Source: a bacterium
GTDB lineage: Bacteria > Verrucomicrobiota > Verrucomicrobiia > Limisphaerales > UBA11358
Reading direction: 5' to 3'
Length of the DNA stretch: 64,000 bases
Assembly (NCBI GenBank): GCA_021780905.1
Contig: JAJXXW010000018.1
Coordinates: 82,847-146,846, forward strand
This document shows positions 1 through 64,000 of the stretch, piece by piece; within the stretch, counting starts at the first letter, position 1; the number at the start of each line of letters is the position of its first letter. Position numbers and translations under genes: made by a program. The notes beneath the pieces are model-generated. The model searched no databases, was not told the origin of the DNA, and saw nothing but the letters and a program-made list of their open reading frames with translations.

Positions 1-1
1 T

Positions 2-2596
2 CAGACTCTGCGCGGCAAAAGCGCGCCCTACATCCCCGGCTGGGATTGCCACGGTCTGCCGATTGAGTTCAAAGTCTCCCAGGAAATGCACAAGGCCGGC
101 AAAACCGACGCCGACGCCGCGACTATCCGCAAAGCCTGCGAAGCCTACGCCCGCAAATATATTGATCTCCAGCGCGGTCAGTTTAAGCGCCTCGGCGTGC
201 TCGGCGATTGGGAAAATCCCTATCTCACGTTGAACAAGGAATACGAAGCCGATGAACTGCGCCTGTTCGCGGACATCGTTGCCAAGGGCTTTGTTTATCG
301 CGGCAAGAAGCCCGTCTATTGGAGCATTCCCTGCCGCACGGCGCTCGCCGAGGCCGAAGTCGAATACGCCGACCACGTCAGCCAGAGCGTCTTCGTGAAG
401 TTTAAGGTTTTTCAGCTTCCTGAATTTGTTCAAGGCTTGGAGCTTGCGGAAAAAGCCTCTCCGTCAAATTCATGTGTCGTAATTTGGACGACAACGCCGT
501 GGACATTGCCGGCAAACCTCGCAGTTGCTTTCAATCCGAAACTTCAATACTCACTGGTTTTGGTTGGCAGCGAGCAATATTTCATTCTCTCGGCTCTGGT
601 TTCTGCGGTTGCGGAAAAATGTAAATGGGGGAAATACGAAACGCTCACAACATTTCCGGGCAGCGACCTCGAAGGCTTGGAATATCAACATCCATTTTGC
701 AGCCGGCAAGGCGAAGCATTTCCTGCCGAGTTTGTCACCGCCGACACCGGCACTGGCTTCGTCCACATCGCGCCCGGCCACGGTCAGGACGACTACCATC
801 TCGGCCGCGCGCAGGGCTTGCCGGTTTATTCGCCGGTAGATGACGACGGGAAATTTGCTTACACGAACGATTTGCCAGTGGAACAGCAAATGCCGGCCGA
901 GTTAGTCGGCAAATCCATTCTGGAAAAGCACGGCAAGAGTGACGCCAATGAAGCTGTGCTGCACGAACTCCGCGTCCGCCACGCGCTGTTGCATCAGGAA
1001 AATTACCATCACAGCTACCCGCATTGCTGGCGCAGCAAGACGCCGATCATTTTCCGCGCGATGGACCAATGGTTCATCAAGATTGACCACCATCATTTCC
1101 GCGAACAGGCCGTTGCCGAGATTGACCGCGTGAGCTGGATTCCTGATTGGGGCGTGAATCGCATCAAAGGCGCGGTGCAATCGCGGCCCGACTGGTGCAT
1201 CAGCCGCCAGCGTTCGTGGGGCGTGCCGCTGCCCGCGTTTTATGACGCCAAAGGCGAAGCCATCCTGAACAAAGACGTCATCTGCAACGTCGCCAATTTA
1301 ATCGAGCAACACGGCTCAAACATCTGGTTCGAGAAATCTGCCGCCGAATTGTGGGCGCTGGTGAAGCCCGCGAACTGGTCCGGCGCGGATGCCGTGACCA
1401 AATCCAACGACACGCTGGATGTCTGGATTGATTCCGGCAGTTCCTCGCGCGCCGTCATTGCGCGTCGAAAGGAAATCGCCGGGAAAGAAAAACCGTTTCA
1501 GGCGGATATGTATTTGGAGGGTTCCGACCAGCATCGCGGCTGGTTTCAATCCTCGCTCCTGCTCTCACTCGCGGGCAACGGCGCGGCACCGTTCAAGACC
1601 GTATTGACGCACGGCTTCATGGTGGACGCCGACCGCGAGAAGATTTCAAAGAGCAAGCAGGGCGCTTACGAGAAACCGCAGACCGCCGAGGCCTACGTCA
1701 AAAAATACGGCGCGGACGTCGTGCGGCTGTGGGTGGCGTCGCAGGACTTCCGCAACGACATCGTCGTGAGCGAGGAACGCGTCAACAAAGTGGGCGAGAC
1801 CTATCGCGGCGTCCGCAACGCGCTGCGCTACCAGCTCTCAAATCTTTACGATTTCGATCCCGCGCAACACTCCGTGGCCGACGACAGATTGACCGGCCTC
1901 GACCGCTGGATTCTCGGCGAATTTTCCAAACTGGAAACCGACGTCGTCGCCGCCTACGACAAATACGATTTCCACGTCGTCTATCAAAAAGTCAGCCAGT
2001 TCATCGCCGTGGAACTCTCGTCCGTCTATCACGACGTCATCAAGGACCGGCTCTACACCGACGCCGCGAATTCGCCGCGCCGCCGCTCCACGCAGACCGC
2101 GCTGCACCGGCTGGTGAGCGGCCTGTGCCAGCTGCTCGCGCCGGTTTTGGCGTTCACGGCGGATGAAGCATGGGAATTTATTCCCGGCAAACCGACCGGC
2201 TCGGTGCATGAAAGCGAATTTAAGCAATGCACTCTGACGCTAGACCCTGATGAAATTGGAAAATGGGTCTGGCTCAAACAGTGGCGTGAAAAAATTCTTC
2301 CTGAATTGGAAAAAGCGCGCCAAGCCAAAACCATCGGCAAAGCTCTGGATGCAAAAATCGAATTCGTTGTTCCTCAAGTTCAGTGGCAATTGTCTGATTC
2401 TGAATTGCTCCGCGAACTCGTCAATGTTTCCGCGTTGAAAATTACGGTTGGCGAGACTGATTCACTTGTTGTTTCCAAAGCCGACGGCCAGAAATGCGAG
2501 CGCTGCTGGCATTGGGAAACGGACATTGGCAAGAACCCCGAACACCCGACGATTTGCGGACGCTGCACCGAAGCGGTGCTGCAATTCAAAGCCTGA
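2..2596 (+). CDS. ileS: isoleucyl-tRNA synthetase (5' end outside window)
   Basis: Frame stays open upstream of 86 to the window edge (..LRGKSAPYIPGWDCHGLPIEFKVSQEM); class I aaRS motif GWDCHGLP, KMSKS-like EKISKSKQG, C-terminal zinc motif CERCWHW..CGRC. Confidence 0.97.
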   Translation, partial: QTLRGKSAPYIPGWDCHGLPIEFKVSQEMHKAGKTDADAATIRKACEAYARKYIDLQRGQFKRLGVLGDWENPYLTLNKEYEADELRLFADIVAKGFVYRGKKPVYWSIPCRTALAEAEVEYADHVSQSVFVKFKVFQLPEFVQGLELAEKASPSNSCVVIWTTTPWTLPANLAVAFNPKLQYSLVLVGSEQYFILSALVSAVAEKCKWGKYETLTTFPGSDLEGLEYQHPFCSRQGEAFPAEFVTADTGTGFVHIAPGHGQDDYHLGRAQGLPVYSPVDDDGKFAYTNDLPVEQQMPAELVGKSILEKHGKSDANEAVLHELRVRHALLHQENYHHSYPHCWRSKTPIIFRAMDQWFIKIDHHHFREQAVAEIDRVSWIPDWGVNRIKGAVQSRPDWCISRQRSWGVPLPAFYDAKGEAILNKDVICNVANLIEQHGSNIWFEKSAAELWALVKPANWSGADAVTKSNDTLDVWIDSGSSSRAVIARRKEIAGKEKPFQADMYLEGSDQHRGWFQSSLLLSLAGNGAAPFKTVLTHGFMVDADREKISKSKQGAYEKPQTAEAYVKKYGADVVRLWVASQDFRNDIVVSEERVNKVGETYRGVRNALRYQLSNLYDFDPAQHSVADDRLTGLDRWILGEFSKLETDVVAAYDKYDFHVVYQKVSQFIAVELSSVYHDVIKDRLYTDAANSPRRRSTQTALHRLVSGLCQLLAPVLAFTADEAWEFIPGKPTGSVHESEFKQCTLTLDPDEIGKWVWLKQWREKILPELEKARQAKTIGKALDAKIEFVVPQVQWQLSDSELLRELVNVSALKITVGETDSLVVSKADGQKCERCWHWETDIGKNPEHPTICGRCTEAVLQFKA

Positions 2597-2682
2597 TTTC
2601 AAGGTTGTGGTGCTGCCTCGTTTTTTCGAGGAACAAAAGCTGCCGCATTTTGTTTGGCTGTGCCTATTTGTTCCGGTCTATT

Positions 2683-5600
2683 TCACGCCACCGGCTTCGG
2701 CGTTTGTTGCCGCAGGAACCAGAGGTGCATTTGGATCAGCAAATAATACACCACCGGCGTGGCGATGAGCGACAGCACCACGGAAATGAACAGCGCCCCG
2801 ATGACGGCGACACCCAGCGGCTGGAGCATCTGCGCCCCCGTGCCCGCGCCCCAGGCCAGCGGCAACATGCCCAGCGCCGCCGCCAGCGAGGTCATCAGCA
2901 CCGGCCGCAACCGGCGATGGCCCGCCTGCACCAGCGCCTCGATCAGTTCCACGTCTTGCGCCCGCAATTGCTGGAAATAATCCAGCACCAAAATGCCGTT
3001 CTTGGCGACGATGCCGACCCCAATGATGATGCCGAGGAAAGAGATGATATTGAGCGAAATGTCGGAAAGCCACAGCGCCGCCAGGGAGCCGAACAAGGCC
3101 AGCACCGAGCCAAAGACAATCGCGATCGGCTCGTAAAACGAGCGGAATTCGATGAGCAGCACGGTGAACACCAGCAGAATCGCGGCGATGAGCACCGCGA
3201 GCAGGTTGCGGAAGGATTCCTGCTGTTGCTGATAAAGCCCGCCGTATTCCACGGAACCGGGCGGCAGCCACTGGTCATGGCTCAATGCGGCCTGGATTTC
3301 GCGCATGGCGGTGCCGAGGTCAACGCCTTCCAGCCGCGCGGAAACGATGTTGTCCTGCCGCAAATTGTCGCGGTTCAATTCCACTTCGGCGGGTGCGACG
3401 TTCAGATCGGCGACTTGATTCAATCGGACGACCGCGCCGGTCGTGGTGCGCATCGGCACGTCGCGCAGTTTGGAAATGGTGTTCACGCTGCCGGGCTCGG
3501 CCATCACTCGGATGTCCACCGTGCGGTCGCCTTGCAGCAAGTAGGACGAAACTTGGCCGAGCAGCGCGGTGTTGACGGCGTCGGCGATGTCCTGTGCAGA
3601 CAGGCCAAAGCGTTCGGCGTCGGCGGGCCGCACACGCAGATTGATGGACGGGCCGGTTTCGGTCAGGCCGCTGAACGTGTCCACCACGCCGGGAATGTCC
3701 TTGAGTTGTTTCTCCACGCGCGGCGCGGTTTTCTGCAGCCATTTCAAATCGGGCGAGAACAAATAAATTTCAACCGGTGTGGGCGCCAATTGCAAATCAC
3801 CGGTCAGATCCTCCAGGTAGCCGTGAAAATCCCAGCGCACCATCGGAAAGCGCCGGTTGAAGTCGCGGCGCATTTGGGCGAGCACCTCGTCGGTGGAATG
3901 GTTCCGGTTCGCCTTGAGTTTGATGAGATAATCACCCATGTATGGCTCGGTGATGAACGGGCCGAGCTGCGTGCCCAGCCGGCGGGAATAACCTTCCACG
4001 TCGGCGTTGGTGCGGATGATTTGTTCCGCCTCATCCAACACGCGCGCGGTTTCGGCGAGGCTGGTGCCCGGCTGCGCCGTGAAATCCATGACGAATCCTC
4101 CCTCGTCAAAATCCGGGAGAAAGCCGGTTTCCAACTGGCGGAAAATCAGGCTGCCGGCGGCCAGAATCACCGCGCAGCCGAGCAACGTCAGCCACGCGTG
4201 CCGCAACGACCAGCGGACGGAGGCTTCATAAATCCGCAGCACCGGCCGCAACACAAAACCGGCCCCGTCGCCAGACGAATCCGATTTGCCCCGTCCGCGA
4301 ATGAACCACGCGGCCAGCGACGGCGTCAGCGTGATGGCCAGAACCAGCGACACGAGCAGCGCCACCACCATCGTCAGGCCCAGCGCGCGAAAAAACACGC
4401 CGGCCATGCCGTTCAGATACGCCAGCGGCAGGAACACCACCACCGGCGTCAGCGTCGAGCCGACGAGCGCGGTCAGGATTTCTCCCATCGCCTCGTGAAT
4501 GCCTTCCAGCCGCGGCCGGCCCGCCGCCAGCTTGTGGCACATCGCTTCGACGACGATGATGGCGTTGTCAATGATGAGGCCGATGGACGCCGCGACCCCG
4601 CCGAGCGTCATCATGTTAAAACTCATTCCCGTCACTTTCAGGATGACGAATGTGATCAGCACGGAAATCGGAATGGTGACGATAGCCGTCCAGACGCTGC
4701 CCCAGTTTTTCAGGAAGAAAAAGAGAATGAACACCGACAGGATGAGGCCGAAAATGATGGCGTCCCGAACGCTGCCCACGGAATCCTCCACGAATTGGGA
4801 TTGATCATAAAAGAACGTCAGGTGCATGTCCGGCGGAAGCTCGTGACGCAACTGCGCGAGCTGGCTTTTCAATTCCGAGGCGATTGCCAGCACACTGGCG
4901 TCCGGCTGGCTTTCGATGTTGAACAAAACGGCCTGCCGCCCTTGCGCCGTGATGCTGGTGTAGGCCGGCGCCGGCCCGCGGGCCACCGCCGCCACGTCTT
5001 TGATTTGGACCGGATGGCCGCCGCGGACCGCGATCACCACGCTGCCGATGTCGTCTGGCGAATGGACGCGGCCGTCCACCGTCGTCAGGTAAAGGTGGTG
5101 GTTTTCGACGATCATGCCGGCGGCGGCGACGGGATTATTTTTTGTCAGCGCGTCGCTCACGTCCTGTAGGCCGAGATGCGCGGCCTGCAATTTTAGTGGG
5201 TCCACGACGACGTGATATTCCGGCACCTGGCCGCCTTCGATTTCCACCTTGGCCACGCCGGGAATTTGCAGGAAGAGCGGCTTGATTTGGTAATTGGCCG
5301 TGTCCCACAAGTCCATCAGGGTGCGGTTGGAACTCGTCAGGCTGATGCCGATGATCGGGTAGCTCAACGAAAACGCCACGCGCGAAACGTCGGTCTGCGC
5401 CGTGGTTGGCAGATCTCCGCGGATTTCCGAAAGCTGGCCCAGCACGTAAAGTTCCGCGCGCTGCATGTCCGCGCCCCAGTTGAAGATCACGTTGACGATG
5501 GCCGAGCCGCGCGCCGTGGAGGAGCGCACCGACACCACGCCGGGAATGCTCTTCATGGACTCCTCAATCGGGCGCGTGACGGCCGCCATCATTTCGTTGG

Positions 5601-5784
5601 CCGGCATGATGCCGTTGTTCACCAGGACGACGATGCGCGGAAAATCCGTCTGCGGAAAAACCGAGGACGGCGTCCGCATCGCGGAAAAGATTCCCGCCAG
5701 ACACAACACCACCGCGATGAAGGTGATGGAAACCGCGTGGTGGGTGGCGAATCTGCCCAAGCCTGATAAGGATTTGGCGTTCAT
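2683..5784 (-). CDS. RND-family efflux transporter permease (AcrB/HAE1-like)
   Basis: 1033 aa ORF; N-terminal TM plus FPQTDFPRIVV, tandem TM blocks, typical RND architecture; overlaps adaptor gene by 4 bp. Confidence 0.95.
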   Translation of the reverse strand: MNAKSLSGLGRFATHHAVSITFIAVVLCLAGIFSAMRTPSSVFPQTDFPRIVVLVNNGIMPANEMMAAVTRPIEESMKSIPGVVSVRSSTARGSAIVNVIFNWGADMQRAELYVLGQLSEIRGDLPTTAQTDVSRVAFSLSYPIIGISLTSSNRTLMDLWDTANYQIKPLFLQIPGVAKVEIEGGQVPEYHVVVDPLKLQAAHLGLQDVSDALTKNNPVAAAGMIVENHHLYLTTVDGRVHSPDDIGSVVIAVRGGHPVQIKDVAAVARGPAPAYTSITAQGRQAVLFNIESQPDASVLAIASELKSQLAQLRHELPPDMHLTFFYDQSQFVEDSVGSVRDAIIFGLILSVFILFFFLKNWGSVWTAIVTIPISVLITFVILKVTGMSFNMMTLGGVAASIGLIIDNAIIVVEAMCHKLAAGRPRLEGIHEAMGEILTALVGSTLTPVVVFLPLAYLNGMAGVFFRALGLTMVVALLVSLVLAITLTPSLAAWFIRGRGKSDSSGDGAGFVLRPVLRIYEASVRWSLRHAWLTLLGCAVILAAGSLIFRQLETGFLPDFDEGGFVMDFTAQPGTSLAETARVLDEAEQIIRTNADVEGYSRRLGTQLGPFITEPYMGDYLIKLKANRNHSTDEVLAQMRRDFNRRFPMVRWDFHGYLEDLTGDLQLAPTPVEIYLFSPDLKWLQKTAPRVEKQLKDIPGVVDTFSGLTETGPSINLRVRPADAERFGLSAQDIADAVNTALLGQVSSYLLQGDRTVDIRVMAEPGSVNTISKLRDVPMRTTTGAVVRLNQVADLNVAPAEVELNRDNLRQDNIVSARLEGVDLGTAMREIQAALSHDQWLPPGSVEYGGLYQQQQESFRNLLAVLIAAILLVFTVLLIEFRSFYEPIAIVFGSVLALFGSLAALWLSDISLNIISFLGIIIGVGIVAKNGILVLDYFQQLRAQDVELIEALVQAGHRRLRPVLMTSLAAALGMLPLAWGAGTGAQMLQPLGVAVIGALFISVVLSLIATPVVYYLLIQMHLWFLRQQTPKPVA

Positions 5785-6824
5785 TGCGCGGCAGCGGAGT
5801 GGGTCGCCGACGTTTCGTCCGCCGGATGGGCGATTTGAATTTTGGTTTTGTCCGGCAACCCGTAAGCGCCGACCGTCACCACGGAATCGCCAGTCTTGAG
5901 TCCCGGCGCGTTGATTTCGACCCAGCCGTCCTCGCGCAAACCGGTCTGCACCGGCGTTTGCGTCGCCGTGTCGCCGTGGATCAGCGAAATGACGCTCGCG
6001 CCGTTTTCATCCGTGACCACGCTTTCGGCCGGCGCGGCCAGGCAATTCGTGTGAACCGCCGTCACGATGCGCAGCGGGGAAAACTCTCCCGGCCGCAAGC
6101 CGCTGTTCGCCGGCAACAGCGCACGCACCCGCACCGTGCCGTTGTCCCGGCTCACCTCCGGGCTGACAAACGAAAGCTCCGTCGTCACCGGCGGCTCGCT
6201 TAGAACTTCGACCTGATCACCCGCCTTCAAATCTTTTGCTTCCGCCGCCGGGATTTGGGCGCTCACGACGAGCCGATTCAAATCCATCACTTCCGCGACC
6301 ACCGTGGTCAAATCCACCGCCTGGCCGGGTTTGACGTTGACGCGCACGGCGGTGCCGGACAACGGCGCGGTGACGCGCAGCAAGGCCAGTTGCACCTCGG
6401 CGTCCTGCAAATTTTTCAACGACGTGTTTTGTTGCGCGAATAATTGTTTTTGCCGCGCCACCTGCTGTTCCGCATAGGCAAAGGTCGCCGCGCCGGAATT
6501 CAATTCCATCAGCACGTCGCCCTTTTCAACGTGCTGGCCTTCGACCACGGAAATTTGGGCAACCACCCCGGCGACCGGCGCGGAAATCTGCGCCCCGGCC
6601 GGCGGCGTGTCACCCGTGGCCGGCGCAGTTTCCACCATGCCGTAGCCCTGAACGTAACGGTGGAGCGTGGCCAGCTTGAGCGCGCCGGTCTGCACGGTGA
6701 CGAGGGTCGGGATGGTTTCGTCGGTATTCGTTTCCGGCACCGCGCCCCGGGATTTCAGAAACGCGAGCAGACCCAGTCCAGCGCCCAACACAAGGAGGCC
6801 GACCACAATGATTTTTCTTTTCAT
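5781..6824 (-). CDS. efflux RND transporter periplasmic adaptor (membrane fusion protein)
   Basis: 347 aa; N-terminal TM, biotinyl-lipoyl-like segment ISAPVAGVVAQISVVEGQHVEKGDVLMEL; operonic with permease. Confidence 0.93.
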   Translation of the reverse strand: MKRKIIVVGLLVLGAGLGLLAFLKSRGAVPETNTDETIPTLVTVQTGALKLATLHRYVQGYGMVETAPATGDTPPAGAQISAPVAGVVAQISVVEGQHVEKGDVLMELNSGAATFAYAEQQVARQKQLFAQQNTSLKNLQDAEVQLALLRVTAPLSGTAVRVNVKPGQAVDLTTVVAEVMDLNRLVVSAQIPAAEAKDLKAGDQVEVLSEPPVTTELSFVSPEVSRDNGTVRVRALLPANSGLRPGEFSPLRIVTAVHTNCLAAPAESVVTDENGASVISLIHGDTATQTPVQTGLREDGWVEINAPGLKTGDSVVTVGAYGLPDKTKIQIAHPADETSATHSAAAQ

Positions 6825-8218
6825 TTTAAAGGTTCAGAATGAGTTTTTTGCGCCGCCTCCAGCGTGGCCACTGGCAGCGTCAGCGGACTTTGCACGGCGT
6901 CCTCCAGCGCGCCGAGCGCCCGCTGCAACTGCGCCGCGCTGTCGAGCCGGGTGAGCAGGGTATTGGTCAATTCCAGTTGCGAGTTGAGCACGTCCAGCCG
7001 GTCCGCCGCGCCGGTCTGGAGCTGCGCCTCGGCGGATTTTTGCTGCCGCTGTTCGGCGGTTAGCAGCTCGTCGCTGGTCTGCAATTGTTCCTGGGCCACG
7101 CGCCAGCCCGCCACCGCGCGGTCAATCTCGCCGATGATCTGCGCCTGCAACGCGATGAATTTCGCGGCGGCCAGTTTCCGCCGCGCTTCCGCCTCGGCAA
7201 TCGGCCCCTGGTTCTGGTCAAGGATGGGCAGCTCCAGCGTGACACCGAGGCTCCATTGATTGTCGCCGGCGTTGCCGGAATTCCACGCGTAGCCGGGGCC
7301 GAGGTGCAGGTCGGGATACTGCTTGGCGACCTGCAATTGCAAATCCGCCTCCGCCGCCGCGTAGTCGGCGAGCGCGGCCAGCACGTCCGGCCGCGACCGC
7401 AGCGCCACGCGCCGCGCTTCGGCGGAAGTCAGCGCCGGCACGTCGCGCGGGGAAAAATTGAAGTCAAATTTTTTGTCCGCCAGCGCGGCTTCACTCAGGC
7501 CGAGCGCCTCGGCCAGTCGCGAATGGGCATCCGCCCGCAGGGCCAGCGCCGCGCTCAAATCCGACTGGGTTTTGTTCAGCGCAATCTGCGCCACGGTGAG
7601 TTCCGGCCGGGAAATCTCGCCCGCGTCGAACCGCTGCTGGAGCCGCCGCACAATTTCGTTTTGCGTGGCGAATTGTTTTTGCAGCAGGCTCGCGCGCCGG
7701 CCGGCGGTTTGGAAATCGAGCAGGCTGGCGCGGACGCCGCTGCGGACCTGCCACACGGCGGACACAAAACTCCAGCGCGCGGATTCGGAGATTTTTTCCG
7801 CCTCGGCGAGCCGCTTGCCGCGCTTGCCGGCGGTCTCAATCGGCAGATCAAACGTCACCGGCACGAGCCACGGGCTGTAATTACCGGGGATTTGCGTGTC
7901 GTAGCCAGGCGCGACGGACACGGACGGATTCGGCCGCGCGCCCGCCGTTTTCAAGCCGGCCGAGGCGACGAGCCATTGCGCCCGGGCGACCTCGAGGCTG
8001 GGATGAAAATAAAATCCGGCGAGCGTAAGCTCCTGAAAATCCCAGTTCGTCTGGGGCCAGGTTTTGAATTCGCGGCCGAGGTTTTGTTCGAGGAATTTTT
8101 TCAGGCCGGCGTCGTCGAGCCGGCGCGATTCCAGGGCTGCCGCCGTTTTTTCCGGCGCAAGCGGCTGCGGACGGTAATGCGCGCAGCCGGCGGCAAAAAG
8201 GAGGATGGCGGCAAACAT
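6821..8218 (-). CDS. TolC-family outer membrane efflux lipoprotein
   Basis: ORF 6821-8416; Met at 8218 gives lipoprotein signal MFAAILLFAAGC; repeated coiled-coil OEP domains. An upstream Met at 8320 (MKPPTPN..) is possible but that stretch looks non-coding. Confidence 0.88.
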   Translation of the reverse strand: MFAAILLFAAGCAHYRPQPLAPEKTAAALESRRLDDAGLKKFLEQNLGREFKTWPQTNWDFQELTLAGFYFHPSLEVARAQWLVASAGLKTAGARPNPSVSVAPGYDTQIPGNYSPWLVPVTFDLPIETAGKRGKRLAEAEKISESARWSFVSAVWQVRSGVRASLLDFQTAGRRASLLQKQFATQNEIVRRLQQRFDAGEISRPELTVAQIALNKTQSDLSAALALRADAHSRLAEALGLSEAALADKKFDFNFSPRDVPALTSAEARRVALRSRPDVLAALADYAAAEADLQLQVAKQYPDLHLGPGYAWNSGNAGDNQWSLGVTLELPILDQNQGPIAEAEARRKLAAAKFIALQAQIIGEIDRAVAGWRVAQEQLQTSDELLTAEQRQQKSAEAQLQTGAADRLDVLNSQLELTNTLLTRLDSAAQLQRALGALEDAVQSPLTLPVATLEAAQKTHSEPLK

Positions 8219-8316
8219 CGAACCTTCAACCTTCAACGTCCAACGCCCGCGTGAAATCAGGAACGGCCCGCGCGGCCGATGGGGTGTTCGAGGTTCGAGG
8301 TTCGGTGTCGGAGGTT

Positions 8317-8885
8317 TCATGGTTTGGTTGCCAACGGCAGTTGCACGGTGACCATTGTCGGCTTCGACGGCTCGGAGGCAACCCGAATTTTTCCGCCGTG
8401 CGCGGAGACAATCCACTGCGCGATGCTCAGGCCGAGGCCGCAGCCGTCCCCGGCGGCATCGTGCGCCGGGTCGCCGCGAAAGAACGGCTCGAACACGCGC
8501 GGTAAAATTTCCGGCGGGATGTTTTTGCCGGTGTTGGTGATTGTCAGTTCGGCCAGCGCACCGTCGCGCCGCAGGGCTGGTTGTATTTGACGGCGTTGTC
8601 GGCCAGGTTCAGCAAAAGCTGGCGCAGCCGGTGCCGGTCGCCCCGGATTTGAATTTCTTCACAGACGGCCAGGTGGACGGAATGACCGGCGGGCTTGGCG
8701 AGAATCTGCGCGTCGGCAAAACGTCACGGACGATTTCATCGAGCGCAATGGTTTCAAACTTCAGCGCAATCTGGCCGGCATCAGCCTTGGTGAGCCGCTG
8801 GATTTCATCCAGTTGGCCGAGCAGTTTTTCCCGCTGGGCCGGCGGGAGCGTTTCCGCGCCGCTGGCCAAAAAATCATTCCGGCCC
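8317..8885 (-). pseudogene. decayed sensor histidine kinase (HisKA + HATPase_c remnants)
   Basis: Three frames needed: LPPAQREKLLGQLDEIQRLTK-ADAGQIAL..DEIVRDV; then ADAQILAKPAGHSVHLAVCEEIQIRGDRHRLRQLLLNLADNAVKYNQP; then ALRRDGALAELTITNTGKNIPPEILPRVFEPFFRGDPAHDAAGDGCGLGLSIAQWIVSAHGGKIRVASEPSKPTMVTVQLPLATKP stop at 8317. Confidence 0.82.
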
Positions 8886-9884
8886 GTAAACCAGAACCTT
8901 GAAGCTGCCGGGCACCATCCGGCCGCGCCGCTGGCCGGCGGCGGGTTCTTCAAACTTCGCCGCCGCGAGATAAATTTTGTGCGTCGCCGGATCAATCGTC
9001 ATGGTCCGTGCGCCCTTTTCCGTTTTCAACGTTTGCACCACCGTCAGCTTGTCGCCGTCCTCTTTCGCAATCGTGACCGTGCCATCGCCACAGGAGGCAA
9101 AGGCGAACTGCGTGGCCGGATCAAACGCGTTCGCGTCCACGCCATCGCCAATCGGCACGCGGGCCAGAACTTTTCCGCTGGTGCTGTCCAGCATCACCAT
9201 CAGTTTGTTGCCGCAGCCGAGGAAGAGCCGGTGGTTCTGCTCGTCGAACGCCAGGCCGCTCGCCTCTTCGCCCGGCGCAATCGGCCAGCGGTTCACGACT
9301 GCATGCTTCTTGGTGTCAATCGCGACGAGTTCGCTCTGGTCTTCGAGGTTGTTGAACACCAGGCCCGCCTTGGAATCGGCCTGCGCGAACTCCGGTTTGC
9401 CGCCGAGCGGAATCGTGGCGACGACCTTTTCCGTCTTCGCGTCAATCACCGTCGCGGAACTGCCACGCCCGTTGAACGTGTAAAATTCCTGCTGGCCCGG
9501 CTCAAAAATCATTCCATCCGGATTCGCGCCCGTGTCCACCTTGGAAAGAATCTGCAAGGTTTTCAGGTCCACAATCGCGCCCTTGTTTTCACGGCCGCAA
9601 GTGACCAGGCCGCGATTCAACTCCGGCGCGACGGCGATGCCGTGGACGCCGGGCGTGTTGGTGATTTCGCCGACGACCGCGTCCTTGGCGAGATCAATCA
9701 CCACGACCTTCGTGGCGTGGCTGACGTAAAGCCGCTGCGCCGCCGAATCCACCGACAGGTAATCCCAGCCGCCGTCACCGCCGACGGGGATTTCCTTGAT
9801 GAACTGATACGGTCCCACGGCGCGGCCGGGGATGGCGGCGGTTGCGGCCAGGGCAAACAGAAGGGGGAACAGGATTTTCTTCAT
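8874..9884 (-). CDS. secreted YncE-like beta-propeller protein
   Basis: 336 aa; signal peptide; repeated blades (VSHATKVVVIDLAKDAVVGEITNTPGVHGIAVAPE..). Confidence 0.85.
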   Translation of the reverse strand: MKKILFPLLFALAATAAIPGRAVGPYQFIKEIPVGGDGGWDYLSVDSAAQRLYVSHATKVVVIDLAKDAVVGEITNTPGVHGIAVAPELNRGLVTCGRENKGAIVDLKTLQILSKVDTGANPDGMIFEPGQQEFYTFNGRGSSATVIDAKTEKVVATIPLGGKPEFAQADSKAGLVFNNLEDQSELVAIDTKKHAVVNRWPIAPGEEASGLAFDEQNHRLFLGCGNKLMVMLDSTSGKVLARVPIGDGVDANAFDPATQFAFASCGDGTVTIAKEDGDKLTVVQTLKTEKGARTMTIDPATHKIYLAAAKFEEPAAGQRRGRMVPGSFKVLVYGPE

Positions 9885-10119
9885 GGAAAAACGGTTTGAA
9901 TTGGACTACTCACCAAATGGTTGCCGCTTGGGGCGGCAACGTCAACCCACAACATCCACGCCGGCGGCGGCGCAAGCTTTTTGTTTCATGCGGCGGAGAT
10001 CGAATCGCGAGATGCCGGTGCCGGCGGGAAAATTTTGCGCGGCTGAAACGGCAGTAGTGGCCGGCACAGGCTGGCGGGGGCGATGAATCACCGGCGGGCG
10101 GAACAGCCGTCCATCGGTT

Positions 10120-13092
10120 TTATTTTCCGGTCTTGGCGGTGACGGTGACGTGGTCGAACAGCGTGGAATTCAGCACCGAGTTGTTGTGGCCGCTCAAGGC
10201 AAGACCAACGGAAACGGATTTTTTCATTGGCACGCTGATATGATCCACCGGCTGCCAGGTTTTGCCGTCCACGGAAATTTCGCCGGTGAACGTGTCGCCG
10301 GCGCGGGTCAGCCGCACCCAGCTCGCAATGATGGCGGCGTTGGCATCGGTGTTGTGGGTGCCGGTGTCCGGCGCGGGCCGCCATTGATAGACGGCGGTGT
10401 TGTGGGCGGTGACGGCCATCAGGGCGTATTGGGAGCCGGGCGTGTTATTTTCGCGGAACATCACGCCGGCCTTGGCCCACGGATCGGTGTATTCCAGCGA
10501 GCTGATGTGCGCGGTGATCTGGCCGTCGCCGCTCAAGGTCCGGCTGGCAAGGTGAAACGAATCGGCGATATCCCACAGGTCGCTGCCGGCGGCCAGCAGG
10601 TTGAAATTGCCATTGAGAAAATCCGCCTCGCCGCTGACGCCGACGTTGCCGATGTCGGCGCTGTTCCAGCCTTTGGGCAGCACGGGCGGTTTGGCGCGCT
10701 GCGTCAGGATCCAGTGGCCGATGACGGCGACGGCCTTTTCATCCACGACATTTTTGCCGATGGGCGGCATCTGGTTTTCGCCGACGCGGCTGACGCGGTA
10801 AAACAAAATGGATTTGTTCGTGTAGCCCGGCGTGATGACTTTCGCGCTGGCGATGCCGAGCTGGTTGGCGACCGGGCCGTTGATCAGATTTTGTTTCGGG
10901 AGCGGCGTGTCAAACCGTGCATCAAAGAAGGCGCCGGCGCCGCCCGGCCGATGACACATCGAGCAGTTGGCGTCCAGATAGGAGCGGACGCGAAGTTCGG
11001 GCGCGGCGGCGGCGTTGGTGAGGTTGGCGAGGCGCGGATAGCGGAAGATTTTCCGGTCGTCGAACGCGGCGTCGAACAAACCCAGATGGCCGAGGGTGTG
11101 GAGCTGGTTGGCGGCGACCGCGTTGGGATAGGTGAACGGGCCGTTGAGCTGGCGGGTATTCACGCCCAGCACGCCGCCGGACGCCGGGCTATGGCAGGTG
11201 AGGCAATCCTGCCGGCCGGGATAAAACCAGTTTTGCGTGCGCGTGCCGGTCGCGGTTTTGATTGCGATCGGCTCGGTCAGGCCGGCGGTGACGAGGTCGG
11301 CGTCGGAATTGTCCGCGCGCCATTTGTAGCTCGCGCCATAGACGTAGCCGTTGGTGTCGCGCACCAGGATGCGCGTCTCGAGGCGATGCAGGATTTTCGG
11401 ATTCGTATCGTCCACCGGCAGTTCAAAGTGCTTCACGAAAACGCTGCCGGCGGGAAACGTCCATTCGCCGTTCTGGCTGAAATGAATCGTTGTGTCCGTC
11501 GGGATCGTGAACCAGCGGGTTTTGACCGCGCCGTCCGACCACAGCGGCGAATTGACGGCGTAGGGAATGAGGAATCTGGCGGGCGCGAGGTTGGTGAGGT
11601 CAGCGAACACGCCGGTTTGGGAAACCAGCTTGGGCATCAGTTTGGTCGGGGGCGGCGGGCCGCCGCGTTGCAGCTTGAAAATGCGCCCGCCGAGGCTGCT
11701 CATCTGGCAGAAGTAAAGTTCGCCGGCGGCGTCCGTCCCGAACGACGACAGGCCGGTGTAATCCGTCCCGGAGTTCGGCCCGGTGCCGCGCGGCATGACG
11801 CAGAGCAGTGTTTTTTTCACCGGCGTCGTGGTTTCATCCAGCGCCCAGACGGTGCGGAAGACGTTGTCGCCGAAAATATATTTGCCGCCAAGGTCCTTGG
11901 CGAATTCCCGGCCGCGATACACATACCCGCCGATGACCGCGCGACCGTCGGTGTGCGGATAGTCCAGCAGCGGCCGGCGGCTGATGCCGATAAAGTTGGC
12001 GGGCATTTTGCCGAGGTTGCCCTCGCAGAAGTTCCACTGGAAATTCAGGCCGCTTTCGCCGGGTTCGATCACGTCAATTTCCTCGCGCGAGCTTTCGCCG
12101 ACGTCGCCGATGAAAATTTTTCCAGTCGGCGCATCGCAGGTCATGCGGTGCGGGCTGCGCAGGCCGAGGCAGAAAAATTCCTCCAGCACGTTCGACCGGC
12201 CGACGAAGGGATTGTCGTTGGGAATAAAATAGTTCGCCGTGTAGCCGCCGGTCGGCTGGCGCGGCGGCGGGTGGCTGACATTGCCGCCACGGCAATCCAC
12301 GTCAACGCGGAAGACGCCGGAGTAAAGGCTCTGGTCCAGGATCTGGTCGTTGTCGCCGACGGAATTGTCGCCGTCCGTCCAGTAGAGCAAGCCGTTCATG
12401 GGATGAAAGAACATACCGCCGCCGTGATGCCAGACGGTCTGGTTCGTGAGGTCCACGAAAATCTTCACCGAGTCGGGCATGGCCACGCCGCTCGCGTCGA
12501 GCGTGTAGCGTTCGAGCCGGTCGTGATATTTGTTGGGAATGATTGGATTGGGCCGCGTGAACGGGTCGCCCACAACCGTCCCGGGCGCGACCCAGGTGTA
12601 ATAGACGAACATGAAATGGTTGGTCGCGAACCCCGGATGAAACGCGATGCCGAGCAGGCCGGAATCGTCCCAGCCCTGGCATTGGCGGCTGAGGTCGAGC
12701 ACGAGTTTTTTCCGTGCCGCGCCGGGGGAGTTTGGAAACGACCAGAGGCGACCTTCGCGCTCCCAGACGCAAAGCTCGTCGGTGCCGGGAATCGAGGCGA
12801 GGCCAACGCTGTTGGTGAACAGCAGATTGGTGAACGCGTTGACCGCCGTCCAGTTGCCGGAAATGGCGGGGGCGATTTCCGGCAACCGGCCGTTGAGGAA
12901 CGCGCCGACGCACGGACGATGGGTAAGACCGTAGGCGGCGCGCTGGGTGATGACAGCCTGGGTGCCGGCGTTGCCGACGAGGCTGCCCAACAGGGCGAGA
13001 ACCAAGAGTCCCTGGCGTTGCGCGCGGAATTTCAGAGTGGAGATGTTCACCTCAAAACCCCTTAATTTTGGCTGGGCGGGGCGGTTCGTCAA
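10120..13092 (-). CDS. secreted PQQ-type sugar dehydrogenase fused to c-type cytochrome and C-terminal DUF1349-like/lectin-like domain
   Basis: 990 aa; GDH/sorbosone-dehydrogenase-like propeller (RSPHRMTCDAPTGKIFIGDVGESSREEIDVIEPG), heme-binding CLTCH and CSMCH, C-terminal beta-sandwich (WAKAGVMFRENNTPGSQYALMAV). Confidence 0.87.
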   Translation of the reverse strand: MTNRPAQPKLRGFEVNISTLKFRAQRQGLLVLALLGSLVGNAGTQAVITQRAAYGLTHRPCVGAFLNGRLPEIAPAISGNWTAVNAFTNLLFTNSVGLASIPGTDELCVWEREGRLWSFPNSPGAARKKLVLDLSRQCQGWDDSGLLGIAFHPGFATNHFMFVYYTWVAPGTVVGDPFTRPNPIIPNKYHDRLERYTLDASGVAMPDSVKIFVDLTNQTVWHHGGGMFFHPMNGLLYWTDGDNSVGDNDQILDQSLYSGVFRVDVDCRGGNVSHPPPRQPTGGYTANYFIPNDNPFVGRSNVLEEFFCLGLRSPHRMTCDAPTGKIFIGDVGESSREEIDVIEPGESGLNFQWNFCEGNLGKMPANFIGISRRPLLDYPHTDGRAVIGGYVYRGREFAKDLGGKYIFGDNVFRTVWALDETTTPVKKTLLCVMPRGTGPNSGTDYTGLSSFGTDAAGELYFCQMSSLGGRIFKLQRGGPPPPTKLMPKLVSQTGVFADLTNLAPARFLIPYAVNSPLWSDGAVKTRWFTIPTDTTIHFSQNGEWTFPAGSVFVKHFELPVDDTNPKILHRLETRILVRDTNGYVYGASYKWRADNSDADLVTAGLTEPIAIKTATGTRTQNWFYPGRQDCLTCHSPASGGVLGVNTRQLNGPFTYPNAVAANQLHTLGHLGLFDAAFDDRKIFRYPRLANLTNAAAAPELRVRSYLDANCSMCHRPGGAGAFFDARFDTPLPKQNLINGPVANQLGIASAKVITPGYTNKSILFYRVSRVGENQMPPIGKNVVDEKAVAVIGHWILTQRAKPPVLPKGWNSADIGNVGVSGEADFLNGNFNLLAAGSDLWDIADSFHLASRTLSGDGQITAHISSLEYTDPWAKAGVMFRENNTPGSQYALMAVTAHNTAVYQWRPAPDTGTHNTDANAAIIASWVRLTRAGDTFTGEISVDGKTWQPVDHISVPMKKSVSVGLALSGHNNSVLNSTLFDHVTVTAKTGK

Positions 13093-13136
13093 ATTTTTTA
13101 GTGTGAATTCCGGCGGCGTGAAACTAGGCTGACGCC

Positions 13137-13910
13137 ATGTTTCGTCCGTGCATTGACCTGCATGAAGGCAAAGTGAAGCAAATCGTCGGCGGCACGCTCA
13201 GCGATGCCGGCACGCGCACGAATTTTGTCTCCGAAAAGCCGGCCGCCTGGTTCGCCGAACTTTATCGGCGCGACCACCTGCGCGGCGGTCACGTCATCCA
13301 ACTCGGCCCCGGCAACGAAGCGGAAGCTCGCGCCGCGCTGGCGGCGTATCCCGGCGGCTTGCACCTCGGCGGCGGGGTGAATGCAGCCAATGCGCACGAC
13401 TGGCTGGAGGCCGGCGCGTCGCACGTCATCGTCACAAGCTGGGTGTTCCGCGAAGGCCGCGTGGATTGGACGCGGCTCGATGAGTTGGTCAAAGCCATCG
13501 GCCCGGAAAAACTCGTCCTCGATTTGAGTTGTCGCAAACGCGGTGAAAAATATTTTGTCGTCACCGACCGCTGGCAGAAATTCACCGACTTGGAAGTGAA
13601 TGCAGAAACGCTCCAAAAGTTTTCCGCCGGCTGCGCCGAGTTTTTGATCCACGCGGTGGACGTGGAAGGTTTGTGCCGCGGCCTCGACCGCGAACTGGTT
13701 TCGCTGCTCGGCCAGTTCGCGCCGATTCCGGCGACTTACGCCGGTGGCGCGAATTCGATCGCGGATCTGGAGTTGGTCACGCAACTGGGGCAGGGGAGAG
13801 TGGACCTGACCATCGGCTCGGCGCTGGATATCTTCGGCGGCAGCGGCGTGAAATACGCCGACTGCGTAAAATTCAACCGCCGCAAACATTCCGGATGGGC
13901 GGTTCCATAA
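13137..13910 (+). CDS. hisA: phosphoribosylformimino-5-aminoimidazole carboxamide ribotide isomerase, eukaryote (HIS6)-like type
   Basis: 257 aa; CIDLHEGKVKQIVGGTL, TNFVSEKPAAWFAELYRRD, HVIQLGPGNE, VIVTSWVF, LVLDLSCRK, EFLIHAVDVEGLC, YAGGANSI, VDLTIGSALDIFGG resemble yeast His6 blocks. Confidence 0.9.
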   Translation: MFRPCIDLHEGKVKQIVGGTLSDAGTRTNFVSEKPAAWFAELYRRDHLRGGHVIQLGPGNEAEARAALAAYPGGLHLGGGVNAANAHDWLEAGASHVIVTSWVFREGRVDWTRLDELVKAIGPEKLVLDLSCRKRGEKYFVVTDRWQKFTDLEVNAETLQKFSAGCAEFLIHAVDVEGLCRGLDRELVSLLGQFAPIPATYAGGANSIADLELVTQLGQGRVDLTIGSALDIFGGSGVKYADCVKFNRRKHSGWAVP

Positions 13911-13918
13911 AAAGGTTC

Positions 13919-13947
13919 TTGACTCGCGGTGGTTAATTCCTTATTTT
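13919..13947 (+). promoter_or_regulatory. candidate sigma70-like promoter for the GbsR/MarR gene
   Basis: TTGACT (13919) - 17 bp - TATTTT (13942), followed by CTGTctgaACAG dyad just before the ATG. Confidence 0.5.
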
Positions 13948-13962
13948 CCTGTCTGAACAGAA

Positions 13963-14484
13963 ATGGCATTGAATCCGGTCATCCAGAAAATGGTGCTCCA
14001 TTGGGGCGAGATGGGGGCGAGATGGGGCATTAGCCGCACGGTGGCCCAGATTCACGCGCTGCTATATTTTTCCCCCAAGCCGCTGACGGCGGATGATCTG
14101 GTCGAGGCGCTGGGCGTGGCGCGGTCGCACGTCAGCAACAGCCTCAAGGAGTTGCAGACCTGGGGCGTGGTCAAAGGCGTGCATATCATGGGCGACCGCC
14201 GGGAACATTTTGAATCCATCAAGGATGTGTGGCAGATGTTTGAAATCCTGCTGGACGAGCGCAAACGGCGCGAGATGGATCCCACACTCAAAATGCTGCG
14301 GGAAACCTCGGCGCAGTTGCGGGACGGCCCGCCGGTTGACCCGCACACCCGGCAACGGCTGGCGGAAATGCTGGCCTTCTTCGAGCTGATGGACGGCTGG
14401 TTTGGTGACATCCGCCGGCTGCCGCTGGCTTCACGCGTGAAACTGGTCAAACTCGGCGGACACGTTGCCCGGTGGCTGAAATAA
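13963..14484 (+). CDS. GbsR/MarR-family transcriptional regulator
   Basis: 173 aa wHTH (ALLYFSPKPLTADDLVEALGVARSHVSNSLKELQTWGVVKGVHIMGDRREHFE). Confidence 0.9.
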   Translation: MALNPVIQKMVLHWGEMGARWGISRTVAQIHALLYFSPKPLTADDLVEALGVARSHVSNSLKELQTWGVVKGVHIMGDRREHFESIKDVWQMFEILLDERKRREMDPTLKMLRETSAQLRDGPPVDPHTRQRLAEMLAFFELMDGWFGDIRRLPLASRVKLVKLGGHVARWLK

Positions 14485-14529
14485 TGTTTTTTGACGTTGT
14501 ATTTCACAAATTACAGGAAAAACAAAAAC

Positions 14530-15471
14530 ATGAGAAATAACGCCATCCATGCCGTCACCGGAGCCTTTGGCTACTCCGGCCGTTACATCGCCACCCGTTT
14601 GCTGACGGAAGGTTGCTCGGTCATCACGCTCACCAATTCGCCCGCGCGCACCAATCCCTTTGGCGGACAGGTGAAGGCGCTCCCGCTGGCATTCGACCAG
14701 CCGGATCAACTGGCGGCGGCGCTCGCAGGAGTGGAGGTGCTTTACAACACCTACTGGGTGCGGTTCAACCATGCGACCTTCACGCATGAGCAGGCCGTGA
14801 AGAACACGCTGGTTTTGTTTGCGGCGGCCCGGCGGGCCGGGGTTCGAAAAATCGTCCACGTCAGCATCACCAATCCCAGCGAGGATTCGCCGCTGGAATA
14901 TTTTGCCGGCAAGGCCAAGCTGGAACGCGCCTTGCAGGAAAGCGGAATGAATCATGCCATCCTCCGACCGACGGTGCTGTTTGGCCGCGAAGACATTTTG
15001 ATCAACAACATCGCCTAGGCGCTGCGCCGGTTCCCCCTGTTTGCGGTGTTTGGCGACGGCGCGTATCGCCTCCAGCCGATTTACGTCGAGGACTTGGCGG
15101 CGCTGGCGGTGGTCGAGGGCAAAAATCAAACAGACCGGATCATCAATGCCATTGGCCCGGAAACGTTCACCTACCGCAAACTGGTTGAAGTCGTCGGTGA
15201 CGCCATCGGCAAAAAGTGTCGTATGGTAAAAGTTTCGCCGGGCTTCGGCTATGTCGCCGGCAAAGTCATCGGCTGGCTGGTGCGCGACACCTTCATCACG
15301 CGGGAAGAAATCAAGGGGTTGATGGACGGCTTGCTCTGGGTGGACTCGCCGCCGACCGGCACGACCCGACTGACCGACTGGATGCGCGCCAATGCAAATT
15401 TACTGGGTCGACATTATGCCAGCGAACTGGCGCGTCGGCGAGATCGCCTGTCGCCTTATTTATCGGCTTGA
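14530..15471 (+). pseudogene. NAD(P)H-binding NmrA/SDR-like protein interrupted by an in-frame TAG at 15016-15018
   Basis: MRNNAIHAVTGAFGYSGRYIATRLL..REDILINNIA[TAG]ALRRFPLFAVFGDGAYRLQPIYVEDLAALAVV..; both halves in the same frame and together make one full-length protein. Confidence 0.85.
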
Positions 15472-15483
15472 TTTGAAATGGCG

Positions 15484-15518
15484 AAAAAATGCGCCGCCGG
15501 AAATAAATCCGGCGGCGC
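15484..15518 (-). terminator. intrinsic terminator downstream of the 15540-15878 gene
   Basis: 11-bp stem gcgccgccgga/tccggcggcgc; on the minus strand followed by a T-run (ATTTTTTCGCC). Confidence 0.75.
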
Positions 15519-15539
15519 GCGCTGCGAGATTTTGGTTTC

Positions 15540-15878
15540 TTACTTCGCCACGTCAATCTTGCTTGCCGTCATCATTTTCTTGCCGTCCTCTTCGGTGACG
15601 GTGCCGGTGACGGTGACTTTTTCACTGTCGCCGTGGCAAACGGCCGCATGTTCGGCCTTGCTGACGCCATTTTGCCTGAGGAAGTAATTAACAGTGGCGC
15701 CGTTTTCCATGACCTGAACGACGTTCTGGCATTTGTCGGTGATATGCAGTGTGCATTTGCCGCACACCATGTTGCCGGTGATGGTGGTTTCCTTGGCATC
15801 GTCCGCCCGCGTGGTCATGGTGGCACTGGCCAGGGCCAGCCCGGCGAGCAACGCCAGCGTGAGTTTGAATTGTTTCAT
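15540..15878 (-). CDS. small secreted protein (DUF6370-like)
   Basis: MKQFKLTLALLAGLALASATMTTRA signal; GNMVCGKCTLHITDKCQNVVQVMENG... Confidence 0.75.
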   Translation of the reverse strand: MKQFKLTLALLAGLALASATMTTRADDAKETTITGNMVCGKCTLHITDKCQNVVQVMENGATVNYFLRQNGVSKAEHAAVCHGDSEKVTVTGTVTEEDGKKMMTASKIDVAK

Positions 15879-15962
15879 GAGCTTGTTGTTTCGTTGGTTG
15901 TTGTTTTTGCTACGGGCCAACGATAGTGCAATTAATGGTTTTGTTCAACCAAAATGATGCCA

Positions 15963-16433
15963 TCACGCGGCGAACAGCTCTTTCATCGTGATCTTGAACT
16001 GCGGCACCAGCTTTTCCCGGAGGCTTTCGCCGCCGGCAAGAATGCCTTGCAATTTCAAGCCGAACTCGAAGCTGTGGTAAATCTCCACGTTGTCGTAGCG
16101 CGGGTCCACCATCCACAGCCGCGGCACGCGGAACTGCTCGTAGATTTCCTTTTTGATGACCGTGTCGGCGTGGTGATCGTCACGGCTGACAATCTCCACG
16201 GCGAGAAACAGCTTGCCGGTGGCGGCCGTCACCAGCGCGAGATCCGGACAAAACGCCGTGGTGCGTGAAAGTTGAATTTTGGTGCGCGGGGCCAGCAGTT
16301 GCGTGCTGCCCAAGCCGGCAATGCCAACCGCCATTTCGCGATGCAGCCGGGCGCAAATGATTTCGTGCCGGTCGCCGGGCGCGGAACGCGGCAGCGTCCC
16401 ACCGTTCAAAATTTCTTCGTAAGGCCGGCTCAT
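15963..16433 (-). CDS. Uma2-family (DUF820) putative endonuclease-like protein
   Basis: FCPDLALVTAATGKLFLAVEIVSRDDHHADTVIKKEIYEQFRVPRLWMVDPRYDNVEIY matches the PD-(D/E)XK-like Uma2 layout. Confidence 0.85.
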   Translation of the reverse strand: MSRPYEEILNGGTLPRSAPGDRHEIICARLHREMAVGIAGLGSTQLLAPRTKIQLSRTTAFCPDLALVTAATGKLFLAVEIVSRDDHHADTVIKKEIYEQFRVPRLWMVDPRYDNVEIYHSFEFGLKLQGILAGGESLREKLVPQFKITMKELFAA

Positions 16434-16802
16434 TGCGTGAGTTTCGAGTTGAAGGCGGAAAGTTTCAAGTGCGGAATTAATCGCGAAAGACGCGAGCCAC
16501 GCGACAAAGTTTTGACACGGATTACACGGATTCAATTCAGTCACCCATGCCGCCGTTTCCAATCCGTGCAAATCCGTGAAATCCGTGTCTAATAAACCAG
16601 CACCGGCACCGCCGCCTCCTGCGCCGACTTCACCGCCTCCTCAAACGCTTCATCCTTCGTGTTGGGTTCTTTCAGTTTGGCATCCACCTCCGGCACTGAT
16701 TCGAGGAAGCTCAAGCGCACCCGGCGTAGCTCGTTCCTCGCAACGCCGGGCTGAATGCTGAAATCCTTTCAGGATTTTCAACCGTCCATTGCCCCGTTCG
16801 TC

Positions 16803-16995
16803 CACCCCAAACTGCCCTTGGTCGCCCGGCTGGGACTTGGCTGTCTGGGTGGAACGGGCGACCTGCCCGTTGCGGTCGGCAACTTGCCGACCGACAGCCC
16901 GCCACAAACTTGTCCGGCAGGTTGCCGGACAACACAGGCCAGTGGCCTGTGCCACCCACCACCCCAAACTGCCATTGGCCGCGCGGCTGGAATAT
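16803..16995. repeat. cluster of four short-loop palindromes flanked by a ~30 bp direct repeat
   Basis: acgggc-gacct-gcccgt (16854), cggtcggc-aactt-gccgaccg (16873), gtccggca-ggt-tgccggac (16912), cacaggcc-agt-ggcctgtg (16933); flanks caccccaaactgcccttggtcgcccggctgg / caccccaaactgccattggccgcgcggctgg. Confidence 0.85.
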
Positions 16996-17055
16996 GGCAT
17001 TGGGCACCCGTCCCGGTGTCCGTTTTCGCCGTCGCGCCATGCGCGTCGTCCCCCA

Positions 17056-17212
17056 GCGCCGTAGGCGCGGCATCTTTGTAGAATCCAAAACCAAAATGAA
17101 TTCCAGCACCGTCGGGGCGGCATATTCCCTCCGCACACCCGCGGATATCGCTCCTGACGGAGCTTTGTCCGTTGGTGGATGTCGGACTACAAATATTTCA
17201 GCCCTGACGGGC
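17056..17212. repeat. three mini-hairpins, two with TGAC tetraloops
   Basis: gcgc-cgtag-gcgc (17056), gctcc-tgac-ggagc (17150), gccc-tgac-gggc (17201). Confidence 0.7.
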
Positions 17213-17383
17213 TTCAAATAATCTGTGTTTCATCTGCGGTTCATCTGTGGCTAAAAAATCAATCGCCCTTTGCCCCGTTCGGCCAATCAAAACTTTGACG
17301 CGACGGACAAACCGTTTTTCCCAAAACAAAGGCTTGCAAAGGCACCCCGGCTTCGGTAGTTTCCATGCTCTTTTGATAAATTT

Positions 17384-17644
17384 ATGTCTGTAAAAATCCG
17401 CATGAAACGCATCGGCACGAAAAACACGCCGGTGTTCCGCATCGTCGTCGCTGACAGCCGCAGTCCGCGGGATGGCAAGTGCATCGAGGAAATCGGCACC
17501 TACCAACCGCTCAAGCAGGGTGAGAATTTCACCCTCAAGCTTGACCGCGCCCAATACTGGGTCAGCAAGGGCGCGCAGCCGAGCGACACCGTGGCCAGCT
17601 TTATCAAAAAGGCGGTCAAGGCGGCTCCGGCGGCAGCCAGCTAG
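17384..17644 (+). CDS. rpsP: 30S ribosomal protein S16
   Basis: [42 protein letters not shown]. Confidence 0.98.
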
Positions 17645-17710
17645 TCTTGAATTTTTTTATTTTGAGTTTTTAGCCGGGTCAACTAAAAATTAAGAACTCA
17701 AAACTGTTTT

Positions 17711-17956
17711 ATGCAGGAGTTCCTCGAATACGTCGTCAAAGGGCTCGTGCAACACCCGGACGCCGTGAGCGTCACGGCGGTGGAGCGCGGCGGGGCGACC
17801 GTTTACGAACTGCGCCTCGAACCGTCCGATGTCGGCAAGATCATCGGGCGCCAGGGCGTGACGATCAACGCCATCCGGTCGCTGCTGCAAGCCGGCAGCG
17901 CGATAAAAGGGCTTCGTTGCTCGGTGGAAATCGTCGAAGACAAGCCGGCACGCTGA
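17711..17956 (+). CDS. khpA: KH-domain RNA-binding protein KhpA
   Basis: [26 protein letters not shown] motif; between rpsP and trmD. Confidence 0.93.
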
Positions 17957-17973
17957 CGAAAATTTTGGCACGC

Positions 17974-18639
17974 ATGAGAATTGACGTGCTGACCCTGTTC
18001 CCGGCGATGTTCGCCGGGCCGCTGGATGAAAGCATCATCATGCGGGCGCGCAAGAAGGGTCTGCTGGATTTGAACATCCACCAGCTGCGCGACTGGACGC
18101 ATGACCGGCACAAGACTGTGGACGACAAACCGTTTGGCGGCGGGCCGGGAATGCTGATGAAGTGCGAACCGCTGTTTGAAGCGGTGGAGAGTTTGCAGCG
18201 TGCGGAAACAAAAGTGATTTTGCTTTCGCCGAGCGGAAGAAAATTTACGCAGGAAATTGCGCGCGAACTTGCGGCGGAAAAGGATTTGCTGCTCGTCACC
18301 GGCCATTACGAAGGTTTCGACGAGCGGGTGCGGGAAGCGCTGGCGGACGACGAGTTGTCCATCGGCGATTACGTGCTGACGAACGGCGCGCTGCCGGCGA
18401 TGGTGGTGATTGACGCGGTGACGCGGCTGCTGCCCGGAGTTTTGGGCGATGACGCGAGTTCGAGCGACGAGTCGTTCAGCCACGGATTGCTGGAATATCC
18501 GCACTACACGCGGCCGGCGGAATTTCGCGGGATGAAAGTCCCGAAAGTGTTGCTGAACGGCAACCACGCCGAGATCGAGAAATGGCGGCGCGAGCAGGCA
18601 AAGGCGCGAACAAAAGAATCGAGACCGGATTTATTGTGA
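17974..18639 (+). CDS. trmD: tRNA (guanine-N1)-methyltransferase
   Basis: [62 protein letters not shown]. Confidence 0.98.
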
Positions 18640-18699
18640 GTCTTAAGGTGAAAAATCAGAAGGCTCAGCAGTTGAAAATTAAAATTACGAACTATTTTT

Positions 18700-19074
18700 A
18701 TGAACCAGGCATTACAACACAAAATTGAATCGGCACAGTTTCGCAAAGACGCCGCGAAGTTCAACGTGGGGGACAGCGTCCGCGTCCACACCAAGGTTGT
18801 CGAAGGCGACAAGGAACGCATCCAGATTTTCTCCGGTGTCGTCATCGGCAAACGCGGCACCGGATTGAACGAGACGTTCACCGTTCGCCGCATCAGCTAC
18901 GGCGAAGGCGTGGAGCGCATCTTCCCATTCCACTCGCCGCGCGTGGACAAGATCGAAGTCGAGCGCCAGGGCGATGTCCGCCGCGCCAAGCTCACCTACC
19001 TGCGCAAGCGTCTCGGCAAGGGCGCGACGCTGGTCAAGGAACGGGAAGAAAAGACCGTTGCGTCCGCGAAGTGA
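18700..19074 (+). CDS. rplS: 50S ribosomal protein L19
   Basis: [60 protein letters not shown]. Confidence 0.98.
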
Positions 19075-19097
19075 ACGGTGGCGCTGGCGAATTTCAA

Positions 19098-19126
19098 GGC
19101 GAGGCTCCGGCCTCGCCGTTTTTTTT
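19098..19126 (+). terminator. intrinsic terminator after rplS
   Basis: ggcgagg-ctccgg-cctcgcc followed by gttttttttg. Confidence 0.85.
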
Positions 19127-19216
19127 GCTTGAGCCGGCGGCAGCATCAGGGCGGCAAAATATATTTGCTGCCCCGGCTGAACGGTTCAGGCAGCATGATG
19201 TCTCAATATTTCCGAG

Positions 19217-22200
19217 ATGAAGACCTTTAAATCGATACTAATTTTAGCGGCGGTCCTGGCGGTTCTGCCGGCGCGCGGCGGCACGAATGATTATGCCGGC
19301 CCGCTCTGGGCGTTGGACGACGCCCAAACCGTTTTGTCGGCGGCGGCGGACATTACGCGTGCGAAATATCCCGACTGCGACACGGCGACGGTCGAGCAGA
19401 AAAGCGTGCGCCTTTTCCGCCGGGACGGCACCGGTGAAAGCCAGGATGAAACCTTCACCAAGGTGCTGACCGAAAAGGGCCGGCGCGACAGCCGGACGTT
19501 GTCGCTGGGATTTCAACTGCCCTATACAACGGTGGTCGTCGCGAAACTGGAGGTGTTGAAGCCCGACGGCACGGCGCAGCCGGTGGACGTGGCGGCCAAT
19601 TCTCAGGAGAGCATTGACGACAGCCAGATGGCGATGAACATCTACGACCCGAACACCAAGGTGCTGGTGGTCAACCTGCCCGAGGTGGACATTGGCGATG
19701 TCGTGCATTCGGTGGTGCGGCAGACGACCGAGCGACCCTATATTCCGGGGCAGTTCACGGATGAAAATATTTTTGAAGGGACCGGCTACATCCGGCACAT
19801 CAGTTACGAGGTTCACGCGCCGGCGGAACGGCCGCTGCTCAACCTCCGGCTGCGCGATGCCATTCCCGGCACGGTGACATCCACCAACGCGACCAACGCC
19901 GACGGCTCCATCACCTATCACTGGGAGGTCGCCAACGTGCCGCGAATGTTTGATGAGCCGGGCATGCCGCCGGACGACATGGTGCTGCAACGTCTGCTGG
20001 TCAGCACACTGCCGGACTGGCCGGCGGTGTCCAAGTGGTATTGGCATTTGAGCGAGCCGCACCTCGACGCGACCGTGCCGGAAATGCAGCAAACCAACAA
20101 TATTCTTACCGCCGGGTTGACGGACAAAATGGACAAGATCAAAGCCATTTTCTATTACGTCTCCAAAAAGGTCCGTTACATGGGGCTCACGCCGGAAAAA
20201 GACCGGCCCGGTTTCGAGCCGCACGACGTGAAGCTGACGTTTGAAAAAAATTACGGCGTCTGCCGCGACAAGGCCGCGCTGCTCGTGTCGCTGTTGCGCG
20301 CGGCCGGCCTCGACGCCTATCCGGTGCTCATCAATGTTGGCAGCAAGCTCGATCCCGACGTGCCCGGCCCGAATTTCAACCACGCCATCGTTGGTGTGGA
20401 ACTGAAGCCGGGCGATTACCAGTTGATGGATCCGACCGACGAAAACACGCGCGAACTCCTGCCGCAGTATGACTGCAACCGCAGCTATCTGGTCTGCCGG
20501 CCGGCCGGCGAGACACTGCTGACCAGCCCCGTCCAGCCGCCGGACCAAAACCTGATGCGGGTAACGACCACCGGCACGCTCACCGCCGCCGGCCGGCTCG
20601 AGGCGAAGTCCGAGCTGGCCTTCGAGGGCGTGAACGACGACGACTATCGCAATGCGTTCGTGAAGATGAAGCCCGACGATCTGCGCCGTTTTTTTGAGCG
20701 CGACCTCAAGCTGGCGGTGCCCGGTGCCCGGTTGAAATCCCTGAAGCTGCTGCCGGCCAACCTGCTCGATATGTCCTCCGGCCTGCGCGCCGAGCTGGAA
20801 TTTTCCGCCGCCGGCATGACCGCCGCCGGCCACGGCAAGTCGGTCGTCACCGTGCCGTGGATCGGCTCCGGCCTTGGCGTGGTGAATTTCATCCTGCACG
20901 ACACCGGGCTGGAAAAACGAAAGTATCCGTTACAGACCGACGCGACCTGCGGGCTGGCGGAAACGGTTTCGCTCAAGCTGGACAAGGGATTTGCCGGCGT
21001 GGTCTCGCTGCCGGAATGCGCGCCGCAGGACGACGCCGGATTGAGCCGCCGGGAAACCTTCACCTGCACGAACGGCACGCTGAACTGCGCGCGGGAATTG
21101 AAATTGAAAACCGTCGAGTTTTCGCCGGCGCAGTATTTGCAACTCAAGCAGACTCTCAAGGATATGCAATACGACGGCCGCAAATTGCCGCTGCTGGCGC
21201 TGGCGAAATCCGCGCCGGAAAATGTGGCGGCGACCGTGGACGCAGGCGCGGAACCCCCGGTCAATTCCGACGCCAAAATCCTTGACGTCCGCAAGGAACT
21301 CTCCGTGAACGACGCGCATTCCGCGGTTTACCGCGTGAGATACTCCAAGCAAATCTTGAGCTATCAGGGCAAGAAGCGGGAGGCGGAGCTGAAAATCAGC
21401 TTCAACCCCGCGACGCAGTCGGCAAAGCTTGTCCGCGCGGTCGTGGTTTCCAAGGCCGGGGCGCGCGCGGAGATTTCCCCTGGCGAAATCAACGTCATGG
21501 ACGCGGGCTGGAACGCCTCCGCCAAGCGCTACACCGGCGGCAAGGTGCTGGTCGCCAACCTGCCGAACGTGGAAATCGGCTCGACCATCGAGGTGGAATA
21601 TGAAATCGCCATGACCAACCAGGCGTATTTGTCCGGCTTTGAATCCTTCCAGTTGCCCGATGAGCTGGCGCAAAAAACCTTTGAACTCTCCGCGCCGGCG
21701 AATCTCACCGTCCGGCAACTGACCACCGGCAGCGGCGGCATTCAGGAGACGCGCACGCGCCGCGACGGGCGGCAGGTGTTTGCTTGGCGGGCGGAAAACG
21801 CCCCGGCGCTGCCGGCCGAAAATAGCTTGCCGCCGGAGTGGACTTACAATTCCGGCGTCGGTTATTTCCTCGGGAACGCCGATGATTATTACCAAAACCT
21901 CAACGCCATCCTGCGGGATCGCGCGGCGAAAAATTCCCTCGCCGCCGCCCGCGCGCGGGAGTTGACGGCGACGGCCACCAGCCGCGCCGCCGCCGTGGCC
22001 GCCATCCGCGATTTTGTCGCCAAATCCATCCGGGTCGCGGGGCCGTCATTCACGGAACTGCCGTTGAGCGAGCTTTCCGCCGCCGACACGACGCTGACGG
22101 ACGGCTACGGGCACCTGGCTGACCGCGCGATTTTGCTGCACGCGATGCTGGCCGCCGCCGGCTTCAAGCCGGAATTTGTGCTGGCCTCGGACTTGCCGCC

Positions 22201-23035
22201 GATCCAGCCAATGGCCGGCGTCCTCAAAAAATTTCCCATGCCGCAGGTGTTTGCCACGCCGCTGGTCCGCGTGGTCGTGGACGGCGAAACCGATTACTTG
22301 AATGACACCGACCAGTATGCGCGCCTGGGCGCGACCGCGCACGATGGCAAGCTGGGGATTGTCCTAGCCCGCCGCGCCAGCGAGGAAATCCGGGCGGCCA
22401 AAGGCTGCGCGAACGAGATGAAAACGTTCTATCATTTGTCGCTGGCCGACGACGGCCGGGCGCGGATCAATGTGCGCCACTCTTATTATGGTCTGAACTA
22501 CGGCCAGCAGCACCGTTTTTTTGCCGAGTTGCCGCCCGAAGAACGCCGCCGGTATTTCCAGGAGATCGTCTCCCGGGTGTCGCAGGGCGCGCGGTCCGTG
22601 GGCGGGCTGGTCACGCAGTTTGACAATTATCCCGGCACCGAGGAATTCACCGTTGAAGTGGACAACTATGCCGTGGTGGACGGCCGATATGCCTACTTTG
22701 ATCTGCCGTTCACGCCGTCGCTGTTTCCCGTCGGCGCCGACCGCCGCGCGTTGCCGCTGTTCATCTCGCAGGCCGGCGCGCAGAGCGTGAAGGCGGACAT
22801 TGACCCGCCACCCGGATTTCGCCGGACGATCATCGCGCCCAAGAGCAAGACGCTCGCGGCCACCGGCGGCACGGCGCACATCACCGCGAGCGGACGCGGT
22901 GGCGACTACTTCATCACGGATCAACTGGTGATCCAGCCCAGCATCGTCAGCCCCAAGGATTATCCCGAACTGCTAAAAGTCGAATCGGCTCTGCATCAGG
23001 AATCTGCGCGGCTTTTCCTGCTGGAAAAGGAGTGA
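19217..23035 (+). CDS. large secreted protein with two DUF3857/transglutaminase-like modules
   Basis: 1272 aa; first module YGVCRDKAALLVSLLRAAG..FNHAIVGVEL..LMDPTDE; second module repeats the architecture (VLVANLPNVEIGS..YGHLADRAILLHAMLAAAG). Confidence 0.88.
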   Translation: MKTFKSILILAAVLAVLPARGGTNDYAGPLWALDDAQTVLSAAADITRAKYPDCDTATVEQKSVRLFRRDGTGESQDETFTKVLTEKGRRDSRTLSLGFQLPYTTVVVAKLEVLKPDGTAQPVDVAANSQESIDDSQMAMNIYDPNTKVLVVNLPEVDIGDVVHSVVRQTTERPYIPGQFTDENIFEGTGYIRHISYEVHAPAERPLLNLRLRDAIPGTVTSTNATNADGSITYHWEVANVPRMFDEPGMPPDDMVLQRLLVSTLPDWPAVSKWYWHLSEPHLDATVPEMQQTNNILTAGLTDKMDKIKAIFYYVSKKVRYMGLTPEKDRPGFEPHDVKLTFEKNYGVCRDKAALLVSLLRAAGLDAYPVLINVGSKLDPDVPGPNFNHAIVGVELKPGDYQLMDPTDENTRELLPQYDCNRSYLVCRPAGETLLTSPVQPPDQNLMRVTTTGTLTAAGRLEAKSELAFEGVNDDDYRNAFVKMKPDDLRRFFERDLKLAVPGARLKSLKLLPANLLDMSSGLRAELEFSAAGMTAAGHGKSVVTVPWIGSGLGVVNFILHDTGLEKRKYPLQTDATCGLAETVSLKLDKGFAGVVSLPECAPQDDAGLSRRETFTCTNGTLNCARELKLKTVEFSPAQYLQLKQTLKDMQYDGRKLPLLALAKSAPENVAATVDAGAEPPVNSDAKILDVRKELSVNDAHSAVYRVRYSKQILSYQGKKREAELKISFNPATQSAKLVRAVVVSKAGARAEISPGEINVMDAGWNASAKRYTGGKVLVANLPNVEIGSTIEVEYEIAMTNQAYLSGFESFQLPDELAQKTFELSAPANLTVRQLTTGSGGIQETRTRRDGRQVFAWRAENAPALPAENSLPPEWTYNSGVGYFLGNADDYYQNLNAILRDRAAKNSLAAARARELTATATSRAAAVAAIRDFVAKSIRVAGPSFTELPLSELSAADTTLTDGYGHLADRAILLHAMLAAAGFKPEFVLASDLPPIQPMAGVLKKFPMPQVFATPLVRVVVDGETDYLNDTDQYARLGATAHDGKLGIVLARRASEEIRAAKGCANEMKTFYHLSLADDGRARINVRHSYYGLNYGQQHRFFAELPPEERRRYFQEIVSRVSQGARSVGGLVTQFDNYPGTEEFTVEVDNYAVVDGRYAYFDLPFTPSLFPVGADRRALPLFISQAGAQSVKADIDPPPGFRRTIIAPKSKTLAATGGTAHITASGRGGDYFITDQLVIQPSIVSPKDYPELLKVESALHQESARLFLLEKE

Positions 23036-23100
23036 CGTCGCGTGGCCGGCGCGTTTTTTTCCCGTTGCGAAGCAAGGGCGGGGCTGGCGTGGAAAGGGCG

Positions 23101-23129
23101 TTGACACGTTTGGTTGCGGGGTTTAGTCT
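23101..23129 (+). promoter_or_regulatory. candidate sigma70-like promoter
   Basis: TTGACA - 17 bp - TAGTCT, ~20 bp upstream of ATG 23149. Confidence 0.5.
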
Positions 23130-23148
23130 CTTCAAAAACGGCAATACC

Positions 23149-23916
23149 ATGTTACTTCGCATCAGTTTAATCATCGCCATCCTGGCCGGAATCGGCGCCG
23201 GCGTGGTTTCCTACCTCGAAGTGTCCGACAAAGTCCCCGCGTTGGCCAAGCAGCGCGACGATGAAAAAAGCGCCAAACTCGCCAAAATTGACGAGTTGAA
23301 AAAGACCAACGAAGTGCTCGCCAAAACCAAAAGCCAGTTGGCCCAGACCCAGCAGGATTTGGAGGACACCAAATCCGACCGCGACAAACAACTGGCCCGC
23401 GCCGACGCCCAGACCAAACGCGCCGATGAATTGACGGACAAACTCGCCAAGGTCACGCAGGCGCGCGACGACGCCCTGAATTCCCTTGCCGCCTACAAGA
23501 ACACGGATTTGACTCCCGAACAAATTTTGAAATTAAGCAAGGATCTCAAGGGCGCGCTCCAGGAAATTGCCGTGGTCAACGGCGAGAAGTTGGTCATGCT
23601 GCGCACCATCGGCCGGTTGACGAACGAGCTCGCCAAATTCACCGACCCGGACCGGTTCGTCAAACTGCCGGCCGGGTTGCATGGCAAAATTCTCGTCGTG
23701 GATCCCAAGTGGGACTTTGTGGTGCTCAACATCGGCGAGGATCAGGGCTTGATCACCGATGGCGAGCTGCTGGTCAGCCGCCAAGGCAAGCTGGTCGCCA
23801 AAGTCATTGTCCGCAGCGTCGAAAAAGACCGGAGCATCGCCAACCTTGTTCCCGGCTGGCAACTGGGCGACATGATCGAGGGCGACGAAGTTTCCCCGGC
23901 GCATCCCTCCACCTGA
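23149..23916 (+). CDS. membrane-anchored coiled-coil protein, function unknown
   Basis: N-terminal TM (MLLRISLIIAILAGIGAGVVSYL), long coiled coil, C-terminal beta domain (GKILVVDPKWDFVVLNIGEDQGL). Confidence 0.8.
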   Translation: MLLRISLIIAILAGIGAGVVSYLEVSDKVPALAKQRDDEKSAKLAKIDELKKTNEVLAKTKSQLAQTQQDLEDTKSDRDKQLARADAQTKRADELTDKLAKVTQARDDALNSLAAYKNTDLTPEQILKLSKDLKGALQEIAVVNGEKLVMLRTIGRLTNELAKFTDPDRFVKLPAGLHGKILVVDPKWDFVVLNIGEDQGLITDGELLVSRQGKLVAKVIVRSVEKDRSIANLVPGWQLGDMIEGDEVSPAHPST

Positions 23917-23917
23917 C

Positions 23918-24091
23918 ATGAAATTCCGCGCCACCCACTGCTTCTGGCTGCTGCTGCTTGCCATCGTGGTGTTGTTTGTTTCCGGTTGCGCTACCAACGA
24001 GTCTGACAACGTCTCCGTCCGACCGTGGAACTCGCCGACCGACTGGCAACAGGGCGGCGCGCTGGGCGCGATGGACACCCAGCACCGCTAA
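23918..24091 (+). CDS. 57-aa lipoprotein
   Basis: MKFRATHCFWLLLLAIVVLFVSGCATNESDNVSVRPWNSPTDWQQGGALGAMDTQHR*; lipobox VSGC; starts 1 bp after the preceding stop; below the ORF-track size cut-off. Confidence 0.75.
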   Translation: MKFRATHCFWLLLLAIVVLFVSGCATNESDNVSVRPWNSPTDWQQGGALGAMDTQHR

Positions 24092-24672
24092 TCCCGCTTC
24101 CTGCACACGCACCGCGCCGGCGTCAGGATGAAGTTCACCCTCGCATCGTGCGGCTCCGCCGGGATGGTTTCCAGCAGTTGAAAATCATAGGCCACGCCGC
24201 ATTTCACGCCGCTCGCCGCCGCCAGCAGGCGATCGTAAAAACCCCGTCCGCGTCCGAGCCGGCGGCCGCTTGAATCAAACGCCACCCCCGGCGCCAGAAC
24301 CAAATCCAATTGGTCCAGCGGAATTTCCGCGCAGCCTGTCGCCGGCTCCCGGATGCCGAATTTTCCGATGCTGAGGTCCGTCGCCAGGGTTGTTAACCGC
24401 TTCGCGCCGTAAATGCCCCTGGGCGCGTCAAAAAACGGCAGCGCGCAATGCACGCCCAAGGCCAGCGACGTTTCCACCACCGGCCAGATGTCCGGCTCAT
24501 CCTGCAGCGGCGCGAAAAACAAAATCGAACGGGCGCTGGAAATCTGCGCCTGCAGCCGCTCGCACAGCGCGCTGGATTCCACCGCCCGCACCGCCGGGGA
24601 AATGTTTCCCAGCGCCGCGCGGATTTTCTGGCGCAGTTCGGATTTGGAATGGGCGGCGGTGGAGGCGGTCAT
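24088..24672 (-). CDS. 5-formyltetrahydrofolate cyclo-ligase
   Basis: LVLAPGVAFDSSGRRLGRGRGFYDRLLA motif; 194 aa. Confidence 0.93.
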   Translation of the reverse strand: MTASTAAHSKSELRQKIRAALGNISPAVRAVESSALCERLQAQISSARSILFFAPLQDEPDIWPVVETSLALGVHCALPFFDAPRGIYGAKRLTTLATDLSIGKFGIREPATGCAEIPLDQLDLVLAPGVAFDSSGRRLGRGRGFYDRLLAAASGVKCGVAYDFQLLETIPAEPHDARVNFILTPARCVCRKRD

Positions 24673-24764
24673 TGTTCAGTCGCGGAGAAAACCCCCATCA
24701 AGAAAAAGTCCAATGCCGGTGGGAATTCCCATTTTTGTTTCTTGCGCGCCGATCGGGAATTCAT

Positions 24765-25025
24765 TCATTTTGGAAACGCGCCGCAGGCACCTTTGCCGGC
24801 GGCTTTGGCGATTGGCTTTATCGTCGGATCGCTGAAGGCAAGCAGGACACTTTGTGCGCGGTTCTTCCTTTTGCCGTCCAGTTTCGCCAGCGCGGCGCGG
24901 AAATGCTTCAGCCGGAAATCTTCCGGCCCGGTCGCGCGCTCCACGCGGTCGAGAAAGGCGGCCAGTTCGACGAGCCTGTGCCGCGCGTCGAGAAAATACA
25001 GGTCGAGGATTTGCTGTTTGGTCAT
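24765..25025 (-). CDS. small conserved-looking protein downstream of tatD-like gene
   Basis: MTKQQILDLYFLDARHRLVELAAFLDRVERATGPEDFRLKHFRAALAKL; ATGA overlap with the TatD-like gene. Confidence 0.7.
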   Translation of the reverse strand: MTKQQILDLYFLDARHRLVELAAFLDRVERATGPEDFRLKHFRAALAKLDGKRKNRAQSVLLAFSDPTIKPIAKAAGKGACGAFPK

Positions 25026-25828
25026 GCGAGTTTGGGAAAAAAGTCGTGCGCCGTCCGGCAGGTCGCCGCGCTGAGTTCGTCCAGCGAAATCCGTTTCACT
25101 TGCGCCACCGTCTCGGCGATCTCCATCACGAACGCCGGTTCGCACCGCCGGCCGCGATGCGGCACCGGCGCGAGATAGGGGCAGTCCGTCTCCAGCATGA
25201 ATTTGTCCGGCGGCGTGGCGGCCACGGCGTCGCGGATGTTCTGGCCGTTCTTAAAAGTCACAATGCCAGTATAGCTCACGAGGGAGCCGATGGCCAAAAC
25301 CGCTTTCAACCGCGCCACGCTTTCGCCGAAGCAGTGGAACACGCCGCGCACTTTGCCGGCGAACGGTTTCAATTGCGCCAGCGTGTCATCAAACGACGCG
25401 CGCTGGTGGATGATGGCATTCAGGCCGAACTCTGCCGCCACCTCAAGCTGCTGCCGGAAAATCTCCGCCTGCCGCTGTTTGTAATGCGCGTCGTCCGCCG
25501 GGCTGCCGCCTTGGGAACTGGGCAGTCGGAAATAATCCAGCCCGGTCTCGCCGATGGCGACGACCTTGGGATGCCGCGCCAGTTCACGCAGGGCCGGACG
25601 GAGGTCGGCCGGTGCAGCCAACGCCTCGGACGGATGCCAGCCGGCGGCGGCGTAGAGGGCCGGATGCCGTTCCGCCAGCGCCACCGCGCGGCGGCTGCTG
25701 TCCAGGCTGGTGCCGATGGAGATGATCTTGGCGATGCCCGCCGCCTCCGCGCGGGCGAGCACCTCGGCAAAATCCTTCTCATAATCGGGATAATCCAGAT
25801 GCGCGTGCGTGTCGTAGAAGATGGGCAT
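25022..25828 (-). CDS. TatD-family metal-dependent hydrolase
   Basis: FYDTHAHLDYPDYEKDF; AIGETGLDYFR; FHCFGES; LETDCPYLAP. Confidence 0.95.
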   Translation of the reverse strand: MPIFYDTHAHLDYPDYEKDFAEVLARAEAAGIAKIISIGTSLDSSRRAVALAERHPALYAAAGWHPSEALAAPADLRPALRELARHPKVVAIGETGLDYFRLPSSQGGSPADDAHYKQRQAEIFRQQLEVAAEFGLNAIIHQRASFDDTLAQLKPFAGKVRGVFHCFGESVARLKAVLAIGSLVSYTGIVTFKNGQNIRDAVAATPPDKFMLETDCPYLAPVPHRGRRCEPAFVMEIAETVAQVKRISLDELSAATCRTAHDFFPKLA

Positions 25829-25840
25829 ATTCGGCTGGTG

Positions 25841-26140
25841 TCAAAACAACGGCCTCTGCGCCGCGTTGCTTTCGGCCTTGGCCCGTGTAGCAATCAAAGA
25901 TCTGTCCCGACTCGGAGCGCGGGGCGTATTCGATTGGTGGCCGTGCGCAAGCACCTTGCCGATGAATTGCGCGAATTCTTTCGGGCTGATTTCGCCGAGG
26001 CCTTTGAAATGTGTGATTTCCGGTTCGCCGACGCCGAGCGAGATGGCGTCCTTCATCTTGGCGACGATGTCAAAAAAATCGCGGATGCCCGACTTGGGCA
26101 GGCCGGCCATGTGCGTCGCAATGTAGCGAGATTGACCCAT
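25841..26140 (-). pseudogene. chimeric relic: class I aminotransferase N-terminus joined to decayed GyrB/ParE C-terminal segment
   Basis: [35 protein letters not shown] (aminotransferase-like) runs into [22 protein letters not shown], nearly identical to [22 protein letters not shown] in the 30428-32275 gene. Confidence 0.8.
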
Positions 26141-26389
26141 TTAAGCTGTGAAGAATAATTAAATCATGCCGCGTTCGCAAACGAATAGACGGGCGCGGAA
26201 AATTTTTTTAACGCAAAGACGCAAAGGCGCGGAGTTGCGAGCCGAACGGGCCAAGGAATTAACCGCGAAACACACGAACGACACGAATGAATGGCTGCCA
26301 AGCTCCGGCTGCGCTGAAGGCGCTACGGAAATTAACCCGGTGTTGACCGATGCAATCGGACTGCGCCGGGAAAACGTCCCACAAAATAA

Positions 26390-26545
26390 TTCTCCCACTC
26401 CTCGCCGTCCTTCGTTCGCGGGAGCGGAAAAATCCTTCGCCCATCGGATGGGAGAAGGTGGCGAAGCCGGATGAGGGATTGAATTTTGGCCGGATGAGGG
26501 TCGTCGGGAGAAACACATTTTAACGAGGAGAGGGCCGGGGTGAGG
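26390..26545. repeat. REP-like palindromic element remnants upstream of the R-M-like gene
   Basis: ctcctcgccgtcc..atgggagaaggtggcgaagccggatgaggg..gaggagagggccggggtgagga; shares gagagggccggggtgag with the 28418-28550 element. Confidence 0.6.
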
Positions 26546-26622
26546 AGTTCGATGAAAACGAATTGGTGTTGACAAACTCCCCGCTTTGCAACCGCCGCCC
26601 GCCGCGTTATTCTGCGCCGCAC

Positions 26623-29600
26623 ATGGCAAACCTTGGCTCCATCCACACCTACCGCTCGGAAGTGGACCACATCATCCGCTTCGGCGGCAGCACCAAGGAA
26701 ACCTCCATCCGCCGCGCCGTCTTCAATCTCATCAACGCCTACGCCCGCCCGCGCGATTTGCTGCTCGTCGAGGAACTCGATTATTTCAATCCCCGCCGCG
26801 ACAAAACCGTCCGGCCCGACGGCACGCTGAAAAACATTCTCCGCATTGACCAGGGCTTTTGGGAAAGCAAAGACACCGCCGACGACCTGACCGAGGAGAT
26901 CAAAAAGAAATTTGATCGTGGCTATCCCGATTCCAACATTCTCTTCGAGGATTCCCAGACCGCCATTCTCTATCAGGACGGCGCGCGGCTGCTCACCGCG
27001 CCGTTTGCCTCGGCCGAGAGCCTCGACGAACTTCTCACCGCCTACGTCTCGTTCGAGAATCAGGACGTTAAGGAATTCCGCAAGGCCGTCGAGCGGTTCA
27101 AGGACGACATTCCCAACATCGTCATCGCCCTGCGCAGCATGATCCTCAAGCAGGGCAAGGCCAACGCCCCGTTCCGCACGCGCCGCCAGACTTTTCTGGA
27201 ACTCTGCCGCAGCGCCATCAATCCCGCCGTCACGCCCGACGACGTGGATGAAATGCTCATCCAGCACATCCTCACCGAGGAAATTTTTCTCTCCATCTTC
27301 AGCGACACCCAGCTCCTCGATGAAAACAACATCGCGCGCGAATTGAAGCAGGTGGAAAACACCTTCTTCACCGGCGCGACCAAGCGCGACACCCTTGGCC
27401 AGATCAAACACTACTACGAATGTATCAAGGCCCACGCCACCAGCATCGTCAGCCCGCGCGAGAAGCAGACCTTCCTCAAGGTCATCTACGAAAATTTTTA
27501 CAAGGCGTATAATCCCAAGGGCGCTGACCGGCTCGGCATCGTTTATACGCCCGGCGAAGTCATTGATTTCATGATCCGCTCCACCGACACGCTGCTCAAC
27601 CGCCATTTCGGGCGCGGGCTGGCGGATCAGGCCGTGGAAATCCTCGACCCCGCCACCGGCACCGGCAGCTATGTGTGCGACCTCATTGAATATCTTCCGC
27701 GCGCAGTCCTCGCCCGGAAATACAAGCACGAGCTGCACGCCAACGAAGTCGCCATCCTGCCTTACTACATTGCCAACCTGAACATCGAGACCGCCTACGC
27801 CGCCAAGATGGGCAGCTACGCGCCGTTTGAAAACATCTGCTTCGTGGACACGCTCGACAACACCGAGGGGCTGCGCGTGGAGAACCAGTGGGAACTCGGC
27901 GCGATGAGCGCGGAAAACACCCGCCGCATCAAGGCGCAGAATCTGCGCAAGATCAGCGTCATCATTGGCAACCCGCCTTACAACGCCAACCAGCAGAACG
28001 AAAACGACAACAACAAGAACCGCACCTACGAACACATAGACCAGCGCATCAAGGCCACCTACATCGCCGCCAGCACCGCGCAGAAAACGAAAGCCTATGA
28101 CATGTATGCCCGCTTCATCCGCTGGGCGAGTGACCGGCTTGGCGATCAAGGCATCGTTGCTTACATCTGCAATCGCTCGTTTATTGACCAGCGCACGTTC
28201 GATGGCTTCCGCAAAACCGTCGCGCAGGAGTTTGACCATATTTACATCATGGATACGAAGAGCGACGTGCGGGCGAACCCCAAAATCTCCGGCACCAAGA
28301 ATAACGTCTTCGGCATTCAGACCGGCGTTGCCATTGTCTTCTTCGTCAAAGACCAAAGCCACCTGCGGTCATTCGATGAGGCGGGCAGCGCGAATGTCCT
28401 GAACCGGCGCACGGCCCTCCCTCACCCCGGCCCTCTCCCGCTGGGAGAGGGGGAACCGTGCGCCGCGCCTGGCGCAGGCGCAGCGACCGCTATATCCGGC
28501 GGCGGCCGAACTGGCTCCCTCTCCCAGCGGGAGAGGGCCGGGGTGAGGGAGAACGCCCCCGAACGTGCCGCCGACGCGCTGACACCGGGAACCCGTCCGT
28601 CGCATCCCTGCCGGATCTACTACGCCTCCATGGCGGATGAGGTTCCACGCGAAGAAAAGCTCGAGATTCTAAGTGCCGCCAAGATTGAGATGTTGGACAT
28701 GGAGCGAATTGAGCCGGATGCCGATGGTAACTGGCTGGATATGGATACCAGTGATTTCAAGAGCTTGCTGCCACTGGTCGGTGAGTTGGAGAAGGCGGTG
28801 TTTGGCCTCGATAGCAACGGCGTCGTCAGCAATCGCGATGAATGGGTTTATGATGTGGATGCCGACGCGCTGGCAAAGAAGGCCAAGTATCTCAGTGACG
28901 AATACAATCGGTTGCTCAAAGCGAAAGATTTATCTTTCCCCGATACCGTCAAGTGGAGCGAGAGTCTTAAATCCAAATTCAAAGCCGATCTAAAGTCGAA
29001 GTTCACGCGTAAGTTAATCATTGCGGCGATGTATCGCCCATTTACCAAGCTGCATTTCTATTCCGAGAAAGTCTTCAACGACCGGCTCACTGAAAACCAT
29101 TACCAGATGTTCGGCCCGGAATTGGACAAGGAGAACATTGTCATCCTTCACACCGCGCCGGATTCGCAGAAGCCTTTTCTCGCCTATGTCGGCAACTGCA
29201 TTCCCGATTTGCATTTTGTCGGAGCCGCCGCCGGAACAACGTGCCTTCCACTCTACCGTTACGATGAAGACGGCCACCGGCAGGACAACCTGACCGACTG
29301 GGGCCTGCGGCAGTTTCAGCAACACTACGGCGATGCCGCCATCACCAAGCGCGACCTATTCCACTACACCTACGCCGTGCTGCATCAACCGGCCTACCGG
29401 ACGAAATACGAGATCAACCTCAAGCGGGAATTCCCCCGGCTGCCCTTTTACGCGGACTTCCGCCAATGGGCCAAGTGGGGCCAGTCGCTCATGGAATTGC
29501 ATTTGAATTATGAGCAAGCCGCGCCCTTCAAATTGAAGCGCCACGACGCGCCCGATGAATCCGGGCGTCCCCTCACCCCGTCCCTCTCCCCTCCGAGGGG

Positions 29601-29967
29601 AGAGGGTGCCCGCAGGGCGGGTGAGGGGTCCGACATGGCTCGTGGACGCGTCACCGCCCCCGACGACAAACCAAAACTAAAACCCAAACTAAAAGCCGTG
29701 AAGGAAACCGGCACCATCGAGATTGACGCCACCACCACGCTCGCCGGCATCCCCGCCGCCGCGTGGGATTACAAGCTCGGTAACCGCAGCGGCCTGGAAT
29801 GGGTGCTGGATCAATGGAAGGAACACAAAATCAGCGACCCCACCGTGGCCGCCAAATTCAACACCTACCATTTCGCCGACCACAAAGAGCCAGTCATCGA
29901 ACTGCTCCAGCGCGTCTGCACCGTGAGCGTAGAGACGATGAAAATCGTCCGGGCTTTTCCAAATTGA
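26623..29967 (+). CDS. single-polypeptide restriction-modification-like protein: N-terminal PD-(D/E)XK-like region, N6-adenine methylase, C-terminal specificity-like domain (type ISP/IIG-like)
   Basis: Likely start MANLGSIHTYRSE (26623); RPDGTLKNILRIDQGFWESKD nuclease-like motif; motif I DPATGTGS; motif IV NPPY (GNPPYNANQQNENDNNKNRTY); C-terminal half resembles type ISP specificity regions. Confidence 0.88.
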   Translation: MANLGSIHTYRSEVDHIIRFGGSTKETSIRRAVFNLINAYARPRDLLLVEELDYFNPRRDKTVRPDGTLKNILRIDQGFWESKDTADDLTEEIKKKFDRGYPDSNILFEDSQTAILYQDGARLLTAPFASAESLDELLTAYVSFENQDVKEFRKAVERFKDDIPNIVIALRSMILKQGKANAPFRTRRQTFLELCRSAINPAVTPDDVDEMLIQHILTEEIFLSIFSDTQLLDENNIARELKQVENTFFTGATKRDTLGQIKHYYECIKAHATSIVSPREKQTFLKVIYENFYKAYNPKGADRLGIVYTPGEVIDFMIRSTDTLLNRHFGRGLADQAVEILDPATGTGSYVCDLIEYLPRAVLARKYKHELHANEVAILPYYIANLNIETAYAAKMGSYAPFENICFVDTLDNTEGLRVENQWELGAMSAENTRRIKAQNLRKISVIIGNPPYNANQQNENDNNKNRTYEHIDQRIKATYIAASTAQKTKAYDMYARFIRWASDRLGDQGIVAYICNRSFIDQRTFDGFRKTVAQEFDHIYIMDTKSDVRANPKISGTKNNVFGIQTGVAIVFFVKDQSHLRSFDEAGSANVLNRRTALPHPGPLPLGEGEPCAAPGAGAATAISGGGRTGSLSQRERAGVRENAPERAADALTPGTRPSHPCRIYYASMADEVPREEKLEILSAAKIEMLDMERIEPDADGNWLDMDTSDFKSLLPLVGELEKAVFGLDSNGVVSNRDEWVYDVDADALAKKAKYLSDEYNRLLKAKDLSFPDTVKWSESLKSKFKADLKSKFTRKLIIAAMYRPFTKLHFYSEKVFNDRLTENHYQMFGPELDKENIVILHTAPDSQKPFLAYVGNCIPDLHFVGAAAGTTCLPLYRYDEDGHRQDNLTDWGLRQFQQHYGDAAITKRDLFHYTYAVLHQPAYRTKYEINLKREFPRLPFYADFRQWAKWGQSLMELHLNYEQAAPFKLKRHDAPDESGRPLTPSLSPPRGEGARRAGEGSDMARGRVTAPDDKPKLKPKLKAVKETGTIEIDATTTLAGIPAAAWDYKLGNRSGLEWVLDQWKEHKISDPTVAAKFNTYHFADHKEPVIELLQRVCTVSVETMKIVRAFPN
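28418..28550. repeat. large palindromic element inside the R-M-like CDS
   Basis: 34-bp arm tccctcaccccggccctctcccgctgggagaggg (28418-28451) and its perfect reverse complement (28517-28550); each arm is itself palindromic. Confidence 0.95.
29567..29631. repeat. second palindromic element inside the R-M-like CDS
   Basis: gtcccctcaccccgtccctctcccctccgaggggagagggtgcccgcagggcgggtgaggggtc: nested stems. Confidence 0.85.
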
Positions 29968-30077
29968 ACTCCTCACCCCGGCCCTCTCCTCGGTCGGCGA
30001 ACCGGCTGGACCGGCTTGCTCACCAAAGATTGCCATTTTCGGGGTGAAAATTGGCAAAATCAGGTTTTTTTGGCGGA

Positions 30078-30413
30078 TTTGGCGACTTTCAGCGGTCATC
30101 AACCAAGTTGCAGCACCAATAAACCAACTTGCGATGGTCAAAAGGCGACAGCACGAAGGCATTTGGCGACTGGCAGATGCCATCCGGCGACCGCACATGG
30201 TCATAAGTCAACAGCACGAGGCGATAATCCAACTGGAAGATGGCGTTTGGCAACCGACAGATGGCATTTTCCAACTGGCAGCGGTCATTTGGCGACCGGC
30301 AGCAGTCATTTTTCAACCGGCAGATGCGATCCGGCGACTGACAGACGCGATCTTTTGACCGGCAGATTGCATCCGTCCACCGGCAGTTTCAATCCAACGA
30401 ACGGCAAAAGGAG
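30078..30413. repeat. degenerate tandem array, 16 units of exactly 21 bp
   Basis: Manual phasing: tttggcgactttcagcggtca / tcaaccaagttgcagcaccaa / taaaccaacttgcgatggtca / ... / tttggcaaccgacagatggca / ttttccaactggcagcggtca / tttggcgaccggcagcagtca / tttttcaaccggcagatgcga / tccggcgactgacagacgcga ...; no indels. Confidence 0.93.
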
Positions 30414-30427
30414 TCTTGAGGAAACTT

Positions 30428-32275
30428 TTATTCTTCGACCGGCACCACGAGGCTGTCCATGATGTAATCCTTCCGCTCCGGCGTGTTCTTGCCCATGTAG
30501 AAATTGAAGATCGGCCCGGATTCGGCACGCGGGGCGTATTCCACTTTGCTCAAGCGCATTTCCTTGCCGATGAATTGTGCGAATTCTTTCGGGCTGATTT
30601 CACCGAGACCTTTGAAGCGCGTGATCTCCGGTTTGCCGCCCAGTTTCGTGGCCGCCGTGTCGCGTTCGGCTTCGCTGTAGCAGTAAATCGTCTCCTGCTT
30701 GTTGCGGACGCGGAACAGCGGCGTTTCCAAAACGTAAACGTGGCCGTCGTGGACGAGCTGTTCGAAGAACTTGAAGAAATACGTGATCATCAAATTGCGG
30801 ATGTGCATGCCGTCCACGTCCGCGTCGGTGGCGAGAATGACCTTCTCGTAGCGCAGGCCCTCGGTGTTGTCCTCCACGTTGAGCGCCTGCATGAGGTTAT
30901 ACATCTCGTCGTTTTTATACATCACGTCGCGCTTGAGATCCCAGACGTTGAGCGGCTTGCCCTTGAGCACGAACACGGCCTGATTGTTCACGTCGCGGCA
31001 GCTCGTGATCGAGCCGGCGGCGGACTGGCCTTCGCAGATGAAGACCATCGTGCCTTTGCCTTTTTCCTTCTTCTTGTCGAAATGATTTTTGCAGTCCTTC
31101 AATTGTGGAATGCGCAGCGTGATGGCCTTCGCCCGCTCGCGCGCGAGCTTCTTCACGTTCTGCAATTCTTTCCGCAATTCCTGTGTGTCCTTGACCTTCG
31201 CCATGATGGTCTCGGCGATCTGCTTGTTGCGCTGGAAAAAGTGCAGCAGCTCCTCGCGCACGTTGTTGACGAGTTCGGTGCGGATTTCCGTGTTGCCGAG
31301 CTTGTTTTTCGTCTGCGACTCGAACACCGGGTCTTTCAGACGGATCGCCACCGCGCCGACCATGCACTCGCGCACGTCGTCGCCTTCGTATTTGGTGTTG
31401 CCATATTCGTTGACCGCCTTGAGCAAACCTTCGCGGAACGCGCTCAAATGCGTGCCGCCGTCGCTGGTGTATTGGCCGTTGACGAACGAATAAAACGTCT
31501 CGCCGTAGCGCGAATTGCTGTGCGTGAAACAAAACTCCAGCGTCTTGCCCGCGTAATGCAGCGGCGAATAAATTGGTTCGCTGCCGTCGCTCGCCAAATC
31601 TTCCATCACCAGGTCCATTAGGCCGTGGCGCGACTGGAAAACCTTCGGCTCCGGCAGCTCCGGCGTTTTCAAAATCAGCTTCAGACCGGTGTTGAGATAG
31701 CTGTAATGCCGCAGCCGGCGCTCGATGTGTTCCAGCCGGAAAGCGCTTTCCTTGAAAATGCTTTCATCCGGTTCAAACTCAATGAGCGTGCCATTCGGCT
31801 CTTTCGTCTTGCCGGAATCCTCCTTCTTCAGCTTGCCAATCTTAAAACTCGCCTCGGCGAATTCGCCATCGCGATGGCTGCGGACAAAAAAGTTTTTCGA
31901 CAGGGCGTTGACGGCTTTCGTGCCGACGCCGTTGAGGCCGACACTAAATTGAAACACCTCGTCGTTGTATTTCGCGCCGGTATTAATTTTTGAAACGCAG
32001 TCCACCACCTTGCCGAGCGGAATGCCGCGCCCGTAATCGCGCACGGACACATTGTTGCCATCAATCGTGATGGCGACCTCCTTGCCGTGGCCCATGATGT
32101 ATTCGTCAATCGCGTTGTCCACGACCTCCTTGAGCAGCACGTAGCAGCCGTCGTCCGGATGCGCGCCCGTGCCGATGCGCCCGATATACATGCCCGTGCG
32201 CAGCCGGATGTGCTCCAGCGAGGACAGCGTCTTGATCTTGCTCTCGTCGTAAATCGGCGTCGGTTTTTCAGCCAT
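30428..32275 (-). CDS. type IIA DNA topoisomerase subunit B (GyrB/ParE family)
   Basis: LEHIRLRTGMYIGR; DNAIDE; GRGIP; GLNGVGTKAVNALS; EGQSAAGS; TDADVDGMHIRNLM. Met at 32275 (MAEKPTPIYDESK). Confidence 0.96.
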   Translation of the reverse strand: MAEKPTPIYDESKIKTLSSLEHIRLRTGMYIGRIGTGAHPDDGCYVLLKEVVDNAIDEYIMGHGKEVAITIDGNNVSVRDYGRGIPLGKVVDCVSKINTGAKYNDEVFQFSVGLNGVGTKAVNALSKNFFVRSHRDGEFAEASFKIGKLKKEDSGKTKEPNGTLIEFEPDESIFKESAFRLEHIERRLRHYSYLNTGLKLILKTPELPEPKVFQSRHGLMDLVMEDLASDGSEPIYSPLHYAGKTLEFCFTHSNSRYGETFYSFVNGQYTSDGGTHLSAFREGLLKAVNEYGNTKYEGDDVRECMVGAVAIRLKDPVFESQTKNKLGNTEIRTELVNNVREELLHFFQRNKQIAETIMAKVKDTQELRKELQNVKKLARERAKAITLRIPQLKDCKNHFDKKKEKGKGTMVFICEGQSAAGSITSCRDVNNQAVFVLKGKPLNVWDLKRDVMYKNDEMYNLMQALNVEDNTEGLRYEKVILATDADVDGMHIRNLMITYFFKFFEQLVHDGHVYVLETPLFRVRNKQETIYCYSEAERDTAATKLGGKPEITRFKGLGEISPKEFAQFIGKEMRLSKVEYAPRAESGPIFNFYMGKNTPERKDYIMDSLVVPVEE

Positions 32276-32366
32276 AGAAAATAGTGCGGCGAGGAAATTA
32301 GTCGAAACGGCGAAAATGAAAATGCGAAAGTGCGGGCCACCGGCATTATTCGTCGGCTCAAAAAGC

Positions 32367-32404
32367 AAACCGGCGTTCCCGTTAGTGACAGAAACGCCGG
32401 TTTT
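32367..32404 (-). terminator. hairpin downstream of sufC
   Basis: aaaccggcgtt ... aacgccggttt inverted repeat with flanking T-runs on the minus strand. Confidence 0.6.
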
Positions 32405-32416
32405 ACGAGGTGAAGA

Positions 32417-33175
32417 TTACTGCTTCAAAATGGCTTCGTAGCCGTTGGCTTCAAGTTCCAACGCCAGCTCCTTGCCGCCGGATTTCACGATGCGGCCGTC
32501 CGCCATGACGTGGACGAAATCTGGCACGATGTAATTCAGCAAACGCTGATAATGCGTGATGACGAGCTGCGCGGAGTCGGCGCGCTTCAATTTGTTCACG
32601 CCGCTGGAAACGATTTTCAGCGCATCAATGTCCAAACCGGAATCTGTTTCGTCGAGAATGGCGAGTTTCGGTTCCAGCACGGCCATCTGGAAAATCTCGT
32701 TGCGCTTCTTTTCGCCGCCGGAAAAACCCTCGTTAACCGAGCGCTTGAGCAGATCGTCCTTGAGTTCGAGCAGCTTGATTTTGTCCTTCACCAGATCCAG
32801 AAATTCAATTGCGTCGAGCTCCGGCTGGCCTTTGGACTTGCGGATTTCGTTCAGCGCGGCCTTGAGAAAATAGGTGCTGTTCACGCCGGGAATCTCCACC
32901 GGATACTGGAACGCGAGGAACACGCCTTCGCGGGCGCGTTCTTCGGGATCAAGTTCCAGCAAATCCTTGCCGAGATAATTCACCGTGCCCTCGGTCACTT
33001 CGTAGCCGTCGCGCCCGGCGAGAATGGCGGCGAGCGTGCTCTTGCCGGAACCGTTCAGTCCCATCAACGCATGGACTTCGCCGGCGTTGATCGTCAGGCT
33101 GAAGCCCTTGAGGATTGGTTTGTTCTCCACGCCGGCGTGGAGGTTTTTGATTTCAAGAATAGGTTGCTTGCTCAT
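32417..33175 (-). CDS. sufC: Fe-S cluster assembly ATPase SufC
   Basis: ABC motifs GLNGSGKSTLAAILAG, FSGGEKKRNEIFQMAVLEPKLAILDETDSGLDIDAL. Confidence 0.97.
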   Translation of the reverse strand: MSKQPILEIKNLHAGVENKPILKGFSLTINAGEVHALMGLNGSGKSTLAAILAGRDGYEVTEGTVNYLGKDLLELDPEERAREGVFLAFQYPVEIPGVNSTYFLKAALNEIRKSKGQPELDAIEFLDLVKDKIKLLELKDDLLKRSVNEGFSGGEKKRNEIFQMAVLEPKLAILDETDSGLDIDALKIVSSGVNKLKRADSAQLVITHYQRLLNYIVPDFVHVMADGRIVKSGGKELALELEANGYEAILKQ

Positions 33176-33191
33176 TTTCTAAATTCATTTT

Positions 33192-33267
33192 AGCCACAGA
33201 TAAACACAGATGAAACACAGATTCTGACGGCGAAAACGAAATTTTTTATCTGTGTGCATCTGTGGCT
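33192..33267. repeat. inverted repeat between sufB and sufC
   Basis: agccacagataaacacagat (33192-33211) versus atctgtgtgcatctgtggct (33248-33267), 18/20 complementary. Confidence 0.85.
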
Positions 33268-33273
33268 TTTTGA

Positions 33274-34725
<1,452 letters not shown>

Positions 34726-34729
34726 TAAA

Positions 34730-35164
34730 TCATTTCTTTTTCGCGCAGTCGGCGCAGAGGCCGTGGATGGTCACATCGTAGCCTTGCGGCTTGAAACCAC
34801 GGGGCACGGTCACGCACGGCAGTTCGTGCGGCAGATTGACATCATAAATCGTTCCGCACATCTCGCAATGAAAATGCCCGTGTTCGGTCATGTTCGGGCA
34901 AAAGCGGGTCGCGCCGCGCTCGAGTTGCACCTGCCGGGCGAGGCCGCTCTTCACCAATGCGTCGAGGCAGTTGTAAACCGTGGCGTGGGAGATTTCGGGC
35001 ATCGCCTGCTTGGCGCGGAGGAAAACCTCCTCGGCGGTCGGATGATCGCGCTTCTGGAGCAGCACGTCATAGACCTGCTGGCGCTGCGGCGTCAGGCGCA
35101 GGCCGGTGGCGCCCAACTGTTCGGTCAGGTGCTGTTCGTCCTGCGGATGGCTGCGCGCCTTCAT
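34730..35164 (-). CDS. Fur-family transcriptional regulator (Fur/PerR-like)
   Basis: [72 protein letters not shown]. Confidence 0.94.
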
Positions 35165-35202
35165 TACCGGGGGAATTTAGCGCAGCGAAGCCGCAAGTCA
35201 AG

Positions 35203-35221
35203 ATTTAGAACAATTCTAAAT
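35203..35221. promoter_or_regulatory. candidate Fur/PerR-type operator
   Basis: atttagaa-caa-ttctaaat: perfect 8-bp arms, 7-1-7-like TTAGAAC-A-ATTCTAA, ~40 bp upstream of the Fur-family start. Confidence 0.7.
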
Positions 35222-35611
35222 TGGTGGTTTTGCGTGTGGTGATAAGTATGGCGATCATTTTCCATCCAAATCCGGTGCCTCCGTTGTCTATTTGGTGGCA
35301 GCGTAAATAAACCCTTGGAGTGCGTCTGAATAATCCGTTTTTTGGGGGCGTTACAGTGAAGTGGAACGATGTGTTGACATCCGACTTGGAGTTTGCGGCT
35401 CATTTTAAGCGCCGCTTCAGTCGGGGCGTGAAAACACTACCAGCGGAGCACTTGTCCGGCGCGCAGCGATTGTCGCCGACTCCAACCCGCCCGCCGACAA
35501 CTTGAAACGACGTCGCTCATTTCTGTTTCAGCAAAAGGCTGCCGCCCTGGCAGCCATGAAATTCACGGAATATCCGATCAATGAATTCCAGGTGAAGCAC
35601 GGGAATGTGTT

Positions 35612-36667
35612 TCATCTGCGGCAGGCGGCGTGGATTTCCGTCAAAATTTCCCGGAGGCCGTAGCGGAATTTCCAGTTCGGATAGTGCGACTGGAATTTCC
35701 GCACATCACTCACCCACCAGATGTGGTCGCCGATGCGGTTGTCCTCGACATAGCTCCAGGCAAGCTTTTGGCCGCTGATCCGCTCGCATTCGTCAATCGC
35801 CTCGAGCATGGAGCAGTTTGCGTGGCGGCTGCCGCCAAGGTTGTAAACCTCGCCCGCCCGCGGTGCCTGGAAGAATTCCCAGAAGGCGGCGACCAGATCA
35901 TGACTGTGGATGTTGTCGCGAACCTGCTTGCCTTTGTAGCCGAAAACGCGATACGGATGGCCCGTCACCGTGCAGCGCATGAGATAGGCGAGAAAGCCGT
36001 GCAGTTCCGTGCCGGCGTGCGATGGCCCCGTGAGGCAGCCGCCGCGAAACACCCCCGTTTTCAGGCCAAAATATTTTCCGTATTCTTGCACCAAAATATC
36101 CGCCGCCACCTTGCTCGCGCCAAACAGGGAATGTTTGGTCTGGTCAATGCTCATCGTCTCGGAAATGCCCGGCTCGTATTCGTGCCCGGACTTGATTTCC
36201 CAGCGCTTCTCCAGTTCGACCAAGGGCAGCCGGTTGGGGGTGTCGCCATACACCTTGTTCGTGGAGGTGAAAATGAAGACCGCTGCGGGACAGAATTGGC
36301 GCGTAGCTTCGAGCAGGTTCAGGGTGCCGACAGCGTTGACGCCGAAGTCCGCGTGCGGATCGCGCGCCGCCCAGTCGTGCGAGGGCTGGGCGGCGGTGTG
36401 AATCACCAGCGCCAGTTCGGAGCCAAGTTTTTGGAACAGGCTTTCCACGGCGACCCGATCGCGAATGTCGAAGTCATGGTGCTCGTAATCAGGAATGGTG
36501 GCGATGAGTTTTTGCCGGTTGCCGAGGGTGGAGGCTTCCCGGCCGAAAAACCACTGGCGCAAATCATTGTCCACGCCCACAATTCTAAAGCCCCGGCCGG
36601 CAAAATGCTTCACACTCTCGGAGCCAATCAGCCCCGCCGCGCCGGTGACCAGAACCGTGGATTTCAT
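35612..36667 (-). CDS. NAD-dependent nucleotide-sugar epimerase/dehydratase (CDP-paratose 2-epimerase-like)
   Basis: [77 protein letters not shown]. Confidence 0.88.
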
Positions 36668-36897
36668 CTGCGCAATCATAGCAAAGTGACGTGGCTGGTC
36701 GATATATTTTGGACGACCGCATCCAGCGTGCTTGCCAACCGGCGTTGGCACACTGGCGCTGATCGGTGACTGGCGCGGCGTCTGGGTCTGGCACCATCGC
36801 CCACCCAGATTGAAGAAATTGCGGTTGCCTACGGAGCAAATTTGCTGAAGCAATAATCAGCATCTTCGCTGCGTCTTTGCGCCTCTGCGGTTAAAAC

Positions 36898-38047
36898 TTA
36901 TTCGTCCTCATCCTTCACGCCCTGCATCCGCTTGAGCGGACAGCCGGCGCGGAGCCAGGCGTTCACGAACGGGTCGAGCGCGCCGTCCATCACCGCCTGC
37001 ACGTCGCTGGATTGCGCGCCGGTGCGCAAATCTTTGACCATGCGATACGGCTGGAAAACGTAGCTGCGAATCTGGTTGCCCCACGAGATGCTGCCCTTGT
37101 CGCCGTAAAAACGTTCCATCTCGCTTTTCGCCTGATCCAGTTTCAATGCGTAAAGCTTGGAAATGAGCATCGCCATCGCCGTGGCTTCGTTTTGCACCTG
37201 GCTGCGCTGTGCCTGCGACGCGGCGACGAGGCCGGTCGGAAGGTGCGTCAGACGCACGGCGGTTTCCACCTTGTTCACGTTCTGGCCGCCTTTGCCGCCG
37301 GAGCGGAACGTGGCGCGCAAGATTTCCGTCTTGGGAATGACGATGTCCGTCTCCAGCAAGTCACTCAATTCCGCGACGGTGTCCACGCTGGAAAAACTCG
37401 TGTGCCGGCGCTTGTTGGAATCGAACGGCGAAATGCGCACGAGCCGATGCACACCGCGTTCGGCCTTGCAAAAACCGTAGGCGTTTTCGCCCTCGACACG
37501 GAAGGTGACGGTCTTGAGTCCGGCGGTATCGCCTTGGAGCGCGTCGGTGACTTCCCATTTCCAGCCGCGCGAATCGAACCAGCGGCTATACATGCGCGAG
37601 AGCATTTCCGCCCAATCCTGTGCTTCGGTGCCACCCGCGCCGGCGTTGATGGTGAAAATGCAGTTGCACTTGTCGTGCGGGCCGCTCAAAAAGGTTTTCA
37701 GCTCGAAGGTGTCAAGTTCTGCCAGCAGTTTGTTCGCGTCGCGCGCCATCTCGGCTTCGTGCTGCGCGTGGGTCGGTTCCGGCTCGGCGGCGGCGAGTTC
37801 GAGCATGACCTGCAAGTCCTCGACCTGCTTGCCGAAGCGGGCGAGCGGTTCGAGCTTGCCGCGGATGTCGTTGGTCTCATTGATGACTTTCTGCGCGGCC
37901 TCCTGATTGTTCCAGAAAGTTTCGCCGGTCATCAAGGCTTCCAGTTCGGCGAGACGTTGGTTCAATTTGGCGACGTCAAAGAAACCTCCGCAGGTGAGTG
38001 ACTTTGTCGGTGGCGGTCGAGATTTGCGGGCGGACGATGTCGAACAT
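36898..38047 (-). CDS. prfB: peptide chain release factor 2 with programmed +1 frameshift
   Basis: Short ORF MFDIVRPQISTATDKVTHLRRFL* (start 38047, TGA 37978-37976) then +1 into FFDVAKLNQRLAELEALM..; GGAGG-TTTCTTTGAC slip site; GGQNVNK catalytic region. Confidence 0.95.
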
Positions 38048-38299
38048 CGGCGGAGCATACCGGAGCCGGAGGGTGGAATCCAGCCGGGAACGCCAAAAAA
38101 TCCAGCGGGCCGCACGGCAAATTCGACCGGAGGACGCGTGACTGAGAATGCGGGAGTCAAGCCGCTGCGGGAGTTTGCCCTGATCCACGAGCTGAAACTT
38201 CCGAAAGAAGTTGAGGATAAGATTTGCCGGGGGAATGCGGAAAAACTATTTTGGCAAGAATCCGCTACCAACCAATCCATAATAAAATTTCGTTGCCGT

Positions 38300-40702
38300 A
38301 TGAACGCACGTCCAATCCGCCAAATTCCGGCAAGGTCAATTTTTCGCCGAGGACATTCGTTAGTAATTTTTGCCTGCTGGTTTATTCAGGCCGTCAATGT
38401 GAATGCGGCCCCGGATGCGCCGCTGGGGGTTGAGCGCGTCGCCCGGCCGGCCGTGCGGAACTACGTCACGCCGGCGGTAACGAACAGTGATACCGTATGC
38501 TGGGTGCAGGTGGATTTGCAGCGTTCGCTGCCCGTCGAAAAAGTCAAATTGTTTCCCATCGTCGATTGGAACTGGCTGGGGCCGATCAAAACGCAGAATT
38601 TTCCCGCCCGCTTCAAAATCGAGACGTCCGACGATCCGGAATTTCGAACCGCCAGTGTGATTGCCGATCAGACTGGGGCCGATTTTTCCAACACGGAAGA
38701 CGCCGTTCTTATATTCCCCGGCAACCAAACGGCCGGGCGTTATGTGCGGCTGACCGCCACCCGCCTGAACGGCCAGAAACTTTGCTTGATGCGGTTCGAA
38801 GTCTGGTCGGGCGGCACAAATGTTGCCGAAAGCTGCCCGATTGCCGATTCGTTCAAGGGAAATCTGGGCGTGACCGATCTTACCCGCAAAAGTCGGCCGC
38901 AGGATGAAGTGGTGACGGATAATCCCGGCAACATCCTGCCGGTCGAGCAATGGCACCCGGTGGCTTATCAAGCGCAAGCTCCGCTTGGCGGCGTGCATCT
39001 GGGCGACGGCTTGTTCAAGACGGCGATGCAAAACAATATTACCTATCTGATGACCACGGCCACGGCGGACGAAATGGTGCGCTATTTCCGCGAGTGCGCC
39101 GGCCAGCCGAATCCGCCCGGCCTGCGCAAGCCCAGCCATTTTTGGGATACCATGCTGGCCGGCCAGAGCGCCGGACGCTTTCTGATGGGTGCCGGCAACA
39201 CGCTGCGCTGGATGGACGATGCCGCTTTGCGTCAGCGCATGAATCAAATTGTGGATGTAATCGCCGAGTGCCGCCGGCCCGATGGCTACCTCATGGCCTT
39301 TCCGACCAATGAAATTTTCCTCTCGGAACGCGCGGCCTACACCCGGGCGTGGGTGACGCATGGTTTGATCGAAGCGGGCTACGCCGGCAATCCCAAGGCG
39401 TTCCCCTTGTTGCGCGGATTTTACGATTGGTTCGACCACTGCCCCTATTTATCCGAACTCTTACGCCGACCAATCCAGGGAGAGCAGGGAACGATCGCCG
39501 ATACGCGGGTCTATTTCACGCCCATCGGCAAGCCGGAGGATCTGCAGGTGGTGCAACGCTATTTTCAAGAAGATTATTGGCTGGACCAGTTGGCGAAACG
39601 GAATCCTGACGCAATCTGGAAATATCCGTATGACCGGCCACACTGTTACCTGCTCACAGCGCTGGAACCTTATCTGGATTTGTATCGGGCAACCGGCGAA
39701 CATAAATATCTGGAGGCCGCAAAAGGCGGCTGGGAATTGTTTCGCGATGACTGGGAACAAATTGGTGGCTGCATCTCCATCATCGAAGGCAAAGTTTGTC
39801 CCCCGAAGTCGTATCTCTATCATGGCACCGGCGAACTGTGCGGGAGCGTCTTCATGGCGCGTCTCAGCCAGCGATTTCATCTGCTCTATCCGGATGAGGA
39901 CAAGTATGTCGAAGAGATCGAAAAAGCCATTTACAACGTCGCGCTGGCGAATCAGCTCGGGGATAAAGGCATTCTTTACCACGCCAATCTGGTCGGCCGC
40001 AAAGACGACAAGATTCCTCATGACATCGGCACTTGTTGCGAAGGCCAAGGCACGCGGATGATCGGATCGCTGCCGGAATACATTTACTCGATTGCCCCGG
40101 ACGGCCTCTATGTGGATTTATTCGCCGCTTCAGAAATTATCTGGCAGCAAGATCAAAAGACCCTCAAGTTGCAGATGACAACCCGTTTTCCGTTCGATAA
40201 CCAAGTGGTCTTGCGCTTCTCGCTGGCTGCCGCCACCGCGTCAAAAATTCATGTGCGCGTGCCGGCGTGGGTGGCCCTACCGATGCCGATTCTGATCAAC
40301 GACCATTTGGCTGCGACCGGCGTGCCCGGCAGCTATGTCACTCTGGAACGCACTTGGAAAGATGGCGACACCATCACGTTCACGCTGCCGGCCGAGCTTC
40401 ATCTAACCAAATACACCGGTGCGGAAGCCACCGCCGAAAACCCGCGCTATGCCTTGCAATACGGCCCCATCCTGCTGGCGGCGGTCGGCACCGGTGCGGA
40501 CGGCCCGGAGGCGCGATTCGCCGGTGACAGCATCGGTTTCCTGACCCGCATCAAACCCATGGCGGGGCAGCCACTGCACTTCTCCGTCGCGGGCGAACCC
40601 CACTACAGTTACATCCCTTACTGGGAAGTTCCACTGAAGCATAATTTCACCTGTTTCCCAACCTTCGCCGCCAACAGGGAGGATCAACCTGTTCGCCAAT
40701 GA
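38300..40702 (+). CDS. secreted GH127-like (DUF1680) glycoside hydrolase
   Basis: GVHLGDGLFKTAMQNNITYLM; GTCCEGQGTRMIGSLPEYIYS; C-terminal beta domains; preceded by discoidin-like N-terminal segment. Confidence 0.87.
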   Translation: MNARPIRQIPARSIFRRGHSLVIFACWFIQAVNVNAAPDAPLGVERVARPAVRNYVTPAVTNSDTVCWVQVDLQRSLPVEKVKLFPIVDWNWLGPIKTQNFPARFKIETSDDPEFRTASVIADQTGADFSNTEDAVLIFPGNQTAGRYVRLTATRLNGQKLCLMRFEVWSGGTNVAESCPIADSFKGNLGVTDLTRKSRPQDEVVTDNPGNILPVEQWHPVAYQAQAPLGGVHLGDGLFKTAMQNNITYLMTTATADEMVRYFRECAGQPNPPGLRKPSHFWDTMLAGQSAGRFLMGAGNTLRWMDDAALRQRMNQIVDVIAECRRPDGYLMAFPTNEIFLSERAAYTRAWVTHGLIEAGYAGNPKAFPLLRGFYDWFDHCPYLSELLRRPIQGEQGTIADTRVYFTPIGKPEDLQVVQRYFQEDYWLDQLAKRNPDAIWKYPYDRPHCYLLTALEPYLDLYRATGEHKYLEAAKGGWELFRDDWEQIGGCISIIEGKVCPPKSYLYHGTGELCGSVFMARLSQRFHLLYPDEDKYVEEIEKAIYNVALANQLGDKGILYHANLVGRKDDKIPHDIGTCCEGQGTRMIGSLPEYIYSIAPDGLYVDLFAASEIIWQQDQKTLKLQMTTRFPFDNQVVLRFSLAAATASKIHVRVPAWVALPMPILINDHLAATGVPGSYVTLERTWKDGDTITFTLPAELHLTKYTGAEATAENPRYALQYGPILLAAVGTGADGPEARFAGDSIGFLTRIKPMAGQPLHFSVAGEPHYSYIPYWEVPLKHNFTCFPTFAANREDQPVRQ

Positions 40703-40727
40703 ATCGTTGCCCTACGTGCAAACGCGC

Positions 40728-42164
40728 ATGACTAAACTAAAATCCTTCCCGATACTTTGCCTGCTAGGGTTGCTGCCGACGGCAGCGTTTGCGTTTGAGA
40801 AAGACCGGCCGGCGAATCCGGCGGTGCTGCCGCCGAATCCCAATCACCTGCCCCGGAGCATTCTGGCCGCGCTGGAGGGAAATAAGATTGCCACCACTAA
40901 CGGCTTTGTCTGGCCGTCGGCCATTCCCGCCGATTGTCCGTTTCCGCATTCGCCGACGTTGAAGGGAATTTATTTCACCGGGCGCAATCATGCTTATTGT
41001 GGTTGTGACACCTGGTATCCCAGTTGGGCGGCTGACGGGAATCTCTATTCGCCGTGGGCGGATGGCGGCGTGGACGGGATGGTTTGCAGCGCCGGTCGTG
41101 GTGCCAATTCTGCCACCGGCCAGGCCGAGATGATCGGGGATGACCCGATACAACTCCAGCTTCACAACACCTCGCCGCCGAAGATTGCCAGCGCGCTGCC
41201 CTACGGCGGACGCTATCCCTGTGGCTCGTTGGTTTACAATGGCGTCTGGTATTACGGCACCTATTGTCTCGGGCCGAGTGGCGGCTATATGCACAACGGC
41301 ATCAAATGGAACTGGCCGAACCTCGGCCCGATGCCCGGTTTCCAGATTTCTCGCGACGACGGCAAGACGTGGGAAGCCTCGCCGCACACGCCGGATAACC
41401 CGTTGTTTCCCGAGCCGGCAAAATACCTTGGGCCGGTCAAGATGGGTGCGCCGCATTTCGTGGATTTCGGTAAAAACATGGAATACTCGCCTGACGGCAA
41501 GGCGTATCTCCTTGGCATGGGCGCGGAGGAAAATGATCCGCAACCGCGGCCGTGTCTCCGGCTTGATGCTTCGGGCAACCTGGTCGAAGTGGACCCTTCG
41601 CACTGCACCAATGATTTCGCCCACGCCAACCTGAGCTGGATTTCCGCCGATCAGGTTTACCTGGCGCGCGTCCAGCCGTCGCCGGAGACCATCAACGACG
41701 CGAAGGCTTATGAATTTTTCGCCGGCCGCGACGCGGATGGCCGGCCGGTTTGGACGGCGGATTTCGCGAAAATCAAGCCGTTGCTGGAATGGAACAACCA
41801 CATGGGCTGCGTGACGGCCACTTACAATCCGGGGTTGAAGAAATACCTGATGTGCGTCACCGACGGCTGGCCGACGTTCGCCAAAATGGACTCTTATATT
41901 TTGGAGGCGGACGAAATCACCGGGCCGTGGCGCATCGTGACCTATATGAAGGATTTTGGTGAGCAGGCTTACTTCCTCAATTTCCCGAGCAAGTTCATCA
42001 GTCCGGACGGCCGGACGCTCTGGCTCTGTTACTCCGCCAACTTCAGTCCGGGGTGGAACGGCGTAAAAATGAAACTCAATCCGCCGGGCGGCCGCGGTGG
42101 CTTGCGTTTGCATGAGATCCAATTGCTGGGGCCGGGCGAAAATCCGCCCGCCAATTTCCAATGA
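40728..42164 (+). CDS. secreted protein with sialidase/beta-propeller-like features
   Basis: Signal peptide; FQISRDDGKTWEASPH Asp-box-like motif; 478 aa. Confidence 0.7.
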   Translation: MTKLKSFPILCLLGLLPTAAFAFEKDRPANPAVLPPNPNHLPRSILAALEGNKIATTNGFVWPSAIPADCPFPHSPTLKGIYFTGRNHAYCGCDTWYPSWAADGNLYSPWADGGVDGMVCSAGRGANSATGQAEMIGDDPIQLQLHNTSPPKIASALPYGGRYPCGSLVYNGVWYYGTYCLGPSGGYMHNGIKWNWPNLGPMPGFQISRDDGKTWEASPHTPDNPLFPEPAKYLGPVKMGAPHFVDFGKNMEYSPDGKAYLLGMGAEENDPQPRPCLRLDASGNLVEVDPSHCTNDFAHANLSWISADQVYLARVQPSPETINDAKAYEFFAGRDADGRPVWTADFAKIKPLLEWNNHMGCVTATYNPGLKKYLMCVTDGWPTFAKMDSYILEADEITGPWRIVTYMKDFGEQAYFLNFPSKFISPDGRTLWLCYSANFSPGWNGVKMKLNPPGGRGGLRLHEIQLLGPGENPPANFQ

Positions 42165-44779
42165 AGACACGGATTCAAAACAACAAACGCTGGGCCGCCG
42201 TCTGGCTCCTCGCGTTGGGCGGCGTCCAGGCCGCGTGCGCGGCGGAGACGCGAGTGCAACCAGACCTTGACACCCAATGGCGCTTTCATCTCGGCGATAT
42301 CGCGGAAGCCAGCAACGCCGCCTTCGATGTCTCCGGCTGGCGAACACTGGATGTGCCGCATGATTGGAGCATTGAAGGGGATTATTGCCGAACCAATCCG
42401 GCGAATGTTCTGGGTGGCTGGCTGCCCGGCGGCGTCGGCTGGTATCGGCGCGAAATTGAAATGCCGGCGGCGTGGCAGGGGAAAATCGTCACGGCGGCGT
42501 TTGATGGCGTTTACATGAACAGCGACGTCTGGCTCAACGGCGAGCGCGTCGGCGGGCGGCCTTACGGTTACCTGGGCTTCACCTGCGATTTGACCGCGCA
42601 GTTGAAACCGGGTCGCAATGTTCTGGCCGTGCGCGTGGACGATGCGCTTGAACCCAGCGCCCGCTGGTATCACGGCTGCGGCATTTATGGTCATGTGCGG
42701 CTGCGGGTTACTGATCCGGTGTCCGTGCCGGTGGACGGCGTGTTCGTGCAGACACCGGAAGTGAGCGCCGCCGCCGCCACGGTCAGCGCCGCCGTCGAGG
42801 TGAAAAACCAGTCCGCCGGGGCGGCGGCGGTCGTGGTGGAGGTCGAAATATTTTCGGCCGATGGCAAAAGTGTCGCTGCGAAATCAGCGCCGGCCAGCCT
42901 GGCGCCGGACCAATTGCAGACGGTGGCACAGGTTTTGACCGTGCCGCTGCCCGCACTTTGGTCCGTCGAAACGCCAACGCTCTACACGTTGAAAACGCGC
43001 ATCCTGCGCGGCGGAAAAATGATTGACGAAGTGGCCACTCCGTTCGGCATCCGCAGCCTGAAGTTTGATCCGGACCAAGGATTTTTTCTGAATGGAAAAC
43101 CGGTGAAACTCAAGGGCGTCTGCGAGCATCAGGGCGGCAGTCCGGTCGGCGCAGCGATGCCCGAGGCGTTGCTGGAGCGCCGGCTGCGGCAACTCAAGGA
43201 CATGGGCTGCAACGCGATTCGCACCGCCCACAATCCGCAACTGCCGGCGTTTTACGACCTGTGCGACCGGTTGGGCATTCTGGTGATGAACGAGGCTTTT
43301 GACGGCTGGCACCAGAAGGCCCCGAAGGATTACGGCGGGCGGTTTTTCGCCGACTGGTGGCGGCGCGACGTGACCGCTTGGGTGCGGCGCGACCGGAATC
43401 ATCCATGCGTTATTTTCTGGAGCATCGGTAACGAGACCGGATTGACGGACACGAATGGAATCACGACGTTGATTCACACGCTGGATGCCACCCGGCCCAC
43501 GACGGGCGGCGCGGTCATCTACGGCGTAGATGTGGCGGGTTTCAATGGCGGCATCGTCGGCAAAGATTCGGTTCTGCTGGATTATCATCGCGATCATCCC
43601 GCCACGGCAATCGTCATGACCGAGGAACCGCACACGTTCCAGACACGCGGATTTTACCACACAGTGAACGCCATTTTCCGGCCGCTTGAAAAGCTGCCCG
43701 ACTATGCCGCGCCTGAAGTTTTCACCGGCGGCCCGGCGGCTTACCGTTCCGCCTACGACAACTGCGGCCGCCGGCTCGTGGCCCGCAATTGCTGGCAACG
43801 CACCGCGTCGCGGCCGTGGGTGATGGGCGAATTCCGCTGGACCGGTTTCGATTACCTGGGCGAAGCCGGGTGGTCAGGCCATGAACGCCTCGCGCGGGAA
43901 TTCAACTTTGGCGTGCTCGACCTTGCCGGTTTTCCCAAGGACGAATACTACTTCTACCAAAGCATCTGGACCGAAACCCCGATGGTGCATCTGTTGCCGC
44001 ACTGGACGCATCCCGGTTTGGATGGAAAAATCATTCCCGTCGTCGCCTACGCCAACGCGGACGCGGTGGAACTGTTTCAAGACGGCAAATCCTTGGGCCG
44101 CCAACCGCGTTCGCAACTTTTCGAATGCGTGTGGCAGGTGCCTTACCACCCGAGCGAACTCAAGGCGGTCGCCTATCGCGGCGGCCGCGCCGTGGCGGAA
44201 ACCGTCCAGCGCACCGCCGGCGTTCCGGCGGAGCTCGAACTCACCACCGACAACGCCAGCTTGAAACCCGACCGCGCCGACTTGTCCCTCGTTTCGCTGG
44301 CCGTGCACGACGCCAACGGGACGCTCGTGCCCGACGCGGATCACCTCGTTGCGCTGTCCGTCACCGGCCCGGCGCGGTGGCTGGGTGGGGAAAACGGCGA
44401 TCCCGTGGACCTCACGCCGCAGCGCGAGACCGTCCGCCGGGTGTTCAACGGATTGGCGCGTGGATTCTACGCCGGTCGGGAGGGTGAAACCGGCCCGATC
44501 GAAGTGACGGCGCTGACCATTCTCGGTTCGTTGCATTTTGAAGGTCAGGCGGAAATCCGCATCGTCTGTGAGCGCGTGGCGTTGCGGGGCGTGTTGTCGG
44601 AGGCCGCGCCGGAAGTGCGCTACACCACTGACGGTTCCGAGCCGGACGCCCGTTCGCCGCTTTACCATAAGCCGCTGTCACTGGCTGGCACGACCACCCT
44701 CAAGGCGGCAGTCTTTCGCCAAGGCCGCTTGCTGGCGGTGGTTGCTGGCACCTTCACTCGGGATGCCAAACCCGAATAG
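42161..44779 (+). CDS. glycoside hydrolase family 2 (beta-galactosidase-like)
   Basis: WRTLDVPHDWSIEGDY; GVCEHQGGSPVG; AIRTAHNPQLPAFYDLCDRLGILVMNEAFDGW; HPCVIFWSIGNE; C-terminal YTTDGSEPD chitobiase-like domain; ATGA overlap with upstream gene. Confidence 0.95.
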   Translation: MKTRIQNNKRWAAVWLLALGGVQAACAAETRVQPDLDTQWRFHLGDIAEASNAAFDVSGWRTLDVPHDWSIEGDYCRTNPANVLGGWLPGGVGWYRREIEMPAAWQGKIVTAAFDGVYMNSDVWLNGERVGGRPYGYLGFTCDLTAQLKPGRNVLAVRVDDALEPSARWYHGCGIYGHVRLRVTDPVSVPVDGVFVQTPEVSAAAATVSAAVEVKNQSAGAAAVVVEVEIFSADGKSVAAKSAPASLAPDQLQTVAQVLTVPLPALWSVETPTLYTLKTRILRGGKMIDEVATPFGIRSLKFDPDQGFFLNGKPVKLKGVCEHQGGSPVGAAMPEALLERRLRQLKDMGCNAIRTAHNPQLPAFYDLCDRLGILVMNEAFDGWHQKAPKDYGGRFFADWWRRDVTAWVRRDRNHPCVIFWSIGNETGLTDTNGITTLIHTLDATRPTTGGAVIYGVDVAGFNGGIVGKDSVLLDYHRDHPATAIVMTEEPHTFQTRGFYHTVNAIFRPLEKLPDYAAPEVFTGGPAAYRSAYDNCGRRLVARNCWQRTASRPWVMGEFRWTGFDYLGEAGWSGHERLAREFNFGVLDLAGFPKDEYYFYQSIWTETPMVHLLPHWTHPGLDGKIIPVVAYANADAVELFQDGKSLGRQPRSQLFECVWQVPYHPSELKAVAYRGGRAVAETVQRTAGVPAELELTTDNASLKPDRADLSLVSLAVHDANGTLVPDADHLVALSVTGPARWLGGENGDPVDLTPQRETVRRVFNGLARGFYAGREGETGPIEVTALTILGSLHFEGQAEIRIVCERVALRGVLSEAAPEVRYTTDGSEPDARSPLYHKPLSLAGTTTLKAAVFRQGRLLAVVAGTFTRDAKPE

Positions 44780-44939
44780 GTCAGCGCACGACCGGCCGAT
44801 GAAATAATTTTCCCGCGCAGCCGGCTGAAAAATTTCCGACGCAGAATTTCCGACGCAGAATCATCCGCCGGGAGAGGTGAACCAAAAAACCGGAACAAAT
44901 TGCTTGCATGGGATAAAAAACTGTCCAAGTCTGGCCAAT

Positions 44940-47096
44940 ATGAACCAGCTAAATTTCCGCCCGGTGAACCGGGCCGGCACGCGCCGGGGACTGTTCCCCG
45001 TTGCCTTGTGCCTGTTGTTGGCGTTGGTCATCGGCAGCGATTCGGCCACGGCGGCCGGGAAGAAAAAAGCCGCGCCGCCCGTGCCGCCATTGACCGAGGC
45101 CGGCAATAGACTGAATGCCCAATATGCCGCGATGCTCGCCACCCTCCGGGCGGAGATCATCCAAGCCCTGCCGGGCGTGTCCGAAGCCAAGAAAGCCGCG
45201 CTGCAAAAAGCCCGGGAAGCGACCAAGGCGGCCGAGCAGGCGGCGCAGACGGCGAGTATCTCCGCCGACCAGGCCAAAGGCATCGAAGCTAAAATCGCCA
45301 ACTGGAAAAAATTTTGGATTGGCCGCGCCACGAAGAACATCGCCGAAGCCCAGGCCAATCTCAACGCCGCGACGACGGACGCGGCCCGCGCAGCGGCCAA
45401 GCAGGACCTCGCGAAATGGCAGGCGAACAAGGCCGACGGCGAGGCGAAAATCAAGGAGGCGCAGGCCGATCTGGCCAAGGCCAAAGCCGGCGAACAGTCC
45501 CAGGTCGCGGTGAATCAGGCCGCCCAGGCGGCGCTGGCCCGGGCGCGTGCGAACGAAATGAGCGCCGCCCAGGGGATCCTGGCGGACGTGGAGCCGTTTT
45601 TGGCGGGCGACCAACTGGATGCGAAGCTCGTCAAATACACCGTGCTGACGGAGGCGACGCCCCACGGCCTGGCGGAGTTCGCCCAGCAGGACCCGGCGAA
45701 GGAAACCTTGGTGGCGAAACTGCTGGCCGATGACCGGTTGATGAAGGAAATGCTCATCGCCGGCGGCGCGAAGTTTGGCAAATATGGGCGGGCGATGGAA
45801 ATTTACACGGCGATTCAGCAGGCCAGCCCGAAGGCGGCGGAAGGCATGTTTCAACGGCTGGCGCTGGCCACCAGCCTGGAACACGCCGTGCCGATCAGGC
45901 AAAACAACGCCGAAGACGACAAGAATGCGTCGGCCACCGTGGACCCGGTCAAACGCTATCTGGATTATGAGAAAGCCGATCTGGCTGGCGAGCTGGATCC
46001 GGCGTTCAAAAACTTTTCCGTGTGGGAATACCGGCTGGTCATTGACTGCGACGCGCCGGATCAAATTCTTGATTGGGGCCGCGAGATGCTCCGGACCTAC
46101 CGGCCCGACCATGTTTATAATCCGAACTACGGCTGGCGCTATTCCATGGCGGTCCGGACGGAAGTCCCCTACGGCTCCCAAAACGTCGCGAACGACCTGC
46201 CTTCCTTGAACGAATACCAGAACATCCCCAGGGATGGCGGGGTGTGCGGCCGGCGGGCGTTCTTCGGTCGGTTCATGCTGCGCGCTTTTGGCATCCCGAC
46301 CTGGGGCGTGACGCAGCACGCGCACGCCGCGTTGAGCCACTGGACGCCGAACGGCTGGGTGGTCAATCTTGGTGCCGGCTTCAACGCCAGTTGGTGGGAC
46401 AAGGATGAGGCTTCGCGCAGCGGGACGGACTTCCTGCTGGAAACCCAGGCGCGGGCGCATCCGCAGGATTACCTGAAGGTGTTGCGCGCGCAGTGGGTCA
46501 GCCGCATCCTCGGCGAGGAGGCCTACAACGATCGCCGGCAAATTCCTGGCGGCTTGTGGAGCAGCCTGGCGCATTATGAAGCCATGGTCATCGCGGCCCA
46601 TGCCGTCGAGTTGGGGCCGCTCGGCCAGGAACTGGCCGAGGCGAACGAGTCGCTAGATAAAATGAACGCGGACCAGGCGGCGGTCAAAATGGCGGACCAG
46701 CAAGTGACGACCGGGCCGGACGGTGCCATCAGCATTTCGGCGGTGATGCACTGCAAGGCGACGGGGCCGGCCATGATCCTGAAGTGTTTCACCGGCGGCC
46801 AGCAGATGAATTGCAGCGGGGGTTTCAAGACCCAATATGTGTTCACGGCCCCGCAGGCCGGTAGGTATGCGCTGACCGCGCGGGTGGCGACGTTGCAGGA
46901 AGGGCAGAAGTTTCTGTTCGCGGCGAACGCCAAGCCGGCGGTTGAATTCGCGGTTCCCTACACCGTCGGTTTATGGCAGACGACCCGGCCGGTCGAGGTT
47001 TCCCTGGTCAAGGGGCAGAACGTCCTCAACTTTGAAGTGCAGGCCGGCAGTCGCGGGGTGGCCATCAAACAGTTCACGCTGACCCCGGCAAAATAG
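44940..47096 (+). CDS. secreted coiled-coil protein with transglutaminase-like domain
   Basis: Signal peptide, Ala/Lys-rich coiled coil, then GGVCGRRAFFGRFMLRAFGIPTWGVTQHAHAALSHWTPNGWVVNLG. Confidence 0.8.
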   Translation: MNQLNFRPVNRAGTRRGLFPVALCLLLALVIGSDSATAAGKKKAAPPVPPLTEAGNRLNAQYAAMLATLRAEIIQALPGVSEAKKAALQKAREATKAAEQAAQTASISADQAKGIEAKIANWKKFWIGRATKNIAEAQANLNAATTDAARAAAKQDLAKWQANKADGEAKIKEAQADLAKAKAGEQSQVAVNQAAQAALARARANEMSAAQGILADVEPFLAGDQLDAKLVKYTVLTEATPHGLAEFAQQDPAKETLVAKLLADDRLMKEMLIAGGAKFGKYGRAMEIYTAIQQASPKAAEGMFQRLALATSLEHAVPIRQNNAEDDKNASATVDPVKRYLDYEKADLAGELDPAFKNFSVWEYRLVIDCDAPDQILDWGREMLRTYRPDHVYNPNYGWRYSMAVRTEVPYGSQNVANDLPSLNEYQNIPRDGGVCGRRAFFGRFMLRAFGIPTWGVTQHAHAALSHWTPNGWVVNLGAGFNASWWDKDEASRSGTDFLLETQARAHPQDYLKVLRAQWVSRILGEEAYNDRRQIPGGLWSSLAHYEAMVIAAHAVELGPLGQELAEANESLDKMNADQAAVKMADQQVTTGPDGAISISAVMHCKATGPAMILKCFTGGQQMNCSGGFKTQYVFTAPQAGRYALTARVATLQEGQKFLFAANAKPAVEFAVPYTVGLWQTTRPVEVSLVKGQNVLNFEVQAGSRGVAIKQFTLTPAK

Positions 47097-47143
47097 CCGC
47101 CGGTTTTTGAACAACAACCAACACAACAAGGAAAGGAACAAAA

Positions 47144-48196
47144 TTGAAAAATAAATCTATCCTGCGGCTCGGCTGTCTGACTGCTGCCTTCGGTATCGGA
47201 CTCGCCAGCCTCGTCTCAGCGGCGGACGTCAACCAGCCGGTCCAGGTTTTCATCCTGCTCGGCCAGTCCAACATGGTGGGCATGGGCCACATCGCCGGCG
47301 ATCATCCCGGCACGCTGGAGAATGCCGTCAAGGTGGAGAAAAAATACCCCTATCTGATGGACAACGACGGCAACTGGACGGTGTGGAACGATGTCCGCTA
47401 CGTCCGCGTCATGGATGGCCGGGGCGGCGGAATGCAGGTGTTCAACAACGAACCGATGACGGTCAAAACCTGCCGCACCATCGGTCCGGAATTCGGCATC
47501 GCGCAATACATCAGACATGACCCTGCGGGGCCGGTGATGATCCTGAAAAGCTGCATCGGCAACCGGAGCTTGGGCTGGGACCTCCTCCCGCCCGGCAGCA
47601 AGGAATACGACTTCACGGAAAAGGATCGGAGCGGCAAGGAAGTGACCTATACCTACGCCGGCTACAAGGAATCCCCGATGAAGTGGGTGAAGGGCACCGC
47701 GCCGCAGAAAATCGGCTGGTATGCCGGCAAGCAGTGGGATGATGACATTGCCAATGCCAAGAAGGTCCTGTCCGATCTCGCCAAGTATTATCCCGGGGCG
47801 AAGAGTTACAAGGTCGCGGGCTTCTTCTTCTGGCAGGGTGAAAAGGACTGCGGGGACGCAGGTCTTTCCGCTCACTATGAGGAAAACCTCGTGAATCTGA
47901 TCAAGGCGCTGCGCAAAGAATTCGATGCCCCAAACGCGAAATTCGTCATGGCCACCCTGGGCGAAGCCAAAAAGGGCGTCGGCGGCAATGAGGAAAAGGT
48001 GCTCGAGGCCCAGCTCGCTGTTGCCGGCGATAGCGGCAAGTATCCGGAGTTCAAGGGCAATGTGGCCACGGTCTATTCCAATCCCATGGCTCAAGGCGGC
48101 AGCGGTAATGGCCACTACGGTGGCAAAGCGGAGGTCTACATGGATGTCGGCGAAGCCATGGGCAAGGCCATGGCGGATCTGTTGAAGAACAACTAG
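47144..48196 (+). CDS. sialate O-acetylesterase-family (SASA) esterase
   Basis: VFILLGQSNMVGMGH; KSCIGNRSLGWDLLPPGS; FFFWQGEKDCGDAGLSAHYEENL. Confidence 0.9.
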   Translation: MKNKSILRLGCLTAAFGIGLASLVSAADVNQPVQVFILLGQSNMVGMGHIAGDHPGTLENAVKVEKKYPYLMDNDGNWTVWNDVRYVRVMDGRGGGMQVFNNEPMTVKTCRTIGPEFGIAQYIRHDPAGPVMILKSCIGNRSLGWDLLPPGSKEYDFTEKDRSGKEVTYTYAGYKESPMKWVKGTAPQKIGWYAGKQWDDDIANAKKVLSDLAKYYPGAKSYKVAGFFFWQGEKDCGDAGLSAHYEENLVNLIKALRKEFDAPNAKFVMATLGEAKKGVGGNEEKVLEAQLAVAGDSGKYPEFKGNVATVYSNPMAQGGSGNGHYGGKAEVYMDVGEAMGKAMADLLKNN

Positions 48197-48472
48197 ACCG
48201 TGGGCCGCCCGGCGCCGACTCCCTGGCACGGGGCGGTCGGCCAAACGCACCCGGCCGGATAAACAAAATCCCGCACTGGTAAAATTGGCCGTGACGGCCT
48301 CGAAGCGGCGCAGCAAAACAGCCCGCAGTTCCAATTGTGGGCTGCCGGCTGGAAAGAAATCAAATAATAAACCAACCCCGTCCCGAAACTGACTCGGGAT
48401 CGGGACCAGAAAAGTGGTCTGACCGGAGCCGGAAGATGGCCGCCGGCAAATCCAGCACCCGCGATTTAACAA

Positions 48473-49309
48473 ATGAACTACTCCCCAATGCTCAACTGTC
48501 TGGCGGTTTGCAGTTGGTCGCTGCAACCGGCGGATCCGCAGGACCTGGCCCGGAAACTTCAGGCGGCCGGCGCGAACCGCGTTCAGCTTGCCCTCGATCC
48601 GCTTCGCGAAAACCCGGTGCGCTGGCGCGAGGTGCCGCAGGTGCTGCGCGTGGCCGGCTGCGCGATCGTCTCCGGCATGTTTGGCTGCGTCGGCGAGGAT
48701 TACTCGACGCTGGACTCCATTCGCGCCACCGGCGGCATCGTGCCCGACGCGACGTGGGAACAAAATTTGAAAAACATCCAGGCCACCACCGCCATCGCGG
48801 CCGGCCTGGGATTGAAGCTGGTCACTTTCCACGCCGGTTTTGTGCCGCATGAATCGGCCGATGCCGGCTACATCAAAATGCTCCGGCGGCTGGGTGTGGT
48901 GGCAGAGACTTTTGCCGCCGAAAAAATTGTCGTCGGCCTGGAGACCGGCCAGGAGACGGCGGCCGATCTCGCCGCGCTGCTCGGCGCGCTCCAGTATCCG
49001 AACGTGGGCGTCAATTTTGACCCGGCCAACATGCTGCTCTACGGCAAGGGCGACCCGGTCCAAGCGGTGCGGTTGCTGGGGCCGTGGATCCGGCAGGTGC
49101 ACATCAAGGACGCGACGCGCACAAAAGTGCCGGGAACGTGGGGCGCGGAAGTCCCCGTCGGCACCGGCGAAGTGGACTGGCCCGCCTTTTTTGCCGTGCT
49201 GAAGGAGATGAATTTTGCCGGCGACCTCGTGATTGAGCGCGAAGCCGGCACACAACGCGTCGCAGACATCCGCACGGCGCGGGAAGTGGTTTTGAAGTCG
49301 GTTGCTTGA
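48473..49309 (+). CDS. sugar phosphate isomerase/epimerase (xylose isomerase-like TIM barrel)
   Basis: LVTFHAGFVPH; VGLETGQETA; VGVNFDPANMLLYGKGDP; VHIKDAT; IEREAG. Confidence 0.92.
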   Translation: MNYSPMLNCLAVCSWSLQPADPQDLARKLQAAGANRVQLALDPLRENPVRWREVPQVLRVAGCAIVSGMFGCVGEDYSTLDSIRATGGIVPDATWEQNLKNIQATTAIAAGLGLKLVTFHAGFVPHESADAGYIKMLRRLGVVAETFAAEKIVVGLETGQETAADLAALLGALQYPNVGVNFDPANMLLYGKGDPVQAVRLLGPWIRQVHIKDATRTKVPGTWGAEVPVGTGEVDWPAFFAVLKEMNFAGDLVIEREAGTQRVADIRTAREVVLKSVA

Positions 49310-49483
49310 AATGATTTTCTGACCTTGCCACGATTTGGTAGACAAGGATTGGATGATTATGCAACGGCGTTGGTAAATTGCTTGAATTGAAAACGACGAT
49401 AAATGATAAGACGTGCTGTAACAAAGAGCAGGAATTTCAAACGCGTGAGCAAAAAAGTAATGAACAACACGGGCAAGTAGCCG

Positions 49484-49669
49484 ATGCCGCCGGCATTTCT
49501 CGTCATGGCAACCCTGACCCTTGGCCTGATGTTTTCCGGATGGCTGACGCCCACGCCAATCCAAGCGCAGGGACAGGGTGGCGGAAATCCGACTAACAAC
49601 GCCGGGGTTATGGACGTGCCCGGCAGCCCGTATTGGCAAATACATCCTAACCCCTATCCTGCCCCTTGA
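49484..49669 (+). CDS. short exported peptide, uncertain
   Basis: MPPAFLVMATLTLGLMFSGWLTPTPIQAQGQGG...: signal-peptide-like only. Confidence 0.3.
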   Translation: MPPAFLVMATLTLGLMFSGWLTPTPIQAQGQGGGNPTNNAGVMDVPGSPYWQIHPNPYPAP

Positions 49670-49671
49670 TT

Positions 49672-50202
49672 ATGAAAAAACACATTGTCTGCATTATTAC
49701 GTTTGTCCTGTTGGTCAATTTGGTTGCTTTACGCGCGGCCGAAACGTGGACAAACTTTAACTGGGTTGCGCTTGGCTTGAGGATGCCCAAAACCAACCTG
49801 CTGGTGGGAGAACCGATTCCAACTAGCATCTCCTGTTCTAACACTTTTGAATCCGGCCGCTATATTTATGGTAAAAATTCTATTTGTGGCCCATGGTTTG
49901 CCTCATATCGAGTTACCGAATTGGCATCGAGCAAATTGATCGAATGTATATATACACCCAATCCAAGTGCGAGTGGCAGATTGGACATACTTTACCCGCA
50001 TAAAAACATTTCATTCCAATTGGATTTGGCGCCAATTTATCACCTGACCAATGCTGGCACTTATACTGTGCAAGCCATGGGGATTTTTACTACCAATGAA
50101 ATAGGCAAAACTCTCAGCCAACAATTTATCCTCACTACGCCGCCGATCATCGTCAAACTTCTGTCAAAACCGGAAACCAATAAGCCATCCCAGACACGAT
50201 AA
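49672..50202 (+). CDS. secreted hypothetical protein
   Basis: MKKHIVCIITFVLLVNLVALRAAET signal peptide; no recognised domain. Confidence 0.6.
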   Translation: MKKHIVCIITFVLLVNLVALRAAETWTNFNWVALGLRMPKTNLLVGEPIPTSISCSNTFESGRYIYGKNSICGPWFASYRVTELASSKLIECIYTPNPSASGRLDILYPHKNISFQLDLAPIYHLTNAGTYTVQAMGIFTTNEIGKTLSQQFILTTPPIIVKLLSKPETNKPSQTR

Positions 50203-50279
50203 ATGGCTGTGGCAGGGTGATTTTCCGTCACCGATGTGTTCTTTTGCCTTGATTTAGTGAATAATCACACGGTGATCTA

Positions 50280-51161
50280 ATGAAGCGATATTTCGGCATT
50301 ATTTACCTCGTGATATTAGTTTTTGCGGTGGGGACCGCCACCAATGCGGTTCCCAAAATGCCGCTGGTTTCAGTTCCATTCGTTTCTTCCCCGGCCAAGG
50401 AGCCGGTAAAGACCGGCTGGCAAGGTTTCAAGCAGCCAGGCGGTTTTGTCATGGCCTTGGCGCGGGATGCGGCGGGTAATCTTTGGGTCGCGACGGAAGG
50501 TGGTGGCGTGTGGCGCTATGCGCCGAAGGCAGAAACGGGGCAAAACGAAAAGCAGAAAGCAGAAGGCGGAAATTTCCTCGCGGCGTCCCCCTCATCCGGC
50601 CTCCGGCCACCTTCTCCCCCAGTGAGGGAGAAGACAGAATGGAAGCGGTTCACCACCAAGGACGGGCTGGGGGATGATTACGGCTATGACGTGGCGGTGG
50701 ATCAGCAGGGGCGGGTGTGGGTGGGGCATTTGAACCACGGCGTCTCGGTGTATAACGGCTATATCTGGAAAAATTATGACATTCCCTATGGTCCCATCGG
50801 CGAGCGGGTTTTCAAAATCGCGGTCTGTCCCACGGACGGGGATGTGTGGATGGCCACCAGTGCGGGGCTGACAGGATATTCAGTCAGCAAGGACACCTGG
50901 ACGCACTATACCAAAGGTCAGGGACTGCCTTCGGATCAGATCAGCACGATTGCCTTTGATGATTGGGGAAATCTCTACCTTGGCACGCAATGCGACGGGG
51001 TGGCCATCGCGAGCCGGTCATCGGATTATGAGGACTGGCGGCGGGCACCGCTGGGCGCACCCAGCGGCCTGCCCTCGCGCCTGATCAATGAGGTGTTGGT
51101 GGCGGATGGCAGCCGAAGCCCAGCCTACCGTTACGGTTTTGGCTGGATTTGGTCGCTTTAG
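50280..51161 (+). CDS. two-component-regulator-type beta-propeller protein, apparently C-terminally truncated
   Basis: Repeats LARDAAGNLWVATEGGGVWRY / VAVDQQGRVWVGHLNHGVSVY / IAFDDWGNLYLGTQCDGVAIA; ends abruptly GSRSPAYRYGFGWIWSL*. Confidence 0.75.
   Translation: MKRYFGIIYLVILVFAVGTATNAVPKMPLVSVPFVSSPAKEPVKTGWQGFKQPGGFVMALARDAAGNLWVATEGGGVWRYAPKAETGQNEKQKAEGGNFLAASPSSGLRPPSPPVREKTEWKRFTTKDGLGDDYGYDVAVDQQGRVWVGHLNHGVSVYNGYIWKNYDIPYGPIGERVFKIAVCPTDGDVWMATSAGLTGYSVSKDTWTHYTKGQGLPSDQISTIAFDDWGNLYLGTQCDGVAIASRSSDYEDWRRAPLGAPSGLPSRLINEVLVADGSRSPAYRYGFGWIWSL
50587..50633. repeat. REP-like palindromic element inside the propeller CDS
   Basis: ccccctcatccggcctccggccaccttctcccccagtgagggagaag: stems ccggcctccgg and cttctccc/gggagaag. 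Confidence 0.75.
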
Positions 51162-51201
51162 GGCAAAAGTGCCATTTTTCAAGGGTTTTTACACAAATCC
51201 A

Positions 51202-51535
51202 TGACGAATGAAGATCAATTCATCATGGTCGAATGTTCTTTCGTCATAAATGGACGCTCTTTCGTCAAGGTTGAATGTTCTCCCAGCGTGGAGACGGCTG
51301 GTTTGTCTTGGGAGAATGTTAATCCGTCTTGGCTGAATATCCTTTTAAGGCGAAAACCGCTGCTTTGTCACGGATGGATGTTCTCCCCTGTCGGTTGGAT
51401 GTCCGACTATGGCAAATCAATGTTTGTTTATGAAGGCTGGATGTTCTTTCATGGTGAACGGTTATTCATTTTTTGCGGTTAAATGCCCTGCCGCCATGGA
51501 CGGTTATGCTTTCGCCATAGATTAGTATATATGCT
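51202..51535. repeat. degenerate tandem array, ~16 units of 21 bp
   Basis: Units tcatggtcgaatgttctttcg / tcataaatggacgctctttcg / tcaaggttgaatgttctccca / ... / tcacggatggatgttctcccc / tgaaggctggatgttctttca / ccatggacggttatgctttcg; two units are 20 bp. Confidence 0.9.
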
Positions 51536-51652
51536 TTTTATTTTAACGTATAATTAAATCATCTTTTGACCCATTGACGGGTGGCGGCAATTTGGATTTA
51601 TTGGCCGCGTTAGTTTTAACGCAATAACCTCAACCAAAAATCAAATAAAGTT

Positions 51653-52066
51653 ATGGCCAGAAAAACGGTTCGCGTAGATATACCCACCAGCAGCCCGGAT
51701 ACGCTCATGGCTTTGAGCCTGTCCATCCTGAAAAAACACGCGGCGGATGGCAATGCCAGCCCGCTGGACAATGACAAGATGACCAAGCTGCAAGCGGCGC
51801 TGAATATTGCCGTGCCGCAAAATCAAGCGGCCTTGGACGCGGATGCCGTGGCGCAAAAGGCGCGGCAGACGCGCGATCAGGCGCTCGGCACGGCGGACGG
51901 CCAGACGGTTTACACCAAAGACACAGCCATGAACATCGTCACTTATACCCGCGATTTGTTGCTGGTGGAAAATGAAGGCACGGAGGAGGCGCTCACGGCC
52001 TACGGCTTCAACGTCGTGGTCGGCTCGGCCAAAAATCCCACGCCCGCGCCCGCCAAGCCGAAATAA
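51653..52066 (+). CDS. hypothetical protein, 137 aa
   Basis: MARKTVRVDIPTSSPDTLMALSLSILKKHAADG..; followed by a strong terminator. Confidence 0.75.
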   Translation: MARKTVRVDIPTSSPDTLMALSLSILKKHAADGNASPLDNDKMTKLQAALNIAVPQNQAALDADAVAQKARQTRDQALGTADGQTVYTKDTAMNIVTYTRDLLLVENEGTEEALTAYGFNVVVGSAKNPTPAPAKPK

Positions 52067-52086
52067 TTTTAGCGGCAGAAATTTCA

Positions 52087-52117
52087 AGCCCGGCCATTTC
52101 TGGCCGGGCTTTTTTTA
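52087..52117 (+). terminator. intrinsic terminator
   Basis: agcccggcca-tttc-tggccgggct then ttttttt. Confidence 0.9.
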
Positions 52118-52155
52118 TGCGAGCGCGCTTGCGCCGCCGAAATCTGGATTTGAAA

Positions 52156-53082
52156 TCAGGCTTTGCGCCGCCCTTCAGCCGATTGCCGCAACGCCTGGCG
52201 CAAGGTAGCACACTCGGCCTTCGTCGCCGCTGCGAGTGGTTGACGCGGCGCGCCGCAGTCGTGCCCCATCAAGCCGTAGCCGGCCTTGACCCATTGCGTG
52301 TATTTGCCGCCGCCTTCAATCAGTTCGATGGCGGGCAACATTTCGAAGAACAGTTTGCGGGCGCGGACATAATCTTTTTTCACAACCGCCAGCTCGTAAA
52401 GCTGCGCGTGCGATTGCGGCAAAACATTCGCGATGCCGCCGACCCAGCCGGTCACGCCGACCATGAACGCCTCCAGCGCGATGGCATCCGCGCCGCAGAA
52501 AACGGCGAGACGGTCGCCGCACAAACGCATAAGCGTCGTCATGCGCGCCATTTCGCCGGTGCTTTCCTTGACGTAGCGGACGTTCTTCAACGCCGCGAGC
52601 CGCGCGATGAATTCCGGTTTCATATCCACGCCGGTGCGGCCGGGATAATTGTAGAGCATGATCGGCAAACCGACGGCGTTGTTCACGGCGCGGAAGTGCG
52701 CGAACAATTCCTCCGGCGTCGGCAATGAATAATACGGCGCGGCAAGCATGACGCCATCGCAGCCGAGCTGCTCGGCCTGGCGCGCAAACATCACCACGTC
52801 GCGCGTGGAACTGGCGTTCGCACCCGCAACCACCGGCACGCGGCCGGCAGCGGCGGATAACGTGGTCTTGATGACCTGTTCACGTTCGGCAGACGAGAGC
52901 GCGTAAAATTCGCCGGTGCTGCCCAGCGGAATCAAGCCGTGGATGCCCGAACGGATCTGGTGATTGACCACCGCGCCGAGTTTGGCGTGGTCAACGTCGC
53001 CGTTCGCCTTCATCGGCGTGACAAGCGCGGAGAAAACGCCGCGGAAGTTTGTGGGATTTGATTTAGAAACTTTGTTTTTCAT
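52156..53082 (-). CDS. dihydrodipicolinate synthase/N-acetylneuraminate lyase-family protein (DapA-like)
   Basis: GLIPLGSTGEFYALSSAEREQV; YNYPGRTGVDM; VRYVKEST Schiff-base Lys. Confidence 0.93.
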   Translation of the reverse strand: MKNKVSKSNPTNFRGVFSALVTPMKANGDVDHAKLGAVVNHQIRSGIHGLIPLGSTGEFYALSSAEREQVIKTTLSAAAGRVPVVAGANASSTRDVVMFARQAEQLGCDGVMLAAPYYSLPTPEELFAHFRAVNNAVGLPIMLYNYPGRTGVDMKPEFIARLAALKNVRYVKESTGEMARMTTLMRLCGDRLAVFCGADAIALEAFMVGVTGWVGGIANVLPQSHAQLYELAVVKKDYVRARKLFFEMLPAIELIEGGGKYTQWVKAGYGLMGHDCGAPRQPLAAATKAECATLRQALRQSAEGRRKA

Positions 53083-53133
53083 ATTTTTGTTAATTCCTAC
53101 TGTCAATGAGGTTCGTTTGGATTGAATGATGTC

Positions 53134-53208
53134 GGTAGGGCGCGTCACTCCGTGCGCGCCGTTCCCATTTTCTCCCGCTACGGCGCGCACGGAGTGACGC
53201 GCGCTACC
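53134..53208. repeat. palindromic intergenic element
   Basis: ggtagggcgcgtcactccgtgcgcgccg (53134-53161) versus cggcgcgcacggagtgacgcgcgctacc (53181-53208). Confidence 0.9.
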
Positions 53209-53253
53209 AGCCAACGGGATTCACCGACATTTGTTGTAAAAGTCATTTTCAAA

Positions 53254-54756
53254 TCAGGCGAGCTGCATCCAGATGGTCTTGAGTTCCGAGTATTGCTCGT
53301 GCGCCCAGATGGACTTGTCGCGACCGCCGAAGCCCGATTGTTTGTAGCCGCCGAACGGCGTGGTGATGTCGCCTTCGGAGAAACAGTTCACCGAGACCGT
53401 GCCGGCGCGGATGCCGCGGGCAACGCGGTGGGCGCGGTTGAGGTCTTGCGTGTAGAGAGACGCCGCGAGACCGTAATTCGTGTCGTTGGCGATGACCACG
53501 GCTTCCGCTTCGGTGGAGAACGAAATCACCGAGAGCACCGGGCCGAAGATTTCTTCGCGCGCAATCTTCATCTTGTTCGTCACTTCGTCGAAGATTGTTA
53601 CCTCGACGAAATAACCGCCGGACTTTTGGAGAATCTGTTTGCCGCCCATGATCAGGCGCGCGCCTTCCGCCTTGCCGGCGGCGATGTAGCCGAGAACTTT
53701 TTCTAGATGCGGCTTTTCAATCATTGAGCCGAGGCGATTGCTCGGGTCGAGCGGATCGCCGGTCTTCCACGTCTTCGCGACCTTGGCGATTTTCGCGACG
53801 AGTTTGTCCTTGATGCTCTTGTGGACGATGAGGCGCGAACCGCAACTGCAATTCTCGCCCATGTTCCAGAAACCGGCGCTGACGGCGTTCGCCGCCACAA
53901 TGTCGAGGTCGGGCGCGTCGGCGAAAACGACTTGCGGGCTCTTGCCGCCGCATTCGAGGACGACGCGCTTGAGATTCGATTCGGCGGCGTATTTCAAGAA
54001 GTAACGGCCCACTTCGGTCGAACCGGTGAAGGCCACCATGTCCACGTCCATGTGGCGGCCGATGGCTTGGCCGGCGGTTTCGCCGAGACCGGGCACGACG
54101 TTGAACACGCCGGCGGGCAGACCGGCTTCGACGGCGAGTTCCGCCATGCGGATGGCGCTGAGCGACGTCAGTTCTGCGGGCTTGAGCACGATGCTGTTGC
54201 CGGCGGCGAGCGCCGGACCGATTTTCCACGCGACCATTTGCGCCGGAAAATTCCACGGCACGACGCAGCCGACGACGCCGACGGGTTCGCGCAAAATCAA
54301 CGCGAGATTGTCCGGACCGGTCGGCGAGACGTGGTTGTAAATCTTGTCAATCGCCTCCGCGTGCCAGCGGATGCAGGTGATCGTGTCGGGAATATCCATC
54401 GTGGCACAGTCGCCGATGGGCTTGCCGGCTTCGAGCGTGTCCAGCAGCGCGAGTTCGCCGGCATTGGCTTCGAGCCGGTCGGCAAACTTGAGCAACACGG
54501 CCTTGCGGTCGGACGGCTTCATGCGCGACCACACGCCGCTGTCGAACGCCTTGCGCGCGGCCTTGACGGCGCGATCCACATCGGCGGCGGCGCACGCGGT
54601 GATTTCCGCGAGCGGCTGGCCGGTGGCGGGATTTTCGGTGATGAAGGTTTCGCCGCTTTGGGCCTTGACGAACTTGCCGTCAATGAAGGCCGAGGTGCGG
54701 AATTTGAGTTTGGCCACCGCCGCGCGGATGGCTTTGGATTCAAGTTTGAGGCTCAT
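53254..54756 (-). CDS. NAD(P)-dependent aldehyde dehydrogenase
   Basis: PWNFPAQMVAWKIGPALAAGNSIVLKPAE; FTGSTEVGRY; LECGGKSPQVVFADAPDLD; GENCSCGSRLIVH. Confidence 0.95.
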   Translation of the reverse strand: MSLKLESKAIRAAVAKLKFRTSAFIDGKFVKAQSGETFITENPATGQPLAEITACAAADVDRAVKAARKAFDSGVWSRMKPSDRKAVLLKFADRLEANAGELALLDTLEAGKPIGDCATMDIPDTITCIRWHAEAIDKIYNHVSPTGPDNLALILREPVGVVGCVVPWNFPAQMVAWKIGPALAAGNSIVLKPAELTSLSAIRMAELAVEAGLPAGVFNVVPGLGETAGQAIGRHMDVDMVAFTGSTEVGRYFLKYAAESNLKRVVLECGGKSPQVVFADAPDLDIVAANAVSAGFWNMGENCSCGSRLIVHKSIKDKLVAKIAKVAKTWKTGDPLDPSNRLGSMIEKPHLEKVLGYIAAGKAEGARLIMGGKQILQKSGGYFVEVTIFDEVTNKMKIAREEIFGPVLSVISFSTEAEAVVIANDTNYGLAASLYTQDLNRAHRVARGIRAGTVSVNCFSEGDITTPFGGYKQSGFGGRDKSIWAHEQYSELKTIWMQLA

Positions 54757-54970
54757 ACTGCAGATGTCGTGTTGGTTAATTTTGTGTTTGGTTCAAATTG
54801 GCAACTCCTAAATTGCGGCAACAACTATGACAGAGCCGCCGCCGTAACGCACGAAAACATTGTCGGCACCGGCGCGGTCGCCCGCGCCCACCCGAACCAT
54901 CCAGAGTTACAATGGCCAGACCTACTTGATAAGACCAACGTCGTGAATTCGTTAAAAATCCAAATCCGCG

Positions 54971-57900
54971 TCACGGATTGGCCGGCGTCAAAATATAGAC
55001 GCCGCCCACGGTGGTCGGGAAACGCACCAGCGTCGTTTCCGGTTTTTCTGCCGGCACCAGACTGCCGTTTTGACTGACTGCCAACGGTGTGGCTGATCGC
55101 ACGGAACACGTTCCGCCGAGAACTGAATGGATGGTGGCCGAAACGAGCCGGCCTTTCGCCCAGACTTCATCCACCGTGAAACCACCGCGCGCCTTCAGGC
55201 CAGTCACTTCGCCGTCAGCCCAGGCTTTCGGCAACGCAGGCAGGAGTTGGAGTTCGCCGGTCTGGCTTTGCAACAGCATTTCCGCAATCGCCGCCGTGGC
55301 ACCGAACGAGCCGTCCACCTGGGGCGAGGAGAAGCAGATGGAAAACAGGTTCGGACAAGTCTGGCGCGCGACGAGATTGGCGAGGCAGACATTCGCGTGG
55401 TCGCCGTCCAGCAACCGCGCCCAGCAGGCCGCTTTCCACGCCATGCCGAAACCGGTGCCGGCATCGCCGCGTTCGGCGAGCGTCACCTTGCAAGCATTGG
55501 CGAGCGCGGGCGTGGCCGTCGGCGAAATCTGCGCGCTGGGATACAAGTTGTATAAGTGCGAGAGGTGCCGGTGGTGCGACTCGACGATGCCGGTATAATC
55601 TTCAATCCATTCCTGCAAGTTGCCCATTTTCCCAATCTGCATCGGCGCGAGGCGTGCCCGCGCCGCAGCCACCTGCTGGCAGAATTTTTCGTCGGTTCCC
55701 AAAATTTTTCCAGCGCTGACCACCGCGTCGAACAGATCGCGCAGGATGCCCATGTCAATCGTCGAACCGGCGGTGATGGTGGTGCCGGGCATGTTCATCT
55801 GGGTGTAGTCATCGTAAAACCGGTGGTTGCCGGGCCAGGCCGGAAAATTTTCCGGCGAGGTGGACGGACAGGTGACCAGCCAGTTGGTGTTCTTGGGATA
55901 CGCCACGAGCGTGTCCAGGAAAAATTGCGCGGAGCCTTTGAACAATGGATAAACTTGCCGGAGAAAAATTTTGTCGCCGGTGAACTGATAATGTTCCCAC
56001 AGGTGCGTGCACAGCCACGCGCCGCCCACGGAGAACGTGCCCCACGTCGCGCCGTCCATCGGCGCCGCCGCGCGCCAAAGGTCGGTGTTCTGATGGAACA
56101 CCCAGCCGCGCGCGCCGTAGTGGACTCTGGCCACCTTTGCGCCGGTTTCGGAAAGATCCCGGACCATCTGCGTCAACGGCTCGACCAATTCCGGCAACGC
56201 GGTGGTTTCCGCCGGCCAGTAGTTCATCTCCAAATTGATGTTCGCCGTGTATTTGCTGTCCCAGGCCGGGTTCATGTCCTCATTCCAAATGCCCTGGAGA
56301 TTGGCGGGTTCGCCGCCGGGCTGGCTGCTGCCGATCAGCAGATAGCGCCCGTATTGGAACATCAGCGCCATCAACTGCGGATCATTTTTGGGATCGTAAG
56401 TGCGCAGACGCTTATCCGTCGGCTGCGTGGACGCCTCGGTCGCCGGCAAATTCAAGCTGACCCGTTGAAATAAATTCTGGTAGCTGTCCAGGTGCCGGGT
56501 GAACAGCCGGTCATAGTCCCGATTGGCCACGCAGTCCAGATATTCGGCGGACAACTTTTCCGGGTCGCCGCTGATATCGTCGTAATGTTTGACGTTGGTC
56601 GCCGCGACATACATGAGCATCACCGAATTGGCGCCGGCCACCGTCACCGTGTCCTTGGAAACCGTCAGCCGGCCGCCGTCGTTGATCACCTTGACGCGGC
56701 CCACATATTTCACCCGGCCTTTGATGTCGCAGTAAGTTGCCGTGGTGCCGCGCAGCACCAACTGGCCGTCCTTGAGCGCTTCGGTGGAAAATTTTTCATC
56801 GCCGGGCGGATTGGTGTTGGCGATGCCCGCGAGTTTGGCGGTAAATGAAATCGCCCCCGGATGATCGGCCGTCAGCCGGAAAACGATGACGTGATCCTCC
56901 AGGCTGGCAAAGGTTTCGCGACGAAAAGTCACGCCGCCGGACCGGTAGGTGACCTCGGCGATGGCGGTGTTCAAATCCAACGAGCGGCGATAGTCGCAGA
57001 CGTTGGTGTGGTCGGGAAATTCCAGGAACAGATTGCCCAGCGGCTGGTATTTCATCTGGTCCGGCTTGCCCATCATTTTTTGGTTGAACAGTTTTTCGGC
57101 TTCAAAATATTTGCCCGCGAAGACGAGCTGGCGGACTTCCGGCAACGCCGCCGCGCCGCCCGGCCGCGTCGGGTCATACGGCCCGCCGGTCCAGACGGTT
57201 TGTTCGTTCAGCGGAATCCGCTCCTGCGCCACACCGCCAAAAATCATCGCCCCCAACCGGCCGTTGCCGACCGGCAACGCTTCGCGCCAGATGCTGGCCG
57301 GCTGGTCATACCACAAGGTTGTGGACGCATCGGCCGGGCGAATGGGTTTGAGCTGGGTTTCGCCGGGATGTTTCACCGGGCGGCTGCCGACAATCGGCCC
57401 CCAGATGGCTTGCATCAATTCATAAATCTGCGGCTCGGCCGTCATCAGCTCGGCGCGGTTGAAGGGGAAAAAATCATTTTCGCCGAAATACGATTCGGTC
57501 ATTTCCGCAAAGAACTCCTTGTGATCCGTCAGCGCGTAATGCCGCACGCGGGTGCCGTCGTAAAGCAGGGTGGCGTCGCCGTGGCCGCTTTTCTTGTAAT
57601 GCTCGTAGGCCACCCTGATGCGCGGGTCGTCAAAACCCAAAACCTGGTCGTGATAGGCGTGCGCCAGCTCGTGCAAGACGAACCACGGTTGCTCATTGAT
57701 GTTGCGGGTGGAGATCAGATATTTCGCGTTGGATAGATGCACGCACTTGGCAAGATTCGTGTCGTAGCCGTTTTGCGCCAACCAGTCGGCGTCCGGGTGA
57801 TATTGCGCGGCGGAAAGACTGCCGTTGTTCAAGTCGAGCACAATCGTCACGGCGTGCAGATGGGCGAGCGGTTCCGGCGACACCACGGCGTTGATGTCCG

Positions 57901-58123
57901 AAAGTTTACTTTCCAAAAAGCGCAATGCCCGTGCGCCCAGTTCCACATTTGGCGGCGACAATAACCGGTCATCCACGCGGACCGTCCAGCCTTCCATCTG
58001 GCGATCGGTGTGCGAAGTGGGTTTGGCGGACTCCGGCGCGTCAGCGGCGCGAACAGGAACGGTGTTTTGCATGAGCAGAACCGCCGCCAGCGCGGCGCAC
58101 AGGGGATGGGTTGACGTTATCAT
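54971..58123 (-). CDS. secreted fusion: N-terminal HExxH metallopeptidase-like domain + GH95-like glycoside hydrolase
   Basis: HELAHAYHDQVLGFDDPRI..KEFFAEMTESYFG; then WREALPVGNGRLGAMIFGGVAQERIPLNEQTVWTGGPYD.. and NINLEMNYWPAETTALPEL. Confidence 0.9.
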   Translation of the reverse strand: MITSTHPLCAALAAVLLMQNTVPVRAADAPESAKPTSHTDRQMEGWTVRVDDRLLSPPNVELGARALRFLESKLSDINAVVSPEPLAHLHAVTIVLDLNNGSLSAAQYHPDADWLAQNGYDTNLAKCVHLSNAKYLISTRNINEQPWFVLHELAHAYHDQVLGFDDPRIRVAYEHYKKSGHGDATLLYDGTRVRHYALTDHKEFFAEMTESYFGENDFFPFNRAELMTAEPQIYELMQAIWGPIVGSRPVKHPGETQLKPIRPADASTTLWYDQPASIWREALPVGNGRLGAMIFGGVAQERIPLNEQTVWTGGPYDPTRPGGAAALPEVRQLVFAGKYFEAEKLFNQKMMGKPDQMKYQPLGNLFLEFPDHTNVCDYRRSLDLNTAIAEVTYRSGGVTFRRETFASLEDHVIVFRLTADHPGAISFTAKLAGIANTNPPGDEKFSTEALKDGQLVLRGTTATYCDIKGRVKYVGRVKVINDGGRLTVSKDTVTVAGANSVMLMYVAATNVKHYDDISGDPEKLSAEYLDCVANRDYDRLFTRHLDSYQNLFQRVSLNLPATEASTQPTDKRLRTYDPKNDPQLMALMFQYGRYLLIGSSQPGGEPANLQGIWNEDMNPAWDSKYTANINLEMNYWPAETTALPELVEPLTQMVRDLSETGAKVARVHYGARGWVFHQNTDLWRAAAPMDGATWGTFSVGGAWLCTHLWEHYQFTGDKIFLRQVYPLFKGSAQFFLDTLVAYPKNTNWLVTCPSTSPENFPAWPGNHRFYDDYTQMNMPGTTITAGSTIDMGILRDLFDAVVSAGKILGTDEKFCQQVAAARARLAPMQIGKMGNLQEWIEDYTGIVESHHRHLSHLYNLYPSAQISPTATPALANACKVTLAERGDAGTGFGMAWKAACWARLLDGDHANVCLANLVARQTCPNLFSICFSSPQVDGSFGATAAIAEMLLQSQTGELQLLPALPKAWADGEVTGLKARGGFTVDEVWAKGRLVSATIHSVLGGTCSVRSATPLAVSQNGSLVPAEKPETTLVRFPTTVGGVYILTPANP

Positions 58124-58125
58124 AT

Positions 58126-59460
58126 TCAGGAAAGTCCCTTCACAGACCAGCCGCGGCGGTATTCGCGCCGCACCAGATGCGTGGCGGCCGCGAGATCAAA
58201 TTTTTGATGCGCCGCGCTCCACTTCAAGGTCGTCTGCGGAAAATGCGACGCCACGCCGCCGAGCAAGACCGATTCCGTGAGCGGCCCGGCATAAGCGAAA
58301 TCCGCCGTGGTCTTGTCCTTGCCCATGCACGCGTTCGCAAACTGGTGCCAGTGGTTCGCACTCTCGATTTCCGGCGCGACGTAATCATGATACTTCTCGA
58401 CCGGATACAGTTGCGGGCGGCCCACATGCGGCAGCACCATCACCCCGGCGGTGCCGAGGAAAACGGAGCCTTGGTCGGGCAGCCGCCGGCCGCCAGCCAG
58501 CGCGGTGATTTCCGGCGGCGGTTTCTGCGCGCCGTCATACCAGGTCACCGGCAGGGTTTTTTCCGCCGTGTAATCCGTGCCGGGGAAAAGATAATGGATT
58601 TTCGCGTCCATGGCCCAGTTCCATTCGTTCGGCGCCGGGCCTTCCGACCGGACCGTCAGCGGTGCCGTCAATTTGATCGAAGAAAACACCGGATCAAAAA
58701 TATGGCAGCCCATGTCGCCAAACGTGCCGGTGCCGAAATCAAGGCGCTTCCGCCAGTTTTCTGGATGATAATATTCATTGCCGATGAACGGCCGTTCCGC
58801 GCAGACGCCGAGCCACAGGTTCCAGTCGAAACCGGCAGGCACGGGATCCGTCCGGTCCGGCCGGGCGGTGGTGTCGCCCCAGGTTTTGTTGCTCCAGGTA
58901 TGCACCTCCCGGACCTTGCCGATGACCCCGTCCTGAATCACGCGAACCGCCTTGCGGTATTGCGAGGTGGAGTGGATTTGAATGCCCATCTGGGTGACGA
59001 CTTTCTGCTTCCGCGCAATTTCCGCCATCCGGCGCACCTCGTAGAGATCGTGCGCGAGCGGTTTCTCGCCATAAACATTTTTGCCCAGTTGCATCGCCGA
59101 AACGCCAATGGGCGCGTGCATGTGGTCCGGCACGGACACATTCACGGAATCAATGTTCTTCGCCTCCTTGTCCAGCAGTTCGCGCCAGTCCTGATAAATC
59201 CGCGCCTGCGGAAACCGGTTGCGAACGTCGGCGGTGTGGGTCAAGTCCACGTCGCACACGGCGACAATTTCGACGCCCGGACAACTCGCGATGGAGGAAA
59301 GATCCTCCCACGCCTGGTTGCTGGCGCCGAAACTGGCGTGGCGCAGGACGCTGTTGGGCGATTGCGCCATCAGGCCGCGCGTGACGAACGGCGCGCCGGC
59401 GGCGGCGAATCCGAGGGCCTTCAGGAACGAACGGCGCGAGGTGTGACGGGAGTGGTTCAC
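58126..59460 (-). CDS. Gfo/Idh/MocA-family oxidoreductase with Tat-like leader
   Basis: SRRSFLKALGFAAAGAPFV leader; VEIVAVCDVD; DSVNVSVPDHMHAPIGVSAMQLGKNVYGEKPLAHDLYE. Confidence 0.93.
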   Translation of the reverse strand: MNHSRHTSRRSFLKALGFAAAGAPFVTRGLMAQSPNSVLRHASFGASNQAWEDLSSIASCPGVEIVAVCDVDLTHTADVRNRFPQARIYQDWRELLDKEAKNIDSVNVSVPDHMHAPIGVSAMQLGKNVYGEKPLAHDLYEVRRMAEIARKQKVVTQMGIQIHSTSQYRKAVRVIQDGVIGKVREVHTWSNKTWGDTTARPDRTDPVPAGFDWNLWLGVCAERPFIGNEYYHPENWRKRLDFGTGTFGDMGCHIFDPVFSSIKLTAPLTVRSEGPAPNEWNWAMDAKIHYLFPGTDYTAEKTLPVTWYDGAQKPPPEITALAGGRRLPDQGSVFLGTAGVMVLPHVGRPQLYPVEKYHDYVAPEIESANHWHQFANACMGKDKTTADFAYAGPLTESVLLGGVASHFPQTTLKWSAAHQKFDLAAATHLVRREYRRGWSVKGLS

Positions 59461-59475
59461 AATTGGCAGTGCAGC

Positions 59476-60837
59476 TTAATTCAGAGGTTTGATGGAGATG
59501 TTGCGGAACATATCGGGGTCATTATGGCCGGCGAATCCGAAATGGCCGCTGGCGCGGTCCCTGCCCGGATGCGCCTGGTTGTGCATAAATTCGGTGACCT
59601 TGCTCAAATCGGCGTCGAGAATCACCGTGCCGTTCAGCTCCACCTTGATGGTCGGGCCGATGACGGTGACCTCCTCGTAATTCCAGTCGCCGATGGGATG
59701 CTGATAGCCGCGCAACGCCGCGACCATGCCGTAAGCCGAGCCGTGCGCCTGGCGCGGATCAATGGTCTGGCCCGTTTCATTTTCGTAATCGTCATCCAGC
59801 ACCTGGCATTCGCACATGCCGACGTAGGCGGTGTCGCCGCTGCCCGGATAGCGGATGGCCAGGCCGTTGTTGCCGCCGCCGGGCGCCAGTTTGAATTCCA
59901 GGCGCACGACAAAATTCGTGTATTCGGCCTGCGTGTAAATCGTGCCGCCCTTGCGCCGCTGCCAGCGGATGGCGGAGTTGGTCACCTGACAGCAGTCCAG
60001 CGGCCCGGCCCAGCCGGTGAAATCCTTGCCGTTGAAGACGGAGTTGAATCCCGCCGGATCGGTTCCGCGCAACAGCCGATCCGCCTCGTCGCTGCCGATT
60101 TCGCGGATGAACAGGTGGCGCCAGCGGATTTCGCCGCCGTGCGTCTGGAGTTGGATCGGGCCGCGCGGCGGCGGCGGCAGCTGGCGGTTGTAATCATTTT
60201 CCAGCGTCGCGCCGTTGACGGTTTGCTGGCCGTTCAACCAGACCCAGACGCGCGCGCCGACCATGACAATGCGGAAATGATTCCATTCGCCGAACGGCCG
60301 GTCCGCCTTCACCAGCGGGTCTTTTCCCGGCGCGCCGGGGGAATTGTTCCACAATCCGCCCGAACCTTTGTCCGCACCGAGTTTGAAATTGTCCCGTTCG
60401 GTCGAATCCCAAATCTGAACCTGCGGACAGCCGCGCAGATAAATCCCGCTGTCCGCGAGCGGCACCGTCCGGTAATCCACCAGCAGTTCAAAGTCGCCGT
60501 AGTTCTTGTCGGTGGTGAGGAACAGGCCGTGGCCGTCGTTGACCAGTTCGCCGTTCTCGACGCGCCAGTGTTTCTGGATGTCGGCGAGCGACGCGTCGTG
60601 CTTGCATTGAAATTCGGCTGGCGGCAGCGCGAGATATTGGCGGGGATCTTCGGTGGCCGCGCCCCACCAGCCAGCCAGATTGGTGCCATTGAAGAGGGCG
60701 GTGAAACCGGGCGGCGGTTGGTTGCCGGCTCCGGCCCGCCCGGAGGAAGACTGGCAGCCCGTCAGGAGCAGCAAGCCCGCAACGGTCGCCGCCAGCCGGC
60801 AAAACCAATTTTTCGCGGGTCGCAGACGTTCAAACAT
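59476..60837 (-). CDS. lipoprotein with two DUF1080 (3-keto-disaccharide hydrolase-like) domains
   Basis: MFERLRPAKNWFCRLAATVAGLLLLTGCQ; GFTALFNGTNLAGWWG and GFNSVFNGKDFTGWAG, two lectin-like modules. Confidence 0.9.
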   Translation of the reverse strand: MFERLRPAKNWFCRLAATVAGLLLLTGCQSSSGRAGAGNQPPPGFTALFNGTNLAGWWGAATEDPRQYLALPPAEFQCKHDASLADIQKHWRVENGELVNDGHGLFLTTDKNYGDFELLVDYRTVPLADSGIYLRGCPQVQIWDSTERDNFKLGADKGSGGLWNNSPGAPGKDPLVKADRPFGEWNHFRIVMVGARVWVWLNGQQTVNGATLENDYNRQLPPPPRGPIQLQTHGGEIRWRHLFIREIGSDEADRLLRGTDPAGFNSVFNGKDFTGWAGPLDCCQVTNSAIRWQRRKGGTIYTQAEYTNFVVRLEFKLAPGGGNNGLAIRYPGSGDTAYVGMCECQVLDDDYENETGQTIDPRQAHGSAYGMVAALRGYQHPIGDWNYEEVTVIGPTIKVELNGTVILDADLSKVTEFMHNQAHPGRDRASGHFGFAGHNDPDMFRNISIKPLN

Positions 60838-60869
60838 GGCGGCAAGTATAGATTTGCCCGGCCGCAAGT

Positions 60870-62171
60870 TCAAGCGGCGGGCGCGGATTTCGGCGGATGG
60901 AAAAACAGCGCGAGCGCCGCTGCCGCCGCCAGCGAGCAAATCATCGGCACGAGGAACAAGCCGTGAAAATTCACGCTGCCGCCGCAGGTGAACACCTGCT
61001 GGCTGAGATAGGGGCAGATGGAATTCGCCAGCAGCGCACCGGCGCCCAAAATCATCACGTTGAACAGACCCTGCGCGCTGGCGCGGGCGTCCTTGGGAAA
61101 ATAGGCGTCCACAAAAATATAGACCGCGGCGAAAAAGAACGCGTAGCAGACGCCGTGAACCAGTTGCACCGCGACGATCCCGAGCGGATGCTGCGGAAAA
61201 TACGCATAGACCGCAAACCGCGCCGCGTGACCGAGGACGCCCACGATCATGGTCGCGCGCCAGCCCAGCCGTTTGAGCGTCACGCCGAGCACGAACATGG
61301 TGAGGATTTCCGCGATCTGCCCGACACTCATCACCGGCATGATCCAGTTGCCGGCGATGCCCACGCCGCCGGCGTCGCGCGCCGTGCCCAGAAACAGGCC
61401 GGTCCAGTTGAAATAAGCGTTCTGCACAAATGAATCCGCCAGGGCGACGAGCCAGAGCACGAGGACGAACGGATGCTTGAGCAGCTTGAACGCCTCCAGC
61501 CACGCGAGTTTTTCCGTGCCATTGCCCGCCCGTTTCGGCGGCGTGTGCGGCAAAACGAAACTAAAAGCCGCCAGCAATAAGGAGGCGATGCCCGCCACGA
61601 TATAAGTCGAACGTGCGCCGGCTTTCGCCGCGTCGCCCGTCAGCGGATTGGCCAGAATCGCACCGATCCATGCCGCGATGCCCTGGGGATGGCTAGCGTG
61701 GACCTTGTCGTAGTCCACGAGGATGAACACGAACGGCCAGGCCGCCAGAATCCAGCCGATCGTGCCGCCCATGCGCACGAGGCCGAATTCCTTTTGCGGA
61801 TCTTTCATGCTGGCGAAGGCGATGGAGTTGACGATCGACATGGTCGGCACATAGAGCAGGCAGTGGACGAGCATCAAGCCAAAGAACGGCCAGAACGCTT
61901 TTGTGAACGCCAGCCCGATCATTGCCACGCCGCCGATGAAATGGCTGAAGGCGAGAAATTTCTCCGCCGCAAAATTCCGGTCAGCGAACTGGTTGCTGAA
62001 AAACATACCGACGATGGCGGCGAGGGGAAATGCGTTAAGGATCCAAGCCTGTTGCGCCGGCGAAAATCCGAGGCTCGGCAGGTAGCCGAAAATCAGCGGC
62101 AGCCACGCGCCCCAGATGAAAAATTCCAGCGCCATCATGACGAACAATTTGAAACGCGGCGATTTTTGCAT
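60870..62171 (-). CDS. MFS transporter, nucleoside-permease (NupG)-like
   Basis: FKLFVMMALEFFIWGAWLPLIFGYLPSLGFS; 12 TM-like segments; NWIMPVMSVGQIAEILTMFVL. Confidence 0.9.
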   Translation of the reverse strand: MQKSPRFKLFVMMALEFFIWGAWLPLIFGYLPSLGFSPAQQAWILNAFPLAAIVGMFFSNQFADRNFAAEKFLAFSHFIGGVAMIGLAFTKAFWPFFGLMLVHCLLYVPTMSIVNSIAFASMKDPQKEFGLVRMGGTIGWILAAWPFVFILVDYDKVHASHPQGIAAWIGAILANPLTGDAAKAGARSTYIVAGIASLLLAAFSFVLPHTPPKRAGNGTEKLAWLEAFKLLKHPFVLVLWLVALADSFVQNAYFNWTGLFLGTARDAGGVGIAGNWIMPVMSVGQIAEILTMFVLGVTLKRLGWRATMIVGVLGHAARFAVYAYFPQHPLGIVAVQLVHGVCYAFFFAAVYIFVDAYFPKDARASAQGLFNVMILGAGALLANSICPYLSQQVFTCGGSVNFHGLFLVPMICSLAAAAALALFFHPPKSAPAA

Positions 62172-62195
62172 GGATGTGGAATGTGTAATGTTAGT

Positions 62196-63248
62196 TCAAA
62201 GCTTCACTGGCTGGCTAGTGCGGACGGATTTTTCCTCGGCCTCGCAAATTTCCAGAGCGATTAAACCGTCCTGGCCGGTGACCACTTGCGGCGGACGACC
62301 GTTCGCCACGCATTCCAGCACATAATTGATCTCGGCACCATAGCCATCCAATCCGGCACATGGCATTGTGCGCGGCGACTGGCCAAACTCCGTCACCCGC
62401 AGCGCGTCAGCGCCGCGCGCCAGATCAAAATCCAGCGTGGCCCGCTCGCAGTGCAGCGTGTAGGCCATGTTGAATCCCTGCGCCAGCAGCCAGCTGCCCT
62501 CGGCGTGAACCGCCGGACCGTTGGGGAAATGATATTGCGTCACGACGTGGTTGATCGAATGGTTCACGCCGGTCACTCCGGAGGAAAACACGCTGGCCGG
62601 TTTGCCGAAAAGAAAGTTCACGAAGTCCGTGTCGTGGATGTGCAGGTCAAACAACGCGCCGCCCAAATCAAGCCCGCCCGCATAGGTGCCCTGGCTGCTC
62701 CAGCCAGGCATCTGGGAAACCCGGCGGAAATTCGCCGCCAGAATTTTCCCGTAAGTCTGCTCCGCCACGACCGGCTTGAGCCAGCTCCAGCCGGGCCAGA
62801 ACCGCATGCACATCGCGGGCATCAAAAATCCCGGCGCGCTTTTCGCCGCCTGCAAAATCTCCCGCGCCGCCGCCGAGGTCCGGGCGAGCGGTTTTTCACA
62901 GAGGACATGTTTGCCGGATTTCAACGCGGCGATGGCCTGCTCCGGGTGCAGCGGCGTGGGCGTGCAAATGTCCACGAGTTGAACATCTGGATCAGCCAGC
63001 AGTTCCGCCAGTTGGCGAAACACCTTCACGCCGGCGCCGAGGTGGATGTCGTCAGACTTCTTGATGTTGCCGGAAACACCCGTCAGCACGCCGTTCACCG
63101 GCACGCGCACGGCGTCGCACACGGCCACGACCCGCGCCAGCGGATTCGCCAGATAGGCGCGCAGATGCGTCACCCCCATGAAACCGAGGCCGACCACGGC
63201 CACGTTCACCGGCTTTGAAGAAATTGCGTCAGCCATATTTGCATTCAT
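62196..63248 (-). CDS. Gfo/Idh/MocA-family oxidoreductase
   Basis: VNVAVVGLGFMGVTHLRAYLANPLARVVAVCDA; QLVDICTPTPLHPEQAIAALKSGKHVLCEKPLARTS. Start may be 63248 or 63236. Confidence 0.93.
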   Translation of the reverse strand: MNANMADAISSKPVNVAVVGLGFMGVTHLRAYLANPLARVVAVCDAVRVPVNGVLTGVSGNIKKSDDIHLGAGVKVFRQLAELLADPDVQLVDICTPTPLHPEQAIAALKSGKHVLCEKPLARTSAAAREILQAAKSAPGFLMPAMCMRFWPGWSWLKPVVAEQTYGKILAANFRRVSQMPGWSSQGTYAGGLDLGGALFDLHIHDTDFVNFLFGKPASVFSSGVTGVNHSINHVVTQYHFPNGPAVHAEGSWLLAQGFNMAYTLHCERATLDFDLARGADALRVTEFGQSPRTMPCAGLDGYGAEINYVLECVANGRPPQVVTGQDGLIALEICEAEEKSVRTSQPVKL

Positions 63249-63280
63249 TTTGCTTTTAAAATTTTGCGTTTTCACACTAG

Positions 63281-64000
63281 CAGGCCGTTGAAAAACGGGT
63301 GATTTTTCAGCGCCACGATTTTTCATGGGTGATTTTTTCAAAATTCAGTGTGCGAACCGTGGTAACGGCTGTCCCCACCGCAGCCGCAAGTCGGCGGTTG
63401 GCCTGTCGGCACCGAGGGTTTTGATGTTCACGCCCTCATGCAGTTCCCGATGCGCGTCCACTTGCGCCAGCGCCACCGCCGGTTCGCTTTCGGCAATCGG
63501 ATTATGCAGCGTGAAGCCAGCGCACAGGCCGTTCCGGTTTTCCATCAGCGCGTGCGCCCCAAAACACAGCCGCGCTTCCTTCCCGCTGGCTTTCCGATAC
63601 AGCACGCTGTCAGGGTCGGTGCTGCTCTGGTGCGTGTCGTTGCGCCGGGGTTCCCCGCGAAAGTGGATCGTCGGATTGCCCGGGTCTTCGTCCTTGGCCG
63701 ACTGCACTTTCGCCGCGTCGCCCCCGTCCTTGCGCACAAAGCTTTTCAGGCTCGCCCACGCTTCGATCAGCGTGCCGTCGGCGGTGAAATGTTCGTTGCT
63801 GGTCCAGCCCTCCTGCCGGCTCAGGTCATACACTTCGACAAAGAACAGCCGGGCCACGTCGGCGGAAAGCACCCGGTCGTAGTTCTTGGCAAAGATGCTG
63901 TGGTCGAAGCTGCCTTCGCTGAACTCCCGGTCCAGGAACCACAGCCAGAGCAGATTGTAACCCAGTTGTTCGCAGAACAGGCGTTCGCTGCGCACGCTGT
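63281..64000 (-). mobile_element. IS5-like insertion sequence, partial (runs off window), transposase 3'-truncated
   Basis: 63345-63995: RSERLFCEQLGYNLLWLWFLDREFSEGSFDHSIFAKNYDRVLSADVARLFF..EHFTADGTLIEAWASLKSFVRKDG; ends caggccgttgaaaaacgggtgatttttcag typical of an IS end. Confidence 0.82.

What the first reader, a model, noticed from the sequence alone, without database searches (positions are those of the whole stretch)
30078..30413. Array A: 16 degenerate units of exactly 21 bp, no indels
Phasing by hand gives 16 consecutive 21-bp units with a consensus near T-Y-Y-GGC-RAC-YGGCAGATGSYA. Sequence is degenerate but the period is strictly kept. It lies between the R-M-like gene and the GyrB/ParE gene. 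21 bp equals two B-DNA turns (same-face phasing) and seven codons. Neither an ordinary gene nor a CRISPR explains it. What it does is unknown; helical-phase protein binding or a heptad-repeat peptide are hypotheses.
Basis: partly seen in the sequence, partly recalled or inferred. Interest (0 to 1): 0.82.

Follow-up and report, generated by a model that had tools for sequence, protein, structure and literature searches.

The report
Period-locked 21-bp array beside orphan genes
The repeat is a real, non-coding row of sixteen 21-letter DNA units, and the same kind of row, always exactly 21 letters but with different wording, sits next to several families of unexplained small genes in two bacterial phyla, which points to an undescribed DNA-protein module.

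Summary
Window 30082-30417 is 16 consecutive 21-bp units without an indel (lag-21 identity 0.58 against 0.25 +/- 0.025 shuffled), preceded by a conserved ~63-bp AT-rich leader. It is not a lone curiosity. Homologous arrays occur elsewhere in this genome and in relatives, mostly next to a ~235-aa all-helical protein family without any known domain ("K"). The window copy is an orphan: in a sister genome the same array, at the same place after parE, still has its K gene, while about 27 relatives have neither. Among K genes, and two unrelated orphan families (M, which owns the window's second array at 51.2-51.5 kb, and F), 84 of 99 copies in Verrucomicrobia and Bacteroidota have a 21-bp-period array within 1 kb upstream; in Bacteroidota three more have it just downstream. 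Units differ between genes, yet the period is always 21. Units are family-specific, oriented relative to the gene, and palindromic in M and F. Coding (dN/dS about 1 in all frames), RNA structure and CRISPR are not supported. Best explanation: a DNA-level platform of sites two helical turns apart, docking a protein and working with the adjacent gene. The docked protein and the function are unknown; neutral repeat turnover is not excluded.

The parts
30001..30018 (+). Remnant of the sequence that in the sister genome G013 and at G000:C90 lies between the leader and the start of the divergent K gene (AACCSGCTGGACSGGCTT...). Homology to the K-bearing copies ends here; the R-M gene follows on the left.
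   Evidence: Sequence compared with L034 and L002
30019..30081 (+). Conserved AT-rich leader (63 bp = 3 x 21, in register with the array), shared with copies L002, L003 and L034
   Evidence: 16-19 of 21 identical per block between L002 and L034
30082..30417 (+). Array A: 16 degenerate 21-bp units, consensus GCRACYGGCAGATGSYATYYG, no indels, non-coding
30428..32275 (-). Neighbour: GyrB/ParE-type topoisomerase subunit. In most relatives its stop is followed by the next gene (MSAKKKK..., presumably parC), with no array.
26563..29967 (+). Neighbour: type IIG restriction enzyme-methyltransferase gene, standing where the K gene lies in G013
51191..51511 (+). Array B: second 21-bp-period array (about 15 degenerate units with 1-2-bp slips), upstream of the M gene
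51653..52066 (+). M gene: 137-aa orphan-family protein MARKTVRVDIPTSSPD... with a Pro/Ala/Lys-rich tail; 11 of 11 intact relatives in the genus have a 21-bp array upstream

Best explanation
Array A is the non-coding half of a two-part, mobile gene module: an array of 21-bp units beside a small orphan gene (here family K, lost from this copy). SHOWN: the exact 21-bp period; recurrence next to three unrelated orphan families in two phyla with different unit sequences; family-specific, oriented units; no coding signature; gain at the parE locus in two of about 29 genomes examined. INFERRED: the array acts as DNA. Units repeat every two turns of B-DNA (21 = 2 x 10.5, the smallest whole number of base pairs that keeps the same helical face), so a row of copies of a sequence-specific, often dimeric, protein can line up cooperatively on one face. 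The array then controls, or forms a nucleoprotein structure with, the adjacent gene or its product. Unit sequence can drift together with its reader; the spacing cannot. The identity of the bound protein (the K/M/F product itself or a separate regulator) is not known.
For: Adjacency: a 21-bp array lies upstream of 18 of 20 K genes in the genus, 15 of 20 in the class, 11 of 11 intact M, 21 of 23 F, and 19 of 25 K in five Bacteroidota genomes and one Phragmitibacter genome, three of the other six having it directly downstream. Flanking 900-bp control windows almost never do: downstream flanks of the genus and class loci stay below 0.48 and 27 parE-downstream windows at or below 0.40. Period: 729 unit-to-unit steps of exactly 21 bp in 75 arrays, with small slips in a minority; young arrays (fold score 0.89-0.96) and degenerate ones share it. 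Sequence-specific reading: units of K genes resemble each other far above between-family chance and mainly in the same orientation (24% against 4.8%; K genus against the named-genome set 15.6% against 1.4%), although that set includes one MAG labelled Anaerolineae with a Verrucomicrobia-like K protein; the larger Bacteroidota set gives 3.8% against 0.8%. Dyad-symmetric units in M and F (Fisher 3e-14 and 2e-16), without within-unit covariation where tested (M), look like dimer operators. RNA folding is not shared: nil in K, equal on both strands in M and F. No frame is under coding constraint.
Against: No binding, expression or phenotype data. Dyad symmetry is absent from the class-level and Bacteroidota K arrays tested, so a dimer is not general. 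Predicted curvature is no more than repetition itself gives, so curvature is not selected. Orphan arrays exist (A itself, C79, C186 of G013, C18 of G023), so the gene is not needed for an array to persist. Three arrays lie downstream of their gene, which does not fit a plain promoter element. Some upstream arrays are 0.5-0.97 kb away and could belong to another gene. Mild stop depletion in one frame is unexplained.
Confidence: 0.48

Rival explanations
1. Neutral minisatellite turnover: these genomes make 21-bp (3 x 7) tandem duplications by slippage near rapidly moving orphan genes; the arrays do nothing and decay by point mutation.
For: 7-bp heptamer microsatellites are common in the order and the genus K and X arrays keep a weak 7-bp sub-period. 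Near-identical and decayed arrays form a continuum. Orphan arrays persist without a gene.
Against: Period 21 alone, in two phyla, with very few small indels against many substitutions; association with three unrelated gene families and fixed orientation; unit similarity kept between Bacteroidota and Verrucomicrobia K genes at about 30% protein identity; class-level K arrays lack the 7-bp sub-period.
Confidence: 0.17
2. The array is the recombination or insertion part of a mobile cassette: unit rows serve as the site at which the K/M/F cassette is inserted, excised or exchanged.
For: The element is present after parE in only two of about 29 genomes; K copies lie at unrelated places; the gene is lost or decayed while the array stays (window A; C90).
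Against: Every gene copy has its own unit sequence, so arrays share no common recombination site; no transposase or integrase is regularly adjacent (only one IS-like case, L072); element ends and target duplications were not found.
Confidence: 0.13
3. The array works as RNA: a repeat-bearing 5' leader or divergent non-coding RNA with 21-nt units bound by the adjacent protein.
For: Arrays usually end 33-200 bp before the start codon; M and F units fold better than shuffles; orientation relative to the gene is conserved in K.
Against: K, class K and Bacteroidota arrays show no excess folding; folding in M and F is equal on both strands and M shows no covariation; no Rfam match in the window; some arrays are downstream.
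Confidence: 0.12
4. A divergent gene encodes a heptad-repeat (coiled-coil) peptide, 21 bp = 7 codons.
For: One frame reads WRPADAI/FQLADAI-like heptads, open over many units; another frame has fewer stops than column-shuffled arrays (4 against 10.4, P 0.009).
Against: pN/pS between homologous arrays is 0.5-1.7 with no frame consistently low; no start codon after the leader stop in the L002 copy (read by hand); frames closed by stops at inconsistent places; units of other families give unrelated peptides.
Confidence: 0.04

Closest known systems
Iterons and centromere-like direct-repeat arrays of plasmids (general knowledge, not searched here)
   Same: Tandem non-coding repeats of about two helical turns beside a gene whose product may bind them
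   Different: Those have near-identical units and a Rep or Par protein; here units are degenerate and differ between copies, copies are chromosomal and multiple, and the neighbour has no known domain
Heptamer direct repeats: TAACTGA repeats of Beggiatoaceae, Cyanobacteria and some Bacteroidetes (PMC4679880); cyanobacterial STRR repeats (general knowledge)
   Same: Intergenic tandem repeats, often upstream of genes, also in Bacteroidetes; array A has a faint 7-bp sub-period
   Different: Those are 7-bp repeats of one fixed sequence near start codons of unrelated ORFs; here the period is 21 bp, units are degenerate and gene-family-specific, with three orphan families
Multi-site promoter operators (arrays of dimeric transcription-factor sites)
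   Same: Same-face spacing, dyad-symmetric units in M and F, upstream position
   Different: Up to 19 sites; a different operator for nearly every gene copy; a few arrays downstream; no regulator gene identified
CRISPR arrays
   Same: Row of conserved plus variable positions beside a gene
   Different: No separate repeat and spacer, no cas gene at the loci examined, 21-bp unit without constant repeats

Membership tests
CRISPR array | Near-identical direct repeats separated by unique spacers | tested here: not met
   Units diverge over nearly all columns without a repeat/spacer split
CRISPR array | cas genes nearby | tested here: not met
   Neighbours are a type IIG R-M gene, parE and orphan genes
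Repeat-protein (heptad) gene | Reading frame under purifying selection | tested here: not met
   pN/pS about 0.5-1.7 in all six frames over six pairs of homologous arrays
Repeat-protein (heptad) gene | Fewer stops than expected from unit columns | tested here: inconclusive
   Frame 1: 4 against 10.4 (P 0.009); frame 2: 14 against 17.5 (P 0.16)
Known structured RNA | Match to an Rfam family | tested here: not met
   No match in the window at gathering thresholds
RNA hairpin array | Compensatory changes within units, strand-specific stability | tested here: not met
   Paired cells equal expectation; K arrays z about 0, M and F equal on both strands
Tandem dimeric operator array | Dyad-symmetric unit | tested here: inconclusive
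   Strong in M and F, weak in genus K, absent in class and Bacteroidota K arrays
Tandem dimeric operator array | Bound by a specific protein that regulates the gene | not testable with these tools
   Needs binding and expression experiments
Iteron or centromere array | Adjacent Rep/Par protein or replicon | tested here: not met
   K has no Pfam, NCBIfam, PHROG or PDB relative and no plasmid or phage match
Heptamer (STRR/TAACTGA-type) repeats | 7-bp period dominant | tested here: not met
   Lag 7 is 0.36 against lag 21 at 0.58 in A; class K arrays have no 7-bp signal
Intrinsically curved upstream DNA | Curvature beyond that given by repetition | tested here: not met
   0.167 against 0.152 with unit columns permuted, mean z 0.16 +/- 0.16; wedge parameters recalled from memory

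The most novel reading that the evidence does not exclude
A previously unrecognised two-part nucleoprotein module shared by Verrucomicrobiota and Bacteroidota: a small helical orphan protein that binds its own private array of 21-bp sites, each locus having evolved its own specificity while the two-turn spacing is fixed, so that many orthogonal protein-array pairs coexist in one genome (a DNA-scaffolded assembly, a self-regulating or a selfish module).
Probability: 0.22. Interest if true: 0.92.

Novelty: categorically new. Interest (0 to 1): 0.8.

Why it matters
A spacing rule kept while the sequence changes is unusual and says that geometry is what matters. It ties together multi-copy orphan gene families that no Pfam or NCBIfam model covers, in two large environmental phyla, and gives them a first handle: nearly every gene comes with a candidate binding array. 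The idea can be tested directly in cultivated Bacteroidota (a Chryseobacterium isolate carries one). No description was found in the open-access papers searched, but subscription papers and preprints were not searchable.

Tried and rejected
CRISPR-like array: rejected from unit anatomy and neighbours. Heptad-peptide gene: pN/pS in six frames, stop counts. Hairpin RNA array: covariation and folding. Curved DNA as the selected trait. Phage or plasmid origin: no K or M relatives in viral contigs, no K relatives in plasmids or phages. Fold of K: confident all-helical model (pLDDT 88), no PDB or viral match below E 0.1; the M model is too poor to use. First profile search R1: many hits beyond the genus were 7-bp microsatellites or coding repeats, discarded by eye. 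Orientation of the downstream arrays: inconclusive. Insertion ends at parE: the other end could not be placed because the G013 contig ends inside K.

Full report
WHAT IS THERE. Window 30082-30417 holds 16 successive 21-bp units with no indel. Self-identity at lag 21 is 0.58 against 0.25 +/- 0.025 in permutations. The unit consensus is GCRACYGGCAGATGSYATYYG, with columns 2-5, 7, 9-12, 14 and 17-18 best kept. A 63-bp AT-rich leader (30019-30081) precedes it in register. The array lies between a type IIG restriction-modification gene and the end of a GyrB/ParE gene on the other strand. No other period from 16 to 45 reaches the same threshold in 862 kb of this genome.

A DISPERSED ELEMENT. In the same genome, similar arrays lie at C90 (same leader), C70 (same leader) and C79. 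Same-genus genomes carry more. Several are collinear: in the best pairs unit i of one array matches unit i of another better than other units, with whole-unit gains or losses, and 108 units in nine arrays contain no indel. So in these the array is inherited as an ordered piece, not a freshly homogenised row.

THE MISSING PARTNER. Six loci carry, next to the leader or array, a ~235-aa gene, MNTKQQNKLAMYLAVKSVLD... ("K"). In sister genome G013 the array after parE is orthologous to the window array, and the K gene lies next to it; in the window the R-M gene stands there. At C90 the K gene is a broken remnant beside a full array. Among parE ends of relatives, only G000 and G013 have an array; in many others the next gene follows within tens of bases. 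The simplest reading is that the element was gained at this place and the window copy later lost its gene. The genus is Verrucomicrobia subdivision 3, judging from the named records of the same contigs.

A GENERAL RULE. I scored upstream and downstream flanks with a period-folding score (mean pairwise identity of six successive rows; flank controls mostly 0.3-0.4). An upstream 21-bp array (score at least 0.50) is present for 18 of 20 evaluable K genes of the genus and 15 of 20 K genes drawn from the class. It is present for 11 of 11 intact members of a second orphan family, M (MARKTVRVDIPTSSPD...), which owns the window's second array at 51.2-51.5 kb, and for 21 of 23 members of a third, F (MAKSYYLPSDD...). 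In five Bacteroidota genomes plus one Phragmitibacter genome, 19 of 25 K genes have it upstream and three of the remaining six have it directly downstream, whereas none of the 19 does. Downstream flanks in the genus and class sets stay below 0.50. Some upstream arrays lie 0.5-0.97 kb away and may belong to another gene. The best scores (0.89-0.96) belong to rows of nearly identical units, so young and old arrays share the period. Exact 21-bp steps number 729 in 75 arrays; a minority show slips of 1-2 bp beyond the in-phase block. Because arrays were delimited by phase, this count is biased against indels.

WHAT UNITS LOOK LIKE. Units differ from gene to gene. Comparing unit profiles, K arrays resemble other K arrays above the 99th percentile of between-family pairs in 24% of pairs in the same orientation relative to the gene and 4.8% in the opposite one. 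K genus arrays against the named-genome set give 15.6% against 1.4%; that set includes one MAG labelled Anaerolineae whose K protein is Verrucomicrobia-like, so the larger Bacteroidota set, 3.8% against 0.8%, is the safer figure. Shared ancestry contributes, but matches such as Carboxylicivirga L197 to the C70 and C90 arrays occur at about 30% protein identity. M and F units are dyad-symmetric (for example CCGGAAGCTTCCGG and TTCCGCG.CCGCGGAA), class and Bacteroidota K units are not.

WHAT IT IS NOT. Coding: between homologous arrays no frame shows reduced pN/pS; mild stop depletion in one frame is noted. RNA: no Rfam match, no within-unit covariation, no excess folding in K arrays, and equal folding of both strands in M and F. 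Curvature: arrays are predicted to be more curved than shuffled DNA, but no more than the same repeats with unit columns permuted. Phage or plasmid: no K relative found.

MECHANISM. The shared property is spacing, not sequence. 21 bp is the smallest whole number of base pairs that returns to the same face of B-DNA (2 x 10.5). The simplest reading is a DNA platform on which copies of a protein sit every two turns, with a sequence-specific reader that differs between gene families. Downstream arrays speak against a pure promoter role. K is predicted to be an all-helical protein (pLDDT 88) without a structural relative.

CAVEATS. Most genomes are metagenome bins; the window's own assembly is rated 6.65% contaminated. 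Only part of the genome was scanned for arrays. The literature search covered open-access papers only.

Noticed in passing
window 25881-26030 and 30491-30638: A 150-bp direct, 80%-identical copy of the 3' part of parE lies beyond the R-M gene, fused in frame behind an aminotransferase-like start (ORF 25841-26140, minus strand); a trace of recombination or of assembly error.
   Followed up: partly
window 26524-26553 and 29963-29992: 30-bp inverted pair (CCTCACCCCGGCCCTCTCC type) flanks the type IIG R-M gene; REP-like sequence of the same type also sits inside its reading frame near 28.4 and 29.6 kb.
   Followed up: no
window 51191-51511: Second, more decayed 21-bp array upstream of the orphan M gene; the orthologous array in G029 (L142) is better preserved (fold score 0.57 against 0.52).
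   Followed up: yes
L210:17772-17900 (G000:C79): Weak 21-bp array (0.47) just downstream of a fourth orphan gene (MSRMNFTGADYERKRGG..., 138 aa, PPAPAAAAKL tail); possibly a fourth family with the same habit.
   Followed up: no
L072:7290-7572 (G028:C87, contig end): 21-bp array (GCAACTGACGYTTGAGTTRT) with a similar AT-rich leader immediately upstream of what looks like an IS3-type transposase start.
   Followed up: no
L047, L048, L049, L051, L052, L064, L071 and others: Many order members carry long 7-bp tandem microsatellites (TTTTGCC, CAGTTGG, CAGATGC and others) in intergenic DNA.
   Followed up: no
L204:3270-3540 (Chryseobacterium sp. Leaf180), L329, L331: 21-bp arrays lie directly downstream of the K gene, in K genes that have none upstream.
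   Followed up: partly
L196, L200: Two Bacteroidota K proteins are longer (about 400 aa) and carry a C-terminal carboxypeptidase-regulatory-like domain.
   Followed up: partly

Follow-up and report, generated by a model that had tools for sequence, protein, structure and literature searches.

The window, the whole 64,000-nucleotide stretch analysed here, comes from a MAG with an estimated contamination of 6.65%. Array B is a tandem array of degenerate 21-bp units that lies between a propeller gene and a small uncharacterized gene. The propeller open reading frame ends at 51161, and the array begins about 40 bp past it, as the first-pass annotation had placed it. Within the array region (51202–51535), sequence identity at lag 21 is 0.447, and the runners-up are lag 42 (0.404) followed by lags 62 and 63. 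Dinucleotide-preserving shuffles gave a lag-21 mean of 0.261 (sd 0.025), and none of 5000 equalled the observed value (z 7.5). In 2000 shuffles of the region, 0.447 was not reached at any lag from 10 to 59. Segmentation, which permitted steps other than 21, yielded 15 units (51206–51518) with 12 spacings of 21 bp and two of 20 bp, a consensus of GGATGAATGTTCTTTCGTCAT, and a mean unit identity to consensus of 64%. These data agree with the initial description of a degenerate array of about 16 units with excess 21-bp periodicity and two single-base contractions, and the consensus given there is the same sequence in rotated form. The units are dyad-symmetric in a dyad test. Array B is the second-strongest 21-bp region of the window; array A, which spans 30073–30415 and gives its 21-bp signal over 30085–30410, is stronger and is another member of the class of which array B had been called the second. 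The distal edge of array B is AT-rich (aaaagtgccatttttcaagggtttttacacaaatcc; 51165–51205). A possible sigma-70 promoter, TTGACG-N17-TTTATT, was identified by consensus match between the array and the gene (51574–51602, forward strand), and alignment finds it in the orthologous locus as well. The gene (51653–52066, forward strand) belongs to a family termed fam3 and encodes an uncharacterized helical protein of 137 residues with the pattern MARKTVRV.IP...GSAK. Rfam returned no match at gathering score anywhere in the window, arrays A and B included.

The orthologous array and its downstream gene are present in a congeneric genome, G029, on a contig that appears to be CAIOUK010000170.1, from an uncultured Verrucomicrobia subdivision 3 bacterium. 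The BLAST match between the two loci starts at 51165, and the AT-rich edge (51165–51201) is 78% identical. Array B aligns to its orthologue at 80.6% identity over 314 bp with zero gaps, whereas the shorter gene-proximal intergenic stretch is 87.5% identical with three gap positions. The four-fold sites of the downstream gene are 86.8% identical, and its protein is 96% identical. The absence of gaps at 80.6% identity shows that the array retains its length even as its sequence diverges, and the slightly greater divergence of the array than of the four-fold sites indicates that its sequence is not strongly conserved. The flank upstream of the orthologous array is unrelated to that in the window, and the downstream gene is conserved. 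The propeller gene is therefore rejected as the partner of the array, since the orthologue has a different flank on that side; array B belongs to the downstream gene.

The first-pass annotation had also noted a 93-residue heptad open reading frame within the array. The frame exists (51201–51482, forward strand), but we judge that it is not a gene. It begins MA* in the G029 orthologue and meets a second in-frame stop further in. The 50 differences between the orthologous arrays fall evenly over codon positions 1, 2, and 3 (14, 18, and 18). Membership of a known protein repeat family, which had been named as a refuting outcome, was looked for, and no family matched the 93-residue frame. In favor of a heptapeptide-repeat protein, array B has one open frame and a period of whole codons. 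The open frame arises as a by-product because the period is divisible by three. Spacings of 20 and 22 bp shift the frame, and the unit of the first array at the Bacteroidota locus L253 carries a stop in all three sense frames. We give almost no credence to a coding array and reject it, since the reading frame is not kept between species and the differences are even over codon positions.

A genome search for further arrays had been suggested; in 856 kb, about ten 21-bp arrays were found in intergenic regions, and they represent at least seven distinct consensus sequences. The scan combined the window with further stretches that were partly chosen as contigs with known hits, so the array density is not an unbiased estimate. 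Seven of the arrays lie directly upstream of uncharacterized genes: three of family fam1 (starting MAKSYYLP..., MPKSDYIA..., and MKGNYVQ...), two of fam2 (MNTKQQNKLAMYLA...), the fam3 gene of the window, and one fam4 gene. One of the two fam2 genes, at array C90a (L137:16079-17036), is truncated after about 30 codons. Just behind it lies an IS200-like gene, judged by eye to be of the Y1 transposase type. Array A shares its type with arrays that precede fam2 genes elsewhere in this genome, in G013, and in G023, but has no fam2 gene, and array C79a is likewise a fam2-type array without the gene. Two convergent genes flank array A with their 3' ends, and the gene on the right resembles, by eye, a gyrase/topoisomerase B subunit. 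A faint array precedes a more distant fam1-like gene at C19. The only case in this genome of a 21-bp array at the 3' end of a small gene (MSVGAKVFNGVTAKNF...) is at L124:17996-18380 on the reverse strand. In 800 kb of relatives (mostly G001, G017, G032, G034, G070, G073, and G096), only a few regions were detected and these resembled coding repeats; fam1 and fam2 were searched for in G001 and G017 and are absent from both. At L218 and L219, the array, the fam2 gene, and the upstream flank are about 91–97% identical between G027 (same genus) and G069 (another family), which is either a recent transfer or a binning error.

The association between arrays and genes was measured across fam1–fam4 loci. 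A period-21 array lies within 600 bp upstream of the gene at 52 of 58 loci and downstream at 5 of 58 (Fisher P = 6e-20), and 21 is the best lag between 14 and 30 at 52 of the 56 testable loci. The short fam2-like matches at L228-L230 and L238, all four of which lack an array upstream, look like members of a different family. Bacteroidota homologues of fam3 with 33–41% identity also carry a 21-bp array directly upstream, weak in L140, and its consensus differs. Two later Bacteroidota sets were collected afterwards by profile. In one, fam1 and fam2 genes have an array upstream in 32 of 44 cases and downstream in 3 of 44. In the other, period-21 arrays lie upstream of 17 fam3 and fam1 loci, which make up most of those with a usable gene start, and the remaining matches are mostly second domains of two-domain proteins. 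Array-calling thresholds were chosen by visual inspection of the first set, and similar but not identical windows and cut-offs were applied to the later sets; about 10–27% of loci per set are without an array. The loci are related, so the counts are not fully independent, but two phyla and three unrelated families agree. In the first set, 627 of 663 unit spacings are exactly 21 bp, 26 are 20 bp, and 9 are 22 bp. The medians are 13 units per array and 132 bp between array and start codon. Units are about 65% alike to their consensus, and the array loci span from 33 to over 60% G+C.

The sequences around the arrays were also compared. TTGAC occurs between array and gene at 12 of 42 loci compared to 4.5 expected, mostly 57–90 bp before the start codon. 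A leader motif shared between loci, TGCCATTTTTC.GGG, was found 72 times compared to 18 in a reversed control, but it was rejected because most of the fetched hits lack an array. At L253, the stretch from array to gene contains a possible promoter that matches the Bacteroidota consensus, TTTG-N20-TACCTTTG. The same locus carries two nearly perfect arrays back to back in opposite orientation between -869 and -344 (TACATGAGCTTTTAGAATGAC x11 and GTTTAAAAGCTCACGGCATGG x14). In one fam1 subgroup (L192, L193, L194, L196, L209, L211, and L212), a short open reading frame of about 50 codons (..DDPN.RW..PSYLLEPGDPGYVPP..) is conserved between the array and the fam1 gene. G+C-rich short-period satellites (CAACCGCG and GCCGCCACTCTCGC) adjoin the far end of the arrays at L185, L193, L196, L206, and L211. 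A terminator-like hairpin (CCCGTAACG...TACGGGTTTTTTT) immediately precedes the array at the paralogous Bacteroidota loci L141 and L144 (about 5690–5725). Several arrays stop 5–40 bp before the start codon. A promoter at these loci must be inside or beyond the array, and transcription of the array is possible there.

An array transcribed ahead of its gene could act as RNA, with the repeats functioning as a multi-unit antitoxin by the logic of type III systems or as a structured leader. The anatomy agrees with type III loci, in which repeats lie upstream of one small gene and vary in sequence by locus (PMC4627078), and many arrays stop close to the start codon. Arrays also score better in RNA folding than controls with permuted columns (mean z −1.6), but both strands gain alike (−1.61 and −1.68), and we did not detect covariation between paired positions within units (z 0.45). 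Local RNA hairpins formed by each unit are rejected on these two grounds. In addition, inverted units occur within the L255 and L142 arrays, an inverted array exists, the partner proteins match no toxin, and the units are only about 65% alike to consensus. We consider a function at the RNA level unlikely. The dyad symmetry of the consensus exceeds that of column permutations at P < 0.05 in 27 of 52 arrays (combined Z 14); column permutation falls short of a complete neutral model, and the symmetry is weak in many fam2 arrays. Dyad symmetry without covariation or strand bias, together with the inverted units and array, points to recognition of double-stranded DNA. Several palindromes are mildly enriched as a common half-site (e.g., GAA-N3..6-TTC), but none is universal.

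The next question is whether the array sequence follows the gene or the host genome. Consensus similarity rises with the identity of the encoded proteins, with mean z values of 7.7 at identities of at least 0.75, 2.6 between 0.5 and 0.75, and 0.45 below 0.5. Arrays in the same genome show no such similarity, with values of 0.13 within a family at protein identity below 0.5 and 0.49 between families. The consensus thus tracks protein orthology and not the host genome, which indicates that array and gene evolve together and makes a single factor of fixed specificity per genome unlikely. One trans-acting factor of this kind is rejected given the lack of same-genome array similarity. A genome-wide host protein, such as a nucleoid protein or global regulator, could instead read spacing and shape, making the arrays upstream silencers or enhancers. 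Conservation of spacing but not sequence would be expected of such a reader, and its blindness to sequence fits the absence of same-genome similarity. However, a shape reader leaves the dyad symmetry of locus-specific sequences unexplained. The 10.5-bp AT harmonic expected of intrinsic curvature is absent from the arrays, and phased A-tracts or curvature are rejected. We consider a host-wide reader rather improbable.

The arrays could also be functionless minisatellites that arise and are homogenized through some mutational process associated with the loci. Near-identical arrays do occur in Bacteroidota at L253 (0.92 lag-21 identity), L272, L284, and L322, and are presumably young. Array B itself drifts about as fast as four-fold sites, or faster. 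However, a neutral process is not expected to hold a step of 21 across two phyla and from 33 to over 60% G+C, nor to place arrays at a fixed position upstream of three unrelated families. The gapless alignment of array B, set against the three gap positions in the shorter stretch beside the gene, also argues against a neutral origin, and we regard this explanation as quite unlikely.

The partner proteins were compared with profile, structure, and mobile-element collections. No family exceeded its Pfam or NCBIfam cut-off, and nothing useful came from PADLOC, PHROGs, or the PDB. Profile comparison of fam1, fam2, and fam3 detected no mutual relationship, and no DNA-binding domain is recognizable in any of the three. 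The fam1 proteins have a helical N-terminal part followed by a C-terminal domain that resembles FN3 (VIA Z about 11, rmsd 2.2, 88 aligned). The AlphaFold model of fam3 has four helices (pLDDT 89); it has no convincing match among PDB and viral structures, which does not in itself make the fold new. Both fam1 and fam3 are absent from 72,556 plasmid records, fam1 is absent from phages, and viral contigs contain no relative of either. Phage or plasmid cargo is rejected on the basis of these searches. The genes neighboring the array loci are ordinary and differ from locus to locus, so the module consists of the array and one gene, with a small open reading frame between them in some fam1 loci.

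Array B forms the upstream part of a module whose other half is a small uncharacterized gene. The module recurs in Verrucomicrobiota and Bacteroidota; the 21-bp step and the position are retained, as is dyad symmetry at many loci, while the array sequence is locus-specific and inherited with the gene. We tentatively favor, at somewhat less than even probability, a cis-acting DNA array that evolves as one module with the gene. A locus-specific partner, perhaps the product of that gene, would probably bind it in two-turn steps. In this view the array would act in cis to the gene and as double-stranded DNA. Each unit of 21 bp spans two helical turns and would be a degenerate dyad site, and a dimeric partner, with a specificity that co-evolves with the locus, would fill the roughly 13 sites on one helix face cooperatively. 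The gene's own product, or a complex that it nucleates, would be the simplest candidate for this partner. The filled array may set transcription of the gene or build a nucleoprotein structure, as iterons do with Rep and parC does with ParR. This arrangement predicts that each protein binds its own array and not that of another locus. A further proposal, to which we assign slightly less weight, is that these loci constitute a new class in which a small, mostly helical protein is paired with its own dyad array of about 13 sites, the step being universal and the sequence a private, co-evolving address. If this is true, many array-protein pairs, each distinct from the others, coexist in a single genome. 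The locus-specific sequences would then be a natural set of orthogonal DNA-protein (or RNA-protein) addresses. The arrays would also offer a first handle on the function of hypothetical proteins that recur in Bacteroidota and Verrucomicrobiota.

This kind of two-part locus is apparently undescribed, as judged by elimination against the libraries at hand and the open-access literature, in which nothing relevant was found on 21-bp or upstream tandem repeats in Verrucomicrobiota or Bacteroidota. Constraint on spacing without constraint on sequence, spanning two phyla and several unrelated unnamed families, is unexplained by any system compared. The arrays share with REP/BIME elements short palindromic units between genes, but REP units repeat a single sequence at dispersed sites, whereas every array locus has a consensus of its own, arranged in direct tandem at a fixed step. 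They share with CRISPR arrays a tandem organization and an AT-rich flank, but the 21-bp units abut, are degenerate (about 65% alike to consensus), and have no spacers. Iterons are tandem direct repeats upstream of a gene whose sequence is matched to a cognate binding protein. In ParR/parC, the locus-specific repeat sequence is also matched to its cognate binding protein (PMC9426499). Tandem direct repeats of about 10–22 bp upstream of a gene and with locus-specific sequence are common to these systems and the present arrays. The present arrays differ in being chromosomal, multi-copy, and more degenerate and in having more units, with no recognizable ParM or Rep at the locus and downstream proteins without a recognizable DNA-binding domain. 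A ParMRC-type centromere lies upstream of a locus that encodes an actin-like ATPase and a ribbon-helix-helix ParR, but the neighbors at the array loci examined are unrelated to each other and include no recurrent ATPase. The arrays are on long contigs with housekeeping neighbors and their partner proteins match no Rep family, unlike plasmid iterons. Type III toxin-antitoxin systems (ToxIN, CptIN, and TenpIN) also have repeats directly upstream of one small gene, with a sequence that differs by locus (PMC4627078). The present units differ in their 21-bp degenerate form, their DNA-level dyad without strand bias, and the lack of a toxin match: the partner proteins gave no Pfam match above cut-off and no NCBIfam toxin or PADLOC match indicative of a ToxN/CptN/TenpN-family endoribonuclease. 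The partner proteins match the protein families of neither system; the closest working analogies are the cognate pairs of parC and ParR and, in anatomy, the type III toxin-antitoxin loci.
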